A stretch of 64,000 nt of DNA from Chamaesiphon minutus PCC 6605 (GTDB lineage Bacteria; Cyanobacteriota; Cyanobacteriia; Cyanobacteriales; Chamaesiphonaceae). Both the position numbers and the translations under genes were made by a program. The stretch lies in the NCBI RefSeq assembly GCF_000317145.1, contig NC_019697.1:4002385-4066384 (forward strand), given 5' to 3'. The notes beneath the pieces were generated by a model. The model searched no databases, had not been told where the DNA came from, and was given only the letters and a program-made list of their open reading frames with translations. Position 1 is the first letter of the stretch, and every line of letters starts with the position of its first letter. This document shows positions 1 to 64,000 of this stretch, piece by piece.

Positions 1-747
1 GGCTAGATAAGCCGCCAGACAACCATTCGCACTCCCCGTCGCCGGATCTTCGGGAATCCCAAACCATTCTGTAAATACCCGGACGTGTAATTGTCGATCG
101 GGATTGACAGTTTCCGCGCAAAATACCAAAATTGCCTGAGCGGGAAGAGTGGCAACGGTCTTAGCATAGATAGCTAGATCTAATTTTGCTCGACTCACTG
201 CGGCTATCGTTTTTAGCGGCACTATTATTGATGGTAACCCAGTCGTGACAGGCTCGATCGGATACCGCTCGTCGATATCTGTAGGGTTTACACCAATGAC
301 AGCAGCTAGATCCTCGACATTGACGCGATCGAAGAATTGGGGTTGTTGTTGGTGCATCCACAAAATATCTGGCTCGCCATTGCGGTAGTGAATATCCACC
401 CCAATTTGTCCGATTTTGTAGTTGAGTGCGATCCGCTCGATTGTCTCCCCGACAGCCGCCGCTGTAGATTTGCCGACTAGTTCCCGTGCGATGACAAAGG
501 CCGTCCCAAGCGTCGGATGTCCCGCAAACGGTAGTTCTGTCGTGGGCGTAAAAATGCGGGTGTTGTAGCCGCCATTAACAGGCTCCGAGCTGGTGACGAA
601 CGTCGTCTCGGAAAAATTAATCTCGCGAGCGATCTGCTGCATCTGAAGATCCGTCAAGTTTTCAGCATCCAGACATACAGCCAACTGATTCCCCGTATAC
701 TTCTCCGTCGCAAACACATCCAGAATCAAAAACGGAATATTAGTCAT
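1..747 (-). CDS. PhzF-family isomerase, 3' end beyond the window
   Basis: The frame is open from an ATG at 747 down to base 1, giving the first 249 or so residues of a protein that normally has about 260-300. PhzF-type proteins are epimerase/isomerase-fold enzymes; most bacterial members have no proven substrate. Visible family motifs are NFSETTFV near residue 45 (the Glu is the usual catalytic acid), PFAGHPTLG near residue 75, and [10 protein letters not shown] near the visible end. The gene is divergent from apcA with about 260 bp between them. The product is cytosolic (no signal peptide). Family assignment is secure; substrate and role are unknown. Confidence 0.9.
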
Positions 748-1006
748 TTTTGTTACTAAACTTGACTCCCCTCTAATTGTCCCACTCATCCATTCATCCA
801 CCCATCCACCCCCAATCCTCGATCGTTACAAACTATTAAGACTTTACTCAGAAACTAGTAATAATGCCGGAAAATGTTTGCGGAAGGTATAAAAATCGTG
901 ACTGACTCATACTCGATTGTGAGTAATAGCGATCCGCCTCAGACCTAAATGGCTTCTAGCCAGTTAATATAAGTCTGGTAACAAACTTTTTTGGAGCAAA
1001 CCCACA

Positions 1007-1492
1007 ATGAGTATCGTCACCAAAGCGATCGTCAATGCAGATGCTGAAGCTCGTTACTTGAGCCCAGGCGAATTAGATCGGATCAAAAACTTCGTCACTT
1101 CTGGCGAACGCCGTCTCCGCATCGCTCAAACCCTAACTGACTCTCGCGAGCGTTTGGTTAAAGGTGCTGGCGACAAGCTGTTCCAACAACGTCCTGATGT
1201 TGTTTCCCCAGGTGGAAACGCTTACGGCGAAGAAATGACTGCAACTTGCTTGCGCGACCTCGATTACTACCTCCGGTTGATCACTTACGGTGTAGTTGCT
1301 GGTGATGTTACTCCGATCGAAGAAATCGGTGTAGTTGGCGTGCGTGAAATGTACAGATCTTTAGGTACTCCGATCGATGGCGTTGCGACTGGCGTCCGTG
1401 CGATGAAAGATGCTGCTACTTCAATGATGTCTGGTGAAGACGCTGCTGAAGCTGGTGCTTACTTCGACTACCTAATCGGTGCAATGAGCTAG
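1007..1492 (+). CDS. apcA: allophycocyanin alpha subunit
   Basis: The 161-residue product has the usual ApcA length and sequence. With ApcB it forms the trimers of the phycobilisome core, which pass excitation energy to photosystem II. Cys81 in [13 protein letters not shown] is the phycocyanobilin attachment site. The gene is first in an apcA-apcB-apcC cluster. The 260 bp upstream presumably holds the promoter, but I could not single out boxes with confidence. In many cyanobacteria apcE precedes apcA; here the upstream neighbour is a divergent phzF gene, so apcE must lie elsewhere. Confidence 0.98.
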
Positions 1493-1570
1493 TTTAAAAC
1501 TAGTTTATCGACAAGTCCGATTATATTTCGCAACATAGGCAACTAGAGACTAGATAAGGAATTTAGGAAA

Positions 1571-2056
1571 ATGCAAGACGCAATTACTTCTGTTATCAAT
1601 TCATCCGACGTTCAAGGTAAATACCTTGACTCCTCCTCGTTAGACAAGCTCAAAGCTTACTTCGGTACTGGCGAACTCCGCGTTCGTGCTGCTGGTACGA
1701 TCAGTGCTAACGCTGCTACCATCGTTAAAGAAGCTGTAGCTAAATCCTTGTTGTACTCGGATATCACTCGTCCCGGTGGTAACATGTACACCACTCGTCG
1801 TTATGCAGCTTGCATCCGCGACTTAGACTACTACCTCCGTTATGCTACCTACGCAATGCTAGCTGGCGACCCTTCTATCTTGGACGAGCGCGTTCTCAAC
1901 GGTTTGAAAGAAACTTACAACTCCTTGGGAGTACCTGTTGCTGCTACCGTTCAAGCAATCCAAGCCATCAAAGAAGTTACTGCTAGCTTAGTTGGTGCTG
2001 ATGCTGGTAAAGAAATGGGTGTTTACTTAGACTACATCTGTTCTGGCTTGAGCTAG
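1571..2056 (+). CDS. apcB: allophycocyanin beta subunit
   Basis: The 161-residue product is a full-length ApcB, partner of ApcA in the phycobilisome core. Cys81 in [16 protein letters not shown] binds phycocyanobilin, and Asn71 in RPGGNMY is the position that is methylated in beta subunits. The gene starts 78 bp after apcA, with a purine-rich AAGGAATTTAGGAAA stretch just before the ATG. Co-transcription with apcA is expected. Codon use is the same highly expressed type as in apcA. Confidence 0.98.
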
Positions 2057-2101
2057 TCATCTAAGTTAACCAGCTTATTTCCGATCTAGATAAAAAAGTC
2101 G

Positions 2102-2201
2102 AGTCTGGGAAGTCCAATGTGAGTATTAGCTCTTCAGCAGCTTATCTAGTCTAACTAAGGTAAGTTTTGACGATCTAAAACTAACGTTTGACTCCCAGAC
2201 T
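2102..2201 (+). promoter_or_regulatory. long-range stem-loop between apcB and apcC
   Basis: The arms AGTCTGGGA (2102-2110) and TCCCAGACT (2193-2201) are perfectly complementary, and GTC/GAC pairs extend the stem beside a one-base bulge. They enclose about 80 nt. The whole gap of 339 bp between apcB and apcC holds no other gene. In other cyanobacteria a hairpin here lowers apcC transcript relative to apcAB; that role is inferred for this one. The structure has no T-run directly after it, so partial termination or 3'-end protection is more likely than a full stop. Confidence 0.6.
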
Positions 2202-2395
2202 TTGATGTATTTGGAGATTTGAATTTCGCGATCGATTGAGATTATCTCATTACATAAGTAAAGTATTGCGATTGCCGAAGGCAGGTCTTCGACCAACGAC
2301 TCCCGATCTCCCTACTGTTATTGGAGCATCGGCGACCGAAAAGTGCGAAAATTAGTATAGTTTATCCAAAATATAACAATAGGAGAACCACCGAC

Positions 2396-2599
2396 ATGCG
2401 GATGTTCAAAGTCACCGCCTGCGTTCCCAGCCAATCTCGCATCAGAACTCAGCGCGAATTACAAAATACTTATTTTACTAAATTAGTACCTTACGATAGC
2501 TGGTTCCGCGAACAACAGCGAATTATGAAAATGGGCGGTAAAATCATTAAAGTTCAATTAGCCACTGGCAAACAGGGTGCTAATACTGGATTACTTTAA
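2396..2599 (+). CDS. apcC: phycobilisome core small linker (LC7.8)
   Basis: The 67-residue protein starts MRMFKVTACVPSQSRIRTQR and matches the small core linker that caps allophycocyanin trimers and orients the core cylinders. The ATG at 2396 is chosen over an upstream in-frame TTG because it gives the standard protein and has AGGAGA at 2381-2386, ten bases upstream. The protein is basic (CpcD-like linker domain), as expected for a linker that sits inside the trimer. It is the last gene of the apc cluster and is followed by a strong terminator. Confidence 0.96.
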   Translation: MRMFKVTACVPSQSRIRTQRELQNTYFTKLVPYDSWFREQQRIMKMGGKIIKVQLATGKQGANTGLL

Positions 2600-2620
2600 T
2601 TATTAATCGGCAGAGTATCA

Positions 2621-2646
2621 AAAGAGGTCGGATATCCGACCTCTTT
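2621..2646 (+). terminator. intrinsic terminator after apcC
   Basis: A perfect palindrome of 13+13 bases (arm AAAGAGGTCGGAT) begins 21 bp after the apcC stop and runs straight into TTTTTGTTTG. The GC-rich core (GAGGTCGG) followed by a T-run is a classic rho-independent terminator for the apc operon. Confidence 0.9.
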
Positions 2647-2662
2647 TTGTTTGTAAAGAGCG

Positions 2663-2712
2663 CAACGACTTCTAGTCGTTGTTTGTGATGCAAAGTCCGC
2701 TAAGGCGGACTA
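2663..2712 (-). repeat. double-hairpin intergenic repeat, copy 1
   Basis: Read on the minus strand, this is TAGTCCGC-loop-GCGGAC, then TTTGCATCAC, then a second hairpin CGACT-loop-AGTCG. A second copy with the same TTTGCATCAC linker lies at 38614-38662. Loops differ while stems are kept by compensating changes, as in a mobile or selected RNA/DNA element. It lies between the apcC terminator and the 2765-3301 gene. Confidence 0.7.
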
Positions 2713-2764
2713 AGAAATCGAGTAGACTACTAGGCGACGATTTCAATCGTGCGGAATGTAGATT

Positions 2765-3301
2765 TTAGACATTAAGCTGTGAAACTGCCTGTGCGATCGC
2801 GGTTTTCTGTTCTTCATCGTAGCCCCAACGAGTCAAAAAATCAGTATAAGAACCAGTACCAGTCTCAATACTAACGATTAATTCCCGACATATATTCCAA
2901 ATCTGCGGTAGATTTATTTGCTGGATAATTTTGGTCGTCCGCGCGGCTACTGTTGCTGAAGATGTCACCATGTCGCTGTCGTTGCGTCGCTGATGATAGA
3001 GTTGCTGCGCGGTAGACATAGCGATATTTTTGACGAGTAAGTCCGCAGTAACTTCGGGGTGCGTGCGGAGTGCGTCAATAATTTCTGGCTGAGGCTCGTC
3101 GCAAATCGGATCTGGCGAAGTTAAATAAGTAACAAAAAAGCCCCGCGCACCATTGGCAGTTTTAACTAACTCGGATACAAAATCTCGAACTCCATCGGGT
3201 GTCAATTCCTGTTTTTTAAGCTGCGCCAAGAATGCTTGCGTCAGCTCGATCGCTTCATCGAATTTGATATTATGAGGAACGGGCAAGGTAGATAAAGACA
3301 T
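2765..3301 (-). CDS. conserved-looking hypothetical protein
   Basis: The 178-residue product is not recognised. It is acidic to neutral, lacks a signal peptide or membrane segment and appears mostly helical. A segment near residues 50-75 (TANGARGFFVTYLTS) is followed by helical stretches. I take the start MSLSTLPVP at 3301; the frame stays open 27 codons further upstream, but that part has no family-like sequence. It is transcribed towards apcC and away from the phytase-like gene. Codon use fits the chromosome. Confidence 0.6.
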   Translation of the reverse strand: MSLSTLPVPHNIKFDEAIELTQAFLAQLKKQELTPDGVRDFVSELVKTANGARGFFVTYLTSPDPICDEPQPEIIDALRTHPEVTADLLVKNIAMSTAQQLYHQRRNDSDMVTSSATVAARTTKIIQQINLPQIWNICRELIVSIETGTGSYTDFLTRWGYDEEQKTAIAQAVSQLNV

Positions 3302-3467
3302 GTTGTAATTAGTCGATCGTCGATCGCCGCTAGCTTGGTTCTGAGTCGCTCGGAGGAGCGGGCGTTGATTTTTGTGGGGCACAGAGTCTTAAACTGTAGA
3401 TAATGGGTTAATGGGTTAGCCGACCATTATCAGCGTCTTTAATTATGTATTATTACCCAGAATCGAT

Positions 3468-4688
3468 ATGAGTCTAGATAAAAACCCGAATTCTCAACGC
3501 AAAAAATTCGGGAGTTGGATTTTAGCCGGGACTGTCTCTTTCGGAGCTTTGTTGTGTCTGATGGGGATTGCGATCTTTTTGACTTCCTGTAGTTCGGAGT
3601 TGCCTAGTGAGGCTAGCAGTAGGATCTTCAATAAGATTTCAATCGAGTATATCGGCGAATACCAACTTCCTCAAGATTTGCAGGTCAAAGACACCCCTGT
3701 CGGCGGCTTGTCAGGACTGGCTTACGATCGACAGCAAGACAGGTTTTATGCAATTTCTGACGATCGGGGGGACAAAGCTCCAGCTAGATTTTACACGCTC
3801 AAACTCGATCTCGATACCAAAAGTCCCCAAGTCAAATTCAATAAGGTAGATGTTACCGACGTCACGTTGCTGAAAAATGCCAATGGGAAAACATATCTGA
3901 AATGGGAAACCGATACCGAAGCCATTGCCTTAACCTCACAGTCATCGGTATTTATCTCTAGTGAAGGCGATCGCAGCCGCAACGTTCCGCCATTTATCAA
4001 CGAATTCGATCTTAAAACTGGGCAAGTCAAACAAGCGTTACTCATTCCACAGCGGTATCTACCCGATACCGAAGCCAAACGCGGTGTGCAGAATAATCTG
4101 GCATTTGAAGGCATGACACTCAGTCCTACAGGTACTCTTCCGGCTAGCGGCGAACCAGTGCGACTATTTGCCGCCACAGAATCAGCCTTAATGCAAGATA
4201 AAATAGTACCCAAAGTTGGCGAAGATGGCAAAATTCCCGGTGCCAAAAGTCGCTGGCTGCACTATCTGCTGAGCAATCGTCCCGATGTGATTAGCGAGCA
4301 CCTGTACCAGCTAGATCCGCCGCCATTAGGTGCCATCGAGCATGGTTTGCCCGAAATTGTCTCGATCGATACTAGCGGTCATTTTCTTACCCTCGAACGT
4401 TCTTTCGGTCTGACAGGCTTTAGTGCGAAAATCTTTCAAGCTACCCCCGCAGGTGCTACCGATACTAGCAAGATTGCCAGCTTCAAAGGGAATACCACCA
4501 TTCAACCCATTAAAAAACAATTAGCCTTCGATCTCAAGCAACTCAATATCTACCTCGATAATCTTGAAGGGATGGCTCTCGGCTCCAAGCTTCCCGATGG
4601 CAGTCAGACATTATTGTTAGTTAGCGATAATAATTTTACCAAGCGTCAAATCACTCAGTTCTTGTTATTCAAACTCAAGCAGGGATAA
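3468..4688 (+). CDS. esterase-like/phytase-like domain lipoprotein
   Basis: The 406-residue product has an N-terminal membrane segment (residues 17-39) ending in LTSCSS, a plausible lipobox, so it is probably anchored on the periplasmic side. The rest fits the phytase-like (esterase-like activity) beta-propeller family: GGLSGLAYDRQQDRFYAISD near residue 78, DTEAIAL and VFISSEGDRSRNVPPFINEF in the middle, and LDNLEGMAL...LLLVSDNN near the C-terminus. Members are secreted phosphoesterases or propellers of uncertain substrate. It is a single gene with no evident operon partner. Family assignment is good; substrate is inferred only. Confidence 0.85.
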   Translation: MSLDKNPNSQRKKFGSWILAGTVSFGALLCLMGIAIFLTSCSSELPSEASSRIFNKISIEYIGEYQLPQDLQVKDTPVGGLSGLAYDRQQDRFYAISDDRGDKAPARFYTLKLDLDTKSPQVKFNKVDVTDVTLLKNANGKTYLKWETDTEAIALTSQSSVFISSEGDRSRNVPPFINEFDLKTGQVKQALLIPQRYLPDTEAKRGVQNNLAFEGMTLSPTGTLPASGEPVRLFAATESALMQDKIVPKVGEDGKIPGAKSRWLHYLLSNRPDVISEHLYQLDPPPLGAIEHGLPEIVSIDTSGHFLTLERSFGLTGFSAKIFQATPAGATDTSKIASFKGNTTIQPIKKQLAFDLKQLNIYLDNLEGMALGSKLPDGSQTLLLVSDNNFTKRQITQFLLFKLKQG

Positions 4689-5142
4689 TCAGCTTTTAGA
4701 CATTTAATCTACTGGTTGAGAAAAGGTAGCCGATCCGAGGATGGAGGCTGATGACATCTTCACGAAGAGCATTTAGTGCATGTGAGCTGAAAAGTCCAAC
4801 CCATAACCGATCGACTCGATCGCATCATCGAGATCGTTGTTGCTATCGATTAGCTATCTACGATCGACTAATTATCCTGGTAATGTCTCTAACTAGTACT
4901 TAAAATGCTCGCAAAATTTAGCACCAAGACGACATTTTGTAAAATTGCCTGTCTGCTAGATTTTGAGAGCATTTACAGTTGATGGTAGCTGATTTCATCG
5001 CTATGAATAAATCTATCTACCGCTAAATCCTTACCACCCCGATTGGCTAATCGGCGAGTTTCGATCGACATCCAGAGCTACCAATACATCGATCGATTGA
5101 GTAATAGCTAGACTCTTTAGGATGTCGATATCGCTCGTCCTG
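4689..5142. other. intergenic, no gene found
   Basis: About 450 bp between the phytase-like gene and the 3' end of the cyAbrB gene. It is AT-rich and dotted with CGATCG motifs. I see no credible reading frame, tRNA or strong terminator apart from the hairpin set that begins at 5139. Confidence 0.5.
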
Positions 5143-5192
5143 AATTAAATGGATCTGCCTAGATCCATTTAATTATCCTGAATTAAATGGAT
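5139..5192 (-). promoter_or_regulatory. A-A'-A hairpin switch over the cyAbrB stop codon
   Basis: The string CCTGAATTAAATGGAT occurs twice as a direct repeat (5139-5154 and 5177-5192). Between them lies its inverse, GATCCATTTAATT (5162-5174). The middle arm can pair perfectly with either flank: 5143-5155 with 5162-5174 (13 bp, 6-nt loop), or 5163-5174 with 5181-5192 (12 bp, 6-nt loop). The two hairpins exclude each other. The stop codon (5169-5171) is inside the middle arm, and the 5177-5192 copy encodes the conserved C-terminal residues IHLIQ. Confidence 0.65.
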
Positions 5193-5654
5193 GTGCTTGT
5201 AGCCTAGCTTAATTGTAAAGGTATCGCCTTCCTTGAGACCCATGCCTTTGGTATAAGCAGAACCGATCAGCAACTGACCATTTTTGTGAACGGTTGCTTT
5301 ATAAGTGGCAACTTTGCCGCGACTATCTCTACTAGTTTCGTCTAATTTGACACCTTTAGCAGCTAGTACCGCATCATAAAAACCAGATAGATCGGTACGG
5401 ACACCGCCCGATGCTGAAGTTTTTACATAGCCACATTGTTTGGCAGTTTCCCGCTTTGCTAGATGGCCGAGTTCTTTGACTCTTTGGAGTAAAGCCTTAC
5501 CAGTGAGCGGAGTTTGGGCAGATTCGACTTCAGTTGGAGCTGCGATCGTTGCGGCCACTTTTGCCGATTTTTCGGCTTTTGGGGCTGGTGTAGCTGTCTC
5601 GGTTGCGGCGTTTTTACGAGCTTTGGGAGCAGATTCTAATTTAGTTTTAGCCAT
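5169..5654 (-). CDS. cyAbrB-type transcriptional regulator
   Basis: The 161-residue product carries the cyanobacterial AbrB signature: LTGKALLQRVKELGHLAKRE and TAKQCGY, FYDAVLAAKGV, VHKNGQLLIGSAYTKGMGL and IKLGYKHIHL at the end. cyAbrB proteins bind DNA broadly and adjust carbon, nitrogen and stress genes. Typical cyAbrB1 and cyAbrB2 are about 120-140 residues; here residues 1-48 are an extra Ala/Lys/Pro-rich, probably disordered tail (APKARKNAATETATPAPKAE), reminiscent of a histone-like extension. A single gene on the minus strand, starting at an ATG after a short AT-rich leader. I cannot decide between paralogue classes 1 and 2. Confidence 0.9.
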   Translation of the reverse strand: MAKTKLESAPKARKNAATETATPAPKAEKSAKVAATIAAPTEVESAQTPLTGKALLQRVKELGHLAKRETAKQCGYVKTSASGGVRTDLSGFYDAVLAAKGVKLDETSRDSRGKVATYKATVHKNGQLLIGSAYTKGMGLKEGDTFTIKLGYKHIHLIQDN

Positions 5655-5771
5655 GATTGAATCAGTTGGATATTAGTTTCATTATGCACTTAATAATTGG
5701 CTAAATTACTATTCATGCAAAAATTTTGTCGCTAATCTCTAATTTTGAGGAGACGATAAAGGTAAAAACAC

Positions 5772-6452
5772 TCAAATTTTATCGTTTGGCTTTGTCGCGG
5801 CGGGGGGCATTGTCAAGAGCGACTCCAAACTATTTGCCAATTTATTGGCTATTCCCTCGATCCAAGTTTCGTCTTGTTTGGTATAGCTGCGCGGAGCATT
5901 TGCGCCCAAGATCGCCACACCTTCAGGTCCTAATGGCTGGCAAATAATCCCTTGAGTGTTGGGTGGTAAATAATCAAATTCAAATCTACCAGGATAGATT
6001 TTTGTGTCTACTAAATAAATTGCTTTTTGCTTGCTCAAAACTAAATTGAGAATCGCACCCGGTGTGACTTCGACTTTTGGTGCCAAAACTCCTCGCCGGA
6101 GTAAGACTTGCCCGCGATAGTAAATCACGATCGATCGAGTTACTGTATTTGTCAGTAGCAAATGTGATGCCCAAGCTAATTCAGTTTTGAGATCGTCTGG
6201 TAAAGTTGGCAACAATTCAAATCCTTCTGTCCCCTCTAAGATTACGCTATCGGGTTGTCGGGGTTGGACTTGTTGCCATAGCAATCCCGTCAAAATCAAG
6301 ACTGCTGTCAATATTACACCCACAGCATCCGATCGCGCCTGTGAGTCGGTCAATTCTGGAGTCAGTACCCGATTTATCATTAATAAGGTACCTGCGATAC
6401 TCCCCGCGACGATCGGTACGAGTCTGACAATGCGGTTATTATCTGCTTTCAT
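5772..6452 (-). CDS. cofactor assembly of complex C subunit B (CCB2/CCB4-like)
   Basis: The 226-residue product has two N-terminal membrane segments (about residues 8-27 and 43-59) and a soluble domain with LPDDLKTELAWASHLLLTNT and YRGQVLLRRGVL. This matches the cyanobacterial family related to plant CCB2/CCB4, which helps attach the c-type heme (heme ci) to cytochrome b6 on the stromal/cytoplasmic side of the thylakoid membrane. It lies 128 bp downstream of rpaB on the same strand and may share its transcript. Assignment from sequence memory is confident; function here is by family. Confidence 0.85.
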   Translation of the reverse strand: MKADNNRIVRLVPIVAGSIAGTLLMINRVLTPELTDSQARSDAVGVILTAVLILTGLLWQQVQPRQPDSVILEGTEGFELLPTLPDDLKTELAWASHLLLTNTVTRSIVIYYRGQVLLRRGVLAPKVEVTPGAILNLVLSKQKAIYLVDTKIYPGRFEFDYLPPNTQGIICQPLGPEGVAILGANAPRSYTKQDETWIEGIANKLANSLESLLTMPPAATKPNDKI

Positions 6453-6580
6453 CCATAGCTCCAGACCTAGATTTTATTAGTTCAAACAGACTAAAATGGT
6501 AAACCGGGCACATGAAAATTATAGAGTAGGGCTATGCCCACTCTATTACTTTACACGCTCCGATTTATAACCTTTAACCC

Positions 6581-7318
6581 CTAGATTTCATCAGGCTCGA
6601 TAATGCGCTGAAATAAATAACCCGTACCTCTAGCGGTGAGGATGAGTTCGGGATTGCTGGGATCTTCTTCTAACTTGGCGCGGAGCCGAGAAATATGGAC
6701 ATCTACAACTCGCGTATCGACATGACGTTCGGGAGTGTAACCCCAAACTTCTTGCAAGATTTCCGATCGCGAAAAAGCTTCGCCCGATCTACTTACGAGC
6801 AGTTCGAGCAGACTAAACTCCATCCCCGTAAGCCGAATCCGTTCGTCACATTTATAAACTTGACGTTTATTAGTGTCGATCTTGATCGTGGCAATCTGGA
6901 TTACTCCCGAACTAGGAATCCCATTGAGTCCATTCTTATCCACCCGCCGCAATACCGAACGGATTCGCGCTTCCAATTCTTTGGGAGAGAAAGGTTTGAC
7001 TACATAGTCATCCGCACCCAATTCTAGCCCGGTAATGCGATCGGCGACATCGCCCAACGCCGTGAGCATGATAATCGGCACATCAGATTCTTTGCGTAGC
7101 TCCTGACACACCCCATAGCCATCGAGCTTGGGCATCATCACATCGAGCACGACGAGATCGGGGCAGGTTTCGCGAAAAGTTTCTAGGGCTTCTTCCCCAT
7201 CAGCCGCTGTAACTACATCGTAGCCAATCATGGAGAGGCGAGTTTCTAAAATGCGGCGGATGCTAGCCTCATCATCAACGACCAGAATAGTTTCCTTATG
7301 ATTTTCCAAGCTTATCAA
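6581..7318 (-). CDS. rpaB: OmpR-family response regulator RpaB
   Basis: The 245-residue protein is a full-length RpaB/Ycf27. The receiver domain (residues 10-125) has the acidic pair VVDDEAS, phospho-acceptor Asp59 in LVVLDVMMPK, and VVKPFSPKEL with the conserved Lys. The winged-helix domain (about 145-240) ends with VDVHISRLRAKLEED and LILTARGTGYLF. RpaB is the essential regulator that binds HLR1 sites in high-light genes and works with Hik33/NblS. A candidate target, the hli gene at 49473, is in the same window. It is divergent from radA. Confidence 0.96.
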   Translation of the reverse strand: MISLENHKETILVVDDEASIRRILETRLSMIGYDVVTAADGEEALETFRETCPDLVVLDVMMPKLDGYGVCQELRKESDVPIIMLTALGDVADRITGLELGADDYVVKPFSPKELEARIRSVLRRVDKNGLNGIPSSGVIQIATIKIDTNKRQVYKCDERIRLTGMEFSLLELLVSRSGEAFSRSEILQEVWGYTPERHVDTRVVDVHISRLRAKLEEDPSNPELILTARGTGYLFQRIIEPDEI

Positions 7319-7755
7319 AGCTCCTATCGTATAGTGGTAATTTTTTTAACGTTAACTTTTAACATCCTAAGATTAAGATTATCATTAATTCCAACTAAAT
7401 TGGTGCAGTCAAACCCCTTCAGAATCGGAATTGCGTCGATTGCCAGTTAAAATTCTTTAACATTTTTTAACAATTGAGCCTATTTGTCTCATACCATTTT
7501 GGATTGTGGATTGTGAATTTTGCGGATGCAACACATACGGAGGTTTCCGACCCATGGCTCGATCGAAGCAAGATTAGGAAAACCTTGCTGCATCTAGAAT
7601 CTTCTAACTCATCTGTCGCTATTGCTTTTTAAGTTGGGATCGGCTAAAGGCACATCTTTGAATGTTCGCTTCAGTCTGACAGTTTTGAAGTGAAGTTTGA
7701 AGATCGCCTCTGACACTCGCCCACCATGTACCCTCTACCTTCTACCCTCTAGATC
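7319..7755. other. rpaB-radA intergenic region
   Basis: This 437-bp divergent control region has no gene that I can see. It contains runs of TTAAC: TTTAACGTTAACTTTTAACAT near 7345-7372 on the rpaB side. Near the radA start there are heptamer-like CCCTCTACCTTCTACCCTCTA strings (7729-7751), part of the 7-bp repeat style seen elsewhere in the window. Confidence 0.5.
7456..7475 (+). promoter_or_regulatory. direct 10-bp repeats TTTAACATTT/TTTAACAATT
   Basis: Two 10-bp units, TTTAACATTT and TTTAACAATT, stand head to tail. The one-helical-turn spacing is that of an HLR1 (RpaB) site, but the core has TTAACA instead of TTACA. It could be an autoregulatory RpaB site or a site for another OmpR-type regulator; it could also be an AT-rich coincidence. 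Confidence 0.3.
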
Positions 7756-9252
7756 ATGGCAAAACAGCCCCGCACTTCCTATGTTTGTAATGAATGTGGA
7801 TCGACATCCCCACAATGGTATGGAAAATGCCCGATCTGTAACACTTATGGCTCGCTGATCGAACAACCACCGCCGTCTGCTTCTAGGGGAGTTGGTGTCA
7901 AGGCTCCAAATGCTCGATCGAGTGACGAGCAACCGCATCCTCTAGCAGCCCTAACTTTCCCCGAAATTATCGATGGTGAAGAAGAACGCTGGGCTTCTGG
8001 GTTTGGCGAACTCGATCGCGTGTTGGGCGGTGGGATCGTACCGGGTTCGCTAGTCTTAATCGGTGGCGATCCAGGGATTGGTAAATCTACCCTGTTGCTT
8101 CAGACTGCCAATCTCATGTCCAAACATTATCGAGTATTATATGTTTGCGGCGAAGAATCGGGCAAGCAAGTCAAACTTAGGGCTTCTCGACTGGGAGTTG
8201 AAGGCACCAAAGGCGAACTCACTAGCGAGGAAATCGAGGCAAATGGAGCGGCTGAGACACCGAAACAACTAACGGTAGCCGATGGCGCAAATTTATACGT
8301 CCAAGCCGAGACAGATTTAGAAGAAATTCTGCGAGAATTAGAATCGCTGCGCCCTCATGTGGCCGTAATCGATAGTATTCAAACAGTCTATTTCCCCGCA
8401 CTGACATCTGCTGCTGGCTCGGTGGCGCAGGTGCGAGAATGTACCGCAGCGTTGATGAAAGTTGCCAAACGAGAAGACATTACTCTGTTAATTGTCGGAC
8501 ATGTGACCAAAGAAGGGGCGATCGCGGGGCCGAAAGTTCTAGAACATTTAGTCGATACCGTTTTATATTTTGAAGGCGACAGGTTTGCCTCCCATCGTCT
8601 CCTGAGATCCACCAAAAATCGCTTTGGAGCCACTCATGAAGTGGGAGTGTTCGAGATGGTCGATCGAGGATTGAGAGAGGTTGACAACCCTTCTGAGCTG
8701 TTTGTAGGCGATCGACAAGGGATGGCTCCTGGTACGGCAATTGTCGTTGCTTGCGAAGGAACTAGACCGATCGTGGTCGAGTTACAGGCATTAGTCAGTC
8801 CGACTAGCTATCCATCGCCTAGGCGGGCGGGTACGGGCATCGATTACAACCGCCTGACGCAAATTTTGGCAGTACTCGAAAAACGCGTCGGGATTCCACT
8901 CTCGAAATTAGATGCTTATGTGGCATCCGCAGGAGGGTTAAATGTCTCCGAACCAGCGGTAGACTTAGGGATGGCGATCGCGATCGTGGCGAGTTTTCGC
9001 GATCGAGTGGTGGCTCCCTTTACGATCCTAATCGGTGAAATCGGCCTGGGCGGGCAGGTACGTCAAGTATCACAATTAGAGTTACGCCTCAAAGAAGCAG
9101 CGAAATTAGGATTCAAACGCGCGATCGTCCCCAAAGGACATCAAACTTTTCCCGATCTGGGGATGGAAATTATTCCCGTGGGACGAGTAATCGACGCGAT
9201 CGTCGCTGCCCTTCCCGCCGAGACAGAAGTAGAAGATATCGACGAAGATTGA
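7756..9252 (+). CDS. radA: DNA repair protein RadA
   Basis: The 498-residue product is a complete RadA/Sms. It has an N-terminal zinc finger with C11, C14, C25 and C28; Walker A GGDPGIGKST at about 103-112; the RadA-specific KNRFG motif at 287-291; and a C-terminal Lon-like domain with GGLNVSEPAVDLGMAIAI. RadA is a RecA-like helicase that extends recombination intermediates. Residues 148-178 form an insertion absent from the E. coli protein. The start is the ATG at 7756, which is followed directly by the zinc finger. It is divergent from rpaB. Confidence 0.96.
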   Translation: MAKQPRTSYVCNECGSTSPQWYGKCPICNTYGSLIEQPPPSASRGVGVKAPNARSSDEQPHPLAALTFPEIIDGEEERWASGFGELDRVLGGGIVPGSLVLIGGDPGIGKSTLLLQTANLMSKHYRVLYVCGEESGKQVKLRASRLGVEGTKGELTSEEIEANGAAETPKQLTVADGANLYVQAETDLEEILRELESLRPHVAVIDSIQTVYFPALTSAAGSVAQVRECTAALMKVAKREDITLLIVGHVTKEGAIAGPKVLEHLVDTVLYFEGDRFASHRLLRSTKNRFGATHEVGVFEMVDRGLREVDNPSELFVGDRQGMAPGTAIVVACEGTRPIVVELQALVSPTSYPSPRRAGTGIDYNRLTQILAVLEKRVGIPLSKLDAYVASAGGLNVSEPAVDLGMAIAIVASFRDRVVAPFTILIGEIGLGGQVRQVSQLELRLKEAAKLGFKRAIVPKGHQTFPDLGMEIIPVGRVIDAIVAALPAETEVEDIDED

Positions 9253-9330
9253 TATTTTGTAGCCTAACAGACACCGAGCGACTGGCACTGTTGGTGTTAA
9301 ATTAATTGGTAATTGTAGAGATATTCACAA

Positions 9331-9936
9331 ATGAAAAAGAACCAGTTTTGGCAGTATTTAGTTGGTGCGATCGCGATGACACTCTTAATGCCTAGTCTGG
9401 CAAGTGCCCATACAGGTGTCGGCGATACTGGCGGATATTGGCATGGATTAATGCACCCGATCGGTGGCTTAGATCATATTCTTGCCATGGTTGCAGTAGG
9501 CTTGTGGGCAGCTCAAATGGGCGGGAAGGCGGTGTGGGCGATCCCTGCTGCATTTATGGTAGCAATGGTGGGAAGTAGTCTCATTGCCTATTTTGGCGTA
9601 CCTTTACCAGGTGTCGAGCAGGGCATTATTGCTTCTGATTTTATTCTTGGCTTATTACTGTTATTTGCCGCTCGATTACCACTGGCTGTTAGTGCTGGAA
9701 TTGTCGGGATACTAGCTATTTTTCACGGCTACGCTCATGGAGCTGAAATGCCCGAAACTGTGTCAGGGCTGGCTTATGGGGGTGGCTTTCTCATTTCTAC
9801 GGCATTGCTACATCTAGCTGGAATTGGGATAGGGTTTGCGATCGATCGGTACCAACCTAAATTTCCAGAACGATGGTTTCGGATCGGCGGTGGTGCTGTC
9901 GTCCTCGGTGCAGTTTATGTCCTCATCAACCGTTAG
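9331..9936 (+). CDS. HupE/UreJ family nickel permease-like protein
   Basis: The 201-residue product has a signal peptide ending near SLASAHT, then six or so membrane segments. Family motifs are HPIGGLDHILAMVAVGLWAA and, later, IFHGYAHGAEMP; the conserved His and Asp residues are those proposed to bind nickel. HupE proteins supply nickel to hydrogenase or urease. No hydrogenase or urease gene lies nearby, so the substrate here is by family only. It follows radA by 78 bp; read-through is possible. Confidence 0.9.
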   Translation: MKKNQFWQYLVGAIAMTLLMPSLASAHTGVGDTGGYWHGLMHPIGGLDHILAMVAVGLWAAQMGGKAVWAIPAAFMVAMVGSSLIAYFGVPLPGVEQGIIASDFILGLLLLFAARLPLAVSAGIVGILAIFHGYAHGAEMPETVSGLAYGGGFLISTALLHLAGIGIGFAIDRYQPKFPERWFRIGGGAVVLGAVYVLINR

Positions 9937-10151
9937 TAAACTAGATGCCAAAGGATAGATAGGACGGATGTTAAATTATTAGTATTTGAGAAATATTTGT
10001 CGCCCATAAGCTCGATCCGATCTGGATTAGCTCGATCGAGATGACAAAATGGGACTGCGATCTTCTATTCCTGACAAATTGCTCGAATCGAGCGAGCCGA
10101 GCCGATATTCGCTCGATCGGTATTCATTTATCCCCTATCCTCTGTCTTGAT

Positions 10152-10868
10152 ATGTTTCCAATCGATGATGACAATCCCACTAGAATTACGCCGTTTGTCA
10201 CCTACACGTTAATTGCCATCAATATCCTCGTATTTATCTACGAGTTGAGCTTTTCCGAACGCGGTTTGACTAACTTTTTCTATCAATGGGCGATCGTGCC
10301 GCAGCAACTTACGGGCGCGCTGACTGGAGTTCCTTATCCAATGTTACGCGGCGGCGAACCACCCGAAATTCTAACCTTAGTTACATCACAATTTCTCCAC
10401 GGTGGCTTCGCACACATTGCCGGAAATATGTTGTTCTTATGGATCTTTGGTAATAACGTCGAAGACCAATTAGGACATCTAAAATTCTTATTCTTTTATC
10501 TAACTTGTGGCGTTCTGGCTGGTTTAGCTCAGTGGTTTTTTAGCCAAGGTTCGCAGGTACCATCGCTCGGTGCCAGTGGTGCGATCGCAGGCGTAATGGG
10601 AGCATATATCATTCGCTTTCCCAATGTCAGCGTCAGAACGGTAATTCCGATCGGAATTTTCCCATTTTTCACCAGAATTCCGGCTTATTTTTATTTAGGA
10701 ATCTGGTTTTTTCAACAAGCTTTATACAGCTTTGCAACACTTGGCGCGCGCACTAATGTTGGCATGGAAAATGGCGGTGTTGCTTACTGGGCACATGCAG
10801 GTGGATTTGTATTCGGTGCGATTCTCGGCCCAGTTTTGGGACTATTTTCGCGAAGTTCGGAGGCTTGA
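10152..10868 (+). CDS. rhomboid family intramembrane serine protease
   Basis: I start at ATG 10152 (MFPIDDDNPTRITPFVTYTL), which begins the family just before its first membrane helix; the longer frame from 10041 adds 37 non-family residues. The 238-residue product has HGGFAHIAGNMLFLWIFGNN, the catalytic Ser in GASGAIAGVMGAY, and the catalytic His in AYWAHAGGFVFGA, so the Ser-His dyad is complete. Rhomboids cut single-pass membrane proteins within the bilayer. Substrates are unknown. A single gene. Confidence 0.93.
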   Translation: MFPIDDDNPTRITPFVTYTLIAINILVFIYELSFSERGLTNFFYQWAIVPQQLTGALTGVPYPMLRGGEPPEILTLVTSQFLHGGFAHIAGNMLFLWIFGNNVEDQLGHLKFLFFYLTCGVLAGLAQWFFSQGSQVPSLGASGAIAGVMGAYIIRFPNVSVRTVIPIGIFPFFTRIPAYFYLGIWFFQQALYSFATLGARTNVGMENGGVAYWAHAGGFVFGAILGPVLGLFSRSSEA

Positions 10869-10886
10869 TTTTGGCTTAAATATAAC

Positions 10887-10907
10887 GGTGGGCAATGCCC
10901 ACCCTAC
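10887..10907 (+). repeat. GGTGGGCA-TGCCCACC palindrome, copy 1
   Basis: GGTGGGCAATGCCCACC followed by CTAC. The same short palindrome with the same CTAC or TAGGG tail recurs at 12957-12976, 13130-13150 and 13333-13352. It is an interspersed intergenic repeat, 19 bp after the rhomboid stop, where it could also act as a 3'-end hairpin. Confidence 0.75.
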
Positions 10908-11070
10908 ATCTAACTGGATGCGTTACAGGAATTATTGGCATAATGCTCATACCATTTTTTCTGGCTTTCATTTTTGGCTCACACAACGGAAAAACCAACG
11001 GCAGTAGTAGTATTCAGTTTCAAAAATCATTGCAGCGATACAAATAAAATGTACATCAAATAATGTCTTG

Positions 11071-11514
11071 TTATAAAAATTTACGATTAATCAAAGTAAG
11101 AAAACGTTCTGGGTTTATAACTTTCACTAGTTCAGTCCCATTAATATATTCATTAAGATCTCCATTCAGGTAAGCTTCTTTTAACTTAGGAGTCCAACCT
11201 TCTCCTCCAATAATTAAATAAGCATAAGGAAATTTACCATTACTATTTTTGATGGCATCAATTAACTTAATTATCTCAAAAGGAACTTTCTGCTCGGCGG
11301 TTCCGGCTGTCTCTTGCCATTTCTTTGACAAAATCAACCAGCGTAAATCGGGAGTTTCTATCACTCGATCGGGAAGATGCTTTCCCCCACTGATAGTTGG
11401 AACTAAAAATGGTGAGTACTCATCTTTAGTTAAGATTCGGTAACCTTGTGCTGGTAATACTGTATCAAAAAGTTGCTCGAATACTTTTCCTGTATTAACA
11501 CCAATTTTAGACAT
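11071..11514 (-). CDS. putative PD-(D/E)XK restriction-type nuclease
   Basis: The 147-residue product has the arrangement PDRVIETPDLRWLILSKKWQ followed by ETAGTAEQKVPFEI, which resembles small PD-(D/E)XK nucleases found beside DNA methyltransferases in cyanobacteria. The later YAYLIIGGEGWTPKLKEAYL fits the core fold. Its start overlaps the 3' end of the adenine-methyltransferase gene by 8 bp, so the two are probably translationally coupled as one restriction-modification unit, with the nuclease made second. The exact catalytic residues are inferred. A role in repair is a less likely alternative. Confidence 0.7.
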   Translation of the reverse strand: MSKIGVNTGKVFEQLFDTVLPAQGYRILTKDEYSPFLVPTISGGKHLPDRVIETPDLRWLILSKKWQETAGTAEQKVPFEIIKLIDAIKNSNGKFPYAYLIIGGEGWTPKLKEAYLNGDLNEYINGTELVKVINPERFLTLINRKFL

Positions 11515-12316
11515 CGACTGAAAACCCCTTGCACGCTATGACTTCTTTGGCTGGGCGACGATCGCCATTACAAGCGATGCGTCTGGGTGCATCTACTATA
11601 GTGTTAGTAAACCCATAATCTCGGTACAAATCGACAATTCGATCGGTTGCTTGATTAGACAAAACAACTTTACCTGGATGTTTTGCCAGCCATTGAGTCA
11701 GCCGCACCTGATCGTCCCATTTAAAGTCATCCTGACTATACTTGGTAAATTGCACATCATAGGGTGGATCGGCATAAATGAAATCATCTGGCTCTAATTT
11801 TAAGCATTCAAAATCGCCAACCGTAATATCCCATGATTGTAAGGCGGCTTGATATTCGCTAAAATCAGTCGCATAGTTAATTGTTTTATATCGTCCAAAA
11901 GGGACATTAAATTCACCACTATTATTAAATCGACATAGGCCATTAAATCCCGTCCGGTTGAGATAGTAGAAAATTTGGGCGGCTTCACTAGATTGAGATT
12001 TACCCGCACGAGTTAGTTGATTGAAGCGCGATCGTATTTCATAGTAAAACTCGCGATCGTTTTTCATTTCGATCTCTACTATTAATCCTTGTTGGAGGTG
12101 ATGATAAAGATTCGCTAAATGGATATTGGCATCATTTAGTAGTGCCCGCTCTGGCTGTAAACCCAAGGCGACAGATAAACTGCCCATGAATGGCTCAACT
12201 AAACGATTATTGTCGTTTGGTTGCCATAGTTTTAGCAATGTTGGTAACAGCCATCTTTTACCTCCAGCCCATTTTAGTAAAGGCTTGACCGAGGTTGCAG
12301 GAGGAGATGACAGCAT
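11507..12316 (-). CDS. DNA adenine methyltransferase, D12 class (Dam/DpnM-like)
   Basis: The 269-residue product has the AdoMet-binding motif KWAGGKRWLLP at residues 15-25, the VEPFMGSLSVAL motif, FNGLCRFNNSGEFNVPFGRY typical of D12/Dam enzymes, and the catalytic DPPY in DDFIYADPPYDVQF. These enzymes make N6-methyladenine, most often in GATC. GATC is extremely frequent in this window (CGATCG, GATCGATC). It is followed by the nuclease gene with an 8-bp overlap. The target sequence is inferred from family, not shown. Confidence 0.9.
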   Translation of the reverse strand: MLSSPPATSVKPLLKWAGGKRWLLPTLLKLWQPNDNNRLVEPFMGSLSVALGLQPERALLNDANIHLANLYHHLQQGLIVEIEMKNDREFYYEIRSRFNQLTRAGKSQSSEAAQIFYYLNRTGFNGLCRFNNSGEFNVPFGRYKTINYATDFSEYQAALQSWDITVGDFECLKLEPDDFIYADPPYDVQFTKYSQDDFKWDDQVRLTQWLAKHPGKVVLSNQATDRIVDLYRDYGFTNTIVDAPRRIACNGDRRPAKEVIACKGFSVDV

Positions 12317-12368
12317 AAGTTAGGTGATAATATTGAAGCTAGCAAACACCTTAGCAGAATATCGAGGT

Positions 12369-12917
12369 TTATTGGGATCGATACGATTTAACAATTTCTG
12401 TAAAAGCTGGCAACCCATCCTGGAAGGCTTTTATGTTGCGAGCATTAAGAACTATAAAATTGATTGTTTTTGCTTCTTCGATATATGCTACTGCTTCATG
12501 ATTGCCGTATCGATCGCCACTAAACCAATAAATTTTAACGATTAGTTTGTCGCCAATCTTTAAATTATTTTTAAAACTTGCTCGATAATTGGGATGACCA
12601 TTGTTGTGAAAATTTGTTACCAGATTATTTACAACATCTTGGGTATTGCGAATCTTGTTACCACGATCCATTGGCCTAGTATAAATTACGGCCTGACTAT
12701 TTGCCCAAGATGAATTAGCTGGATAAAATACGAGTGGAACTCCATCCGCTCTCATTGCTTCTGAATCGATCGCCCAACCTTTGGGAGCCGTAAGTGCATA
12801 ATTATGGTTGTCTCCACTAGCCTTGCCAGAACCGCCTTCAACTTGCGCTTGGATGGGCAATGCCAATCCAAAAATTAAAGTAGAGGCAATTACAATTCTC
12901 GAAAATGTAGATTTCAT
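12369..12917 (-). CDS. exported protein of unknown function
   Basis: The 182-residue product has a clear signal peptide (MKSTFSRIVIASTLIFGLAL, cleavage near IQAQ). The mature part reads NYALTAPKGWAIDSEAMRAD and VVNNLVTNFHNNGHPNYRAS, then VAYIEEAKTINFIVLNARN, a pattern of strand and helix that recalls PsbP-like or similar single-domain periplasmic folds, but I do not recognise the family. It is transcribed towards the methyltransferase gene, 52 bp away. Confidence 0.65.
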   Translation of the reverse strand: MKSTFSRIVIASTLIFGLALPIQAQVEGGSGKASGDNHNYALTAPKGWAIDSEAMRADGVPLVFYPANSSWANSQAVIYTRPMDRGNKIRNTQDVVNNLVTNFHNNGHPNYRASFKNNLKIGDKLIVKIYWFSGDRYGNHEAVAYIEEAKTINFIVLNARNIKAFQDGLPAFTEIVKSYRSQ

Positions 12918-12956
12918 AATATAGTTGGGAACGAGCGCGGTGTATTAAGTATTAAG

Positions 12957-12976
12957 TAGGGTGGGCTGTGCCCACC
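12957..12976 (+). repeat. GGTGGGC-GCCCACC palindrome, copy 2
   Basis: TAGGGTGGGCTGTGCCCACC, a further copy of the palindrome at 10887, in opposite orientation as judged by its TAGGG side. It lies 40 bp upstream of the exported-protein gene. Confidence 0.7.
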
Positions 12977-13056
12977 ACATGGGTTTCAGGTTATTATTAT
13001 CTAATAATCATCTGTATCCAAAGACTTAAATGGCTGGTAATTTCCAGCCTCATATC

Positions 13057-13150
13057 TTCTCAATTATTAATTGTCAATTAAGTAGTAATTGTAATCATTT
13101 AATGGATAAATAATGATTGAAACCTATTTGGTGGGCACTGCCCACCCTAC
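13057..13150 (+). repeat. diverged tandem duplication, unit 1 (includes palindrome copy 3)
   Basis: This unit (TCTCAATTATTAATTG ... AATCATTTAATGGATAA ... AACCTATTTGGTGGGC ... CCCACCCTAC) is similar along its length to 13260-13352 (TCTCTATTAATTGTTAAT ... AACCTAATTGGTGGGC ... CCCACCCTAC). Each unit ends in the GTGGGC palindrome. The two are separated by the 103-bp MITE. Confidence 0.65.
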
Positions 13151-13253
13151 TGGGACGACAAGCTTAAAAATGTGGGTAAAGCGATCGCTTAAAGTATTAC
13201 TGGTTGTATTTTTTACGGTTCTGAATGCCCACAATTTTAAGCGTGTCGAGCCA
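13151..13253 (+). mobile_element. 103-bp MITE, copy 1
   Basis: Starts TGGGACGACAAGCTTAAAA and ends, on the other strand, TGGCTCGACACGCTTAAAA; the two termini match at 22 of 26 positions. The element is flanked by CTAC on both sides (13147-13150 and 13254-13257), a 4-bp target duplication. A copy identical over all 103 bp lies at 53810-53912. The element has no credible coding capacity and contains one GCGATCGC. It must be moved by a transposase encoded elsewhere. Confidence 0.88.
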
Positions 13254-13259
13254 CTACTG

Positions 13260-13357
13260 AATTTCTCTATTAATTGTTAATAAAGTAGTAGTTACAATTA
13301 CTTAGCAGCTAGATAATGCTCTAAACCTAATTGGTGGGCAGTGCCCACCCTACTGAA
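13260..13357 (+). repeat. diverged tandem duplication, unit 2 (includes palindrome copy 4)
   Basis: Partner of 13057-13150. It ends GCCCACCCTACTGAATTTC, the same junction that the MITE interrupted in unit 1, where the right flank also reads CTACTGAATTTC. It therefore serves as a related empty site for the MITE. Confidence 0.65.
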
Positions 13358-13382
13358 TTTCTACTGAATTTCTGAATTTTAG

Positions 13383-13413
13383 TATCAACTATCAACTATC
13401 AACTATCAACTAA
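13383..13413 (+). repeat. heptamer tandem repeat (ATCAACT)n
   Basis: Four and a half units of ATCAACT directly before the chlD stop codon. Heptameric tandem repeats of this kind (STRR) are scattered in cyanobacterial intergenic DNA; another cluster is at 25263-25364. Confidence 0.75.
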
Positions 13414-15447
13414 TTAACGCATATCCCCGATCGCACTCATGGCTGTAGCTGCGATCGCTTGTTCGGTGGCTTTGGGAAGATGATGATATTTACCATTAGC
13501 TTGTTTGGCTAATTCTTTGGCAAATCCGGTCGAGATAAATTTATTTTCGGTGTCGATAACTAATAATTTAATCCCGATCGATCGAATCCGTGCGGCAATA
13601 TCTAACAATTCTTGCTTGATATCTGGCTTTTCATCAGGTGGGATAGTATCGCCCAAGGAACGTGCTAGCGGTACATTGCCCCGTCCGTCGGTAATAGCGA
13701 CGATAACTACTTGTCCGACATCGCCCGAACTTTGGGCGTTAACACCGACCCGCACGGCTTGAGTCAATCCGTGTGCCAGCGGCGAACCACCACCACAGGG
13801 AAGCCGTTCGAGGCGGCGTTTGGCCATCGCGATCGATCGAGTCGGGGGTAATAATACCTCAGCTTGTTCGCCTCGGAAGGGAATTAATGCTACTTGGTCG
13901 CGATTTTGGTACGCCTCTGTGAGCAGGCGCATCACGGCACCTTTCGCCGACTGCATTCGATTGAGAGCCATCGAACCCGAAGCATCTACTACAAATATTA
14001 CCAAGGCACCCGATTTACGGGCTAATTTTTTGCCGCGAATATCGCCTTGCTCGACGATCACTTTACGATCTGGTTGCCGCGCTCTGCGTGACTTTTGATA
14101 GGGTGCTGCGGCGCGTAATGTGGCATCTACGGCAATTCTGCGGACTTTGCCTTTGGGTAAAATCGGTTTTACATATCTGCCCCGATCTTCCGAAAATACT
14201 AGGCTGCGGCTGCCGGATTTGCCCTGTTTTTGTTGGGCAGATTGGGCAAAAGCGAGGATGGTATCGTCTAAGATTACGCCCTCGATATCAAAGACAAATT
14301 CTTCGGGAATATTCGGCGGTTCTTCCGGTTGGTCTTCATTTTCCGGCTCGTCGTCGTCATTATCTTCTTCCTGCTCGTCTTGCTCCTGCTCCGACTGGTC
14401 TTGAGGCTGCTGTGGCGGCGGTGGTGGTGGGGGGTTTTCCTCCGGTGGGGTTTGAATCACCGTCGCGCGGGGCACGATGACTAGTTCGACTGCGCGCCGC
14501 AGATCGTCAGCATTGACATTCGTGCGTCCTTCTAGTGCTGCTGCTGCTTTGGCCACCCGCACGGCAAATAATTCGGCGCGATGCCCCATGACGCCGCCAC
14601 GGAGGGCTTCGGTGACTAAATATGTAATCTGCTCTTGAGTAATCTGGACGTCTTTAAGCCATTCTCGCGCTAGCAGAATTTGGGTTTTGAGGTTATCGAT
14701 TTCTTCGGTATATTGGGTCAGAAAAGCTTGGGGCGAGGAAGAATAAGAAATTGCTTGACCGACGGCTTGCACGCGTTGGTCGATATCCAAGACGCCATCA
14801 GCCGATAGGGAAATTGCAATCCGATCGAGTAAATGCTCTCTTAATGCACCTTCTTCGGGATTATAGGTGGCAATCAGTAAAGGTTTACACGGATGTTGGA
14901 AGCTAATCCCTTCGCGTTCGATTTGGTTGCGCCCATCAGTGAGGACGCCCAGGAGGAGGTTAGCAATCTGGTCTTCAAGGAGGTTAATTTCATCGATATA
15001 TAAAACTCCCCGATGCGCTTGTGCCAATAGTCCTGGCTGAAATACCGAGGCTCCCGCCTGTACTGATTTATCCAAATCTACGGAACCCAATAGCCGATCC
15101 TCCGTCACGCCTAAAGGAATTTGGACGAAGGGAGTTGGCACGATTTTGGTCTGTAATTCTAGATTGGGATCTGATGCCCGCATGGCTGACAAACTATCGT
15201 CCCACTCGCTGGGAGCCTGCGGATCGCAGTTGCTGATGCCGCCAACGGCAATTTCGATCGGGGGTAAGAGCGAATGAATTGCCCGTGCCATGACCGATTT
15301 AGCCGTACCGCGACCGCCAGCGATCGCGACTCCTCCCAAGGTTGGATCGACAGCGGCCAGTAGCAGTGCTATTTTGATAGCTTCTTGTCCTACTACCGCA
15401 CTCAGAGGAAAGGCATTAATGTTGGAGGTGGCGATCGCTGTTGACAT
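13414..15447 (-). CDS. chlD: magnesium chelatase ATPase subunit D
   Basis: The 677-residue product has the standard ChlD layout. An AAA+ module starts with [20 protein letters not shown] at residues 44-63; a Pro-rich then acidic linker runs about residues 332-375 ([24 protein letters not shown]); and a C-terminal von Willebrand A domain has the MIDAS motif [12 protein letters not shown] near residue 485. ChlD forms the ATPase platform with ChlI that drives ChlH to insert Mg2+ into protoporphyrin IX, the first step of chlorophyll synthesis. The gene stands alone. The start is at ATG 15447. Confidence 0.97.
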
Positions 15448-16268
15448 TGTAATTTAGATTCTGCTTGGGGATAGCCTCTTCGGGAGTGCCAGGGCGCGAG
15501 TAGCCTTGCGATGGGATCGCTCGGCTCTTGTAGATCTAAATTATCTCATATTAAGCACTTGGAACCGATCGGGGTCGCGATCGGTCACATATTGCATCTA
15601 GATATACTCTACATATTTTCTTGCCCTATGTTAATTTAGGCAATTCAGTGGGCACAATTTAACTAGCATATTTATTTTCATGAATATGTTGTAAAGATAG
15701 ATTGTCGCGTAAGCGTAGATCGATGTTAGCGATTTTAGATCGGCCAATGGGTACAATTGAAGATATCATTCTCTATACCGATCGACAGTACAAATTGTCG
15801 ATTAGAAAGTGTAGATTCTGGCGATGTAAACGTTGGTACTGAAGTAGCATCTCTACTGTGGTTACCAATAAATGTGTTCGGCCTTCAACTCTCAACCGCT
15901 CTCTCTAGCTTAAATCTATTATCCGTAACTTCTAACTTTGAAATCAGATCCGACCGTCATCAATTTTGATGGCAATACCGATCCGTCGATAATCTAACTT
16001 TAGATTAGCTAAATTGATGATTGCAAGTTCGATTGTATCCTTGCCAATATTAGGCATCAAAAGTATACTCGGACTAGCTCTTGATTGAGCGATCTGACTG
16101 ACGATGCTCGCCACGATCGTGTTAATATTTAGGAAAATATACGAAGTATAATAACGTTGAATTTAAATCGACGTTTTAGTTCGGACTTCGAGTACACGCG
16201 ATCGGATCTCCAAATTAGCTACAAGAAATTTACACATCAGCTCATTAAAATATTCGGGAAATCTCAAT
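15448..16268. other. 820-bp intergenic region, no gene found
   Basis: Between the chlD start and the broken exported-protein gene. It has several short inverted repeats such as GATCGGGGTCGCGATC near 15570 and CATCAATTTTGATG near 15958, and frequent TCGATC words, but no credible reading frame, RNA gene or terminator. It may be a worn-down former coding region; the only longer open frame (15757-15969) has no protein-like features. Confidence 0.45.
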
Positions 16269-16946
16269 ATGAAGCGATTAATGTGGTACGTCGGCTGCTG
16301 TATGATGCCTCTGTATAGTGCATCAGCTACCTACGCTAGCCCAGAAATAAAATCCGGTAATAACACCATTGCGACTGGTAACGCAGCTAGTTTGGGTAGA
16401 CTCTCCAGTACGGATTACCCCGCACCCACGACAGCTCCCACAATCGCCAACAATCTTCTCGGGCAGGTGCCCCCACCCCCACCAACTCCAACCGACGCGC
16501 CCACAACGCCAGCACCAGCAGCAACTCCGAGCGATTCAGAAACCCAGGAAATTCAGAGACAGCTCGACGAGCTAAAAAATGCTCCTCAAGACAACGCCAA
16601 CACTTTTCAGCCCAAATCTTCTCCAGCCTTTTCGATTTTTAACCCGATTGGCTTTGGTGCTGATAAAAACCTTGTCTTTTTATCTGTAAGTTACCAAAAT
16701 CGTACTAGATTTGGGAATGTTTCTGATGGTGAAGCGGGGATCGGGATTGGTTTAGGCGATGCGGTCAACTCGGTCGGAGCCGAACTATCTTACAGTCTCA
16801 ATAGCTTTGGTTCTAGTGGCGGATTTGGTAGCGGTGCCTTCAACGCCAAACTGCACAAACGGGTCGGCGAAGATGCGGCTGTAGCGATTGGTTGGAACCA
16901 ATTTGCCAAAGTTCAATTCGATCGTGGGGCATCTGACTCAGGGTGA
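16269..16946 (+). pseudogene. exported protein gene, 5' part, cut by an IS
   Basis: The frame begins with a signal peptide (MKRLMWYVGCCMMPLYSASA), then a low-complexity Pro/Thr-rich linker (PPPPPTPTDAPTTPAPAA) near residues 68-95, then a Gly/Ser/Phe-rich beta-like region (FGADKNLVFLSVSYQNRTRF, AELSYSLNSFGSSGGFGSG). After residue 223 it enters the ISAs1-family element and stops. Bases 16269-16938 join in frame with 18434-18792 when the IS and one copy of the 10-bp target are removed, giving a 342-residue protein, possibly an outer-membrane or surface protein. Function unknown. Confidence 0.85.
16929..16938 (+). repeat. 10-bp target duplication, left
   Basis: GCATCTGACT, repeated exactly at 18424-18433 on the other side of the IS. 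Length fits the 8-10 bp made by ISAs1-family transposases. Confidence 0.92.
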
Positions 16947-18423
16947 ACGCATCAAAATCGGGTGTAATTCGATCGATCAAAACTAGAATAGCTAACTCAA
17001 TCGTACTTACTAACTAATTGCACTTATTACAATGCCAATTGAAACTAAAATCAAACATGAGATCCGATTAATTTAATTTAGTGTAGCAGAAAGCTCGACC
17101 AACTCATTAGTCAAGCCGAGATTAATTAGTGCAAATAAATTACAAAATAGCTTCTAAAAGTTCAGTTGAATATTCTTCGTCAAGTGTCGCCAAGAATCTC
17201 TTACTTCTAACACTTAACTTTCGACTTTTATTTTCACTAATTATGTTAACTGCTATATGTCGTAAAATCGCAAAATTAGCTGGAGCATTATCTTTCCTAA
17301 TTCGACTATCATCTTCTTTAAAAGCAACATCAAGCACCCAGTGAAGAGAATTTTCTATCGACCAATGACTTCTAATTCCCTCTGCTAATTTTTGAGCATC
17401 GCTCTCTAGACTACTGATAAAATAACGAGTTTCTACACTCGTCTTTCCGCCGACAACTCGAACTGATTCTACCATGCCAATACTAGTTAACTTTTTCCAT
17501 TTTTGCAGTGGATCTATTTGCTCCGCAACATCTGTTATCATTAAATAATTACGAATTTCTTCTCTACCTCTATTCATCTCTCTACTGTTGAAGCTACTCA
17601 GGTTGAGGTCTTTTCCCTGAGTTTCAATTGCTTGTTTAAATAGCTGCTTTACTTGTTTGTACAAGGTCGGTTGATTCTTTTTTACAGCAATTACATAATC
17701 TGCATCTTTTTCGACGATTTTTTTGACTATTTCTCTTTGACATCCCATTGCGTCGATGGTAACGATACATCCTGCTAAATCCAAGATTTGAATCAGTTCG
17801 GGAAGTGCTGTGATTTCATTAGATTTTCCTTCTACTTTCTTTTGACCTAATACTAATCTATTACTTGCAGCCCAGGCACTGACTGTATTAATTACACCTT
17901 GACCATTCTTTTCATCTCCTGAGTTTCGAGATTGTTTTCCATCAAAGGCAATTATTTCTCCTGCGGTTATTTTACTTATTCCTTTAATCCAACTCAGGAA
18001 TGATTTATTAAATTCATCAGGATTAATTTGTGAAAATACTCTAGCAAATGTATCATGAGATGGGATTCCATTCGGTAGTTCTAGGAACTTTTCTAACCAT
18101 TTTTTTCTGGCTATACCATACATTTCTATATCTATCCATCCGTCCGCCCCACATACTACAGCACAAATGGAGATCGTGATGATGTCGATTAGTTTATGTT
18201 TTTTTCCACGTTCAATCCTAATGTCTTCTATGTCGTCAAAGTGTTCTGCGATACTATGCTTAGGCTTCAGCTTCATTTTACATGATATTAGTTCCAAATC
18301 AACTTAACACAATTAATTAGCTAAAGCTATCGACGGGTATAGATTTCACATCTTTGATGAATCAAATTTACATCTAGTTTCTAAGTGTTTTTAATAATAT
18401 AAGATTTAAGTGCGTTCACCCTG
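16939..18423 (-). mobile_element. ISAs1-family insertion sequence, complete
   Basis: The element is 1485 bp. Its ends are CAGGGTGAACGC (left) and GCGTTCACCCTG (right), perfect 12-bp inverted repeats. It contains one transposase gene on the minus strand and is flanked by a perfect 10-bp duplication. The intact ends, duplication and open transposase frame point to a recent insertion. It splits the exported-protein gene that starts at 16269. Confidence 0.95.
17140..18297 (-). CDS. ISAs1-family transposase (DDE)
   Basis: The 385-residue product is full length for ISAs1-type transposases. It has the N-terminal family block (HSIAEHFDDIEDIRIERGKK, then DIITISICAVVCGADGW), the first catalytic Asp in IAFDGKQSRNS, the second in VTIDAMGCQ, and the C-terminal HWSIENSLHWVLDVAFKEDD with the catalytic Glu. 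No frameshift is visible, so it should be active. A shorter start, MKLKPKHS, seven residues in, is equally possible. Confidence 0.94.
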   Translation of the reverse strand: MELISCKMKLKPKHSIAEHFDDIEDIRIERGKKHKLIDIITISICAVVCGADGWIDIEMYGIARKKWLEKFLELPNGIPSHDTFARVFSQINPDEFNKSFLSWIKGISKITAGEIIAFDGKQSRNSGDEKNGQGVINTVSAWAASNRLVLGQKKVEGKSNEITALPELIQILDLAGCIVTIDAMGCQREIVKKIVEKDADYVIAVKKNQPTLYKQVKQLFKQAIETQGKDLNLSSFNSREMNRGREEIRNYLMITDVAEQIDPLQKWKKLTSIGMVESVRVVGGKTSVETRYFISSLESDAQKLAEGIRSHWSIENSLHWVLDVAFKEDDSRIRKDNAPANFAILRHIAVNIISENKSRKLSVRSKRFLATLDEEYSTELLEAIL

Positions 18424-18433
18424 GCATCTGACT
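18424..18433 (+). repeat. 10-bp target duplication, right
   Basis: GCATCTGACT, identical to 16929-16938. Confidence 0.92.
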
Positions 18434-18792
18434 ATCCTAACAACTCATATTACTTAGTCGGTACCAAAATCTTGCGGACTGTCGATGATATCAATCAACC
18501 CTTCAGCCGCTTGGCATTAACTGCTGGGGTCGGTAGTGGTGTATTCTTACCATTCGAGCGCAATGCTAGTCTCGATCGCGGTGGACTCAATGTCTTTGGC
18601 TCGGTCGGCGTGCGGGTTGCCAGACCAGTCAGCGCAGTCGTTGAGTGGACTGGTTCAGATCTAGCCGCAGGCGTATCGGTAGCCCCATTCGATAACTTCC
18701 CCTTGGTCATTACACCTGCCGTTCGGGATATTACTGGAGCTGGTGACGGAGCTAGATTCATTTTAGGTGCTAGCTTAGCTTTCAATTTCTAA
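18434..18792 (+). pseudogene. exported protein gene, 3' part, separated by the IS
   Basis: Continues the frame of 16269-16938 from the codon split across the junction (ASD, then YPNNSYYLVGTKILR). The 119 residues end with GARFILGASLAFNF. The terminal Phe and alternating hydrophobic residues (VRVARPVSAVVEWTG, FILGASLAFNF) look like the last strands of an outer-membrane beta-barrel; this is an inference. The part now has no own promoter or start unless one is supplied by the IS end. Confidence 0.82.
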
Positions 18793-18880
18793 AAGTTGTG
18801 AGACAATTACCACATAATGGTAATTATTTATAGTCCGAAACTGTTTCCAAGATCGATAATTCACTATCAAGCAAGGCTCA

Positions 18881-19447
18881 ATGTCAATGCTAAATATTTC
18901 TAAATTTCCAGCAGTAATTTTTGGCTGTAGCGCGATTGTTACAGCATCGTTAGTTGGTTTCGCTGGCTCTGCCGCAGCTCAAACCAATGTCGGTAATCTA
19001 AGTAATGGTTCTGGTACCAACGTCACTACCACAACTGGGGGTAGTATTCCTTCGACGAGTACCCCTGGGGGAATATCTCCAGCCACCACTGCTAGAATCA
19101 ATACTTTCAGTCAAAACATTCCGGTTCTTCAGAATAATGTTAGTCAAGCACGAGCAGCAGTAAATCAACTTACATCAGTTACCGCACCGCCACCAGATAC
19201 TAGTCCAGTTCGGTTTTCGGTAGACAAAGGCGTTGCCGATCTCGCCAGTTGTGGTTGTCCCGATGCCAATGCTATCGGTTCGACAACTCCCACTACCCCT
19301 AGCCCCGAATTAGTAGCAGCCAGAGAAGCTGAGGCTAAAGCCGAAGCAGAACTCGCGGCGGCCAAAGCTGAAGCGCGTCAGTTTATCGAATCTGTCAAGA
19401 GCGAGAAGAGTGCTACTTCGAGAACTGTAGATACCTCCTTGTGGTAA
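18881..19447 (+). CDS. small exported protein with CGCP motif
   Basis: The 188-residue product has a signal peptide ending near GSAAAQT. The mature part starts with a Gly/Thr/Ser-rich region, then a segment with ASCGCPDANAIG near residue 125, then a charged Ala/Glu-rich helix (AAREAEAKAEAELAAAKAEA), likely a coiled coil. I do not recognise the family. It follows the broken gene by 88 bp and precedes another exported protein gene in the same direction; the three may form one operon. The next gene also ends with a Cys-Pro-Cys motif. Confidence 0.7.
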   Translation: MSMLNISKFPAVIFGCSAIVTASLVGFAGSAAAQTNVGNLSNGSGTNVTTTTGGSIPSTSTPGGISPATTARINTFSQNIPVLQNNVSQARAAVNQLTSVTAPPPDTSPVRFSVDKGVADLASCGCPDANAIGSTTPTTPSPELVAAREAEAKAEAELAAAKAEARQFIESVKSEKSATSRTVDTSLW

Positions 19448-19595
19448 ACAGTGCCAGTTAACCCCTAAAAGTTGCAGTCCCAATCGAAGGGCGAGCCTAA
19501 ATATTGCCCTTCGATCCTAACTTTATTCATCGCCAGTCACTGCGGACGACTTCGACGATCGTGCATCGACTATTAGCAAGTTAAACTCGAAAAAC

Positions 19596-20231
19596 ATGAA
19601 AACAATATCTAAATTCCAGCAACTAGCGATCGGTTGTGCGACCGTCGCGACAGCAGCATTCGGTAGCCTCATCCCATCTGCTAGTGCTGCCGAACAATTT
19701 AACAATCAAACCATTCAATTCAACCGCGATACAATTATTGAATTTCAATTTCTGAAATCTAATAATGCCGCTCAATCGACTTTTGGTGTCTTGAACCTGG
19801 CAACTGGCGAAAAAACCCCCCTCATCAATGAAGCTCGCGCTCAAGACCGTCCTGGTCGAAACTTTGCAGGTACCGCTGGTAAAGCGGTGAGAAAGCCATT
19901 TGCTGAATTTACCTTCAAGTCAGGTACTCCCTATACCCTTTACCTAGAGTCAAATATCAGAGGTAAAGGCACGACTACCGTTTACTCAGTTCCCGAAAGA
20001 AATGGTGGCGCGCAGCTAGCTAGATTTGATAACGATGCGACAGCATTAGGCACCCAAGGCGTCAGAATCGGTTGGAACGATGGTACTTCCAGCCGAGGCG
20101 GTTTCAATCAGTTCCTCGTCATTGCTGGTGGTGGCATCGGCTGTCCTTGTAAGCCAAGTCCGTCTTTAACTACGCCACTACCTCCTGAAGTACCTCCCAC
20201 CAGAAATAACGCACCTAGCGGTCGCGGTTAA
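19596..20231 (+). CDS. exported protein with Cys-Pro-Cys tail
   Basis: The 211-residue product has a signal peptide ending near PSASAAEQF. The mature part looks beta-rich (TIQFNRDTIIEFQFLKSNN, FGVLNLATGEKTPL, TPYTLYLESN, VRIGWNDGTSSRGGFNQFLV) and recalls the single-domain secreted proteins with a GWNDG..FNQFLV end found in bacterial surface proteins. It finishes with GGGIGCPCKPSPS and a Pro/Thr tail. Function unknown. It is the last gene before a strong terminator at 20254, so it closes the cluster that starts at 16269. Confidence 0.7.
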   Translation: MKTISKFQQLAIGCATVATAAFGSLIPSASAAEQFNNQTIQFNRDTIIEFQFLKSNNAAQSTFGVLNLATGEKTPLINEARAQDRPGRNFAGTAGKAVRKPFAEFTFKSGTPYTLYLESNIRGKGTTTVYSVPERNGGAQLARFDNDATALGTQGVRIGWNDGTSSRGGFNQFLVIAGGGIGCPCKPSPSLTTPLPPEVPPTRNNAPSGRG

Positions 20232-20253
20232 TTTTTGACTAAATAAATACTTC

Positions 20254-20292
20254 AAATCGGGGCTGAAACAGGGTTGTTTCGGCCCCGATTTT
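20254..20292 (+). terminator. intrinsic terminator after the exported-protein cluster
   Basis: Arms AAATCGGGGC and GCCCCGATTT with an inner stem GAAACA/TGTTTC and loop GGGT, followed by TT. Strong GC-rich hairpin 23 bp after the stop. Confidence 0.85.
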
Positions 20293-20400
20293 AGTAATAG
20301 CAAGAGATCGACCTAGCCAAACGTAGTTAAAGATTCAACAACCAGCCAAAAAATTGGCACAATTAAAGAATAAGAATTATTACCAATCGCTGACTGCAAT

Positions 20401-21516
20401 ATGAAACTGTCAAGACTAGGTTATTCGATCGCGGCAATCGCTTTGATAATTGCGACATTCTTGCCTTTACCAGCACTAGCAGCGGTACCAACAGCCGCAA
20501 TTGCTGCCGATAATAGCGGCAATAGTTTCGTGAGTAAAGCCGTCGAGCAAGTTGGCTCGGCAGTAGTAAGAATCGACACCGAGCGGACGATTACGCGGCG
20601 ACTAGACCCATTTTTTGGAGATGAAGCTCTGACGGGATTGCCCCAACAGCAACTATTACGCGGCCAAGGTTCTGGCTTTATTATCGATCGAGATGGCGTA
20701 ATTTTAACTAACGCACATGTAGTCGATCGAGCCGACAAGGTGACGGTGATTCTTAAAGACGGTCGCAGTTTTAAGGGTAAAGTGCGAGGAGTCGATGCAG
20801 TCACCGATCTGGCAGTCATTCAGGTCAGCGGTGCCAAAAATCTCCCTGTGGCTGAATTGGGTGACTCGGATATCGTCAAAGTCGGCGATTGGGCGATTGC
20901 CGTCGGTAACCCATTCGGATTAGACAATACTGTCACGCTAGGGATAGTCAGCACGCTCAAACGTGCCAGTTCCACCGTCGGTATGACCGACAAACGCCTC
21001 GATTTCATTCAAACCGATGCGGCAATCAATCCAGGCAATTCTGGCGGCCCCTTGCTCAATGGTAAAGGAGAAGTAATCGGTATCAATACTGCCATCCGTG
21101 CCGATGCGATCGGCATTGGCTTCGCGATTCCCATCAACAAAGCCAAAACGATTTCGACTCAATTAGCACGCGGTGAAAAAGTTTCTCACCCCTATCTCGG
21201 CGTCCAAATGGTCACTCTCACCCCAGAAATCGCCGCTGAGAATAATAACGATCCTAATGCTCTATTCCAAATTCCCCCAGTTAATGGGGTGCTAGTGGTC
21301 AAAGTGCTGCCGAATACAGCCGCATCTGTCGCTGGAATGCGCCGAGGCGATACCATTCTCGAAGTTGATGGCGAAGCAATTCACGATGCCAATCAATTGC
21401 AAAATGTGATGGAAAACAGCCGTGTCAGCCAATTACTTCAAGTTCGCATTTTACGAGATGGCAAAGATCGGATCGTGAAGGTTATTCCTAAAGACTTAAT
21501 TGACGAGCAGAATTGA
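20401..21516 (+). CDS. HtrA/Deg-family serine protease (HhoA/HhoB type)
   Basis: The 371-residue product has a signal peptide or anchor (residues 1-28), a trypsin-like domain with the full catalytic triad (His in TNAHVVDRAD, Asp in VTDLAVIQV, Ser in NPGNSGGPLL), and one PDZ domain (about 255-365, with GVLVVKVLPNTAASVAGMRR). One PDZ domain and this length fit HhoA, HhoB or HtrA of cyanobacteria, which remove damaged proteins in the periplasm or thylakoid lumen. I cannot tell which of the three paralogues it is. A single gene. Confidence 0.94.
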   Translation: MKLSRLGYSIAAIALIIATFLPLPALAAVPTAAIAADNSGNSFVSKAVEQVGSAVVRIDTERTITRRLDPFFGDEALTGLPQQQLLRGQGSGFIIDRDGVILTNAHVVDRADKVTVILKDGRSFKGKVRGVDAVTDLAVIQVSGAKNLPVAELGDSDIVKVGDWAIAVGNPFGLDNTVTLGIVSTLKRASSTVGMTDKRLDFIQTDAAINPGNSGGPLLNGKGEVIGINTAIRADAIGIGFAIPINKAKTISTQLARGEKVSHPYLGVQMVTLTPEIAAENNNDPNALFQIPPVNGVLVVKVLPNTAASVAGMRRGDTILEVDGEAIHDANQLQNVMENSRVSQLLQVRILRDGKDRIVKVIPKDLIDEQN

Positions 21517-21537
21517 GGCTTTAGGCTTTAGGCTTTA

Positions 21538-21559
21538 GGGGCAATTTCTGAATTGCCCC
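21538..21559 (+). terminator. hairpin after the Deg protease gene
   Basis: GGGGCAATT-TCTG-AATTGCCCC, preceded by three 7-8 bp GGCTTTA repeats. A 9-bp stem, 22 bp after the stop codon, without a strong T-run; likely a transcript 3' end. Confidence 0.5.
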
Positions 21560-21668
21560 TGCATGTTGAGAGAATTGAAAAATTATTAACATCCAAATTA
21601 GATTTAAATCTATAAAAGTTATTTAAGATCTGTAGGGACGGGTTTATGAGATCGATATCGCTTGTAAC

Positions 21669-21703
21669 CTGAGTTCGATGAGGCATAGCCTCATCGAACT
21701 CAG
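21669..21703 (+). repeat. 16-bp perfect palindrome, copy 1
   Basis: Arms CTGAGTTCGATGAGGC and GCCTCATCGAACTCAG with loop ATA. A second, half-degenerate copy lies at 22976-23004 on the other side of the IS982 element. Just upstream is GTAGGGACGGGTTTATGA (21632-21649), which recurs inverted near 23155. The 305-bp gap 21517-21821 holds no gene. Confidence 0.75.
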
Positions 21704-21821
21704 ATGTGACAACATGTTCAGCTTAATAGCAAATTTTATGTAAATTTTGGCACGATAAAACCCATCATTAAGATGATTAATGATTGAAAATATTGAGTTA
21801 AGTTAATAAATAAATAATCGG

Positions 21822-22712
21822 CTAAATAGGAACAATACTAAAGAAGTTTTGAGCAGGCTCATCTAGCTTCAAACTCGGCTTTTTAGGTTGATGAGTATAA
21901 GCAATTAATGCTGTAATCAGATTTAGCATGAAATTATGCAAGCTCCGATGGCGAGAATGGACTAAATAACAAATATTTTTTAACTGGTCATTTACCGTTT
22001 CAATCAGCGAGCGTTTCCGAAGTGATATTTTGTCATCCATCAAGATGAGCTTGTTTTTCATATTAGATTTTAGTGGCGTAATTAGCTGCAATCCTTTATT
22101 TAATAATTCTTCAAATAGTTCTTTCTTAATATATCCTTTGTCTCCAAATATTTTTCCTGATATTCCCTGTGTCATTGATGGCAAATGTGTGCGGTCATCG
22201 ACATTGCCAGGTGTGATTTTGCAGCTTAATATCTCTCCGCAATCATTAATAATTAAATGAAGCTTGAATCCAAAGTACCATCCCATAGAACTCTTACTCA
22301 GCTTGGCAGTTTCTTTGAAAACCTTATTTCTTTTAATTCTTTTTGGGTGACAAACTGGAATAGCCGTGCTATCCACGAAACTAATTCCAGTCACCTTACC
22401 TTGACGAGAGTTGAGATAATAAAGGCAAGCTATTAAAACATTTGGCATCAACTCCACCATTCTATTGTAACTAACCAACTTTGGAAAATAATCAGTTAAG
22501 TTTTGACAAACATTTTTGAGGTAATAATCCTTAAATGTTCGATAGCTTGACTGATGGAAATGAATAGAAATAGTCATGACCTCGCTCAGTGATAGGCCGC
22601 AGCGTTTTGGTAAGCTATTACCGTTGGCAGGGAAAGATATTGATGAAAAAGTTGCTAGCCAATCTTGGCAGAAATCATCTATTTCACAAAATAGTTCGGT
22701 TAAGTCCATCAT
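21822..22712 (-). CDS. IS982-family transposase
   Basis: The 296-residue product is full length for IS982 transposases. It has the DDE residues in ISFVDSTAIPVCHPKR, GKIFGDKGYIKKELFEELL and KRSLIETVNDQLKNICYL, and the HSRHRSLHNFMLNLITALIA ending. No frameshift is seen, so it may be active. I could not fix the ends of the element: the flanks carry ACCC-type words (minus-strand ACCCTTATG near 22786; plus-strand ACCCATCAT near 21769), but they share little beyond ACCC and no target duplication is clear. Confidence 0.93.
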   Translation of the reverse strand: MMDLTELFCEIDDFCQDWLATFSSISFPANGNSLPKRCGLSLSEVMTISIHFHQSSYRTFKDYYLKNVCQNLTDYFPKLVSYNRMVELMPNVLIACLYYLNSRQGKVTGISFVDSTAIPVCHPKRIKRNKVFKETAKLSKSSMGWYFGFKLHLIINDCGEILSCKITPGNVDDRTHLPSMTQGISGKIFGDKGYIKKELFEELLNKGLQLITPLKSNMKNKLILMDDKISLRKRSLIETVNDQLKNICYLVHSRHRSLHNFMLNLITALIAYTHQPKKPSLKLDEPAQNFFSIVPI

Positions 22713-22871
22713 CTAAGTGTGGTTTTCTAATATATATATTAATTTAACCAGAATCAGAGATTATACATAAGGGTTGCAATGCTATTTGTACTTTTATTTG
22801 CCGACCGCTCCTCAGAACTTTTAATAACTTATTAATTGTTAATTATTTGTAATTATCGATCGACGTTTTAC

Positions 22872-22918
22872 TTCCAAGTCATTATCAATAATCAAAGCTT
22901 ATTGATAATGACTTGGAA
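22872..22918 (+). repeat. 20-bp perfect inverted repeat
   Basis: Arm TTCCAAGTCATTATCAATAA (22872-22891) pairs without mismatch with 22899-22918 around a 7-nt loop. It is AT-rich and has no T-run on either side, so it is not an obvious terminator. It may be a small MITE-like or processed-RNA element. Confidence 0.7.
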
Positions 22919-22975
22919 ATATCTCATTTTAATAATTGATGTTTATGACTCAAGCACAGTCAGAGACTTGATTTG

Positions 22976-23004
22976 ATGATGAGGCACAGCCTCATCGAAC
23001 TCAG
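22976..23004 (+). repeat. palindrome, partial copy 2
   Basis: GATGAGGC-ACA-GCCTCATC followed by GAACTCAG. The right half equals copy 1 at 21669-21703; the left arm has decayed beyond GATGAGGC. Confidence 0.65.
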
Positions 23005-23271
23005 GTTTGTACTAAAAATTTAATTCAAACCCGCCCTCCCCCACAAATAAACGATCGCATATCATTCCCCACACATTCCGACGAATAATCTGTGACTGCT
23101 GGTGGGGATGGGCGGGTTTGTTTGAGATTTCTAGAATTTATCGATGGTTATATGCATAAACCCGCCCCTACAAATTTGTGTCGATAAAGATATTGACTAA
23201 ATTCGTTCGAGTCCAGCTCGAACGACAAAATCAAATTAAACGATCGTTATCTAAAATATTTAAAAGATATA

Positions 23272-24123
23272 CTATCTAATTAGCTTTTGCAAAACATTAA
23301 AAACAGACCTGTGCAACCAACTCAAGCAATCATTATCTTTGTTTGATTTCAGTCGCTGATGACTACCAGCATCATAAATTTTATTTTTTATGTGCTGTGT
23401 TTTCTTGGTTGTTGAATACTGTTTTGGTTTGGCTGTTTGTAATCTTTTTAGCCTAGCAGTTTGATATCTTACTAATTCTTGAATAGAAGGTTGAAGTGGA
23501 TTTAGTCGCAAACTTTCTTGATAAGCTATAATTGCTCGTTGAATTTCATTTTTCTTGAGATATAAGTTTCCAATCAAACGGTGTACGTCAGCGTCATTGG
23601 GATACAATGATAATAATAGATGCACAGTTTTCGTAGCTTCTGAAAATAAGCGCAGTTTAAGTAAAGCTGTAAATTGTATTTTTAAGCAAGAGACTTCTTC
23701 TGGATCGAGTTCTAATCCGCGTTTTGTTGACTCTATCGCTTCTTGCCATCGATTTTGGTCGCTATAAACTTCTGCTTGATGAGCGAAATAATAGGCGACT
23801 TGTGGATTAAGCTTAATGGCAATAGCAATCGATTTCTCTGCTCTGTCTGGCAAGTGACGTCTTTGATAAGCAATTGTTAAAATGAAATAGTTGTAGCTAT
23901 TGTTTGGATCTAATGCCACTGCTTGTCGGGCAGCCTCGATCGACGACAGCTCAATTCGTTGAGTATAGCCATAAACTAGTGACAATAGAGCATATGCTTC
24001 AGCACATTTTGGGTCGATGGATAGATACTGTTTGAGTAACATTTCTGCTTGCTCGTAGCGTCCCATCTGAGCCAACAAGCAAGCGCGATCGAGTAATTCT
24101 ATTGGATTCGGTGAATCGCTCAT
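23272..24123 (-). CDS. tetratricopeptide repeat protein
   Basis: The 283-residue product has about six TPR units between residues 8 and 210, for example AYALLSLVYGYTQRIELSSI and WQEAIESTKRGLELDPEE and IQRAIIAYQESLRLNPLQ, each with the usual small residue, Ala and Pro positions. A basic C-terminal tail (KRLQTAKPKQYSTTKKTQ) follows. No signal peptide. TPR proteins act as scaffolds for protein complexes; the partner is unknown. Its neighbours do not suggest a pathway. Confidence 0.85.
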   Translation of the reverse strand: MSDSPNPIELLDRACLLAQMGRYEQAEMLLKQYLSIDPKCAEAYALLSLVYGYTQRIELSSIEAARQAVALDPNNSYNYFILTIAYQRRHLPDRAEKSIAIAIKLNPQVAYYFAHQAEVYSDQNRWQEAIESTKRGLELDPEEVSCLKIQFTALLKLRLFSEATKTVHLLLSLYPNDADVHRLIGNLYLKKNEIQRAIIAYQESLRLNPLQPSIQELVRYQTARLKRLQTAKPKQYSTTKKTQHIKNKIYDAGSHQRLKSNKDNDCLSWLHRSVFNVLQKLIR

Positions 24124-24290
24124 AAAATAAATCCGAGATAGATTTATTAAATATACCCAGGATCGATCGATACAATACTTTTTTAATCTAAGACTTACCT
24201 CGCCTCCATCAAATTAGCCCTACTCCCAATCTCCGCCATCTGCACACTCATATCGATCCCCCCAAAGAGCTATATTCAGAACCGCCCAAT

Positions 24291-25259
24291 TTAAGTTGAA
24301 GCTCGAAGCGGATCGCGACGTAATGTGTAGAGCGTTAGTAAAATAAATAAACCAGTTCCCACTATATATTTAACCGGACTAGGAATAAATTCTTGCGGTG
24401 AAATGAAACCTTCGATCGCGCCAGCAATCAGTAACATGGGGACTAACCCCATCACTAATTGGGCAGCCTGTAAACCATAAATGCGTAGGGCATCTCGCCG
24501 ACGGTAGCGACCGGGAAATAACAGTCCTCTAGCAATTAATAAACCAGCACCGCCAGCAATAAAAATTGCAGGTAACTCTAACGAACCGTGGGGAAAAACA
24601 AATGCCCAAAATGGATAAGCTAGACCATTTTGACCGACTAATGTAGCGATCGCACCAATTAATAACCCATTATAAAACAGGGCATAAATCGTCCAGATCC
24701 CTGCTAATATTCCGCCGCCGACCATCCGAAAACAAACGCTGAGATTATTAATCGCGATACTACTAGCTGCAAAAGGTTCGGTACCTAAGATCGAACCCAT
24801 CCAAAGTTGGCCGCGATCGCGTACTTTTTCAATTAGCGATTGTGGGACTATGAGCGACATAAAACTCGCATCTTGCCATGCAAACCACCAGGCGATCAGT
24901 CCGCCAATTAAAAAGATCGCAAAGGCAATTGCTGTATACCCCCAAGTATCCCGCAATACCTGCGGTAAACCCCACAGATAGAAATCGATCGCGCCGCGTA
25001 ATTCTTGCCGCCTAGAACCGCGATAGATCTGACTGTAGCCGCGAGTTGTGAGTGCTTGGAGTTCTTGGACGATCGTTTCGCCAATTTGGTTGGTATTGGC
25101 ACGCGCCAAATCTGCGGCTACCGATCGATATAGGCTAGCCAGCGTGCCGATTTCTTTCGCACTTAAAGATTTCATCCCGCGCTGTTGGGCGCGTTGGAGC
25201 AGAGTATCGAGTTCTTGCCATTGCCCTTGGCGGCGTGCGATCCAGCGTTGAATATTCAT
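24291..25259 (-). CDS. stage II sporulation protein M-like membrane protein
   Basis: The 322-residue product has a soluble N-terminal region (1-105) with RWIARRQGQWQELDTLLQRA, then about six membrane segments. It contains ASSIAINNLSVCFRMVGGGI and FVFPHGSLELPAIFIAGGAG, the core motif of the SpoIIM/DUF95 family. In non-sporulating bacteria these proteins are of unknown role, often beside an RDD-domain protein or a DUF58/MoxR set, none of which is here. Assignment is confident; function is not. Confidence 0.88.
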   Translation of the reverse strand: MNIQRWIARRQGQWQELDTLLQRAQQRGMKSLSAKEIGTLASLYRSVAADLARANTNQIGETIVQELQALTTRGYSQIYRGSRRQELRGAIDFYLWGLPQVLRDTWGYTAIAFAIFLIGGLIAWWFAWQDASFMSLIVPQSLIEKVRDRGQLWMGSILGTEPFAASSIAINNLSVCFRMVGGGILAGIWTIYALFYNGLLIGAIATLVGQNGLAYPFWAFVFPHGSLELPAIFIAGGAGLLIARGLLFPGRYRRRDALRIYGLQAAQLVMGLVPMLLIAGAIEGFISPQEFIPSPVKYIVGTGLFILLTLYTLRRDPLRAST

Positions 25260-25262
25260 CGG

Positions 25263-25364
25263 GGAGTAGAGGGTAGAGGGTAGAGAGTAGAGAGTAGAGA
25301 GTAGAGTTGAGTTACTATCTAATATTCACTATCCACTATCCACTATTCACTCTCCACTCTCCAC
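25263..25364. repeat. two opposed heptamer-repeat blocks
   Basis: 25265-25306 is a run of (A/G)GTAGAG units. 25325-25364 is a run of T(T/C)CACT(A/C) units, roughly the complement of the first. Together they could fold into a hairpin between the SpoIIM-like and hemH genes. Slippage during replication explains such STRR blocks. Confidence 0.7.
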
Positions 25365-25368
25365 AAAT

Positions 25369-26532
25369 CTACAATATCCCAAATAGATGTAAGGGGCCGC
25401 GACCGCTGATGAGTTCGACGACGATGCCAATGAAGCCCAGCATTGCCAGACGACCGTTCCAGACTTCCGCAGCCGTTGTGAGTCCCCATTCCCATTTTTC
25501 TTGGGGGTACATCTTAATTTTCTTCTTCATCTGGGTGACGCGATTAATGTCCAGACTGGGGGCTGCTGCGGCTCTGAGGACTAGATCGACGAGTGTTTGG
25601 ATGAAAACGGGGTTAGTATCCAAAGCAGGTACGCGATTGAACGTATGGATACCAGCTTCTTCGGCGATTTCGCGATATTCGATATCGATTTCTTCGAGGG
25701 TTTCAATATGCTCGGAGACAAAGCTAATTGGCACTACTACCAACTCGCTGACACCTTTATCGGCTAGTTCGACGATCGCATCTTCGGTGTAGGGTTGCAG
25801 CCATTCGATCGGGCCGACCTTACTTTGATATGCTAGGGAATATGCATTTCTGCGCCCGATCGTGCGCATGATTAGTTCGGTGCATTCCTCGATCTCGGTT
25901 TGGTAAGGATCGCCTGCTTCTTCTACATAGCTCACGGGTACGCCGTGCGCGCTAAAAAACACATGCGCGTCGTCCGGATTGGGGCAGTTATCGATTTGAG
26001 CGCAGATCAGCTCGGACATTGCTTGGAGATAACCTGGCTCTTTATACCAATCGGCAATGACCGTATATTTCGGTGGCTTGAGCTGCGGATTTTCGCTCCA
26101 GATTTTTTCGATCAGCCGAAAACTAGAACCGCTAGTACTGATTGAAAACTGGGGATACAAAGGTAAAATAACTAATTGCTCGATCTCATCCCGCTTAATT
26201 TGAGTCAGTGCATCTTCGGTAAATGGGTGCCAATAGCGCATTCCAATGTAAACTTTGACATCTTCACCTCGCGATCGCAATTGACTCTCTAGGGCGCGAG
26301 CTTGTTCTTCTGTGATGCGACGTAGTGGGGAGCCGCCACCAATTTTTTCATAATTTGCTTGAGATTTCTTCGCTCGCGAACTAGAGATCAGCCATGCTAA
26401 CGGTTTTTGCAGAGCCGCAATTGGAATCCGAATAATCTCAGGGTCGGAAAACAGGTTAAACAAGAACGGACGCACATCCGATAATTGCTCCGGTCCGCCC
26501 AAATTCAGTAGTAAAACCCCTAATCGACCCAT
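25369..26532 (-). CDS. hemH: ferrochelatase with C-terminal light-harvesting-like domain
   Basis: The 387-residue product inserts Fe2+ into protoporphyrin IX to make heme. The catalytic domain spans residues 1-320 with [20 protein letters not shown], the catalytic His in [20 protein letters not shown], and [18 protein letters not shown]. After a linker, residues 345-387 form a CAB/HLIP-like helix with [20 protein letters not shown], typical of cyanobacterial and plant type II ferrochelatase, which ties the enzyme to chlorophyll protein assembly. With chlD it places both branch-point chelatases in this window. A single gene. Confidence 0.96.
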
Positions 26533-26836
26533 AACGGCTGTATTTTCCCAGTATGTTGCAAATTCTTTACTAACTTTAACAAAAATATGGTTTTAGTGGT
26601 ACTAGCTAGGCAACCACTGACACATAAATTTAATTTTAGCCTAAAGGTATTCATATAGTAGATGCCAGCAAAAAAAGTCCGATTTTCACTTGGATTTGGG
26701 CGATCGAAAAGTCTGTAAGGCGGATCTGCTATACATTGATAAAGACGAGCTGCCAACCTGCGATCGCCTAAAATTGAAAATGGCTGGTAAAATTAGTTAA
26801 GATGTGTATTACGAGTCTTCAACATTTACGAAGTCT
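26533..26836. other. hemH-TPR divergent intergenic region
   Basis: About 304 bp with no gene seen. It carries the promoters of hemH (minus) and the TPR gene (plus), but no box could be chosen with confidence. Confidence 0.4.
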
Positions 26837-27442
26837 ATGAAACCAATTCAAATGGCCGTTACACTGATTGCGTTGACTAGTGCCTTTGAGTTAGGTAGAG
26901 CACAGATAGCCATGGGTTATGTCGCTAATTATGAGACCGAACGGCAATCGCAGTGGTCGCAAGCCAGCCCCATCCCTACAAATACTAAGTTATTAGAACA
27001 GGGACATAAAAAACAGGAGCAAGAAGACTTTGTTGGAGCAATTGCTGACTATACAGAATTTTTGAAGTCCAATCCCAATCATGTTGAAGGCTACAGCAAT
27101 CGTGGGTTTGCTAGGGCGATGACCAACGATCTCCAAGGTGCAATTCAAGATTTCAATCGCGCGCTCGAAATCTCACCCAACAATGCCGACGTCTATAATG
27201 CCAGAGGTAACGTCAATGCCATGGTGGGCAATCTCAGTGCGTCAATTCGCGACTTTAACCGGGCGATTCGTTGCGATCGTAATTTTGCTGATGCTTATTA
27301 TAATCGCGCGATTAGCAGACACAGTTTGGGCGATCGGCGCGGCGCGAAATTGGATCTCAGTCAAGCTGCCAAATTATTTCAGCAACAAAAAGATCTCGGC
27401 GGCTATCAGCAGGCACGAGAATGGATCGACAAATTAAAATAG
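26837..27442 (+). CDS. small exported TPR protein
   Basis: I start at ATG 26837 (MKPIQMAVTLIALTSAFELG), which gives a signal peptide directly; the frame also has a GTG 33 bp upstream. The 201-residue product has three tandem TPR units between about residues 48 and 165 (DFVGAIADYTEFLKSNPNHV, LQGAIQDFNRALEISPNNAD, LSASIRDFNRAIRCDRNFAD), ending with RRGAKLDLSQAAKLFQQQKD. The mature protein is probably periplasmic or lumenal. The partner is unknown. It is convergent with the PP2C phosphatase gene, with a shared terminator. Confidence 0.82.
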   Translation: MKPIQMAVTLIALTSAFELGRAQIAMGYVANYETERQSQWSQASPIPTNTKLLEQGHKKQEQEDFVGAIADYTEFLKSNPNHVEGYSNRGFARAMTNDLQGAIQDFNRALEISPNNADVYNARGNVNAMVGNLSASIRDFNRAIRCDRNFADAYYNRAISRHSLGDRRGAKLDLSQAAKLFQQQKDLGGYQQAREWIDKLK

Positions 27443-27487
27443 ACTTTAGGTATTTAGTTTAGTAAAATTAAATACCTAAAGTCTATT
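27438..27487. terminator. bidirectional terminator
   Basis: A perfect 19-bp stem, arm AATAGACTTTAGGTATTTA at 27438-27456 and its complement at 27469-27487. It overlaps the last codons of the TPR gene and lies 20 bp from the stop of the convergent phosphatase gene. A/T-runs on each side suit termination in both directions. Confidence 0.8.
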
Positions 27488-27507
27488 ATTTACCATCCAC
27501 TATTCCC

Positions 27508-28869
27508 TTACTCCACCTTTAATACCACCATCGTCATATCATCCCCATTATTGCGCTCGTTGCCAGTGAAGGTGTGGAGAGTCGAGACAATTTTATCGAG
27601 AATACCTTGAGAGCTTAATTGCTGCTGGCAGGCAGTATGAAAGGTATAAATAAGATTATCTTCATTGAACCTTTCGCCATCCTGGTTAGCTGCGTCGGTA
27701 AACCCATCTGTGTAATAAATAATCGTATCTCCCTGATGGAGTTTAACTTGAGCTTCCTCATATTGAGAATCGGCATCGAGTCCGATTAACATGCCCTGAG
27801 TATCGAGTCGCAAAATCCGATTTGTCGCGGCTTGCCAGTATAAAGGTGGATTGTGGGCGGCATTAGTATATGTCAGAATATTGGTTGCTGGATCGTATTC
27901 TGAATAGAACAGCGTCACAAACCGACTGGAATTTTCGAGATCGGCATACATTACCCGATTGAGATGTTGAAGGATGCGTGACGGTGAGTGACCATTTAAC
28001 ACTTCCGCCCGCAACATTCCCCGCGTCATCGTCATAATCAGCCCTGCGGGAACGCCTTTACCCATGACATCCCCAATAGTGATACTCCACTTAGTGGTGG
28101 CATTGGTGTCTGTTTGCTTCTCCGTCAGCCTATCGTAATTAGCGGGAATAAAATCATAATAATCGCCACCGACGCGATCGGCATTGAGATAGCAGGCGGC
28201 TAGTTCTAAGCCTGGAATATCTGGAAATTTTTTCGGTAGTAAGCGTTCTTGAATTTCGGCTCCAATTTCTAACTCGCGATCGAGTCTTTCTTTCTTGCGT
28301 AATTCGACGGTTAGTTCGTCGTTATGGATGGCTACGGCAGTTTGATCGGCAACTAATTGTAGTAGCTTTTGCCGATCGAGTGTCCATTCGTAGCTAGGAT
28401 TGCGCGTAAATACATATAATCGTCCGCGCTCGCCGCTTTCAAGTAAGATTGGCGTCCTGAATATATGAATTCGATAGTCAATATCCAGTTCGATGCGACT
28501 TTCTAATTTTTCCCAAAAATCTGTATGAAAACTAATTTCTTTGCCTTCAGAAACATCTGTCAGGGTTTGGAAAATAGCCATTTCGATCCTTTTGCGCAGC
28601 TCGTTACAATTACCTTCACCCTGACAGTGGAGCTGCTGAATTTGCAATTGTCCGGTTTTTTTGAACAGGATAATCGCGCCGCCTTCGCTATCGGTCACCC
28701 GTGTGACCATCAAGGGAATCAATTCTAGAAATTGATTGAGATTTTTAAAACTTCTCAGTGCAAACCCTAAATTACTCAGTAGCTCGTGAGTTTTCTTTTG
28801 CTGACGATTGAGATTTATGACTTGTTCTTGGAGAGCAATTACTGACATAATTTGTGGTTCATAATTCAT
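27508..28869 (-). CDS. GAF-domain PP2C-type phosphatase (SpoIIE/RsbU-like)
   Basis: The 453-residue product has a short coiled coil at the N-terminus (VIALQEQVINLNRQQKKTH), a GAF domain at about 35-185 (LVADQTAVAIHNDELTVELR closes it), and a SpoIIE phosphatase domain with ELEIGAEIQERLLPKKFPDI, GGDYYDFIP, the metal-binding SITIGDVMGKGVPAGLIMTM, FVTLFYSEYDP and YYTDGFTDAANQDGERF. It dephosphorylates Ser/Thr, usually on an anti-sigma-factor antagonist. It lies 12 bp downstream of ftsY on the same strand, so it is co-transcribed with nusB and ftsY. Confidence 0.93.
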   Translation of the reverse strand: MNYEPQIMSVIALQEQVINLNRQQKKTHELLSNLGFALRSFKNLNQFLELIPLMVTRVTDSEGGAIILFKKTGQLQIQQLHCQGEGNCNELRKRIEMAIFQTLTDVSEGKEISFHTDFWEKLESRIELDIDYRIHIFRTPILLESGERGRLYVFTRNPSYEWTLDRQKLLQLVADQTAVAIHNDELTVELRKKERLDRELEIGAEIQERLLPKKFPDIPGLELAACYLNADRVGGDYYDFIPANYDRLTEKQTDTNATTKWSITIGDVMGKGVPAGLIMTMTRGMLRAEVLNGHSPSRILQHLNRVMYADLENSSRFVTLFYSEYDPATNILTYTNAAHNPPLYWQAATNRILRLDTQGMLIGLDADSQYEEAQVKLHQGDTIIYYTDGFTDAANQDGERFNEDNLIYTFHTACQQQLSSQGILDKIVSTLHTFTGNERNNGDDMTMVVLKVE

Positions 28870-28881
28870 AATTTCTAATTC

Positions 28882-30381
28882 CTAACCACTTAATAAAGCC
28901 TCAACAAATTCATAACTAGAAAAAGGTCTTAAATCTTCGATGCCCTCACCAGCACCGATAAATCGAATTGGTAAACCCAGTTGTTGCACCACCGCTAATG
29001 CGACGCCGCCTTTAGCCGTGCCATCTAATTTGGTCAAAATTACACCACTTAACTTCGCCGCCTCAGCAAAAACTTGAGCTTGGCGCAAACCATTTTGGCC
29101 TAAAGTAGCATCGAGTACTAGCAATGATTCTATCTGAGCTGTACTGGCTTGTTTGTCTATAATCCGACGGATCTTGCTCAACTCGTCCATGAGATTTTTT
29201 TTATTTTGTAACCGTCCGGCGGTATCGACTAATAGTAACTCAGTTTCGCGCGATCGAGCAGCACTAATTGCATCAAAAACTACCGCTGCGGGGTCGGTAT
29301 TTTGACCGGGGTTGGCAATTACTTCGATGCCGCTCCGTTGTCCCCAAACTTTGACTTGTTCGACTGCGGCAGCTCGAAACGTATCACCAGCCGCAATCAG
29401 ACATTTATAACCCGACGATTGGCTCATGTGAGCGAGCTTACCAATAGTGGTAGTTTTCCCGACGCCATTGACTCCCACCAACAACCAAATATTTAATTGG
29501 TTAGATTCGGGCAAAAATTCTGATGAGTAATTAGACTCAAAAGGCTTATCGAGCAAGTCTCGTAAAATTTGTTTGAGGTAGGCGATTGCTGCCTCTGGTG
29601 GTAAGGCTTCTTGGCGCAATTTAGTCTGCAATGTCTCAATTACATAGTCCGTTGCTTCAATCCCCACATCGGCTTGGAGCAATAAAGTCTCGATCGATTC
29701 TACCGCATCGGCATTGAGTGGGCCTTGACCGATCAGGGCTTTTAATTGATTGACAAATCCCCGCCGCGTTTTGTCTAAACCTTGGCGTAATTTTTTGAGC
29801 CAATTAATCTCATCTAAGGATACTTGCTCCGGAGTCCGTCCGCGATCGGCAAGCACTTTTGCCGACCATAAGAAATCATCATCGAGCGCGATATCTGGCG
29901 TCTGGGCCTCTGGTTCGGCAGTTTCGATCGCCGATGCCTTGAGCTGTTCCAATCGCTGTTGACGGTCGTCTCGCGCCCAAATCGGCAGATCTTCGGCATC
30001 TGAGGTGGTTGCTTCAGCAGTGTCGCTAATAATTACCGTCGGAGCTTCAATATCACTCGCTTCCGACTCTACAGCAACGGCTAGTGGCTCTGTAGTAGCC
30101 TCCTCAACCGCCAAGACGGGTGCGACGGCATCTGTGACTTCTTCTGCTACCGTCGCGGCGGCTTGTGCTGCTGCGGATTCTTGCTGCTGAATATTTTGAT
30201 ATGCAGCTTTTGCCCACGCCAAATAGTCAGTTGCCACCTCATTGCTAACTGGCTCTGGAGCTGCCTCATCTGCTGCTGGCGTCTCAAGCTGCTCTGGTGC
30301 AGATTCTACAGTTTGTTCCGAGTCCTTGCTAGAATCGGGTTCGGGATTGTCGAACTTCCGGCGAAACCAGTTAAAAACCAT
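28882..30381 (-). CDS. ftsY: signal recognition particle receptor FtsY
   Basis: The 499-residue product has a long N-terminal acidic, Ala/Glu/Val-rich tail (residues 10-190) that is probably disordered and contacts the membrane. The NG domain follows: G1 LLVGVNGVGKTTTIGKLAHM, G3 LLLVDTAGRLQNKKNLM, G4 GVILTKLDGTAKGG, and the closing FIGAGEGIEDLRPF. FtsY receives SRP-ribosome complexes at the membrane for co-translational insertion. nusB is upstream and the PP2C phosphatase is 12 bp downstream, an order I recall from other cyanobacteria. Confidence 0.96.
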   Translation of the reverse strand: MVFNWFRRKFDNPEPDSSKDSEQTVESAPEQLETPAADEAAPEPVSNEVATDYLAWAKAAYQNIQQQESAAAQAAATVAEEVTDAVAPVLAVEEATTEPLAVAVESEASDIEAPTVIISDTAEATTSDAEDLPIWARDDRQQRLEQLKASAIETAEPEAQTPDIALDDDFLWSAKVLADRGRTPEQVSLDEINWLKKLRQGLDKTRRGFVNQLKALIGQGPLNADAVESIETLLLQADVGIEATDYVIETLQTKLRQEALPPEAAIAYLKQILRDLLDKPFESNYSSEFLPESNQLNIWLLVGVNGVGKTTTIGKLAHMSQSSGYKCLIAAGDTFRAAAVEQVKVWGQRSGIEVIANPGQNTDPAAVVFDAISAARSRETELLLVDTAGRLQNKKNLMDELSKIRRIIDKQASTAQIESLLVLDATLGQNGLRQAQVFAEAAKLSGVILTKLDGTAKGGVALAVVQQLGLPIRFIGAGEGIEDLRPFSSYEFVEALLSG

Positions 30382-30527
30382 AATAAATTAGGAGTTAGGA
30401 GCGATCTGTTAATTGATTATGAATATACAAGGATGGTAGTTGCCAAGGAAGTAAGGAGATGATTCTGGGCAGAGACCATCAATGTTAAGACATTCTAAGC
30501 CGAAAATTTCACTTTCACTAACAAAAA

Positions 30528-31169
30528 TTAGACCCCCGATTTGAGTTGTTCGGTGACTCGTCGCAGGACGCCATTAATCAACTTGCGACCTTGGTCGTCA
30601 CTATAGCGTTTGGCCAATTCGATGGCTTCATTAATCGCAATCCGTTCTTCTAAGCCTAAATAGACTATTTCTGTAACCGCCAGTCTGAGGATATCTCGAT
30701 CGATTTTAGGCAAGCGACCGAGCTGCCAATCAACGATACTTTTACTTAAGAGCAGATCGACCTGAGCGGTTTCTTCGGTCGCCTTGACCAATAGTTCGAG
30801 GGCATAGCTACGCACGTCGGGACGATTGAAATTATTAATTGTCTCTGGCATCTCTAAAGCTTGTCCGAGCCGATTGATCGCAGTCTGCACTAATTCGATC
30901 GCTTCGGCGGTCATGACTCTAGCCCCCTCGACGTCGCTAGCCCTGGTTTGGCTATTTAACAGCCTGTCATTACTGCGTTGTAATTCTGCCGTAGCCGCTT
31001 CTAATGCTTCTTGAGTCTCTTCTCTGAGTGTCGAGATGGCTTTGAGCATCATCTCTTCTAGAGTCAATTGTAATTCGCGAGGTTGCGATTGCGCTAACTT
31101 CTTTTGCGCCTTTGATAACTGGGGTAGAGCTAGCAGGGCTAACTCACGAGCGATAGTTTGAGCTTTCAT
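30528..31169 (-). CDS. nusB: transcription antitermination protein NusB
   Basis: The 213-residue product begins with QTIARELALLALPQLSKAQK and has the NusB core at about 105-205: LLSKSIVDWQLGRLPKIDRD, ILRLAVTEIVYLGLEERIAI, NEAIELAKRYSDDQGRKLIN and GVLRR. NusB binds boxA of rRNA leaders with NusE. The 60-odd residue central segment (EALEAATAELQRSNDRLLNS) is the usual cyanobacterial extension compared with 139 residues in E. coli. It is 146 bp upstream of ftsY on the same strand. Confidence 0.94.
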   Translation of the reverse strand: MKAQTIARELALLALPQLSKAQKKLAQSQPRELQLTLEEMMLKAISTLREETQEALEAATAELQRSNDRLLNSQTRASDVEGARVMTAEAIELVQTAINRLGQALEMPETINNFNRPDVRSYALELLVKATEETAQVDLLLSKSIVDWQLGRLPKIDRDILRLAVTEIVYLGLEERIAINEAIELAKRYSDDQGRKLINGVLRRVTEQLKSGV

Positions 31170-31347
31170 AGGCGCGATCGATTAGCAGTAGCAAAGCCCC
31201 TGATTATACCACTTCTAAGCAATTTTTAGGTAATGGCCAAAGCAGCTTCGCTCCGCGAGTTGCTCTGAGGTTGCGCTTCCAGTGTTCTAGAAAAATAACC
31301 AGAGCGCATTCGCTAGTGCAAGATTGGAGGCAACGCTGCTGCGCCTT

Positions 31348-32046
31348 TTATCTTCCCGATTTGTGGTAGTAATCCACTTTAGCCACAATATCCGCCCAGC
31401 CGATACCTGCCAAAGTCGGGAGGACTAAATGCGATCGCGCCAAGCGTTCGTAGGGGCCGACCCCTAAAACCCACATCCCAGCAGCCAAACCTGCTTCAAT
31501 TCCGGCGGGGGCATCTTCTACAACCAAACAATTAGTTGGAGCGACTCTCAGCGACTCAGCCGCGTGGAGAAAGACATCGGGACAGGGTTTGAGATTCAAG
31601 ACACTATTACCATCAGCTAAAAAATCGAAAAAATGCCGGATCTTCAGACGTTGCAAGACTAGTTCGGCATTTTTACTCGATGAGCCGAGCGCGATTTTAA
31701 CACCAGCGGCATGGAGTTCTACTAACAAATTACCGATACCGGGCAGCAGATTAGCGTAATTGAGTTCGTTAATTAGTTGAAGGTAGTAATCGTTTTTCCG
31801 ATTTAATAATAGTTGCTGTTGAATTAGACTCAGATCGATAGTCCGATTGCCCAAAAGATATTGCAGTGCATCTTCACGATTGAGTCCTAGCATTCCTTCA
31901 TCGTGGGTGTGTTTATCGAAGGGAATTCCCTCTTCATCGGCTAATTGCTGCCATGAGAGGTAGTGATAGTAGACTGTATTAGCGATAACGCCATCAAGAT
32001 CGAAGATGACTGCTGCGATGTGTGGCTCGCGCTCCAGTTTATCCAT
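31348..32046 (-). CDS. pgmB: beta-phosphoglucomutase
   Basis: The 232-residue HAD-fold product has the nucleophile motif AVIFDLDGVIANTVYYHYLS with the DLD acid pair, GIPFDKHTHDEGMLGLNRED in the cap, LPGIGNLLVELHAAGVKIAL, the Ser/Thr motif ALGSSSKNAELVLQRL, and KPCPDVFLHAAESL with CLVVEDAPAGIEAG. It converts beta-glucose-1-phosphate and glucose-6-phosphate, part of maltose or trehalose breakdown. No phosphorylase is next to it; the sugar-active 45925 gene is far away. Confidence 0.88.
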   Translation of the reverse strand: MDKLEREPHIAAVIFDLDGVIANTVYYHYLSWQQLADEEGIPFDKHTHDEGMLGLNREDALQYLLGNRTIDLSLIQQQLLLNRKNDYYLQLINELNYANLLPGIGNLLVELHAAGVKIALGSSSKNAELVLQRLKIRHFFDFLADGNSVLNLKPCPDVFLHAAESLRVAPTNCLVVEDAPAGIEAGLAAGMWVLGVGPYERLARSHLVLPTLAGIGWADIVAKVDYYHKSGR

Positions 32047-32295
32047 AGCTATTTGATGTCGATCGACAATAATTGTCTGTGCGGTGGCGGAGCCTCTCCT
32101 TTGGAGAATCGCGATCGCTCCAGGTCAGATGTATACTCATTATGCCCTCAGATTGTCATAATCTTTGGAATCTCACGAGCGATGTCTATTTACAATAACT
32201 AATCATTTTAGGCGATACCACTTTGCATAACACACAAGTTTGAAGATTAAAATTAATAAATACGCTCCAAAATCTTTCATCCCGCCTTTATTCAA

Positions 32296-33303
32296 TTGAA
32301 TCCTCAATACACACCCCCTTGGTGGCTGCAATCCGGTCTATCGATGACGCTCTACACCGCACTGCGGATGAGCCGCAACTGGGAAGAATATACGATCGAG
32401 CCAGAGCCAACTTATCAGGAGCACATTTTTAGTGGCGATGGCGATGTGCCGATTTTTGGCATTTTCGCCATCCCCCCCAATCCTAAAGGGACGATCGTTG
32501 CGACCTACGGTATCACTGGTACATTAGATAATCAATGGTTTCTGCGGATTCTAGGGCGGAAAGCTTACGCCCAAGGTTACGCGGTCGTCTTATTTGACTG
32601 GCGCGCTCATGGCAAGACTGCCGAGTTATCGCCCCAACTGACTTCGGATGGTCTGTACGAGGGCGAAGATTTTGTGAGGATCGCCCGCCAATCGCTCCAG
32701 CTAGGCTGTCCGGCTCCAATGTGGATAATGGGGTATTCCTTGGGCGGTCAGTTGGCTCTGTGGGGCGTTAAAGCGGGTCGTGACGTGCCAGAAATTGCTG
32801 GCGGCGCAGTCATCTGTCCCAGTCTGGAATCCGATCGATCTTTAACGTATCTGATGGCACATCCGCTGGGCAAATATTTAGAACGTGCGATCGCCAAAGA
32901 ACTACGAAAATTAGCTGGCGAGTTACATCGCTACCATCCTACCGAAATCGACCCCGCCGCGATCGATCGAGCGACGACAATTTGGGGATTCGATCGCGAA
33001 TTAGTCATTCCTCGACTGGGTTTTGAGACTGTCCGAGATTATTATGCGGCAACTAGTCCGTTATATTTTTTAGCAGATCTTAACAAACCAGTATTGATTA
33101 TTTATGCCGCTGACGATCCGCTGTTCGATCCCACTTTAGGGCCAGAACTGTACGCTATTGCCAGCAAACAACCCCAGATCGATCTCCTACTTACCCCCCA
33201 CGGCGGACATGTCGGACATATCAGCAGCCAAGAGTGCCAAAAGTTAAATATCGATCGCGACCCCTGGTGGAGCTGGAATCGTATTTTAGAATGGATTCAG
33301 TAA
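32296..33303 (+). CDS. alpha/beta hydrolase (YheT-like)
   Basis: The 335-residue product begins at a TTG (32296): PQYTPPWWLQSGLSMTLYTA is a family start that an ATG 48 bp later would cut off. It has the nucleophile elbow MGYSLGGQLALWG, an acid in YAADDPLFDP and the final His in PHGGHVGHISS, a complete Ser-Asp-His triad. Members are esterases or acyltransferases with unknown substrates. No signal peptide. A single gene. Confidence 0.87.
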   Translation: MNPQYTPPWWLQSGLSMTLYTALRMSRNWEEYTIEPEPTYQEHIFSGDGDVPIFGIFAIPPNPKGTIVATYGITGTLDNQWFLRILGRKAYAQGYAVVLFDWRAHGKTAELSPQLTSDGLYEGEDFVRIARQSLQLGCPAPMWIMGYSLGGQLALWGVKAGRDVPEIAGGAVICPSLESDRSLTYLMAHPLGKYLERAIAKELRKLAGELHRYHPTEIDPAAIDRATTIWGFDRELVIPRLGFETVRDYYAATSPLYFLADLNKPVLIIYAADDPLFDPTLGPELYAIASKQPQIDLLLTPHGGHVGHISSQECQKLNIDRDPWWSWNRILEWIQ

Positions 33304-33474
33304 TTAGTCGATCGTCGATAGTTGATAGCGAAGTGATTAAGACGGAGTTTAAATCTGCGTATCAATCACAATCTGGCTAAAGGCGTAGGCTTTGAACCAT
33401 TACTATTTGGTGCAAGAACAATTCTCTCTCCTCGTCCCCCTCTCTCCCATCCACCCACCCACACCTCCACCCCT

Positions 33475-34074
33475 ATGAGCTTACGCGACCAATTTAATAA
33501 ATTTACAGGCAAAACCCAATTTGTCGTATCTAGAATTTTTATCCACCTCGGTGGTGAAGAAGTCTCGCCACTCCTGGGAATCTTAAACCAAGCTGCCAGA
33601 CAAGCCATCGAATCGGATGGCGATTTGACCATCGTCGGCGAAGGATTGGTCGAAATCTGTCAAAACCTATTGCAATACGATACTTATTGGCGATCGGCAG
33701 CCAATGAAGGTGATGTATTCTGGGACGAAGGCGGAGCTGGCGACTATGCCAACGAATTATTTACCGATTCTGCTGGGCGGTATTTGAGCGAGCCAGATCT
33801 GAGCCAGCCTAATAATCCTAATGCTCAATTAACGCTCAATCCCACTCGCAATTTGATCTTGATGCTTACTGTTGCCTTTGAAGGCGAAGAATCCAGCATC
33901 GAAGCAGATTTGTCCAACATGTCCGCACTCAAGATTGCCCTCAAAGCTTTAATCAATCTGCATTATCAAGAACGCTTGCGTGCAATTTATATCCATTTTT
34001 CACCAGCACGATTTGGCGACGAACTCACCGACGACCAAGTTCTCCAGAATTTCCCAGAATTGATTCCATTGTAA
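33475..34074 (+). CDS. DUF1517-like cyanobacterial protein
   Basis: The 199-residue product matches a protein conserved in cyanobacteria, with EGLVEICQNLLQYDTYWRSA, EGDVFWDEGGAGDYANELFT and the ending YIHFSPARFGDELTDDQVLQ. I recall it annotated as DUF1517, but I am not certain of the number. It is acidic and soluble, lacks a signal peptide, and its role is unknown. A strong terminator follows 33 bp after the stop. Confidence 0.75.
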   Translation: MSLRDQFNKFTGKTQFVVSRIFIHLGGEEVSPLLGILNQAARQAIESDGDLTIVGEGLVEICQNLLQYDTYWRSAANEGDVFWDEGGAGDYANELFTDSAGRYLSEPDLSQPNNPNAQLTLNPTRNLILMLTVAFEGEESSIEADLSNMSALKIALKALINLHYQERLRAIYIHFSPARFGDELTDDQVLQNFPELIPL

Positions 34075-34106
34075 ATATATGTCTCGATCGAAATCGCGAT
34101 CGATTC

Positions 34107-34139
34107 AGGTTTAAGCCAACCTTGGCTTAAACCTTTTTC
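34107..34139 (+). terminator. intrinsic terminator
   Basis: A perfect 13-bp stem (arm AGGTTTAAGCCAA) with a two-base loop, followed by TTTTTC. Ends the 33475 gene. Confidence 0.88.
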
Positions 34140-34366
34140 AATGCCAAATCTAATGTCTAGATGCGGTTAACTCGATCGATTCGATCGGTTTACAGGGTAT
34201 TTTGGCAACGAGTCGATCGAGTAACATTAATATAAAAGGTTGCAATCTACAAATATAAATTTCTAGATCTACCTTAAGCACTATCAGTAGTATGTCGATC
34301 GGTAGATTGAGATTACAAGTCTTAAATCGTCCCAAGAATTAGCTAAAATAAGAACATCCAATAGTC

Positions 34367-35290
34367 ATGAAATCAGCCTATATGTTACGTCGATTAGCGA
34401 TCGTTTTTATGGCTTTGACCTTATCCTTTACTTCTGTCGCTTGCGGCTCTGGAGATGGAGATCGGTCAATTCAGGGACAAAATCGAACGAGTACTTCTAT
34501 TCAAAGTCCCACCGTCAGCAACAATACCAACCAAAAACCGATCGCGGATGGTAAGTATCCCGTCCAGCAAGCCACTTATAACGATGGCAACGGTGAATAT
34601 ACCCTGATGCTTCTCAATACACCTGCTGGTACTCCGCCCGTGTATCGCACTACCAATCTGCAAATGGCGAGATTGACTGACGAAGAAGTCAAAGCCAATG
34701 AAAAGACTTATTTTAAGTCAGAAAATGGGCAGGTGTCGTTACACATGCCAGAAGACTTCAAAATTGAGTACGTCCATAATGTGACCGAAACTCAAACCAA
34801 TCCCCAAACCGGACAAAGAGAAACTGTCGTCGTCAAGCGAGAATCTAACTTCTGGGCACCGTTTGCTGGCTCTGTCGCTGGCTCTTTGGCCGGACAGGCG
34901 ATCGGTAACGCATTGTTCAGACCGCAGTATTATGTCCCCCCTGTTTATAGTTCTGGTGGCATCCTGCGCGGTTATGGCGGCTACGGTAACAACTACGGTC
35001 AAGCCGTCCAAAGTTATCGAACTCGTTATAATAGCCAGCCGCCTGCGGTAGTCAACCGTAACACATTACGGACGACAGGTCGATTGAATAACAATAACTT
35101 CAACAACAACAATTTCAACACCAACCGCTCGGTCGAACGCAATCGTTCTACTGGTTCGGGCTTCGGTACGAGCAATCTCCGCCGCTCCAACAACCAGTAC
35201 AATAGCCGTCCTTCAGGCGGTTCTAGCCGGAGTTTCGGTAGTGGCGGTCGCAGCCGCTCTAGTTCTGGATTTGGCAGCCGCCGACGGTAA
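34367..35290 (+). CDS. lipoprotein with Asn/Gly/Ser/Arg-rich tail
   Basis: The 307-residue product has a lipoprotein signal: MALTLSFTSVACGSG, with Cys as the lipobox residue. A second ATG five codons in (MLRRLAIVF) is a possible start. The middle (QQATYNDGNGEYTLMLLNTP to EDFKIEYVHNVTETQTNPQT) is a soluble domain; next comes a hydrophobic Gly/Ala stretch (FAGSVAGSLAGQAIGNALF), then a low-complexity tail rich in Asn, Arg, Gly and Ser from about residue 185. It is likely a surface or cell-envelope protein. Family unknown to me. Confidence 0.75.
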   Translation: MKSAYMLRRLAIVFMALTLSFTSVACGSGDGDRSIQGQNRTSTSIQSPTVSNNTNQKPIADGKYPVQQATYNDGNGEYTLMLLNTPAGTPPVYRTTNLQMARLTDEEVKANEKTYFKSENGQVSLHMPEDFKIEYVHNVTETQTNPQTGQRETVVVKRESNFWAPFAGSVAGSLAGQAIGNALFRPQYYVPPVYSSGGILRGYGGYGNNYGQAVQSYRTRYNSQPPAVVNRNTLRTTGRLNNNNFNNNNFNTNRSVERNRSTGSGFGTSNLRRSNNQYNSRPSGGSSRSFGSGGRSRSSSGFGSRRR

Positions 35291-35415
35291 CCTAGGTTTT
35301 AGGCTTTAGGGGTTAGGCTTTAATTCCTCACACCTAATACCTAGAGCCTCAAACCTAAAACCCCAAAACCTATAGTATGCTGATAATTACCTATTGCAGC
35401 ACTACACATTAGATT
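35291..35415. repeat. imperfect long inverted repeat of TTTAGG units
   Basis: AGGTTTTAGGCTTTAGGGGT (35294-35313) opposes CCTAAAACCCCAAAACCT near 35354-35372. Each side is built from TTTAGG-like units also seen at 21520-21540 and 38508-38532. The loop is about 40 nt. It could be a terminator of the lipoprotein gene. Confidence 0.5.
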
Positions 35416-35628
35416 ATGGCAGTCAAAAAAGGAGATTCCGTTCGCGCGATCGCTAGTTCCCTGGCAAATAGCCTCGAAGCAAAAGCTAGCGATGCCAGAT
35501 TTCCCAAATATTTATTTGAAACCAATGGTGAGGTACTAGACCTACGTGGCGACTACGCGCTAGTAAAATTCGGACAAGTCCCCACCCCAAATATTTGGTT
35601 GCGACTCGACCAGTTGGAGGGGGTTTAG
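35416..35628 (+). CDS. ndhO: NAD(P)H-quinone oxidoreductase subunit O
   Basis: The 70-residue product matches NdhO in length and sequence: [20 protein letters not shown], then [20 protein letters not shown] and [16 protein letters not shown]. NdhO is a peripheral, cyanobacteria- and plant-specific subunit of the photosynthetic NDH-1 complex used in cyclic electron flow and respiration. A single short gene. Confidence 0.94.
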
Positions 35629-35707
35629 ACTTTAATTGCCCATCGAGCGGTAACTTTTGTCAAAACCAGACATTACCCCAACTAATCTTGAGATCGACCC
35701 CAAATCC

Positions 35708-35833
35708 CTAGTCTTTGGCACGTAACAATTCTTGAATTTGTCTGAGCGCGGCTGGCAGAATATTAAATACCGCCCAACCCGCCGCCGCCGCCAAGGGGGC
35801 CAAGACGATTAAAAGCCGAAAGTCGAAGTCCAT
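35708..35833 (-). CDS. psbY: photosystem II protein PsbY
   Basis: A 41-residue product read from ATG 35833: [20 protein letters not shown], then [21 protein letters not shown]. One membrane helix followed by a short charged tail is the PsbY pattern, a low-mass subunit at the edge of photosystem II beside cytochrome b559. The RBS AAGGAA lies at 35841-35846, 7 bp upstream. The gene is convergent with ndhO, with 79 bp between stops. It is too short for routine gene callers. Confidence 0.9.
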
Positions 35834-36152
35834 AACGATTTCCTTGAATTTAAAGTAAAAGATTTATGAGCGATATAACTATCGCTTATCTACTCTACCA
35901 GAATTATTGGCTGCTATTGGTGATGTCCCTAAACTGCGATTAATTAAAGCTTTGAAGACCTTACCCAAGGGTGCAAATCGCGCAAATTTACGACGTGATG
36001 TTAAGATTTGCGATCGCAGTTGCACCCTTCAATCTCAATTTGTCTCTGCCTTCTTCCCCCGACCGATAGCCATCGAGCGTGGGAGCAGGCAGATTTTTGA
36101 TGCTGAAAATTGAGACTTAGAAGGCAAAATTATTACTGCGGTACAATAGAGA
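35834..36152. other. intergenic region upstream of psbY, no gene found
   Basis: The region holds an imperfect inverted repeat: AAGGGTGCAA (35967-35976) with TTGCACCCTT (36020-36029), with GCAAAT/ATTTGC pairs inside, giving a stem-loop of about 63 nt. The open frame at 35907-36113 looks non-genuine, since it lies over this hairpin. Confidence 0.5.
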
Positions 36153-36809
36153 TTAGACGTTAACAGCGATCGCTCCTTTGCCACGCAATAATCCGGTGTT
36201 GGCACCAGGACAAATGTAGCTCAAAGGTTGTTGTGAAGGAAACTGCTGCCAAATCGCCGAGACACTGCGAAGTTGACGCGGCCAATGAAAAGTTTTGGCA
36301 GTCCGTAGCGGCACGGGTGCGCCAGATCGATCGGGCAACAAGTGCCTGCCTGTAAAGAGTACGCCCCCAATTCCCGCATAATAAAAACAAGCCGATCCGG
36401 GTGAGTGCCCAGGAGTCCAAATTGCATGTATGCTATCTTTAATATTAAATTTGTGCTGGAAAGTAGTGACTTTAAGCTCTGGAAGTAAGTAGGCTTCTTG
36501 TTCTTGAACGATCGCTTCACAGCCTAATTCATTCACGATCGCCGTGGTTTGTCCGATGCCGCCACGATGGGTAATTGCCAACCAATTCACACCCCCACGC
36601 TCGGCAATAAACTGTCGATGCAAATCGTGCCAAGCCGGAGCGTCAATTAAGATATTTCCAATCGGCGTTAAGACTAGATAAGCCGTACCACCTAATGTGT
36701 CGCGATTGGGAGCAAAGGCAAAAATACCTGGTAGAATCTCTTTTGGCAGTTTATCGATCCCAGATTTAATTCCAAGTGTTGGCTGTGACAAATTTGATTC
36801 TGGTTGCAT
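36153..36809 (-). CDS. MBL-fold protein with altered metal-binding motif
   Basis: The 218-residue product keeps the metallo-beta-lactamase fold (YLVLTPIGNILIDAPAW, WTPGHSPGSACFYYAGIGGV, LFTGRHLLPD, YICPGANTGLLRG). The usual first metal motif HxHxDH reads THRGGIGQ here, so three of its ligands are missing. I recall this change in related cyanobacterial proteins, so it is probably a family trait, not decay. Hydrolase activity is therefore doubtful. Single gene, divergent from the site-2-protease-like gene. Confidence 0.82.
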   Translation of the reverse strand: MQPESNLSQPTLGIKSGIDKLPKEILPGIFAFAPNRDTLGGTAYLVLTPIGNILIDAPAWHDLHRQFIAERGGVNWLAITHRGGIGQTTAIVNELGCEAIVQEQEAYLLPELKVTTFQHKFNIKDSIHAIWTPGHSPGSACFYYAGIGGVLFTGRHLLPDRSGAPVPLRTAKTFHWPRQLRSVSAIWQQFPSQQPLSYICPGANTGLLRGKGAIAVNV

Positions 36810-36955
36810 AAACGTGCTTACTCAATAAGGGTATATATTTTAGCAATTTCTAGATCGACAAGTAACGTTATAGTAGCAGCCTAGATCCCGATCGCATTCG
36901 ACACATTGATGGCCATAAATAGTTTCAGCTCGATCGATTACTTATAATTTTATAC

Positions 36956-38509
36956 ATGTGGTTGTCTTTCCTATTCATCTTAATCTTATCGGGCATTCTG
37001 ACATACATTATTCTGCGGCAAACTGTTAGCAAGTTGACCGCAGTACCATTATGGATCTTGTGGGCGATATTAATGCTGCCGCCGCTGCTGACTGGAGCGA
37101 CAGTCACTTGGAGCAAGCAAATCCCGCCTTTACCCGTAGCAATTGTCGTTTGCTCGATTTGCTGGTTGGTATATTGGCGACTACTAGATTGGGATCGAAC
37201 CAAACCACGCACATTGGCGAAGCCTCCCGATCCTAAAATTATTTGCGAAGCCACTAGCAGCGAGCATCCTGCCACCACTGGTACGATAGAGCCAGCATTG
37301 ACAGCCTTGCCAGAGTCAGAGCCAAGCGAGGAAAATCGACCCATCAGACCGATCGAAGCCGAAGAAGAAGCGACGTTAAGAACTTGCTTTGCGTGGAATA
37401 TCTTTTTTCTTGAAAAAATCGAATACCGTCCGCAAGCCGTATTGTGTCGCGGCAAATTACGTACCGATGCCGATAACGCCTATGCGACGATCGTCCGCAA
37501 CATTACAGACTTATTTGGCGATCGCTTCTTTATTTTATTTCAGTACAGCTTATCGACGGGCAAACCGTTTTTCGCTCTCGTCCCGCGTCCAGAACATACC
37601 CAAATTACTCGATCTCGTCGCTACATTGATTATACGATCGCCCTATTGCTACTGTTGCTAACACTCGTACCTACGACCTATTTTGGGGCAGCCTTAGCTG
37701 GATTGCCCAAGGGCGATTTCGGTCAGATTGTCAGAGCTGGATGGCCTTATGCGGCTAGTATTATTTTTATGTTAGGCATTCGCGACATTGGCCGATATCT
37801 GGTCGCGAAGTTTTACAAAATCGATTCTACTCTACCATACTTTATTCCACTACCTTTTCTGCCCGGTACTTACGGCTGCCTGGTGCAAATGCGATCGCCA
37901 ATTCCCGATCGCAAAGCAGTCTTCGATTTGGGCTTTATCGCTTCAATGTTAGGTTTGATTACATCGATTCCGCTCTTACTATGGGGACTGAGCCAATCTC
38001 AAACCGTCCCCCTCGATGTCAAATCGACCTTATTTAACTTCCACTCTTTCAATCCCCGCTTTTCGCTATTAATGACGCTGTTGAGTAAGTTAGCTTTAGG
38101 CAGTCGATTTGTCGCCGAACGCGCGATCGATTTAAATGGTGTCGCGATCGCTGCTTATATCAGTTTGCTAATTATTACGATCAATTTGATGCCGTTGCGC
38201 CGACTCGATGGCGGTTATATCGTTCATGCTATGTTCGGGCAAAAGCCAAGTGCGATCGTCTCGCAGCTCAGTAAAATCATTTTAGTAATTCTGGGCATTA
38301 TTCGATTGAGAGCTTCTGAAGCTGGTAATACCGATTTACTATTTCTGGCGATCGTGATTTCTCTAATTCCCGCGATCGACGAACCTGCACTCAATGATGT
38401 TTCCGATCTCAATAACTGGCGCGATGCTCTGGGTGTATTTATTTTAGGAATTTTAGTCTTGACGTTAATTCCAGTACCAGCAGTTTTAATGCAGTGGTTG
38501 GATATTTAG
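36956..38509 (+). CDS. site-2-protease-like membrane protein, catalytic motif lost
   Basis: The 517-residue product has two N-terminal membrane helices, an acidic linker (about 80-140), a soluble domain of the EGY type (PQAVLCRGKLRTDADNAYAT), and a C-terminal multi-pass region. YLVAKFYKIDSTLPYFIPLP and QMRSPIPDRKAVFDLGF match EGY-type site-2 proteases. The metal motif HExxH should precede YLVAKFY; here it is LGIRDIGRY, with His, Glu and His replaced by Arg, Asp and Arg. The later NxxPxxxLDGG motif keeps LDGG, but the following His is Tyr (DGGYIVHAMFGQ). It thus looks like a pseudoprotease. Confidence 0.88.
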   Translation: MWLSFLFILILSGILTYIILRQTVSKLTAVPLWILWAILMLPPLLTGATVTWSKQIPPLPVAIVVCSICWLVYWRLLDWDRTKPRTLAKPPDPKIICEATSSEHPATTGTIEPALTALPESEPSEENRPIRPIEAEEEATLRTCFAWNIFFLEKIEYRPQAVLCRGKLRTDADNAYATIVRNITDLFGDRFFILFQYSLSTGKPFFALVPRPEHTQITRSRRYIDYTIALLLLLLTLVPTTYFGAALAGLPKGDFGQIVRAGWPYAASIIFMLGIRDIGRYLVAKFYKIDSTLPYFIPLPFLPGTYGCLVQMRSPIPDRKAVFDLGFIASMLGLITSIPLLLWGLSQSQTVPLDVKSTLFNFHSFNPRFSLLMTLLSKLALGSRFVAERAIDLNGVAIAAYISLLIITINLMPLRRLDGGYIVHAMFGQKPSAIVSQLSKIILVILGIIRLRASEAGNTDLLFLAIVISLIPAIDEPALNDVSDLNNWRDALGVFILGILVLTLIPVPAVLMQWLDI

Positions 38510-39127
38510 GCTTTAGGCTTTAGGCTTTAGGCGTTAACGATCGAGTGCATCTGAATACGGTAGGCGCAAAGCGCAGGCTCCGCCAACGGTTAAACCAAAC
38601 TTTGTGCTGGTAGTAGTCCGCGCAGACGGACTTTGCATCACTAGCAGCGACTTCAGTCGCTAGGTAACTGTTATCGATCGACTGGGGGACTCGATCGTCC
38701 TAATTTGCGGAAATTTGGACAATTGTCAAGAAATCATGACAATTACGATCTCCAAGATGGCGCAAAATCGTTAAACCCTGGAAATTGAGAGCGATCCCCC
38801 CTTGACCGATCTGGGTAAAATCTTGTTAGATAGTAAATATACCTAGTCAATCCACATCGCTAGCCACTTAAAGTTATAAATGCTCGAACAACTAGCGCAT
38901 GTATCGATTGGGATCTTGTTAGAAAACGCAACTTAGTCACCTGCGATCGAGTCAATCACTCAGTCTGGCAGATATTAGAAATTTAATAAACAACTCGAAC
39001 ATAGTTAGTCAATCTACTTAAAGTGGAAATAAAACTAACTTGCGATCGCTAGTTTTCTTAAAGTGACAACAAACGTGGATACAAATGCAACAAATTTGTC
39101 ATCTACACCTTATTCGGAGATCGGATC
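38510..39127. other. 618-bp intergenic region
   Basis: It begins with three TTAGGCT units (38507-38532), then the second double-hairpin repeat (38614-38662), then about 450 bp of AT-rich DNA upstream of the DUF4912 gene. I see no open frame of note. The last 250 bp have repeated CTTAAAGT(T/G) words (38870, 39019, 39058) that could be a regulatory direct repeat for the next gene. Confidence 0.5.
38614..38662 (+). repeat. double-hairpin intergenic repeat, copy 2
   Basis: TAGTCCG-loop-CGGAC, TTTGCATCAC, then GCGACT-TC-AGTCGC. Same design and linker as 2663-2712, in the opposite genomic orientation. Confidence 0.7.
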
Positions 39128-40363
39128 GTGACGATAGACAACGCATTAGAAGAAATGACTCTCAGACAGCTACGTCGCGTAGCTAGTGTCTGTGGAGTGT
39201 CCCGTTATAGCAGGATGCGGAAATCCCAACTCCTGGAAGAAATTCAAAAAATTCAGAGTAAATCTACTCAAAGTCCATCTACAAAACTGGAGGCTCAATT
39301 AGAAGTGGAAGCAGGCAAATTTGAACTTGGCGTCGATGTCGATCTCACTGCTGAGGAACTAGCAGCCGTAGACGAAGGGTTGGGCGATCTGCCCGGCGGT
39401 TATGGCGATAGTCGAATTGTCCTATTACCACGAGATCCGCAATGGGCTTATGCTTACTGGGATATCCCGATCGAGCATAAGAACGAACTGCGCTACCATG
39501 GCGGACAGCAATTAGCTCTACGGATCTATGATGTTACCGATATAAATTTGGAACACCAAAGTCCTCACAGCATCCAAGAATACCCGATCGATGAGATGGC
39601 TAGAGAATGGTACCTACCCATTCCCGTGAGCGATCGCTCTTACACGATCGACATCGGTTACCGTTGTGGCGACGGTCGTTGGTTGATATTAGCACGCTCG
39701 GCATCTGTGAATATTCCCCCTGTCTATCCTTCAGACTGGATTGAAGATATCTTCATCACCGTACCTTGGGAAGAACAACTCATCGGCAAGACTTTTGTCG
39801 AACTCGTACCTCCTAGCCACAAAGCGGGCGATACCAGCACCTCTGGTACGACGAATGCCACTGGTGAGAATGCCATCTACGAGCGCATCTTTGGCATGGC
39901 AGATTCGGTCGAATCCTTGCGAATTGCTGGTTCCCTATATGGTTCCATGCAACAATCGCCGCTTGAATCACTCAGTTCCTTTGTCTTCCCCTCGGGTGCT
40001 GGCATGTGGGCACTACCTACCGCTTCTGGCGTGAATATGTCGGGTGTGGGTATGTCTGGTATCGGTATGGATGTCGGCGAGCGTCAGCGTCAGTTCTGGC
40101 TGATTGCCGATGCTGAATTAATCGTCTACGGTGCTACCGAACCCGATGCGACAGTATCGATCGGCGGACGCCAAATCAAGCTCAATCCCGATGGTACATT
40201 CCGCTTCCAAATGTCCTTCCAGGATGGCAATATAGACTATCCGATCGTGGCTGTCGCTAAAGATGGCGAACAACAACGCTCGGTCCATATGACATTCGAT
40301 CGAGCAACTCCTTCGCGGAATACCAATACCAAGGAAGAAGCGGTTCCTGAAAAATGGTTCTAA
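39128..40363 (+). CDS. DUF4912 protein with SAP/Rho-N-like N-terminus
   Basis: The 411-residue product starts at GTG 39128. Residues 8-45 (EEMTLRQLRRVASVCGVSRY, KSQLLEEI) look like a Rho-N/SAP nucleic-acid-binding helix set. Residues 85-210 are DUF4912 with SRIVLLPRDPQWAYAYWDIP and DMAREWYLPIPVSDRSY-like segments. A Met/Gly/Ser-rich stretch (about 285-320) leads to a small beta domain (YGATEPDATVSIGGRQIKLN, GTFRFQMSFQDGNIDYP). Related proteins occur in cyanobacteria without a known role. Single gene, with a long leader. Confidence 0.82.
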   Translation: MTIDNALEEMTLRQLRRVASVCGVSRYSRMRKSQLLEEIQKIQSKSTQSPSTKLEAQLEVEAGKFELGVDVDLTAEELAAVDEGLGDLPGGYGDSRIVLLPRDPQWAYAYWDIPIEHKNELRYHGGQQLALRIYDVTDINLEHQSPHSIQEYPIDEMAREWYLPIPVSDRSYTIDIGYRCGDGRWLILARSASVNIPPVYPSDWIEDIFITVPWEEQLIGKTFVELVPPSHKAGDTSTSGTTNATGENAIYERIFGMADSVESLRIAGSLYGSMQQSPLESLSSFVFPSGAGMWALPTASGVNMSGVGMSGIGMDVGERQRQFWLIADAELIVYGATEPDATVSIGGRQIKLNPDGTFRFQMSFQDGNIDYPIVAVAKDGEQQRSVHMTFDRATPSRNTNTKEEAVPEKWF

Positions 40364-40495
40364 TCGATCGACTTGGTAACTAACTTTCAGTAGCTCTTTA
40401 CCTAAATATATACATAATCTCCACTAATCTCGATGGTTGGTGGGGATTATTTTGTTAGGATCGATTTGTATGCTCGATCGCTTTCCCCAACCGAA

Positions 40496-42322
40496 ATGAC
40501 TAATGTTACAGAATCTCGCAGTCGAATTATAAAATCGTCACCTCCAGATAATGATTGGCGATTGCTGTTGCGACTAGTGCCCTATGCTCGCCGTAGCGGT
40601 AAATTATTTCTGATATCATTTGGCTTGTTAATTCCATTAGCCATCTCTAATGCCATTCAGCCCTTAATTATCGGTCAGGCAATTTCTAAAATTAGAAATG
40701 AGAAAACCTGGGATTTTGTTAATAATTTATCGATGTTGGATGGGTTAAATTTACTTACATTACTACTGATGGCGACAGTAGTTGTGAGATTAATTTTAAC
40801 AGCAATTCAAGGATATACAGTCCAACGGATCGGCCAAAAAATTACTGCCGATATTCGTAACGATTTATTCGATCGAGTCACTTCGTTAGCCGTGCGATTT
40901 TTCGATCGGACGCCTGTGGGTAAATTAATTACCCGACTGACTAACGATGTCGAAGCATTGGGTGATGTTTTTACCACGGGAGCGATTGGGATTATCAGCG
41001 ATCTCTTCTCGATCGTCGTAATGCTTTATTATATGTTTACGCTTCAGTGGCAAATCGCCGTGATGTTGTTAATCATGTTAGTGCCTGTCGGAGCAGTAGT
41101 CATTTATTTTCAGCAAGAATATCGCAAAGCTAACTATCGCGGTAGAGAAGAGTTATCTCAACTCAATTCGATGGTGCAGGAAAATGTCGTCGGTATTAAT
41201 GTCGTGCAATTATTTAGGCGCGAAAAATACAATGCTGAATTATTTCGGACGGTGCGCGATCGATATATTAGAGAAATCGATAAAACTAACTTTCACGATT
41301 CGGCTGTATCGGCAACATTAGAGTGGATTTCGCTCGTCGCGATCGCAGCGGTGTTGTGGCTGGGTGGCTTAATGGTGCTGAATAAAACTTTGGACTTTGG
41401 GACGTTATCGGCATTTATTTTATATGCCCAAAGATTGTTTGAACCGCTGCGTCAGTTCGCGGAGAAATTTACAGCGATTCAATCGGGTTTTACGGCAGTA
41501 GAGCGCATCAACGATATTCTCGACGAACCGATCGAAATTCAAGATATCGCCGAAGCTCAAAGTTTGCACCTGACTCATGTCGATAGCGCGTCTCAGGGCG
41601 AAATTCGCTTCGAGCATGTGTGGTTTGCTTATAAAGATGATGAGTATGTCATTCGCGATCTGGATTTTACCATCAAGCCTGGTGAGAAGATTGCATTAGT
41701 CGGCCCGACTGGAGCGGGTAAAAGTTCGATCGTGCGGCTGCTATGCCGTTTGTACGAGCCAACTAGAGGACGGATTTTAATCGATGGGGTAGATATCAAC
41801 CAAATTACTCAAGCCGAACTACGCCGCTATTTGGGCGTGATTTTACAAGACGGCTTTTTGTTTGCAGGTGATGTCAAAATGAATATTACCCTGGGCGAAG
41901 AGTATACTGAAGCCGAGATTCTTCAGGCGGCTCGATCGACTAATATCGATCGATTTATCGACCAATTACCTCAAGGCTATAATACGCAACTGCGCGAACG
42001 TGGCTCCAATCTCTCCGCCGGACAAAAACAGTTAATTGCCTTTGCCCGCTCGGTCATTCGCAATCCTCGGATTCTGGTACTAGATGAAGCTACAGCTAGT
42101 TTAGATGTCGGGACGGAAGTTCTAATTCAAGACGCACTCGATCGATTGATTGTCGATCGCACGGCAATTATTATTGCTCACCGTTTATCGACAATTCGCA
42201 ATGTCGATCGGATTTTTGTCCTCAAGCAAGGCACATTAATCGAATCAGGCTCTCATGAAGAATTGATCGATGGAGGTGGCTTGTATGCTAGCTTGTATCA
42301 GTTGCAAATGTTGGGGACTTAG
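40496..42322 (+). CDS. ABC exporter, fused permease and ATPase
   Basis: I start at ATG 40496 (MTNVTESRSRIIKSSPPDND); an upstream in-frame ATG would add 21 residues. The 608-residue product has a six-helix ABC membrane domain (35-335) and an ATPase domain with Walker A GPTGAGKSSIVRLL, signature LSAGQKQLIAFARS, Walker B ILVLDEATASLD, and the switch His in IIIAHRLSTI. Homodimers of this MsbA/BmrA-like type export lipids or drugs. Substrate unknown. The preceding gene is 132 bp away. Confidence 0.93.
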   Translation: MTNVTESRSRIIKSSPPDNDWRLLLRLVPYARRSGKLFLISFGLLIPLAISNAIQPLIIGQAISKIRNEKTWDFVNNLSMLDGLNLLTLLLMATVVVRLILTAIQGYTVQRIGQKITADIRNDLFDRVTSLAVRFFDRTPVGKLITRLTNDVEALGDVFTTGAIGIISDLFSIVVMLYYMFTLQWQIAVMLLIMLVPVGAVVIYFQQEYRKANYRGREELSQLNSMVQENVVGINVVQLFRREKYNAELFRTVRDRYIREIDKTNFHDSAVSATLEWISLVAIAAVLWLGGLMVLNKTLDFGTLSAFILYAQRLFEPLRQFAEKFTAIQSGFTAVERINDILDEPIEIQDIAEAQSLHLTHVDSASQGEIRFEHVWFAYKDDEYVIRDLDFTIKPGEKIALVGPTGAGKSSIVRLLCRLYEPTRGRILIDGVDINQITQAELRRYLGVILQDGFLFAGDVKMNITLGEEYTEAEILQAARSTNIDRFIDQLPQGYNTQLRERGSNLSAGQKQLIAFARSVIRNPRILVLDEATASLDVGTEVLIQDALDRLIVDRTAIIIAHRLSTIRNVDRIFVLKQGTLIESGSHEELIDGGGLYASLYQLQMLGT

Positions 42323-42514
42323 ATTAAGGGAAGAGTGGATAGTGAATAGTGCGATTTAACTTCTCCCGCTTTCCCAGTCTCCTCGTTACCCAGTCCACTC
42401 ATCCACCCGTTCACCCATGCGCCACTCTGCTCTCATCAAAAAATATTTCTTCAGAAAGATTGACAAATCGAGATAGATGTATTATTGTATATGTAGTGTG
42501 AGGAGCGAATCAAG

Positions 42515-42558
42515 AAGAAGACCGAGACGAAACACGGCCAGTCGTCGGTCTTCTTTTT
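42515..42558 (+). terminator. intrinsic terminator
   Basis: Stem AAGAAGACCGA (42515-42525) with TCGGTCTTCTT (42545-42555), then TTT. The 19-nt loop has a small inner GAC/GTC stem. It ends the ABC exporter transcript, about 190 bp after its stop, and lies 38 bp before the convergent HAD gene. Confidence 0.78.
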
Positions 42559-42595
42559 GGTTTTATATTTAGAACTTTAAATTGTTAGTCAGCCG

Positions 42596-43444
42596 TTAGA
42601 TAGATCGAGTGTTGAGAATAAATTTTTCAATGGTTGCGGCAACACCATCGGCTTCGATATCGGGAGCAACCCAGTCGGCGAGAGACTGAACATCACTAGG
42701 GGCATTCCCCATGGCGACACCAATGCCAGCATAACCGAGCATTTCGACATCATTATAGTTATCACCGATCGCCAGGACATTCTCGGCGGTAATATTTAGC
42801 AAACTGGTAGCCAGATAATCGATCGCGGCACCTTTGTTGGCACCAGAGTGAGTAGTTTCGAGGAAGATCGGCACGGAGGTAGTGACGTGCAAATCTGACG
42901 GGGCATAGCGTTGGCGCAGATCGACCAGTAAATCTTGAATTAGAGCCGTATCTTCGGACATCGCCAGAAGTTTAGTAGGACAATCGGTTAACAGCGTCCG
43001 CAAATCTTTGACTGCGGTGACTTCAATGCCACTGCGTCCGACATATAACTCAGTATCGGCGTTAATCTCGCGGACATATAAGCAATCGTCGCGATAGACA
43101 TGGACTGATAATCGATCGAGCAAGTCGGGCTGCTCGAAGTAATCGATTAATTCGCGAGCAATGGCAACGGGTACTGGATGGTGTCGATACCGCTTTCCCG
43201 TTGCCGGATCTTGAATCCACGCACCTTGGTAAGCAATCAGGGGCATGTCTGCGCCGATGTCATTATGAAACCGCATTGCAGATTTATACATTCTTCCAGT
43301 CGCAATCCCCACGCGGACGCCTTTGGCTTGAGCGGCTTGAATAGCTTGTTTGACTCTGGTACTCACCTGATTGGATTTTCCCGCGATCGTGCCATCAATA
43401 TCTAAGATTAGGAGTTTAATTTCGGCAGTACTTAATGATGACAT
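42596..43444 (-). CDS. Cof-type HAD-IIB phosphatase
   Basis: The 282-residue product has LLILDIDGTIAGKSNQ with both acid residues, the C2-type cap, the Lys near ETTHSGANKGAAIDYLATSL, and AIGDNYNDVEMLGYAGIGVA. These are the four HAD motifs of the Cof/YbiV group, cytosolic phosphatases of sugar phosphates or cofactors. Substrate unknown. A single gene. Confidence 0.9.
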   Translation of the reverse strand: MSSLSTAEIKLLILDIDGTIAGKSNQVSTRVKQAIQAAQAKGVRVGIATGRMYKSAMRFHNDIGADMPLIAYQGAWIQDPATGKRYRHHPVPVAIARELIDYFEQPDLLDRLSVHVYRDDCLYVREINADTELYVGRSGIEVTAVKDLRTLLTDCPTKLLAMSEDTALIQDLLVDLRQRYAPSDLHVTTSVPIFLETTHSGANKGAAIDYLATSLLNITAENVLAIGDNYNDVEMLGYAGIGVAMGNAPSDVQSLADWVAPDIEADGVAATIEKFILNTRSI

Positions 43445-43651
43445 GATGGTAATGTTGTGGATCTCAATCCCCAGTTAGGGTCTGATTTTCCATTCGATCG
43501 TACCATCAATCTCATGACTAGTAGTTTAGGATGTGAATCTAGTTAGTATTTTGGCAAGGAGCGGGGGGACTGGGAGGAAAGTAGGGTGAAAACTCTCCAC
43601 TATCTAGGTTTCAGACTTTTCACGATCTTATAAATGTTTGCCCCAACCAAC

Positions 43652-45253
43652 TTAATTAACAATTAGCGGTAATATCAGACAATAACCGCAACCATCGCTC
43701 AGGGATTGAATTTTACCGCCATGGGATGCGGCGAGGGTATGACTTAAAGATAAACCCAGACTAATTCGTAGATCCCAACCGAGTTTGGTATCGGTAAGAT
43801 CGTGACGATCGATCTCGATCGATTGGCTGGTATCGAAAGTAAGCTGTGCGGATAAATCGGCGTTGGGGAGGATCGCATTAGGATCGTCAGTGGCGATCTG
43901 AATCTCGACGCCATCGGGCATGGTTGCGAACTGGATCGAGATGTGTCGATCGATGCCGCTAACGTGAATCAGGCTCAGGCAAAGATAATAGACGATCTGG
44001 CGGACTTTATCTTTATCTAGCAACCAGACGCGGATTGGTGGAGTTGCGCTCTCATCTGGCTGTGAGTTAGCTAGTGAGTAATTGTCAGCCAGATCGAGTT
44101 TAATTTGTTGCTGTTTCTTGGTAGCGATCGATTCGAGACTTTGGATGGCTAGTTGGCATAACATCTCTAGATCGACTGATTTGAGCGTGAGTTGGCGAGT
44201 TGTGGCGTCACATCCGCCTAGTTGTGAGATTTCATCGACGATCGTGACTAATTGGCGACCGCTATGATGGATGATGCCTAAATAATCTTTTTGCTTGCTA
44301 CTCAATGGGCCATAAATTTCTTGTTGTAAGACACTTGCCATACCGAGTACGGATGTCAGCGGCGTCCGCAGCTCTTGAGCTAGATGAGCGAGCAATTTAG
44401 ACTGAATTTGCGTTTGGGCTTGTGGCGGCTCTAAGCGACAATTGGCGGCTGTAGTGGGGATTAACTTACTAGCGCGTTTTTTGTCACTCAGGCAGCTTGC
44501 TGGGGCAGGCTGGGGCGCATTTTTGGCAACTTGGCTCTGATTGTGTTCTGTGGCGACAGCAGGATCGTCAAAACCGATTTTCGCTTGCTCGTGGAGATTG
44601 CCCAACCGCCGCTCTAGTTGCGCTTGACTCAATAATTTGCGCTCGAATTCACTGGCTACAAGGCGGCTGACTAGTTGCAGCAGCTCGATATCGCGATCGC
44701 TAAATTGGCGTGGTTTAAAATCTAAAATCGAGATCGTACCCAAGCAGTCGCGAGCGGCAGTAATAATCGGTACGCCGAGATAAGATTGTAGCTCGTGCCT
44801 CCGACACAGCGATGACTGCGACAATTGTGGGTGTTGTTGAAAATTGACGATGCTTAGGCTGAGTTGACTGGCAAAGATGCGATCGTGACAGTATTCTAAT
44901 CCAGCTAATTCCGAGATCAAATTAGGTTTAGTAGGTAATATTAACCGCTCTAAGCCATAGACAGAGGCAATTCGATCGCCAGATCCGGCGATCGCTGTCA
45001 GGATCGCCACGGGTGCGTCGGTGAGGCGCGCCACCTGTGCGGTAGCTTCGGCAAAGATCGGCACCTGCGATTGCTCGATGCTTAATTCAGTAACGATCGG
45101 TGGAGACTGTAACGATCGAGATCTAGCTATCTGGCGATCTGGGTTTATATCTAGATCTTGTTCTGAATTGAGCATGGGACGATTGCCCGGAATGGGATGT
45201 GTGAGTTTATGACGATCGGATCGGGAAGATGTGTCTGTATCTAAAATTCCCAC
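43652..45253 (-). CDS. GAF/histidine-kinase homologue without phospho-acceptor
   Basis: The 533-residue product has a GAF domain at about 65-215 (SYLGVPIITAARDCLGTISI), a linker, and a dimerisation helix region at about 290-345. That helix reads LAHLAQELRTPLTSVLGMAS: where kinases have SHELRTPL, the His is Gln. The N-box lacks its two Asn residues (KVRQIVYYLCLSLIHVSG) and I find no clear DxGxG boxes. The protein therefore looks like a non-phosphorylating sensor or partner subunit. I recall similar AQELRTPLTS proteins in cyanobacteria, so it is likely an established family. Confidence 0.82.
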   Translation of the reverse strand: MGILDTDTSSRSDRHKLTHPIPGNRPMLNSEQDLDINPDRQIARSRSLQSPPIVTELSIEQSQVPIFAEATAQVARLTDAPVAILTAIAGSGDRIASVYGLERLILPTKPNLISELAGLEYCHDRIFASQLSLSIVNFQQHPQLSQSSLCRRHELQSYLGVPIITAARDCLGTISILDFKPRQFSDRDIELLQLVSRLVASEFERKLLSQAQLERRLGNLHEQAKIGFDDPAVATEHNQSQVAKNAPQPAPASCLSDKKRASKLIPTTAANCRLEPPQAQTQIQSKLLAHLAQELRTPLTSVLGMASVLQQEIYGPLSSKQKDYLGIIHHSGRQLVTIVDEISQLGGCDATTRQLTLKSVDLEMLCQLAIQSLESIATKKQQQIKLDLADNYSLANSQPDESATPPIRVWLLDKDKVRQIVYYLCLSLIHVSGIDRHISIQFATMPDGVEIQIATDDPNAILPNADLSAQLTFDTSQSIEIDRHDLTDTKLGWDLRISLGLSLSHTLAASHGGKIQSLSDGCGYCLILPLIVN

Positions 45254-45381
45254 ACAAACAGGCTAGAGCAACATTTTTGGTTAGATAGTTGGAATCCTCG
45301 ATCGGTGCTGGCGTAAAGATTTCCGGAACAATTGCTAAAGAGGATGTAGTAGTCTCTAAGATTACTTAATGGCAAAAGACT

Positions 45382-45765
45382 ATGAAACTCTCTGCTGTAT
45401 CGCTCGGATTGTGCTCTTTGGCAACTCTATCTACGCTCGTTTCGTTACCAATTTCTCGTGCTCATGCTCAATGTATGATGAACGATACCAATATTCAAAT
45501 GACAATTAGCGGTTCGCGCAAACCGACCGAGCGTACTAATGATGTGACTCAACGTTCGACTGGCAATTGTGTCGGTAATTCTGTTAATTCTACCAACGTC
45601 CAAACTAATATCGGCGGTACCGAGCGCGCTACTCAAAATCGTCGCAGCAATCAACAAATTAATGGTGGTGGTGGCAATCCCAGTGGTGTAAATGTGCCGA
45701 CTGTTAAATTCCGTCAAAACGTGCAGATCGATGTCTACAATGCCGCAGATAAGCTTCATAAATAA
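45382..45765 (+). CDS. small exported Asn/Thr-rich protein
   Basis: The 127-residue product has a signal peptide (MKLSAVSLGLCSLATLSTLV, cleavage near AHAQ). The mature part is rich in Asn, Thr, Gln and Arg (SGSRKPTERTNDVTQRSTGN, GNSVNSTNVQTNIGG) and repeats a beta-like pattern. It resembles short surface or curli-like repeats only loosely. Function unknown. A hairpin follows at 45843-45876. Confidence 0.65.
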   Translation: MKLSAVSLGLCSLATLSTLVSLPISRAHAQCMMNDTNIQMTISGSRKPTERTNDVTQRSTGNCVGNSVNSTNVQTNIGGTERATQNRRSNQQINGGGGNPSGVNVPTVKFRQNVQIDVYNAADKLHK

Positions 45766-45842
45766 TTAAACTTGCTAGGTTTAGTCAGTTAAACTAATTG
45801 ATGATTGATAATTGGGTTGTTAAACTGGGGTGTCCACAAGCG

Positions 45843-45876
45843 ATGTTTTTATGCGGGGGAACCCCGCATGAACATG
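45843..45876. terminator. hairpin between convergent genes
   Basis: ATGCGGGG-GAA-CCCCGCAT (45851-45869), extended by ATGTT/GAACAT outside. It lies between the 45382 gene and the convergent 45925 gene. T5 on the left (45846-45850) suits termination of minus-strand transcripts reading as A-run; a bidirectional role is possible. Confidence 0.6.
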
Positions 45877-45924
45877 TCAAGATGGGGTAACTTTACAGAT
45901 TATTGGAACCAGATTTAGTAGATT

Positions 45925-48900
45925 TTACACCGCCAATTGACTCAAGAATTGTAGCGATTTAACTATATAACTCGCACAGATAGGTGGTGAAGTTTGATAG
46001 AAAGCACTCCAAGCAAACGACTTATACAAATCGTAGTTAGCCGGGTTAAAAGCTGATGAATCCAGCGGTGTCGATGTTACCTTGGTTAAATCTGCATCCA
46101 GCCAAGCCAAGCGGACGGCGTGACCGATTAGAACATCTAGCACTATATACTCTTCGATCTTTAATGCTGGATTGCGCTCGGACAAAGCCGCCAAAGCCAT
46201 TAAAGCTTCAATATTTAATTGTCGATATTCTGGAGCGACGATCTTGTTGAGCAAATGCTCGATTCTGAGCGCAAAATTTTTCTCACCTGGTGTCATTTCT
46301 GATAAGATAATTGCACTATCGAGGCGATTTCTCTTTTCAAGTTTATCGCCGATCGCGATGCCTTTACAATGTTCTAGCAATCGCCAGACACTGGGATAAA
46401 AATCTCGATCGACTCGATCGATCGTGCCATCTTTACGGCGTTGATATCGCCAATCGATCGTTGGCGTATCGGGTTGATGTTCGAGCGTGGCGATATCGTT
46501 AGTAACTATCAGATCGGTCGTCCATTTAATTTGTTGCTGAGACTGGTTGAGGTGCAATGATTCTTGCTGAAACACCGTCTGGCCGACACCTTGATAATCA
46601 GTCAATACTTGATGAAGTCTGGTTTGAATTTCAAACGGACTCAGATCCATTAATTTCTCATAAGCTTCATCTTGAGCGATGCGTAACTCGATCGCTAGTT
46701 CGCTAGTTAATAAAATAATTAAATATCCGACTCGGAGTGTCAGCAACCCTTTAACTAAAGTTGGCTGCGATTTAATTAACAAACCTAGATAGATAATTAT
46801 TTCTTGAGTCAATACTCGATCGCGAATATCTTCACGGCAAAACTTATCGATTTTTTCGATAATTTCGGTATGGGACATCGGTCGATCGATCAGCGCGGCT
46901 TCGCTATAAGCCATTCCCACGGTGAGTTGTTTGCCCGAGATCGAAATATCTGTCACCGCATCGGATAAACTAATCTCAACTTTATCTAACAATCCCGCAG
47001 CATACCGCACGATCGCCCAATGTGGACGATTGCTAAAATTACCTGCTTTAAAATAAACTTCATCGAGTAAGTCAGAAACAGTTACTTTGACATCTGTGCC
47101 ACCAAACCCTGTATTAAAACTTAAACCTTTTAATTTAGTTAAAGTGTGTAATAATTCGATTTGCTGATAGATATTCTCCGAGCCTCTGAGTTGTTTGAGC
47201 AATGACGTGATATTAGTTTCGGCTTCTAATAAAAATTCTTGATTACTAGTTAAGGGTTGATTGCGATCGGGAGTATAAGCTAAATAATAGCGTTGCGGTG
47301 CGACGGGATTGGCAGTAGTCAGATCGAATTTAAAATCGTGGACATTATCGATCCGTTCGACTCCTGCTGTCAGTTTTAACTGATTGAGATTTCCCAACCG
47401 GATCGGTACGCCATTGCATTTACCCTGCTGGAATTCAGTAATTAATTCTAGCAACGGCGAAGAATATTGTTGACCTTTAAATTCATCTTGTCCTTCCTGC
47501 AATAATGATTTAGTCAATAATAATGTAATTGTCGGACGACCTAATTGCGTCCACTGTTCGCTAATATAAGCAATCTCTGCCTTAATTTGTGAAATTAGGA
47601 AGTGATAATCAAAAGTCAGATAAAACTGCTGTGAATCTAAAAATGCTGGGAGAAAGACGATCGTATCGCTGCAAATATTAAAGATTCGGGAAGTAGTCAG
47701 ACTCCGCAACCGTCGCACCGGACGACCAGTCAAACCCAGTTTATCATTCCGACCGATTTGGGCATAGGCGGCGGCTAATTCGGTGGATTGGCGGACTTGA
47801 ATTGGGGCGATTTGCGAGGGTACCTGGGTGGCAATCCCATACTCCGCAAGTTGTGATTGTAGATCCTCATCCTCAGCAATCAGCGCGATTTGAACCGTCC
47901 GGCGGCGTTTGTTGCCGATGCGTAAATGGCGTCCGAGCGGGTCTAGATCGCCAGGTGCCAGAAATCGATCGAATAACAATTCGCCTAGGAAGTAGAGGCT
48001 CTGCGCCCAGACTAAAGGGAGATTTTCATTCGGCAATCTCGCTTGCGAGTGCGGTTGCGATCGTTCGGCGGCGATTAGCTGTTTGGGCACATAATATAGT
48101 TCTGGTAATAACGGCGTGTCGTTCACCTCTACCGCGATACCTGCAAGCAAGGTCCGATATTTCTCGATCGCTCCAGCATCGCCACTAAACAGCGCGTCTA
48201 AATATAAATAAGTAAAAAATAACGGCCATTCACACTCAATTCCTTCAAATTTGAGCAGTTCCTCTGGCTCGTAATGAAGGCGGGTGGTATCTTCTAGCAC
48301 CGTCTGATGTCCGTCGCGCAAAAATCGCTTACAGCCATATTTACCTTCCAACTTCTCGACAATCTTCGTCCGCGTGCGATTGACTAACTGCGGATCTACC
48401 ACGGCAAAGGCAGGAAACCCAATAATACTCAATAACGCCGCGTCTGTCTCTTTAGAACTCGACTCCCGTGGTAACAGCGAAGCCAACGTCAATCTCGCTC
48501 TGGCAATCTCATCGGGTAAAACATGAATTACCGATGCCTGCGAACCTCTGGCTCCAAATAAATCTAACCCATTAATCGCTTCGAGTGCGGCTTTGGCCAT
48601 CCCGATCGAACTGGCATTTAATTCTACACTGCCGTGATTGATCTTATCGCCGCGCTCCCACAGTCCGAAGTCGGGAGTCCGATAGGTGCGCCCGATATAG
48701 TAAACCAAGTTTTGGACAAAATTGACCTCATCGAGAGTGTAAATTACAGGTAACCCCGATGCGGTCATCTGCGCCAAGATCAGAATATATAAGGATGTCG
48801 CATCTAATTGGAGATGTCCCCACTCATCATCGCCGACGACGATATCGCCAGTGTGAGTACTATACTTAGCATGGAGCGCATCTAAAGGCGATTGTGTCTG

Positions 48901-49206
48901 TTTGAACTGCTCCACCTTATCAGCTTGGCGCAACATACAAAACAGCAAGCCCCGCATCAATTTGACAACGCTCTGCTCCAACTCATACAACCGCCCTGGC
49001 GGTGCATCTACTTTGCGATATGCCAACGCCAATCCCCACACGGCAAGGATGGTGTAGACGTTATCTCGCACCCAAGCATCGGTATAATCACCATGGGCGG
49101 TAATGGCCGTACTGGCTGGAAATAATCCGGTAATCGGATTTTGGCGGTTGAGGATAATCGATTCAATCTGCTGGTAGTATCGATCGAGTTGCTGAGAACG
49201 ATTCAT
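45925..49206 (-). CDS. GH15/phosphorylase-kinase-alpha-like protein
   Basis: I start at ATG 49206 (MNRSQQLDRYYQQIESIILN); 46 upstream in-frame residues look non-coding. The 1093-residue product has an (alpha/alpha)6 domain over residues 1-430, with ITAHGDYTDAWVRDNVYTIL, GDDEWGHLQLDATSLYILIL and GFGLWERGDKI-like motifs shared by glucoamylases and phosphorylase kinase alpha/beta subunits, and a long C-terminal region (430-1093) like the rest of the kinase regulatory subunit. Cyanobacteria keep one such protein of about 1050-1100 residues; its role in glycogen metabolism is inferred. The product is soluble and has no signal peptide. Confidence 0.87.
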   Translation of the reverse strand: MNRSQQLDRYYQQIESIILNRQNPITGLFPASTAITAHGDYTDAWVRDNVYTILAVWGLALAYRKVDAPPGRLYELEQSVVKLMRGLLFCMLRQADKVEQFKQTQSPLDALHAKYSTHTGDIVVGDDEWGHLQLDATSLYILILAQMTASGLPVIYTLDEVNFVQNLVYYIGRTYRTPDFGLWERGDKINHGSVELNASSIGMAKAALEAINGLDLFGARGSQASVIHVLPDEIARARLTLASLLPRESSSKETDAALLSIIGFPAFAVVDPQLVNRTRTKIVEKLEGKYGCKRFLRDGHQTVLEDTTRLHYEPEELLKFEGIECEWPLFFTYLYLDALFSGDAGAIEKYRTLLAGIAVEVNDTPLLPELYYVPKQLIAAERSQPHSQARLPNENLPLVWAQSLYFLGELLFDRFLAPGDLDPLGRHLRIGNKRRRTVQIALIAEDEDLQSQLAEYGIATQVPSQIAPIQVRQSTELAAAYAQIGRNDKLGLTGRPVRRLRSLTTSRIFNICSDTIVFLPAFLDSQQFYLTFDYHFLISQIKAEIAYISEQWTQLGRPTITLLLTKSLLQEGQDEFKGQQYSSPLLELITEFQQGKCNGVPIRLGNLNQLKLTAGVERIDNVHDFKFDLTTANPVAPQRYYLAYTPDRNQPLTSNQEFLLEAETNITSLLKQLRGSENIYQQIELLHTLTKLKGLSFNTGFGGTDVKVTVSDLLDEVYFKAGNFSNRPHWAIVRYAAGLLDKVEISLSDAVTDISISGKQLTVGMAYSEAALIDRPMSHTEIIEKIDKFCREDIRDRVLTQEIIIYLGLLIKSQPTLVKGLLTLRVGYLIILLTSELAIELRIAQDEAYEKLMDLSPFEIQTRLHQVLTDYQGVGQTVFQQESLHLNQSQQQIKWTTDLIVTNDIATLEHQPDTPTIDWRYQRRKDGTIDRVDRDFYPSVWRLLEHCKGIAIGDKLEKRNRLDSAIILSEMTPGEKNFALRIEHLLNKIVAPEYRQLNIEALMALAALSERNPALKIEEYIVLDVLIGHAVRLAWLDADLTKVTSTPLDSSAFNPANYDLYKSFAWSAFYQTSPPICASYIVKSLQFLSQLAV

Positions 49207-49416
49207 AGTGTGAGTTGTAAGCAAGCGGTGAGGAAGGCAGAGGGTAGAGGGTAGAGGAGATGGTAGAGGCCGAAGCTCGACGGAGGATAGGTTTATTGTA
49301 GATGGCGAGTTGCGCTTAAATCTGAAAGCTAGCAAAGTCAACATTGCTCATTCATACACCCGATCTCGAAAAAATTTACAAATATTTTAAAATCCTTGCC
49401 ATTTTGCTGTTTATCC

Positions 49417-49434
49417 GTTACATTAGTACACATC
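49417..49434 (+). promoter_or_regulatory. candidate HLR1 (RpaB) site upstream of hli
   Basis: GTTACATT (49417-49424) is a perfect HLR1 half-site. After the two-base spacer AG comes TACACATC, a weak second half. HLR1 is two imperfect (G/T)TTACA(T/A)(T/A) repeats spaced by 2 bp. It lies 39 bp before the hli start codon, where a core promoter could overlap it. RpaB itself is encoded at 6581-7318. Confidence 0.5.
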
Positions 49435-49472
49435 AGCAGTTATAAATCTTTACACATCCTGGAGTTAAGACT

Positions 49473-49631
49473 ATGCAGACTTCTACACCCAAAAAAGACG
49501 AAATTCAATTCGGTTTTACTCCTTCAGCAGAACTCTTAAACGGACGTCTGGCGATGATCGGCTTCGTTGCAGCCCTCATCACTGAATTAGTCACCGGACA
49601 AGGAACCTTACACTTCCTTGGATTGATGTAA
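49473..49631 (+). CDS. hli: one-helix high-light-inducible protein
   Basis: A 52-residue product: [20 protein letters not shown], then [19 protein letters not shown]. The [12 protein letters not shown] motif is the chlorophyll-binding helix start of HLIP/SCP proteins, which bind chlorophyll and carotenoid and protect photosystem assembly under strong light. The RBS GGAG is at 49461-49464. A strong terminator follows 26 bp after the stop, and a candidate RpaB site precedes the gene. The ferrochelatase tail at 25369 has the same helix type. Confidence 0.95.
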
Positions 49632-49657
49632 TCGCTATCGCTTCGCCCGATTTCATC

Positions 49658-49687
49658 AAAGCTGGGATAACAACCCAGCTTTTTTTG
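49658..49687 (+). terminator. intrinsic terminator after hli
   Basis: AAAGCTGGG-loop-CCCAGCTTT then TTTTTG. Stem of 9 bp, loop ATAACAA. Confidence 0.9.
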
Positions 49688-49916
49688 TGCGTATTTTTGC
49701 CAAGCAATCGCCGAGAGGAAGATAAAGAATCGAAACTGCTACCTAATTTTTACCTGCGACTGTTCGCGTTGCCTTCCCGAAGGGTTCTACCCGCTGGGGT
49801 AGGTCGTAAATTGGGTTCGAGATGGGAGTATAAAGCGAATTTAGTGGTGACATAGTGCGATCGATGCCGAGATAGCTGGGTACTCTAAATCGTACAGCAT
49901 CTAGATCGACACTTTC

Positions 49917-50408
49917 ATGGCATACTGGCTGACAATCGAACTCCAACATGGCAAAATTGCCCCACTTCCCCGCGCCATGGACGCACAAGCGCAGGGACTG
50001 GTTTACGGCACCACTGTACCCCAACTATTGCATCAACTAGATCGCATTGCCCAAAAACTGGGAGTAGCCAGAATTGAGCAATTTATCTACAAAAATCCTA
50101 AAGGCTACACAAAACTGTTGGCAGAAGCCGAAGCCGAAGGCAATGCCGTTCTCGCCTCCGCCATGCGCGCAGAAATCGCCATTCTCGCCGAACAACCTCG
50201 CTGGCACGAACCAAATAGCGCGCGGCAAACTATTCAGAGTTTAAAAGAGTTTTTAGCTACCAATCCACATATTTTAGCAGACAAAAATCCGCAAACGACT
50301 ACTGAATGGACGCTCTGGGATTTAGAAGCATACGATCGAATTCTTACGGATCTCGAACATCGTGGCGTTAAATTCGCTTTCGTCGAACGCCAGCTCGATC
50401 TCAATTAG
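49917..50408 (+). CDS. hypothetical protein
   Basis: The 163-residue product is not recognised. It begins MAYWLTIELQHGKIAPLPRA and is mostly helical with a Leu/Ala pattern (LLAEAEAEGNAVLASAMRAE, LWDLEAYDRILTDLEHRG); it has no signal peptide and looks soluble. The next gene, an FKBP, starts 49 bp downstream, so they may share a transcript. Codon use is like the chromosome. Confidence 0.6.
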   Translation: MAYWLTIELQHGKIAPLPRAMDAQAQGLVYGTTVPQLLHQLDRIAQKLGVARIEQFIYKNPKGYTKLLAEAEAEGNAVLASAMRAEIAILAEQPRWHEPNSARQTIQSLKEFLATNPHILADKNPQTTTEWTLWDLEAYDRILTDLEHRGVKFAFVERQLDLN

Positions 50409-50457
50409 CAATTCGGTAAATATGATATGGTGGGTAACTAGAAATTGAGGTGCATTG

Positions 50458-50967
50458 ATGAGAAAAATTTTAGTGGGTTCTATTTGGCTACTTGGCTGTA
50501 GTACTTTAGGTGCATTTTTGCAATTTGCGATATTGAGTAATACCAGTGCGATCGCCGTTAGTAATTCTGCACATCAGCAGCCCGATCTAAATACAATTGC
50601 GTTAACTGTCAGTAAAAGTGCCAAAACAATTACAACTCCTTCTGGCTTAAAATACACCGTACTCAAAGCAGGTAAAGGAGCTAAACCTAAAAAAGGACAA
50701 ACAGTTTTCGTTCACTATACTGGTACGCTCACCAATGGTACCAAGTTTGATAGTTCTCGCGATCGCGGTCAACCTTTTAGTTTTCCAGTAGGTGAAGGCA
50801 GAGTAATTCCTGGTTGGGACGAAGCTTTGGGCACGATGAAAGTCGGCGAACGTCGGAAGTTAACTATTCCGCCCAATTTGGCTTATGGTGCGGCGGGTGC
50901 TGGTGGCGTAATTCCACCCAACGCGACGCTAATTTTTGATGTCGAATTACTCAAGATTGGTAATTAA
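50458..50967 (+). CDS. FKBP-type peptidyl-prolyl isomerase, exported
   Basis: I start at ATG 50458; an in-frame TTG just before it is less likely. The 169-residue product has a signal or anchor segment (3-26), a linker, and a complete FKBP domain (60-169) with [40 protein letters not shown] and [20 protein letters not shown]. It catalyses prolyl isomerisation, probably in the periplasm or lumen. A single domain with no trigger-factor part. A clear family member. Confidence 0.94.
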
Positions 50968-51138
50968 CTGTAAGCTTGCTTTAGTTCTTTACTCTGTCTA
51001 AATCTATCCGAGTCGGTATTTTTAATATCTAAAATCCAGCTAGATGTGATGAGATTTTTTCCTTGATAATGGGCGGATGATTTGGGCGATCTGATGGTGA
51101 TTTCATGATTGGTATTCTCACTCTCATGATATAAACAA

Positions 51139-51295
51139 AGGTGTCTAGACCTGGGGATGCAATATTCAAATAATCTTTCAAACGGGATAGGAGATGAAAC
51201 ACCTTCACCAATGTCGTAGCCATCCAGCCCCAGAACCATGCTTCTAATCAGGCATCTGCACTATTGAACTCTCGGTTTTAACTGTCTAGACACCT
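51139..51295. repeat. 157-bp segment with 12-bp inverted ends
   Basis: AGGTGTCTAGAC (51139-51150) and its exact inverse GTCTAGACACCT (51284-51295) bracket about 130 bp. No target duplication is clear. It may be a solo remnant or very small element. The interior has no open frame of note. The stretch 50968-51483 has no confident gene. Confidence 0.5.
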
Positions 51296-51483
51296 ACGAC
51301 GTTAACCGATAAGTCGCCTCTTGAGTGTTTCTTTCATTTGTAGCGGGCGGTGCGCCGCCAGTGCGCCTGCTTCTAAGGAACTTAATCTGGAATCAGCTCA
51401 CAGCAAGGATCTGTAAGTTGGGTTGAAGAATGAAACCCAACCCGCCCAACCAAAGTTTCTTTCACCTATTAGACGACGTTTAC

Positions 51484-52915
51484 GGGTTCTCCAGTACCTA
51501 ATGTGCTAAATCAATAATTGAATCTCCAAGTTAGCAAGCATCTGTTTCGGAAGTTGTTGAAATTAGTGAAGCCATAAGCAGTACGCTTGATGAGCTTAAT
51601 CTTATTATTAATTCCCTCAACTACACCACTAGTAGTTCGCTCATCAAAGTAAGCAACTATCTCTGTTAACCATCGCGAGATTGTGCCACAACTATTTGGC
51701 AAATGCTGCTTGGCTCTTACCAGCCAATGTCTAATTTTCAATAGTCCTCTCATCCACGATGTTGTTTTTTCCATTATCTCTCTCCATTTTTCTTTGAGTA
51801 GATGTGCTGCCCTAATGTTGGCAAATTCTTCTCTAACCTGCTTGAGCTTCTCTTGTTCTTTCTCCTCTCTTAACTCTTTTTCATTTTTTAGCAGCGCATA
51901 TTTACTCGATTTTATTACTGCCAATTGCCGAGTGTATTCATTCTTTTGCTCTAATGTCTTTGCGGATTTAAGTTTAGCCTCTATCGCTCTTTTTTCTTGT
52001 TTTCTCAGCTTATCTAACTCACTATTTATTTGCGCTGTTACATGAAATCTGTCTGCTACTACTTGAGCATTAGGCATCACTTCTATCGCTAAGCTTTTAT
52101 ACCCTTTCCATAAGTCTATGCTGACTTCTTCGATCCTTTCCAGTACCTCTGTCCCCCATCCTTTCAGGATTTTCTCTATTTCTTCACTCTTTCTGCTTTC
52201 GATTATTGCTAATAATTTTCCTCGCTCTATATCTACTAATACTGCACAATATTTTCCTTGTCCTTTTACCATTGCTATTTCATCTATTCCCAGTTTTCTT
52301 AAATCCGTTGGCTTTTCTCCGTTTAGCTCTGCTGCTGCGTCTTCAATTATTCTCTCTATTTCTGCTGTCGTCATTACTCCTGTTCTAGCTACGCTCTGAA
52401 TATCTCCTTCTAGTGCTTCTGCTAGGATTTTTTTAGCTAGTCTTGAAGTATATGTTCTTCTGCCTTTAACAAATTCTAGTTGTTCGCTAAATGGTTTTTG
52501 ACATTTTTTACATTTAAATTGTCTTCTGTTTATTTCTAGGTGAACTTGCTGCTCTCCCCACGGCAAATCTTTTACTATGTATCTATTATTCTGATGTAAG
52601 CTACTACTCTTCGTTCCGCATCTATGGCATTTGCTTTCTTTCTTTATTGCTTCTACCTGTAAGATGATGCCTATTCCTTCATATTGTCGCTGCGACTCTA
52701 CTCGCATTCCTTCTATTCCTAATAGCTCCGTTAGTAGCTTGAGTTCCTTTTTTGTTGCCACTTGCCCTGCCCGCCGCTCTTCTTACTATTTCTTCCTCTC
52801 TTCATTATCTTGCTTTTCCTCTCCTCGTCAGCAGTTTTGACATATTTATTTTATTTTCTTTCTCTTGTACTGCCTCGATTCTCATTTAATTAGCACATTA
52901 GGTACTGGAGAACCC
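51484..52915 (-). mobile_element. ISL3-family insertion sequence, complete
   Basis: The element is 1432 bp and ends in perfect 26-bp inverted repeats that begin GGGTTCTCCAGTACCTAATG and continue to 51509; the mirror is 52890-52915. GTTTAC on each side (51478-51483 and 52916-52921) is a 6-bp direct repeat, shorter than the usual 8 bp for ISL3. One transposase gene lies inside on the minus strand. Confidence 0.92.
51511..52761 (-). CDS. ISL3-family transposase
   Basis: The 416-residue product has an N-terminal zinc-binding part (CHRCGTKSSSLHQ and CKKCQKPFSEQ), a helix-turn-helix region, and the DDE domain: LGIDEIAMVKGQGKYCAVLV, IDLWKGYKSLAIEVMPNAQV with VVADRFHVTAQI, and TTSGVVEGINNKIKLIKRTA carrying the Glu. 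It is complete and seems functional. A coiled segment (EKELREEKEQEKLKQVREEF) lies between the second Asp and the Glu. Confidence 0.95.
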   Translation of the reverse strand: MATKKELKLLTELLGIEGMRVESQRQYEGIGIILQVEAIKKESKCHRCGTKSSSLHQNNRYIVKDLPWGEQQVHLEINRRQFKCKKCQKPFSEQLEFVKGRRTYTSRLAKKILAEALEGDIQSVARTGVMTTAEIERIIEDAAAELNGEKPTDLRKLGIDEIAMVKGQGKYCAVLVDIERGKLLAIIESRKSEEIEKILKGWGTEVLERIEEVSIDLWKGYKSLAIEVMPNAQVVADRFHVTAQINSELDKLRKQEKRAIEAKLKSAKTLEQKNEYTRQLAVIKSSKYALLKNEKELREEKEQEKLKQVREEFANIRAAHLLKEKWREIMEKTTSWMRGLLKIRHWLVRAKQHLPNSCGTISRWLTEIVAYFDERTTSGVVEGINNKIKLIKRTAYGFTNFNNFRNRCLLTWRFNY

Positions 52916-52927
52916 GTTTACGTCAGC

Positions 52928-53068
52928 TCAGATGCTCTGAAAGAGAATCGCAGGTAAACACAATCTGTCAAATTCACGCATTGTCACCCGATCCATTAGA
53001 CCCGTTTCATATAAATCCTTTGCTGTCTCGTGGACTGCTTCAAGAATCAGCGATTTTTTCTTCCGCAT
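52928..53068 (-). pseudogene. truncated HigA-type antitoxin
   Basis: A 46-residue frame from ATG 53068: MRKKKSLILEAVHETAKDLY, then ETGLMDRVTMREFDRLCLP, then unrelated residues and a stop. The first 39 residues match the start of helix-turn-helix antitoxins (HigA/YgjM type), which are normally about 95-110 residues and continue with an HTH. Here the HTH is lost, and the ISL3 element begins 12 bp beyond the stop. The insertion or an associated deletion probably removed it and a HigB-like toxin. Confidence 0.75.
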
Positions 53069-53108
53069 TGCAATTTATCTCTATTAATTCATCTTCTAAT
53101 TTTGTAAC

Positions 53109-53471
53109 TTAAATATCTGCTTCAATGACAGTTACGATCGCAATGACGATCGAGTTTATTTCTTCTGGGGTAAGAGATCCTAGTTTGCGGATAAATCGCT
53201 GGAGATCGACACCGCGAAGCTGGAGAGTATCGACACTAGAATCTTTGCTCAAACCATTGTCGGAATTAGGATTCAATTTAACATGCCATAAATTTCCCAC
53301 ATACCAATCTTTCCAGTCGGTAATCGGAGCAACTAGCTTAATAGGTAATACGCCAATATTATTCGAGCTGATGATTACTGCTGGTCTAATTTTCCTGATT
53401 TCTGTACCGAGAGTCGGGTCAAAATTGACCATCCACACCTCGCCGCGTTGTGGCGGATTCGAGCTAGTCAT
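53109..53471 (-). CDS. PemK/MazF-family toxin
   Basis: The 120-residue product has the MazF fold signs: QRGEVWMVNFDPTLGTEIRK, RPAVIISSNNIGVLPIKLVA, and VDTLQLRGVDLQRFIRKLG. MazF toxins are ribonucleases that cut mRNA at short motifs. Its start overlaps the upstream antitoxin gene by 8 bp, the normal order in such operons. It is complete. The cleavage sequence cannot be told from the protein. Confidence 0.93.
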   Translation of the reverse strand: MTSSNPPQRGEVWMVNFDPTLGTEIRKIRPAVIISSNNIGVLPIKLVAPITDWKDWYVGNLWHVKLNPNSDNGLSKDSSVDTLQLRGVDLQRFIRKLGSLTPEEINSIVIAIVTVIEADI

Positions 53472-53739
53472 CGATAATGTCTCCAGCCATCAATTCTCGC
53501 CATTCGGTTGATGTCTGATAGTGTTCGACCATCTGTTGGGCTTGTTGGGCTAGAATCAGTTGTCTTTGGGCTAATGGTTTACGCAGAAAAGCCCGCCGAT
53601 CTTCTAATGTTAACTCGGTCTTGCTGTTAGACCACTCGAAATCGGGTAATATAGATAGTCTCTGTTTGACTAATTCCCGTTCGGCTGGGGGAAGGGTTTC
53701 AACCATTTGCACGATCGAATCTACTAGCTGAGTATTCAT
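53464..53739 (-). CDS. antitoxin partner of the MazF-type toxin
   Basis: The 91-residue product begins MNTQLVDSIVQMVETLPPAE and has a mixed charged helix (RRAFLRKPLAQRQLILAQQA) and a C-terminal acidic tail (MAGDIIDD) that would wrap the toxin. It lies upstream of and overlaps the toxin gene by 8 bp. It does not look like MazE of E. coli; the assignment rests on position and size. Confidence 0.8.
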   Translation of the reverse strand: MNTQLVDSIVQMVETLPPAERELVKQRLSILPDFEWSNSKTELTLEDRRAFLRKPLAQRQLILAQQAQQMVEHYQTSTEWRELMAGDIIDD

Positions 53740-54062
53740 TGATAGGTAAGCTCAGGAATCTAGCTACTATTATATCTAGAGCCGCGATCGTTGGCGTAGC
53801 CTACCGTAGTGGGACGACAAGCTTAAAAATGTGGGTAAAGCGATCGCTTAAAGTATTACTGGTTGTATTTTTTACGGTTCTGAATGCCCACAATTTTAAG
53901 CGTGTCGAGCCAGTAGGTAATCGACACCAAATTAGAGAGTTAGATGTTGCTGAGGTGAGTGGTATAGATGGGTAAGATGAGGATCGATCGCTATCCCAAA
54001 TCAAGCAAATATCTTGCCATTTATAGATTAGAGATAATTGTTGATCGAATCGTTATAAATAC
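53740..54062. other. intergenic region holding MITE copy 2
   Basis: 323 bp between the antitoxin start and a convergent-side hypothetical gene. Apart from the MITE at 53810-53912 and CGATCG words, I see nothing; the frames open here lie over the MITE. Confidence 0.5.
53810..53912 (+). mobile_element. 103-bp MITE, copy 2
   Basis: Identical over 103 bp to 13151-13253. It is flanked by GTAG on both sides (53806-53809 and 53913-53916), the reverse complement of the CTAC that flanks copy 1. The same target word in both places suggests site preference. It lies 71 bp upstream of the antitoxin start and may affect that promoter. Confidence 0.88.
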
Positions 54063-54488
54063 TCACAGGGTTACATCTACGAACCCATCGAGTCCTAATC
54101 CTTGACCCTCAATCTGGCTCATTTTAAAGTCAGGCGTTAGAGAATCATACATAGACTCCCAGATATCCATAACATCCGTATCGAAGCAAGTATATTCGCT
54201 GATAGCATTCAACTCATCAAATCCTTCAAATCCTTCAAGCTTCGTTAAATACGGTTTCAAAACACTAAGTACGCGCTCTGCAAAGACGATATTATCATTT
54301 TGGAGCCAGAAAATATCGACAGGAGGCATCACGTAATAAGTAGGTCTTGTCAAATGCGCTCCGCGCAAGACCTGATTATCAAGTAGAACGACAGACACTT
54401 TGGGTACGAAATACTCATCATATTCCTCTACAATCTGCGATCTGTCTCTGAGATAGTGCCAAAGTTCTGTGGTTTTCGATTCTTCCAT
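54063..54488 (-). CDS. hypothetical acidic protein
   Basis: The 141-residue product is acidic and soluble (EEYDEYFVPKVSVVLLDNQV, FEGFDELNAISEYTCFDTDV). I do not recognise it. Small acidic proteins between toxin-antitoxin and IS genes are often immunity proteins, but nothing here shows that. It is upstream of, and divergent from, the IS607 recombinase gene. Confidence 0.55.
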   Translation of the reverse strand: MEESKTTELWHYLRDRSQIVEEYDEYFVPKVSVVLLDNQVLRGAHLTRPTYYVMPPVDIFWLQNDNIVFAERVLSVLKPYLTKLEGFEGFDELNAISEYTCFDTDVMDIWESMYDSLTPDFKMSQIEGQGLGLDGFVDVTL

Positions 54489-54601
54489 CGTACTCTTTCC
54501 AGCATCAACGAAGAAATAGGAGTTTGAGGGTTTTTGAACTGCACCTAAATACCTAGATCAAACTATACATAACTAGACAAATTATCTGTTATAATGATTT
54601 T

Positions 54602-55204
54602 ATGTCTAGTTTAACGCCACAGGAAGCAGCCACCTTACTCGGTGTAACGGTTAGAACCCTACACAGATGGGAACTTGATGGAAAAATCAAGTCCACTCGC
54701 ACTGCTGGCGGTCATCGTCGGTATGACATAGCAGATTTAATTAGCAATAAATCGGATACTCAATTAACAGTAGGCTATGCCAGAGTTTCTAGTCACGACC
54801 AGAAAGAAGATCTAACTAGGCAAGTTATAGTTTTAGAAAGTTATTGTGCTAAACATGGCTGGGGGTTTGAAGTAATTCAAGATCTTGGCAGTGGAATGAA
54901 CTATAAAAAGAAAGGACTAATTAGGCTAATCAAGTTAATTACATCTTATCAAGTTGAACGACTAGTTCTAACTCATAAAGATAGATTACTTAGATTTGGG
55001 TCAGATCTAATTTTCACATTATGCGAACAATTTGGAACAGAGGTGATAATTATCAATCGCTCTGATGATAGTACATTTGAGGAAGATTTAGCATCAGACG
55101 TACTCGAAATCATCACTGTATTTTCTGCTCGTTTATACGGTAGTCGTTCTCATAAGAATAAGAAAATAGTAGAAGAGTTAAAGGAGGTAGCAAAACAGTT
55201 ATGA
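54602..55204 (+). CDS. tnpA: IS607-family serine recombinase
   Basis: The 200-residue product has a MerR-like helix-turn-helix at 3-45 (LTPQEAATLLGVTVRTLHRW, TAGGHRRYDIADL), then a resolvase domain with VGYARVSSHDQ, whose Ser63 is the likely nucleophile, and LVLTHKDRLLRFGSDLIFTL. It cuts and joins DNA at low sequence specificity to move the element. The stop overlaps the tnpB start by 4 bp (ATGA), so translation is coupled. Confidence 0.94.
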   Translation: MSSLTPQEAATLLGVTVRTLHRWELDGKIKSTRTAGGHRRYDIADLISNKSDTQLTVGYARVSSHDQKEDLTRQVIVLESYCAKHGWGFEVIQDLGSGMNYKKKGLIRLIKLITSYQVERLVLTHKDRLLRFGSDLIFTLCEQFGTEVIIINRSDDSTFEEDLASDVLEIITVFSARLYGSRSHKNKKIVEELKEVAKQL

Positions 55205-56361
55205 GAATCAGTTTTAAAACCGAACTAAAACTGAATAACTATCAAAGAACTCAACTGGCTAGACATGCGGGTGTAGCTCGTCATGCTTGGAACTGGGGCT
55301 TAGATCTGTGTAAAAAAATTCTCGACTACAATCGAGAAAATCCAACAGAGAAACTAAGATTTCCATCAGCGATCGATCTGCATAAATTCCTAGTCAAGTG
55401 GGTGAAGGTTGAAAACCCTTGGTATTACGAAGTATCCAAAACTAGCCCTCAATATGCGCTGAGATACTTAGCGAGTGCATTTTCTGATTTCTTTAGAAAG
55501 AAAACTGCGAATGGTCGGCGGGTGGGCTTTCCCAGATTCAAGCGCAAAGGTCAGCATGATAGCTTTACCTTGGAAGGGACTATTAAAGTTGAACATCGTT
55601 GGCTTCAATTACCAAAAATAGGAGTAGTAAAGACTTACGAACGATTGCCGCAAGGATTGACGCCTAAAACAGCAATAATTAGTCGAACCGCTGACCGTTG
55701 GTTTGTCTCTTTTAGCTATGAAGTCGAACCAAACACTACAGCTAAACTAGTTGGTGTTTGTGGTGTAGACTTAGGGATTAAAACACTAGCTACTTTAAGC
55801 ACAGGTGCAACGTTCCCCAACCCTCAACCTTACCGTCAATCTCAATCCAGATTAGCTAGGCTTCAAAAAGCAGCTAGCCGCAAGGTTAAAGGCTCAAACA
55901 ATCGACAAAAGGCGAATTTAAAAGTAGCCAAACAACATGCAAAAACTGCCAACATTCGTAAAGATACACTTAACAAATTAACTACTCACTTGGCTAAGAA
56001 CCACAGCCAAGTAGTAATTGAAGATTTGAATGTATCGGGAATGTTATCCAATCATTGTTTGGCTAAGTCAATTGCAGATTTAGGTATGTATGAATTTCGT
56101 CGCCAATTAACTTATAAATGTGAGCTATATGGTAGTGAATTGATTACTGTAGGTCGCTTTTTTCCAAGTTCTAAAACTTGTTCTTGTTGTGGGCATATCC
56201 AAGACATGCTGCTCAAAGAACGTGTTTTTAACTGTCAGCAATGCAATATCACTATCGACCGCGATCTGAATGCTGCACGCAATCTAGAACATCAAGCTCT
56301 GTCTTGTCGCACACAAACGGGAGGGAACCTCCCGTTCGATGCGCCGCTTATAGTAGCCTAA
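55201..56361 (+). CDS. tnpB: TnpB RNA-guided nuclease homologue
   Basis: The 386-residue product has the full TnpB layout: an N-terminal helix-turn-helix/wedge region, the split RuvC domain with Asp190 (GVDLGIKTLA), Glu274 (VIEDLNVSG) and Asp353 (ITIDRDLNAARN), and a four-Cys zinc finger with C327, C330, C345 and C348. All key residues are present and no frameshift is visible. TnpB proteins use a transposon-derived RNA from the 3' end of the element to cut DNA next to a target motif, which helps the element persist. Confidence 0.94.
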   Translation: MRISFKTELKLNNYQRTQLARHAGVARHAWNWGLDLCKKILDYNRENPTEKLRFPSAIDLHKFLVKWVKVENPWYYEVSKTSPQYALRYLASAFSDFFRKKTANGRRVGFPRFKRKGQHDSFTLEGTIKVEHRWLQLPKIGVVKTYERLPQGLTPKTAIISRTADRWFVSFSYEVEPNTTAKLVGVCGVDLGIKTLATLSTGATFPNPQPYRQSQSRLARLQKAASRKVKGSNNRQKANLKVAKQHAKTANIRKDTLNKLTTHLAKNHSQVVIEDLNVSGMLSNHCLAKSIADLGMYEFRRQLTYKCELYGSELITVGRFFPSSKTCSCCGHIQDMLLKERVFNCQQCNITIDRDLNAARNLEHQALSCRTQTGGNLPFDAPLIVA

Positions 56362-56455
56362 ACACTATACTGGGTGCAGCTTGCGCCTGGAAGCCTACAG
56401 AGGGATAGCCGCTCCGATGCCCCCGTTGAAGTAGGAAGTAGACATCAATCTAGCT
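56230..56455 (+). ncRNA. candidate guide (omega/re) RNA at the tnpB 3' end
   Basis: In studied IS200/605 and IS607 elements the guide RNA overlaps the 3' end of tnpB and runs to the right end. Here that region has a 9-bp hairpin AACGGGAGG-GAA-CCTCCCGTT (56316-56336) within tnpB, then a GC-rich stretch (56370-56435) with CTTGCGCC, AGCCTACAGAGGGATAGCCG and similar partly complementary words. Position and structure fit; the ends and guide start are inferred. Confidence 0.5.
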
Positions 56456-56464
56456 TGTCTAGAT

Positions 56465-58015
56465 TTGTATAGGTTCTATCAAGCGGCTAAAGTTAGTGTA
56501 AATTGAAGAAATGGAACAAATGCCGCAGCTAGATCAAATCGAGTTAAGTACAGCGGATTGGGAAGGAACCCCAATCGCAGTACAGCAGCTAGTGCTGGCA
56601 TTGTTGGCGGAGAATCAAGAATTAAAAGCGCGGTTGAGTGTCATCGAAGAGCAAATCAAGCAAAATAGCCAAAACTCATCAAAACCGCCATCAAAAGATG
56701 GATTTGGGACAAAGCCCAAGGTAAAAAAAGCCAAAGGGCAAAGAAATAGAGGCGGACAACTTGGGCATCCAGGGCACGAGCGCAATTTTCACGAATTAAC
56801 AGCAGAGAGTGAAATTCACGAACATATTCCCAGTAGTTGTAGAGTGTGCGGAGTAGAGTTAGAAGGAGCAGATCCTCAGCCCTATCGTCATCAGGTAATA
56901 GAAGTACCACCCATCACCGCCAAAATTACCGAACATCGACTGCATCAATTGGCTTGTCAACATTGTGGCGAAAAGACCAGAGCCAAATTGCCAGCAGGAA
57001 TATCAGCAGTAGGATATGGAGCAAGATTATCGGCATTAGTCGCCTGGTTGAGTAGCGATTATCGCCAAAGTCACGGACAACTACAGCAACTATTAAAACA
57101 GTTATTAGGGATTGAGATATCAATAGCCAGTATCAATCGGCTGCGGCAAGAAATGAGTCTCGCACTCGAATCAGTGGTGACGCAAGCCCATGAATACGTC
57201 CAATCACAACCACAAATCCACAGCGATGAAACCAGCTTTAGCCAAGGGAATTGTGACGGTCACAACCCCAAGCAGCGGCAAGGATGGTTATGGGTCGTGG
57301 TGACAAAGTTGATGAGCATCTTTGAGGTGAGCTTAAATCGGGGACAAGTCACTGCCAAGCAAATGATTGGCGAGCGATATACAGGAATTGTGATTTCCGA
57401 CCGTTACAGCAGTTATAACTGGTTATCCGTCGAACAACGTCAAGTCTGTTGGGCACACCTGAAGCGAGATTTAACCGCCATGTCCGAGCGTAGTGGCGTA
57501 TCTCAAACTATTGGTCAAGCTTTACTCAAGCGTCAGCAACGATTGTTCCGGTGGTGGCATCGAGTCCGTGATGGCACGATGACTCGTGCTGATTTTGAGC
57601 TGGCAGTAGTTGCTTTGCGCCAAGGGTTTAAAGCCGAATTAGAATCGGCAGTTGAATTGCCCATTGGCAAGAATGAGAATACACCGCTAGCGAAAACAGT
57701 ACGGACTTGCGAGCAGTTACTTAAAATCGAACCAGCACTTTGGACGTTTGTAACGGTGCCTGGTATCGAACCGACTAATAATGCTGCCGAACAAGCTTTA
57801 CGTCAAGCGGTCATCTGGCGGCGGACTAGCTTTGGTTCTCAATCCCTGGCTGGGAGTCAATTTGTGGCGCGATTACTTTCAGTGGTGACTTCGCTTAAGG
57901 CTCAACAGCGTGATGTTTGGGATTTTCTGACCTTGGTGTGTCAAGCTGCTCGATTTGATTTACCGATGCCTTCTCTCATCCCTCTGGATTGTCCCCTTCC
58001 TTAAAACCTCTACAA
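56465..58015 (+). mobile_element. IS66-family element, imperfect ends
   Basis: TTGTATAGGTTCTA at 56465 and, inverted, TTGTAGAGGTTTTA ending at 58015 match at 11 of 14 positions and bracket the IS66 transposase gene. I find no 8-bp target duplication. Only the large transposase gene is present; the small accessory genes of some IS66 elements (tnpA, tnpB) are absent, as in many cyanobacterial members. The right end falls inside the 57960-58460 gene. Confidence 0.75.
56511..58004 (+). CDS. IS66-family transposase
   Basis: The 497-residue product is complete: an N-terminal coiled coil (LLAENQELKARLSVIEEQIK), the QNSQNSSKPPSKDGFG motif, a zinc finger (CRVCGVELEG, CQHCGEKTRAK), and the DDE domain with IHSDETSFSQGN, VISDRYSSYNWL and GIEPTNNAAEQALRQAVIWR carrying the Glu. 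It seems functional. Its last 15 codons overlap the opposite-strand hypothetical gene. Confidence 0.95.
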   Translation: MEQMPQLDQIELSTADWEGTPIAVQQLVLALLAENQELKARLSVIEEQIKQNSQNSSKPPSKDGFGTKPKVKKAKGQRNRGGQLGHPGHERNFHELTAESEIHEHIPSSCRVCGVELEGADPQPYRHQVIEVPPITAKITEHRLHQLACQHCGEKTRAKLPAGISAVGYGARLSALVAWLSSDYRQSHGQLQQLLKQLLGIEISIASINRLRQEMSLALESVVTQAHEYVQSQPQIHSDETSFSQGNCDGHNPKQRQGWLWVVVTKLMSIFEVSLNRGQVTAKQMIGERYTGIVISDRYSSYNWLSVEQRQVCWAHLKRDLTAMSERSGVSQTIGQALLKRQQRLFRWWHRVRDGTMTRADFELAVVALRQGFKAELESAVELPIGKNENTPLAKTVRTCEQLLKIEPALWTFVTVPGIEPTNNAAEQALRQAVIWRRTSFGSQSLAGSQFVARLLSVVTSLKAQQRDVWDFLTLVCQAARFDLPMPSLIPLDCPLP

Positions 58016-58460
58016 CTCCCATTCTCTGGTTCCCCTTTGAAGCTTTACCTTCCATCCAATGAACATTTTGTCCTAGTGACTTCAAAACTTTACACGCATA
58101 GTGGTTCCCTTCCTTCCACCATTTAATTAGAGCATCTGCGTCGTACTCAATAGTTTTTGCCTCCTCCTTGTCTGGATCGTTTACTAAGAGAGAGAACTCC
58201 GAGACAAGCATACCCATCACCGCAGCAGTTTCGAGGACAAAAAAGGTGGGTCTGAAATAATTAATATTTAGATGGAGTAATTCATTCGATCGATAAATCG
58301 TAAAGTGGACACCAGTATCATCGTTCTCGTAGGAAAGTTTACCATCCTCACCTTCGTTCTCGATACTAATATTCGGCTGTGTCTTTGCCCATACAGTTAT
58401 GGCATTCATTGTGGGTGCTGGTTTGCCATTGCGCGAGATAAATTCAAGATCGAAGGACAT
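57960..58460 (-). CDS. hypothetical protein with IS-derived C-terminus
   Basis: The 166-residue product starts MSFDLEFISRNGKPAPTMNA. Residues 1-148 look like an ordinary soluble protein (acidic, mixed fold: HFTIYRSNELLHLNINYFRP, VMGMLVSEFSLLVNDPDKEE); I do not recognise the family. The last 18 or so residues (VEVLRKGTIQRDERRHR) are encoded by the right end of the IS66 element, so the native end has been replaced. The truncation may or may not spoil its function. Confidence 0.7.
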   Translation of the reverse strand: MSFDLEFISRNGKPAPTMNAITVWAKTQPNISIENEGEDGKLSYENDDTGVHFTIYRSNELLHLNINYFRPTFFVLETAAVMGMLVSEFSLLVNDPDKEEAKTIEYDADALIKWWKEGNHYACKVLKSLGQNVHWMEGKASKGNQRMGVVEVLRKGTIQRDERRHR

Positions 58461-58512
58461 TACTATAGCCTCGCAAATATGGTTACTATTTTATTATTCC
58501 CCTCATTTATCA

Positions 58513-61500
58513 TTAATTTCCCTGAGATTCAATTACGCCTTCAGATTCATTTACCATCAACCTCAACCGCTCCAACGTCCCCAATTCCACATCTTCCCAC
58601 AAACCCCGCTGATTAGCTTCGAGTAACCTTTCTGCCATATCTCGCTGTACCCACGGATTATTTTGCTCGATAAATTCTCGGACTGATTCATCGAATAAAT
58701 AAGCATCCGCCACACCTTGATACATGAAGTCCTGCACGCAATTAGCTGTGGCATCATAGGCAAATAAGAAATCTAGCGTCGCTGCCATTTCCGAGGCTCC
58801 CTTGTAGCCGTGACGCATGGCTCCGGCGATCCATTTGGGGTTGACGACACGCGATCGATATACCCGATCGATCTCTTCTGTCAGTTTGCGAACTTTGGGA
58901 TTTTCAGTGCGAGAATTATCGCCGAAATAGGCTTCGGGTGCTTTGCCGGATACTTGTTTAATTGCAGCGGTTAAGCCACCTTGAAACTGATAATAATCAT
59001 CGGAATCGAGTAAGTCGTGTTCGCGATTGTCTTGATTTTGGAGAACGATTTGCATATTACTCAAGCGTTGGTTAAATGCTTCGGGTGCGGCGATGCCTTC
59101 GGCTTTGTTGGTATAAGCGTAGGCACTCCAATTGATATAAGCTTGGGCTAAATCTGCTTCAGTTTCCCAATTTTGGGATTCGATTAATCCTTGCAATCCG
59201 GCACCATATGCACCTGGTTTAGAGCCGAAAATCCGATATTGCGATCGAGTCTGAGCTTCATCTAATGTTAATCCCTGCTCTAACCATTTGATTTGTTCTT
59301 GTTGAACTCGATCGGCTAATGGATTTTGCTCTGGGGTTTCTTCTAATGCGGCGACGGCTTTAACAGCATTGTCAAATAAATCGATTAAATTGGGAAAAGC
59401 ATCGCGGAAGAAACCGGAAATTCGCAAGGTGACATCGACGCGGGGACGACCTAAAATTGAGATAGGTAATATCTCAAAATCTACAACGCGGCGGGATACT
59501 CCATCCCAAACTGGTTGAACACCGATTAATGCTAAAGCTTGGGCGATATCGTCGCCGCCTGTACGCATGGTGGATGTGCCCCAGATGGATAAGCCGAGGG
59601 TTTGGGGATATTCACCATGTTCTTGAGTATAGCGATCGATCAGCACTTCTGCGGCTTTGCGTCCCAGGCACCAGGCGGTTTCGGTGGGTACGGCGCGGAT
59701 ATCGACGGAGTAGAAATTTCGTCCGGTGGGGAGGACTTCGGGTTTACCGCGTGTGGGTGCGCCGGATGCGCTGCTGGGGATGTATTCACCGTTTAAGCCG
59801 CGCAGGAGGTTAGTCATTTCCTGGGGGGTTTGCTGGAGAGCGGGGAGGAGGCGGGTGGAGATCCAGTCTAGTTCGGCTTGGGTGTGGGTGCCGATCTCGC
59901 CATTAACCTGTAGGGGTTCCCCTTGTGGGTACCCTTCACCAACCACGCTGGTTTCTATCAACCTCTGGACTAATTCGGCGGCGTATTCTTCGAGGATTTC
60001 TACTGCGTCACCGATGATGCGGATTGGCTTGGTTGCTAGTTTCGTTTCGGCATCTGAATCCCCCCTAGCCCCCCTTAAAAAGGGGGGGATTGGACCTAGA
60101 TTTGTGCGGGAATCTATGTTCTTAGTCCCCCTTGGAAAGGGGGATTTAGGGGGATTTCTAGGAGCTACGAATCCTACAAACTCTTCACCCAGATCTGCCG
60201 TTAACGGATCGAAATCCCATTCCCAATCTAATGCAATTGCCCGTGTTAAACCCATTCTATTTGCATTAGGATTACGCGCGATCGCGACAATTAAATCTCG
60301 TAATTGTGTATCCTGGGGGCATTGTCCAAATATATGCAAACCGTCGCGGATTTGGGCTTCTTTTAGTTCGCAGAGATAGCCGTCGGCGGTATTTAAAAAC
60401 CTCGATATTGTGTCATCACTGGAATTCACATCTAGTCCTTTACCCACCCCCCCCTGCGGGTACCCCTCCTGGGAGGGGATTAAGTCGGGGATGCCGAGGG
60501 TTTCGTGGAGGTGTTCTTGTTGGATGAGGGTAATTAGTCGATCGCGAATCGGTGCTAGTCTTAATGGATCTAGGGTTTGGGCTTCGTAATACTCGTCGAT
60601 TAAACCTTCTAATTGATTTAAACTCCCGTAGAGTTCCGCTCGTGTCATCGGTGGCGTGAGATGATCGAGGATTACGGCTTGGGTGCGACGTTTGGCTTGG
60701 GAACCTTCGCCAGGATCGTTGACAATGAAGGGGTATAAGTGGGGCATTGCGCCGAATACGGCTTCGGGGTAGCAATTTTCCGAGAGGGCGACGCTTTTGC
60801 CTGGGAGCCATTCTAAGTTACCGTGTTTGCCGACATGGACGATCGCATCTGCACCGAAGTTAGCTTTTACCCAGTGATAGAAGGCGACGTATTGATGGGG
60901 TGGCACTAAATCGGGGGCGTGGTAGTTGAGGTTGGGATCTTTATCGTAGCCGCGCGCGGGTTGGATGCCGACGAAGACGTTGCCGAATTGGATGCCGGGG
61001 ATGGGGTAGGTGGTGGGTGATGTAGATGGTGAATCCCCCCTAGCCCCCCTTAAGAAGGGGGGGATCGGATCTAGATCTATGTTCAAAGTCCCCCTTTCCA
61101 AGGGGGATTTAGGGGGATTCGCCATCTCCGCCTTCTCCAATAACGATCGATCGTTCTTAGTCCCCCTTTCCAAGGAGGATTTAGCGGCGCGCGCGGAGGA
61201 GGTTTCCTCCGCTAAAAAGCGCGACAAGACAGGGGGATTTACACCATCTCCGCCCCATCGCTCAACAATCCCCTGTTGCACCGCAATTGGTAAAGTCTGA
61301 AAATGCGCCCAATACTCTTCACTATCCAAAGACTGATGCGCCTTCCGCCATCCATCCCCTTCAGGATCGTTAGTTACTCCTGCCGTCAATAACTTAATCA
61401 ACTCCCCGCTATCAGCGGGAATATCCCCAACCTGATAACCCGCAGCCTTCAGCGCGTGCAAAATTTCCACACAACTTTGGGGCGTATCTAAACCCACCCC

Positions 61501-62676
61501 ATTCGCCAACCGCCCATCGCGAGTTGGGTAATTAGCCAAAATCAGAGCTACCTTGCGCTCTTTTACCGATTTCCGCCGTAGCTTGCTCCAATTCAAAGCC
61601 AATTCTGCCACAAATTCCACTCGATCGGGTACAGGTTCATACACCAATACATCCGTCTGAAGTGCCGAGTTCTGAGTTTGCACCGCCTTAAACGAAATCG
61701 CCCGCGTAATAATCCGCCCATCCACCTCTGGTAGAGCCACATTCATCGCCATATCGCGGGGTGTCAACCCCTGCCAACCAGATTCCCAAAATTCCTTCCC
61801 CGCACCACTCAAAATCACTTGAAAAACAGGTAAATTCAGCGTCGCCCAGAAACCTACTTGCGGCGTATCGGTATCCAAACTCGCCAGGGAAAAACTGGTG
61901 GTATTGAGTAAAACATCCACCCCCTGCTGACAATAACTAGTCAACACCCGCTGCACCACCGGATCTTTGAGCGAAGACACGTAAATCGGTACGGGCGTGA
62001 GGTTACGATCGACTAAAGCTTGACACAATGCCTCGATCGCCGCTAGATTTCCCGATAGATAATGCGCCCGATAGAAAATGATCGCCGCCCCACCCTGTAA
62101 CGGCATTCCCTCTGGCAACCACCGCGTTTCATCATAAATCCCCACACGCGGCACAACTTCCGCAACACGATATGCACAGTCAAAATCTAACCATCGACTG
62201 GCGATAAAATTCAATAACTGACGGTAATTATCCACCCCACCTTCAATCAGGTATTGCCACACTCGATCGACATCCGCCAAACTCGCTGTAGAATGGCTCA
62301 TCAACGTCGGATCGGGACGCTCGTCACCTGGCAAAACGATTAACACCGCTCCCGTCTGTCTAGCAGTCTCCTGGACGACTTCTAGCCCATAACTCCAATA
62401 GGATTGACCCCCAATTAAGCGGACGATTATCACCTTCGCCGCTGTCAATACATCCTCGGCATAAGTATCGATCGTCAATTGCTGCTGCAACTGCAACAAA
62501 TTCACCACCCGCACCTGGGGGAACTCTTCTGATAGCTGCGTTGTAGCAACTGCTAATGTCTGTATATCGGTATCAGCGGCGGTGATAAATGCGATCGGTG
62601 CTGGCTGTTGTTCGACAAAGATGACACCTTCAGCAGCAGGATTCCAACCACCTGGTATTGTAGCGAGACGATGCAT
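58513..62676 (-). CDS. cobN: cobaltochelatase subunit CobN with repeat insertions
   Basis: The 1387-residue product matches CobN/BchH-type chelatase large subunits: VIFYRAHYLSGNLAAIEALC-like region near 205, IPGIQFGNVFVGIQPARGYD near 560, DAIVHVGKHGNLEWLPGKSV near 610, GAPTRGKPEVLPTGRNFYSV near 970, and WIAGAMRHGYKGASEMAATL near 1280. CobN inserts cobalt into hydrogenobyrinate a,c-diamide in aerobic B12 synthesis, or serves a related metal insertion in cyanobacteria. Usual length is about 1250-1300; the excess is explained by low-complexity in-frame insertions (see the repeat entries). The frame is open throughout. No cobalamin riboswitch is seen in the short leader. Confidence 0.93.
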   Translation of the reverse strand: MHRLATIPGGWNPAAEGVIFVEQQPAPIAFITAADTDIQTLAVATTQLSEEFPQVRVVNLLQLQQQLTIDTYAEDVLTAAKVIIVRLIGGQSYWSYGLEVVQETARQTGAVLIVLPGDERPDPTLMSHSTASLADVDRVWQYLIEGGVDNYRQLLNFIASRWLDFDCAYRVAEVVPRVGIYDETRWLPEGMPLQGGAAIIFYRAHYLSGNLAAIEALCQALVDRNLTPVPIYVSSLKDPVVQRVLTSYCQQGVDVLLNTTSFSLASLDTDTPQVGFWATLNLPVFQVILSGAGKEFWESGWQGLTPRDMAMNVALPEVDGRIITRAISFKAVQTQNSALQTDVLVYEPVPDRVEFVAELALNWSKLRRKSVKERKVALILANYPTRDGRLANGVGLDTPQSCVEILHALKAAGYQVGDIPADSGELIKLLTAGVTNDPEGDGWRKAHQSLDSEEYWAHFQTLPIAVQQGIVERWGGDGVNPPVLSRFLAEETSSARAAKSSLERGTKNDRSLLEKAEMANPPKSPLERGTLNIDLDPIPPFLRGARGDSPSTSPTTYPIPGIQFGNVFVGIQPARGYDKDPNLNYHAPDLVPPHQYVAFYHWVKANFGADAIVHVGKHGNLEWLPGKSVALSENCYPEAVFGAMPHLYPFIVNDPGEGSQAKRRTQAVILDHLTPPMTRAELYGSLNQLEGLIDEYYEAQTLDPLRLAPIRDRLITLIQQEHLHETLGIPDLIPSQEGYPQGGVGKGLDVNSSDDTISRFLNTADGYLCELKEAQIRDGLHIFGQCPQDTQLRDLIVAIARNPNANRMGLTRAIALDWEWDFDPLTADLGEEFVGFVAPRNPPKSPFPRGTKNIDSRTNLGPIPPFLRGARGDSDAETKLATKPIRIIGDAVEILEEYAAELVQRLIETSVVGEGYPQGEPLQVNGEIGTHTQAELDWISTRLLPALQQTPQEMTNLLRGLNGEYIPSSASGAPTRGKPEVLPTGRNFYSVDIRAVPTETAWCLGRKAAEVLIDRYTQEHGEYPQTLGLSIWGTSTMRTGGDDIAQALALIGVQPVWDGVSRRVVDFEILPISILGRPRVDVTLRISGFFRDAFPNLIDLFDNAVKAVAALEETPEQNPLADRVQQEQIKWLEQGLTLDEAQTRSQYRIFGSKPGAYGAGLQGLIESQNWETEADLAQAYINWSAYAYTNKAEGIAAPEAFNQRLSNMQIVLQNQDNREHDLLDSDDYYQFQGGLTAAIKQVSGKAPEAYFGDNSRTENPKVRKLTEEIDRVYRSRVVNPKWIAGAMRHGYKGASEMAATLDFLFAYDATANCVQDFMYQGVADAYLFDESVREFIEQNNPWVQRDMAERLLEANQRGLWEDVELGTLERLRLMVNESEGVIESQGN
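59911..59948 (-). repeat. in-frame short palindrome in cobN (EGYPQG type, copy 1)
   Basis: GGGGTTCCCCTTGTGGGTACCC encodes part of VVGEGYPQGEPLQV. The same EGYPQG peptide appears again at 60441-60478, where normal CobN has no such word. A short GGGTACCC-centred repeat inserted in the reading frame. Confidence 0.6.
60056..60157 (-). repeat. in-frame palindromic element A in cobN
   Basis: 102 bp from GAATCCCCCCTAG to TAGGGGGATTTC, with inner stems CCCCCCTT/AAGGGGGG and CCCCCTTGGAAAGGGGG. It encodes NPPKSPFPRGTKN ... PPFLRGARGDSD. The length is a multiple of three and the element lies in a loop of CobN. Confidence 0.82.
60441..60478 (-). repeat. in-frame short palindrome in cobN (EGYPQG type, copy 2)
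   Basis: CACCCCCCCCTGCGGGTACC, then CCTCCTGGGAGG, encodes PSQEGYPQGGVGKGL. Same EGYPQG core as 59911-59948. Confidence 0.6.
61031..61120 (-). repeat. in-frame palindromic element B in cobN
   Basis: 90 bp, GAATCCCCCCTAGCCCCCC to TTTAGGGGGATTC, same design as element A. It encodes NPPKSPLERGTLN ... PPFLRGARGDS. The inverted GAATCCCCC ends are complete. Length is a multiple of three. Confidence 0.82.
61157..61240 (-). repeat. nested in-frame elements in cobN (half copy C plus insert)
   Basis: TCCCCCTTTCCAAGGAGGAT is the right half of the A/B element. Its continuation GGGGGATTT is separated from it by 48 bp (61184-61231) that hold another palindrome, GCGGAGGA-GGTT-TCCTCCGC. So a second repeat inserted into the first, again by a multiple of three. 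It encodes ARAAKSSLERGTKNDRS and nearby residues. Confidence 0.72.
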
Positions 62677-62716
62677 CGATTTTCACCCTGACAGACAGCA
62701 CCTTATTCTAACGAAC
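62596..62716 (-). repeat. cobN 5'-end direct repeat, left copy
   Basis: The first 27 codons of cobN and about 40 bp of leader. A diverged direct copy lies at 63391-63515. Together they bracket the small-gene cassette 62760-63372. Confidence 0.85.
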
Positions 62717-62759
62717 TTGGTATGATGCTTGGAGTCAGAGATATTTAAACAGTCGGGGA

Positions 62760-62864
62760 ATGAGTGAAACTATTTGGGTGTATGGTTATCATGGCACCAG
62801 TATGGATCGAGCTTCAGCAATTGTCAAAACTGGCTTCAACTCTAGTAATATGGATGATATTTAG
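62760..62864 (+). pseudogene. 34-residue fragment like the start of an ART-type protein
   Basis: MSETIWVYGYHGTSMDRASA, then IVKTGFNSSNMDDI and a stop. YHGTS...A..IVKTGF matches the start of a family of proteins with an ADP-ribosyltransferase-like YHGT motif, which normally go on for 150 or more residues. The rest is missing, so this looks truncated. It ends 2 bp before the next ATG, as in an operon, so translation coupling is possible. Confidence 0.55.
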
Positions 62865-62866
62865 CT

Positions 62867-63061
62867 ATGCCATTAGATCCTAAAGAATTTGAAAAGGTAT
62901 TTGCCAATCACTTTAAAACGATCGAACCCGAACAGTTTTTGGATAATTTAAAAGCAGCTTGCCCCTACTTATTTAACGAAGATTCGATCGCAACCACTGA
63001 TGTAATTAATGGTGATGAAAGTAGTGTCAAACAGATTGTGTTAAATGATGCTAAAGTTTAG
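62867..63061 (+). CDS. small hypothetical protein
   Basis: The 64-residue product (MPLDPKEFEKVFANHFKTIE, EQFLDNLKAACPYLFNEDS) is acidic and soluble, with a helical first half. Not recognised. It begins 2 bp after the ART-like fragment and ends 14 bp before the next gene, so the three form one unit. Confidence 0.55.
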   Translation: MPLDPKEFEKVFANHFKTIEPEQFLDNLKAACPYLFNEDSIATTDVINGDESSVKQIVLNDAKV

Positions 63062-63075
63062 CACCCTGCTCGAAT

Positions 63076-63372
63076 ATGACCATGATAGAACACAATCCAA
63101 CTATAGATTTGAATCTATCTAAACAAGATGTCGAGAGTTACATCCTCCAGCATGGCTGGAAACAAGTAGCGCATCCCAACAAAAAGCTCCAAGTTTTTGC
63201 TGGATTGGTAGATAATGATGGTCGAGAAATTCGATTGGCTTTACCTCTAAGCAACGATCTAAAAGACACGCCTCTGCGAATTTATCAGGCGGTACAAACG
63301 ATCGCAGATATTGAAGATCGACCTCTAAATGCAGTGGTTGCAGATATTGAGAAAGTTAAAGCATCACAATAG
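63076..63372 (+). CDS. small hypothetical protein
   Basis: The 98-residue product (LSKQDVESYILQHGWKQVAH, LQVFAGLVDNDGREIRLALP, IYQAVQTIADIEDRPLNAVV) is soluble with an alpha/beta look and is not recognised beyond resembling small cyanobacterial proteins of unknown role. ATG at 63076 or 63082. In the layout it could be an antitoxin or immunity protein for the ART-like gene before truncation, but that is a guess. Confidence 0.6.
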   Translation: MTMIEHNPTIDLNLSKQDVESYILQHGWKQVAHPNKKLQVFAGLVDNDGREIRLALPLSNDLKDTPLRIYQAVQTIADIEDRPLNAVVADIEKVKASQ

Positions 63373-63390
63373 AACAGTGACTTTTAGGAG

Positions 63391-63515
63391 CGGTGCTGGC
63401 TGTTGTTCTACAAAGATGACTCCTTCAGCCGCAGGATTCCAACCACCCGGTATTGTAGCGAGACGATATATCGTCGAATTTCACCCTAACAGACAGCATC
63501 TTGTTGTAACGATCT
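63391..63515 (-). pseudogene. duplicated cobN 5' end, start codon lost
   Basis: CGGTGCTGGCTGTTGTTCTA, GGATTCCAACCACC and GGTATTGTAGCGAGACGAT match 62596-62716 with scattered changes and a 3-bp insertion. The cobN ATG (CAT on the plus strand) reads TAT here, so it cannot start translation. It is a remnant of a tandem duplication. Confidence 0.85.
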
Positions 63516-63531
63516 TGAACTTGACGATGGT

Positions 63532-63891
63532 TTAACCCTCTGGCTTCAACCATCCTCTAAGCGTAGTTTTGATAACCTTAAGATATTTATTTTCCAGCAC
63601 AAACTCATCAATGATAGATTCACCACAGGCTTTCAATGCAGCAGAAGCTCGACGTTTTAAACTTGGTGTTGTCTCATCATTTACATATGAAATCATTTCT
63701 GATTGAGTTGCCGAAGGATTTATTTGCTCAAAATATCCTAACAACTTTTGAATTTCTAACGCGGCGTCACTAAGAGTTTGCTTCTGCTCAGATTGGATAA
63801 ATATATTGTTATCCGATCTAGCATACTTTCCGACAGCTCCAGCTTGCTGAACATTGTATGTATCTCCGTCTTTCCGATCTAATGTTGACAT
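63532..63891 (-). CDS. hypothetical protein; frame open to the window edge
   Basis: From ATG 63891 (MSTLDRKDGDTYNVQQAGAV) the product is 119 residues; GGAG eight bases upstream suits it as an RBS. The C-terminal part (QTLSDAALEIQKLLGYFEQI, YVNDETTPSLKRRASAALKA) belongs to a short helical module I recall as common in cyanobacterial proteins of unknown role. The same frame stays open for 36 more codons to base 63999 (WDIDRDPIPVDRVDRIFQIT), so it could instead be the end of a longer gene. Confidence 0.65.
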   Translation of the reverse strand: MSTLDRKDGDTYNVQQAGAVGKYARSDNNIFIQSEQKQTLSDAALEIQKLLGYFEQINPSATQSEMISYVNDETTPSLKRRASAALKACGESIIDEFVLENKYLKVIKTTLRGWLKPEG

Positions 63892-64000
63892 ACTTACTGC
63901 TCCTACGTGGTTATTGATTGTAATCTGAAAAATTCGATCTACTCGATCGACTGGAATGGGATCTCGATCTATATCCCAGTTACTGCTAATTTCGAGAATA

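Follow-up and report, generated by a model that had tools for sequence, protein, structure and literature searches.

A 103-bp sequence that occurs twice within the 64,000-nucleotide stretch of the Chamaesiphon minutus PCC 6605 chromosome analysed here (the window) is a MITE: it is short and non-coding, has terminal inverted repeats and a target-site duplication, and is present in several dispersed copies. It is a mobile element without genes that has recently been copied around the chromosome, and it very probably derives from an insertion sequence of the IS630 type (IS630/Tc1/mariner), is mobilised in trans and inserts at [C/G]TA[C/G] words with a 4-bp duplication. In the proposed mechanism, a transposase supplied in trans would bind the terminal repeats, excise the element and insert it at such a word, giving rise to the duplication. 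Nearly every insertion in this genome lies at a REP palindrome, with its GTAG foot as the word. Both the cut-and-paste character of the movement and the mobilisation in trans are what we infer from the copies, their ends and their flanks.

The element and its copies

The two copies in the window, their ends and their flanking words, the latter read directly from the sequence, are located as follows.

13151..13253 (+): MITE copy 1, 103 bp, identical to 53810-53912 and to two more chromosomal copies
13151..13176 (+): left terminal inverted repeat of copy 1, 22/26 against the inverted right end
13228..13253 (-): right terminal inverted repeat of copy 1, from the end pattern match and comparison with the G099 end (see below)
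13147..13150 (no strand): target word CTAC left of copy 1, equal to the GTAG foot of a REP on the minus strand
13254..13257 (no strand): target word CTAC right of copy 1 (duplication)
53810..53912 (+): MITE copy 2, 103 bp, identical to copy 1
53806..53809 (no strand): target word GTAG left of copy 2
53913..53916 (no strand): target word GTAG right of copy 2 (duplication), with no adjoining REP

Sequence comparison within the window bears out the sequence-only reading of this DNA in its identity of 13151-13253 with 53810-53912 over all 103 bp, in the 22 matches counted between the first 26 and the inverted last 26 bases, and in the flanks, which are exact at both copies (CTAC/CTAC and GTAG/GTAG). 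With up to 3 mismatches allowed, each end pattern matches the window only at the two MITE places (mean of 100 shuffles, 0.00), so the four transposases examined in the window (DDE_Tnp_1, ISL3, IS66 and OrfB/IS605 types) have other ends. No ORF of at least 80 aa overlaps either copy. The plus strand of the MITE folds at -40.5 kcal/mol (z = -5.9), and an Rfam search of 12700-13500 returned five weak matches, the one on the MITE reaching 14.5 bits against a gathering score of 80, and hence no known RNA family.

A PemK/MazF-like toxin gene lies at 53109-53739 on the minus strand with a small ORF upstream of it, and copy 2 starts 70 bp upstream of the start of this small ORF, a position from which it could affect the ORF's promoter; a promoter and terminator scan of 53700-54000, around copy 2, detected neither.

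The genome comprises three contigs (6.76 Mb), with a chromosome of 6,284,095 bp. Sequence search found four identical copies of the MITE, others at 88, 87 and 85% identity and some weaker ones, and an end-pattern search added three more, two of them truncated. The further genomic copies anticipated by the sequence-only reading thus exist, and its proposal of a single target word also holds. Eight of the nine scored copies in this genome are flanked by identical CTAC or GTAG; a copy lacking the 4-bp duplication, which it had named as evidence to the contrary, occurs once among the nine, in the diverged L009. Its other concern, identity running on past 103 bp, is answered as well: identity stops with the element, which excludes a longer repeat.

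Kinship with IS630-type elements

The ends of the MITE are related to those of IS630-like gene pieces in other cyanobacterial genomes. A search listed MITE-type ends (GGCAAGCTTAA type) from four genomes. One of these, G099, has 14, of which 10 fall no more than about 140 bases from the end of a contig, a clustering that marks a longer multi-copy repeat. These ten G099 contig tips carry TGGACTGGCAAGCTTAAAATTGTGGGTAA, which in six is followed by a reading frame beginning MSNPKLKYRIKLSTEQRQEL (N-terminus) and in four by one ending WQFTTDDARIKLNHLYPQF or ILKVELAHWQEERNREKVKIQWQFTTDDARIKLNHLYPQF and a stop (C-terminus); from their sequence, the peptides appear to be N- and C-terminal pieces of an IS630-like transposase. 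This element is known from contig tips alone, its middle and the paired flanks of one copy never being seen together. Its six left ends adjoin the words GTAG (three times), CTAC, CTAG and GTAC and its four right ends GTAG (three times) and CTAC, sets that could pair up, two partners being absent, in the way expected of a 4-bp duplication.

The first 31 bases of the MITE (its 5′ arm) match the right end of the G099 element at 26 of 31 positions; the MITE copies apart, no place in the window exceeds 20. Seventeen of the 31 belong to the pattern that led to G099, but 13 of the remaining 14 match as well (by eye). The G099 C-terminal piece detected 134 plasmid records, and 17 among the 40 listed are annotated as IS630 family transposase (54-62% identical); it also matched one phage record (48.6%). 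The N-terminal 30 aa found no match in plasmids, and neither short peptide gave an IS630 match in Pfam or NCBIfam. At 16 related plasmid IS630 loci, the ends of 11 were set between CTAG words by a script whose score favoured equal flanks and TA, and those of a twelfth (L245) by eye; another (L244) reads GTAG...CTAC, and three (L240, L249 and L252) have no clear ends. As CTAG is palindromic, these plasmid flanks cannot separate a 4-bp duplication from a TA duplication with terminal G...C, whereas copies at GTAG, CTAC or GTAC can.

Two further loci join IS630-like sequence to ends of this kind. In the C. minutus genome itself, a truncated IS630-like 5′ end stands at a REP foot on the minus strand (L188, G000:C1 about 1729888-1729994); it reads REP-CTAC-TAGCTCGGCAAGCTTAAAATTGTG and onwards, encodes MSNPNIKYRVELTLEQRED, which matches the G099 N-terminus over 20 aa (55%, E 4e-4), and runs into a fragment of another transposase (a weak DDE_Tnp_1_3 match, under the cut-off). 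In a Nostocales strain (L204), an IS630 N-terminus (E 6e-22 to a Gloeocapsopsis protein) lies behind an TGGCGCGACACAGCTAAAAT end; its frames are broken further along, and a search for its second end found none. L204 was the only one of 17 loci, checked for second ends and transposases in a contig scan for ends, to carry an IS630 piece.

A full element, with an IS630-like transposase between MITE ends, was not seen, N- and C-terminal pieces alone being present in G099 and in the remnant. The autonomous relative with the same ends that the sequence-only reading suggested looking for was therefore recovered in part, as contig-end pieces outside this genome and a truncated remnant within it. By end patterns, the C. 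minutus genome showed no intact IS630 element with MITE ends and no inverted pair of matching ends at IS distance, and other genomes no autonomous element among the matches listed; loose ends in G065, G069, G144 and G174 showed no complete IS. Several candidates were rejected: two end pairs within 6 kb in the C. minutus genome (pattern without mismatches) are due to chance, ends 1.9 kb apart in G043 are separate hairpins, and IS701-type transposases (18 hits) fall into groups of 8 and 6 copies with other ends, covering 14 of the 18.

Insertion at the feet of REP palindromes

The sequence struck by copy 1 belongs to a repeat that is also present unsplit nearby; the palindromes below were placed by repeat comparison, the first by sequence and repeat search.

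13130..13146 (-): REP palindrome GGTGGGCACTGCCCACC, whose GTAG foot received copy 1
13333..13349 (-): REP palindrome within the unsplit unit
12960..12976 (+): a third REP palindrome, which forms an inverted REP pair with the one at 13130-13146
13343..13361 (+): paralogous empty site, GCCCACC-CTAC-TGAATTTC, read from the sequence

The repeat unit that contains the empty site is 88 bp long, lies 203 bp downstream of the unit hit by copy 1 and is 81% identical to it. Its unsplit sequence is as had been proposed, with the coordinates moved by at most 2 bases from the original 13345-13362. Beyond that proposal, the tandem repeat with the empty site is one of the REP units, and the insertion falls at the GTAG foot of such a unit. 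The inverted REP pair at 12955-13151, with a 91-bp spacer and 53-nt arms that are 77% complementary, itself forms a REPIN-like unit.

When insertion sites are read with the word as GTAG, the next bases are the palindrome GGTGGGCANTGCCCACC or a variant of it. This palindrome has 81 exact occurrences in the genome, and GTAG followed by it (up to 2 mismatches) has 140 (73 + 67; control, 1). It looks like a RAYT-type REP, since several GTAG-GGTGGGCANTGCCCACC REPs flank two genes for RAYT-sized Y1 transposases (191 and 196 aa, slightly above the Pfam cut-off) at G000:C1 3366983-3367339 and 6142885-6143238 (L074 and L075).

By eye, 9 of 10 MITE copies in this genome (L001-L009 and L045; L033 and L036, both truncated, are not counted) adjoin a REP palindrome at its GTAG foot, with the REP degenerate or interrupted at four of the nine (L005, L008, L009 and L045); window copy 2 (L002) is the sole one of the ten without a REP. 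With about 140 REP feet among about 42,000 GTAG/CTAC words, a number extrapolated from the window, the binomial probability of this is about 5e-22, copies being taken as independent and worn REPs counted in the nine. Across genomes, a stem score of at least 6 was found at the foot of 27 of 46 GTAG-flanked copies and of 35 of 496 other GTAGs at the same loci (Fisher p 1e-16), and a score of at least 7 at 22 of 46 and 22 of 496, respectively.

Alternatively, the element could insert at many different GTAG-type words, and the copies at REP feet would be survivors at harmless intergenic sites, with no targeting of REPs. The lack of a REP at copy 2 agrees with this, as does the autonomous element of G099, where just one of the ten tips (L225, by eye) has a REP at the word. 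We nevertheless consider it rather unlikely, because even with the available words limited to an assumed 15% (the intergenic share) the binomial probability is about 1e-14, and because the insertions fall at an exact nucleotide, the foot, rather than in the REP neighbourhood. Target choice thus appears the better explanation of the adjacency. It may come about through a preference of the transposase, cruciform structure, or RAYT binding or nicking, just as survival of harmless insertions may contribute; a pure transposase preference is weakened by the single REP among the G099 tips.

Nesting of these repeats was also observed elsewhere. To the left of the MITE at L005, the loop of the adjoining REP is split by another hairpin sequence, a nested insertion, and in other genomes (L165, L166, L238 and L267-L271) MITE ends enclose REP-like palindromes (beginning GTAGGGTGGGTTAGG or GTAGGTTGGGTT), the nesting being reversed relative to the element studied here.

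Target duplication in the wider family

Of 291 genomes from the order, 28, this one among them, contain matches to a covariance model built from 11 copies, and these represent 20 of 121 genera; the weakest matches may be due to chance, and one (L160) has no recognisable ends. Plain DNA search detected the family in 7 of 60 genomes, again including this one. The arms vary between lineages yet remain complementary, 5 of 17 predicted pairs having changed on both sides, with a small covariation term (-0.36). The 103-bp MITE found nothing in plasmids or phages, nor did two exact end patterns in viral contigs; an end-consensus query of the GACACAGC type matched 5 plasmid records and two other such queries none.

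Flanks were scored at 68 copies (52 covariance-model loci, nine from this genome and seven others from the plain DNA search), L008, L033, L036, L065 and L067 being left out as worn, truncated or doubtful. Identical 4-bp flanks are present at 44, all of the form STAS and in either orientation (21 GTAG, 19 CTAC, 3 CTAG and 1 GTAC), so that duplication of TA alone, the mark of IS630-derived elements, is not what these copies show. The remaining 24 include worn copies, and seven of them (L112, L127, L128, L134, L139, L157 and L161) read GTAG...CTAN, a pattern consistent with duplication of TA alone (2 bp) and a fixed terminal G...C; both modes of duplication may therefore exist in the family.

Four identical copies in G146 have the words GTAG, CTAC, CTAC and CTAG and, since these differ, the word derives from the target. 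A tRNA thought to be split by a G146 copy was rejected, there being no tRNA in the filled or the empty site. At L064 and L070, the central GCGATCGC octamer of the MITE is split by a short repeat ending GCCAACGC that itself looks mobile.

These flanks also bear on whether the hairpin might be a REP-like unit moved single-stranded by a RAYT (Y1), with GTAG as the RAYT tag or cleavage site rather than a target duplication. The struck REPs are GTAG-tagged and accompany the two RAYT-like genes, and the MITE is a strong hairpin between two GTAGs. Against this, copies of identical sequence stand in either orientation to GTAG, three to one in the C. minutus genome and likewise in G146 and G141, where a RAYT unit would keep a fixed orientation; the word is CTAG or GTAC on at least one side of seven copies (both sides in four, one side only in L129, L152 and L158); and the ends match an IS630-like element. 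Both orientations are as expected for double-strand DDE insertion and, together with the variation of the word by site, favour insertion as double strand, with duplication, over transfer of a single strand by a RAYT. RAYT as mobiliser is accordingly rejected on orientation and variety of words, and we regard this explanation as quite improbable.

That the copies spread through recombination or gene conversion among REP clusters, and not by transposition, is very improbable indeed: the REP and some adjacent bases are common to three of the four identical copies on one side, but copy 2 shares nothing there, on the other side none of the four has identity past the 4-bp word, and the orientation of both word and element varies, so that of the "recent movement or conversion" originally suggested the movement stands and conversion, given the unrelated flanks of copy 2, is unlikely.

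Comparison with known systems

For this family of hairpin repeats in cyanobacteria, the analysis supplies a probable type of parent, a rule for the target and a range of hosts. The family also provides a natural case in which to ask whether transposases of the IS630 type can cut with a 4-bp instead of a 2-bp stagger. We give about even credence to a broader reading in which a cyanobacterial branch of IS630/Tc1/mariner left the TA rule for 4-bp [C/G]TA[C/G] duplications and its MITEs seek out REPs produced by RAYTs, at their GTAG foot, so that mobile repeats of two unrelated kinds, double-strand DDE and single-strand Y1, form nested mosaics on one tetranucleotide. Nezha is reportedly a cyanobacterial MITE. 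No description of the present family was found in the titles, abstract openings and passages searched, in which subscription papers are mostly absent, so that this is no proof of its being unpublished; end sequences searched as letters returned only papers unrelated by title. MITEs are reviewed in PMC10969869, and IS701 duplications are treated in PMC8024623.

The MITE resembles the IS630 family (IS630, ISY100 and relatives such as ISMae29) in the attachment of its ends to IS630-like transposase pieces and in its TA-centred target. It differs in duplicating 4 bp (STAS), including at non-palindromic words, which is unusual because published IS630 elements, as passages on IS630 and ISY100 describe them, duplicate only TA (PMC2170065). 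MITEPsy1 of Pseudomonas syringae, a 100-nt MITE mobile in vivo that duplicates 4 nt (CTAG or YTAA), is alike in size class and length of duplication, but its ends are related to ISPsy2 of the IS5 family, and in passages of that report no REP link was found (PMC3189936).

Insertion at REP palindromes is shared with IS1397, ISKpn1, IS621, ISPsy8, ISPpu9/10 and ISRm22, which belong to the families IS3, IS110, IS4, IS256 and IS5 (PMC1525189). IS630 is absent from these five families as named there, and the MITE strikes the GTAG foot; REP feet thus serve as landing sites for an element of a further type. GTAG-tagged REPs and RAYTs are described in cyanobacteria, including REPs within longer palindromes in Anabaena variabilis (PMC3733652); the target of the MITE looks to be of that kind, whereas the 103-bp element itself is not such a REP.
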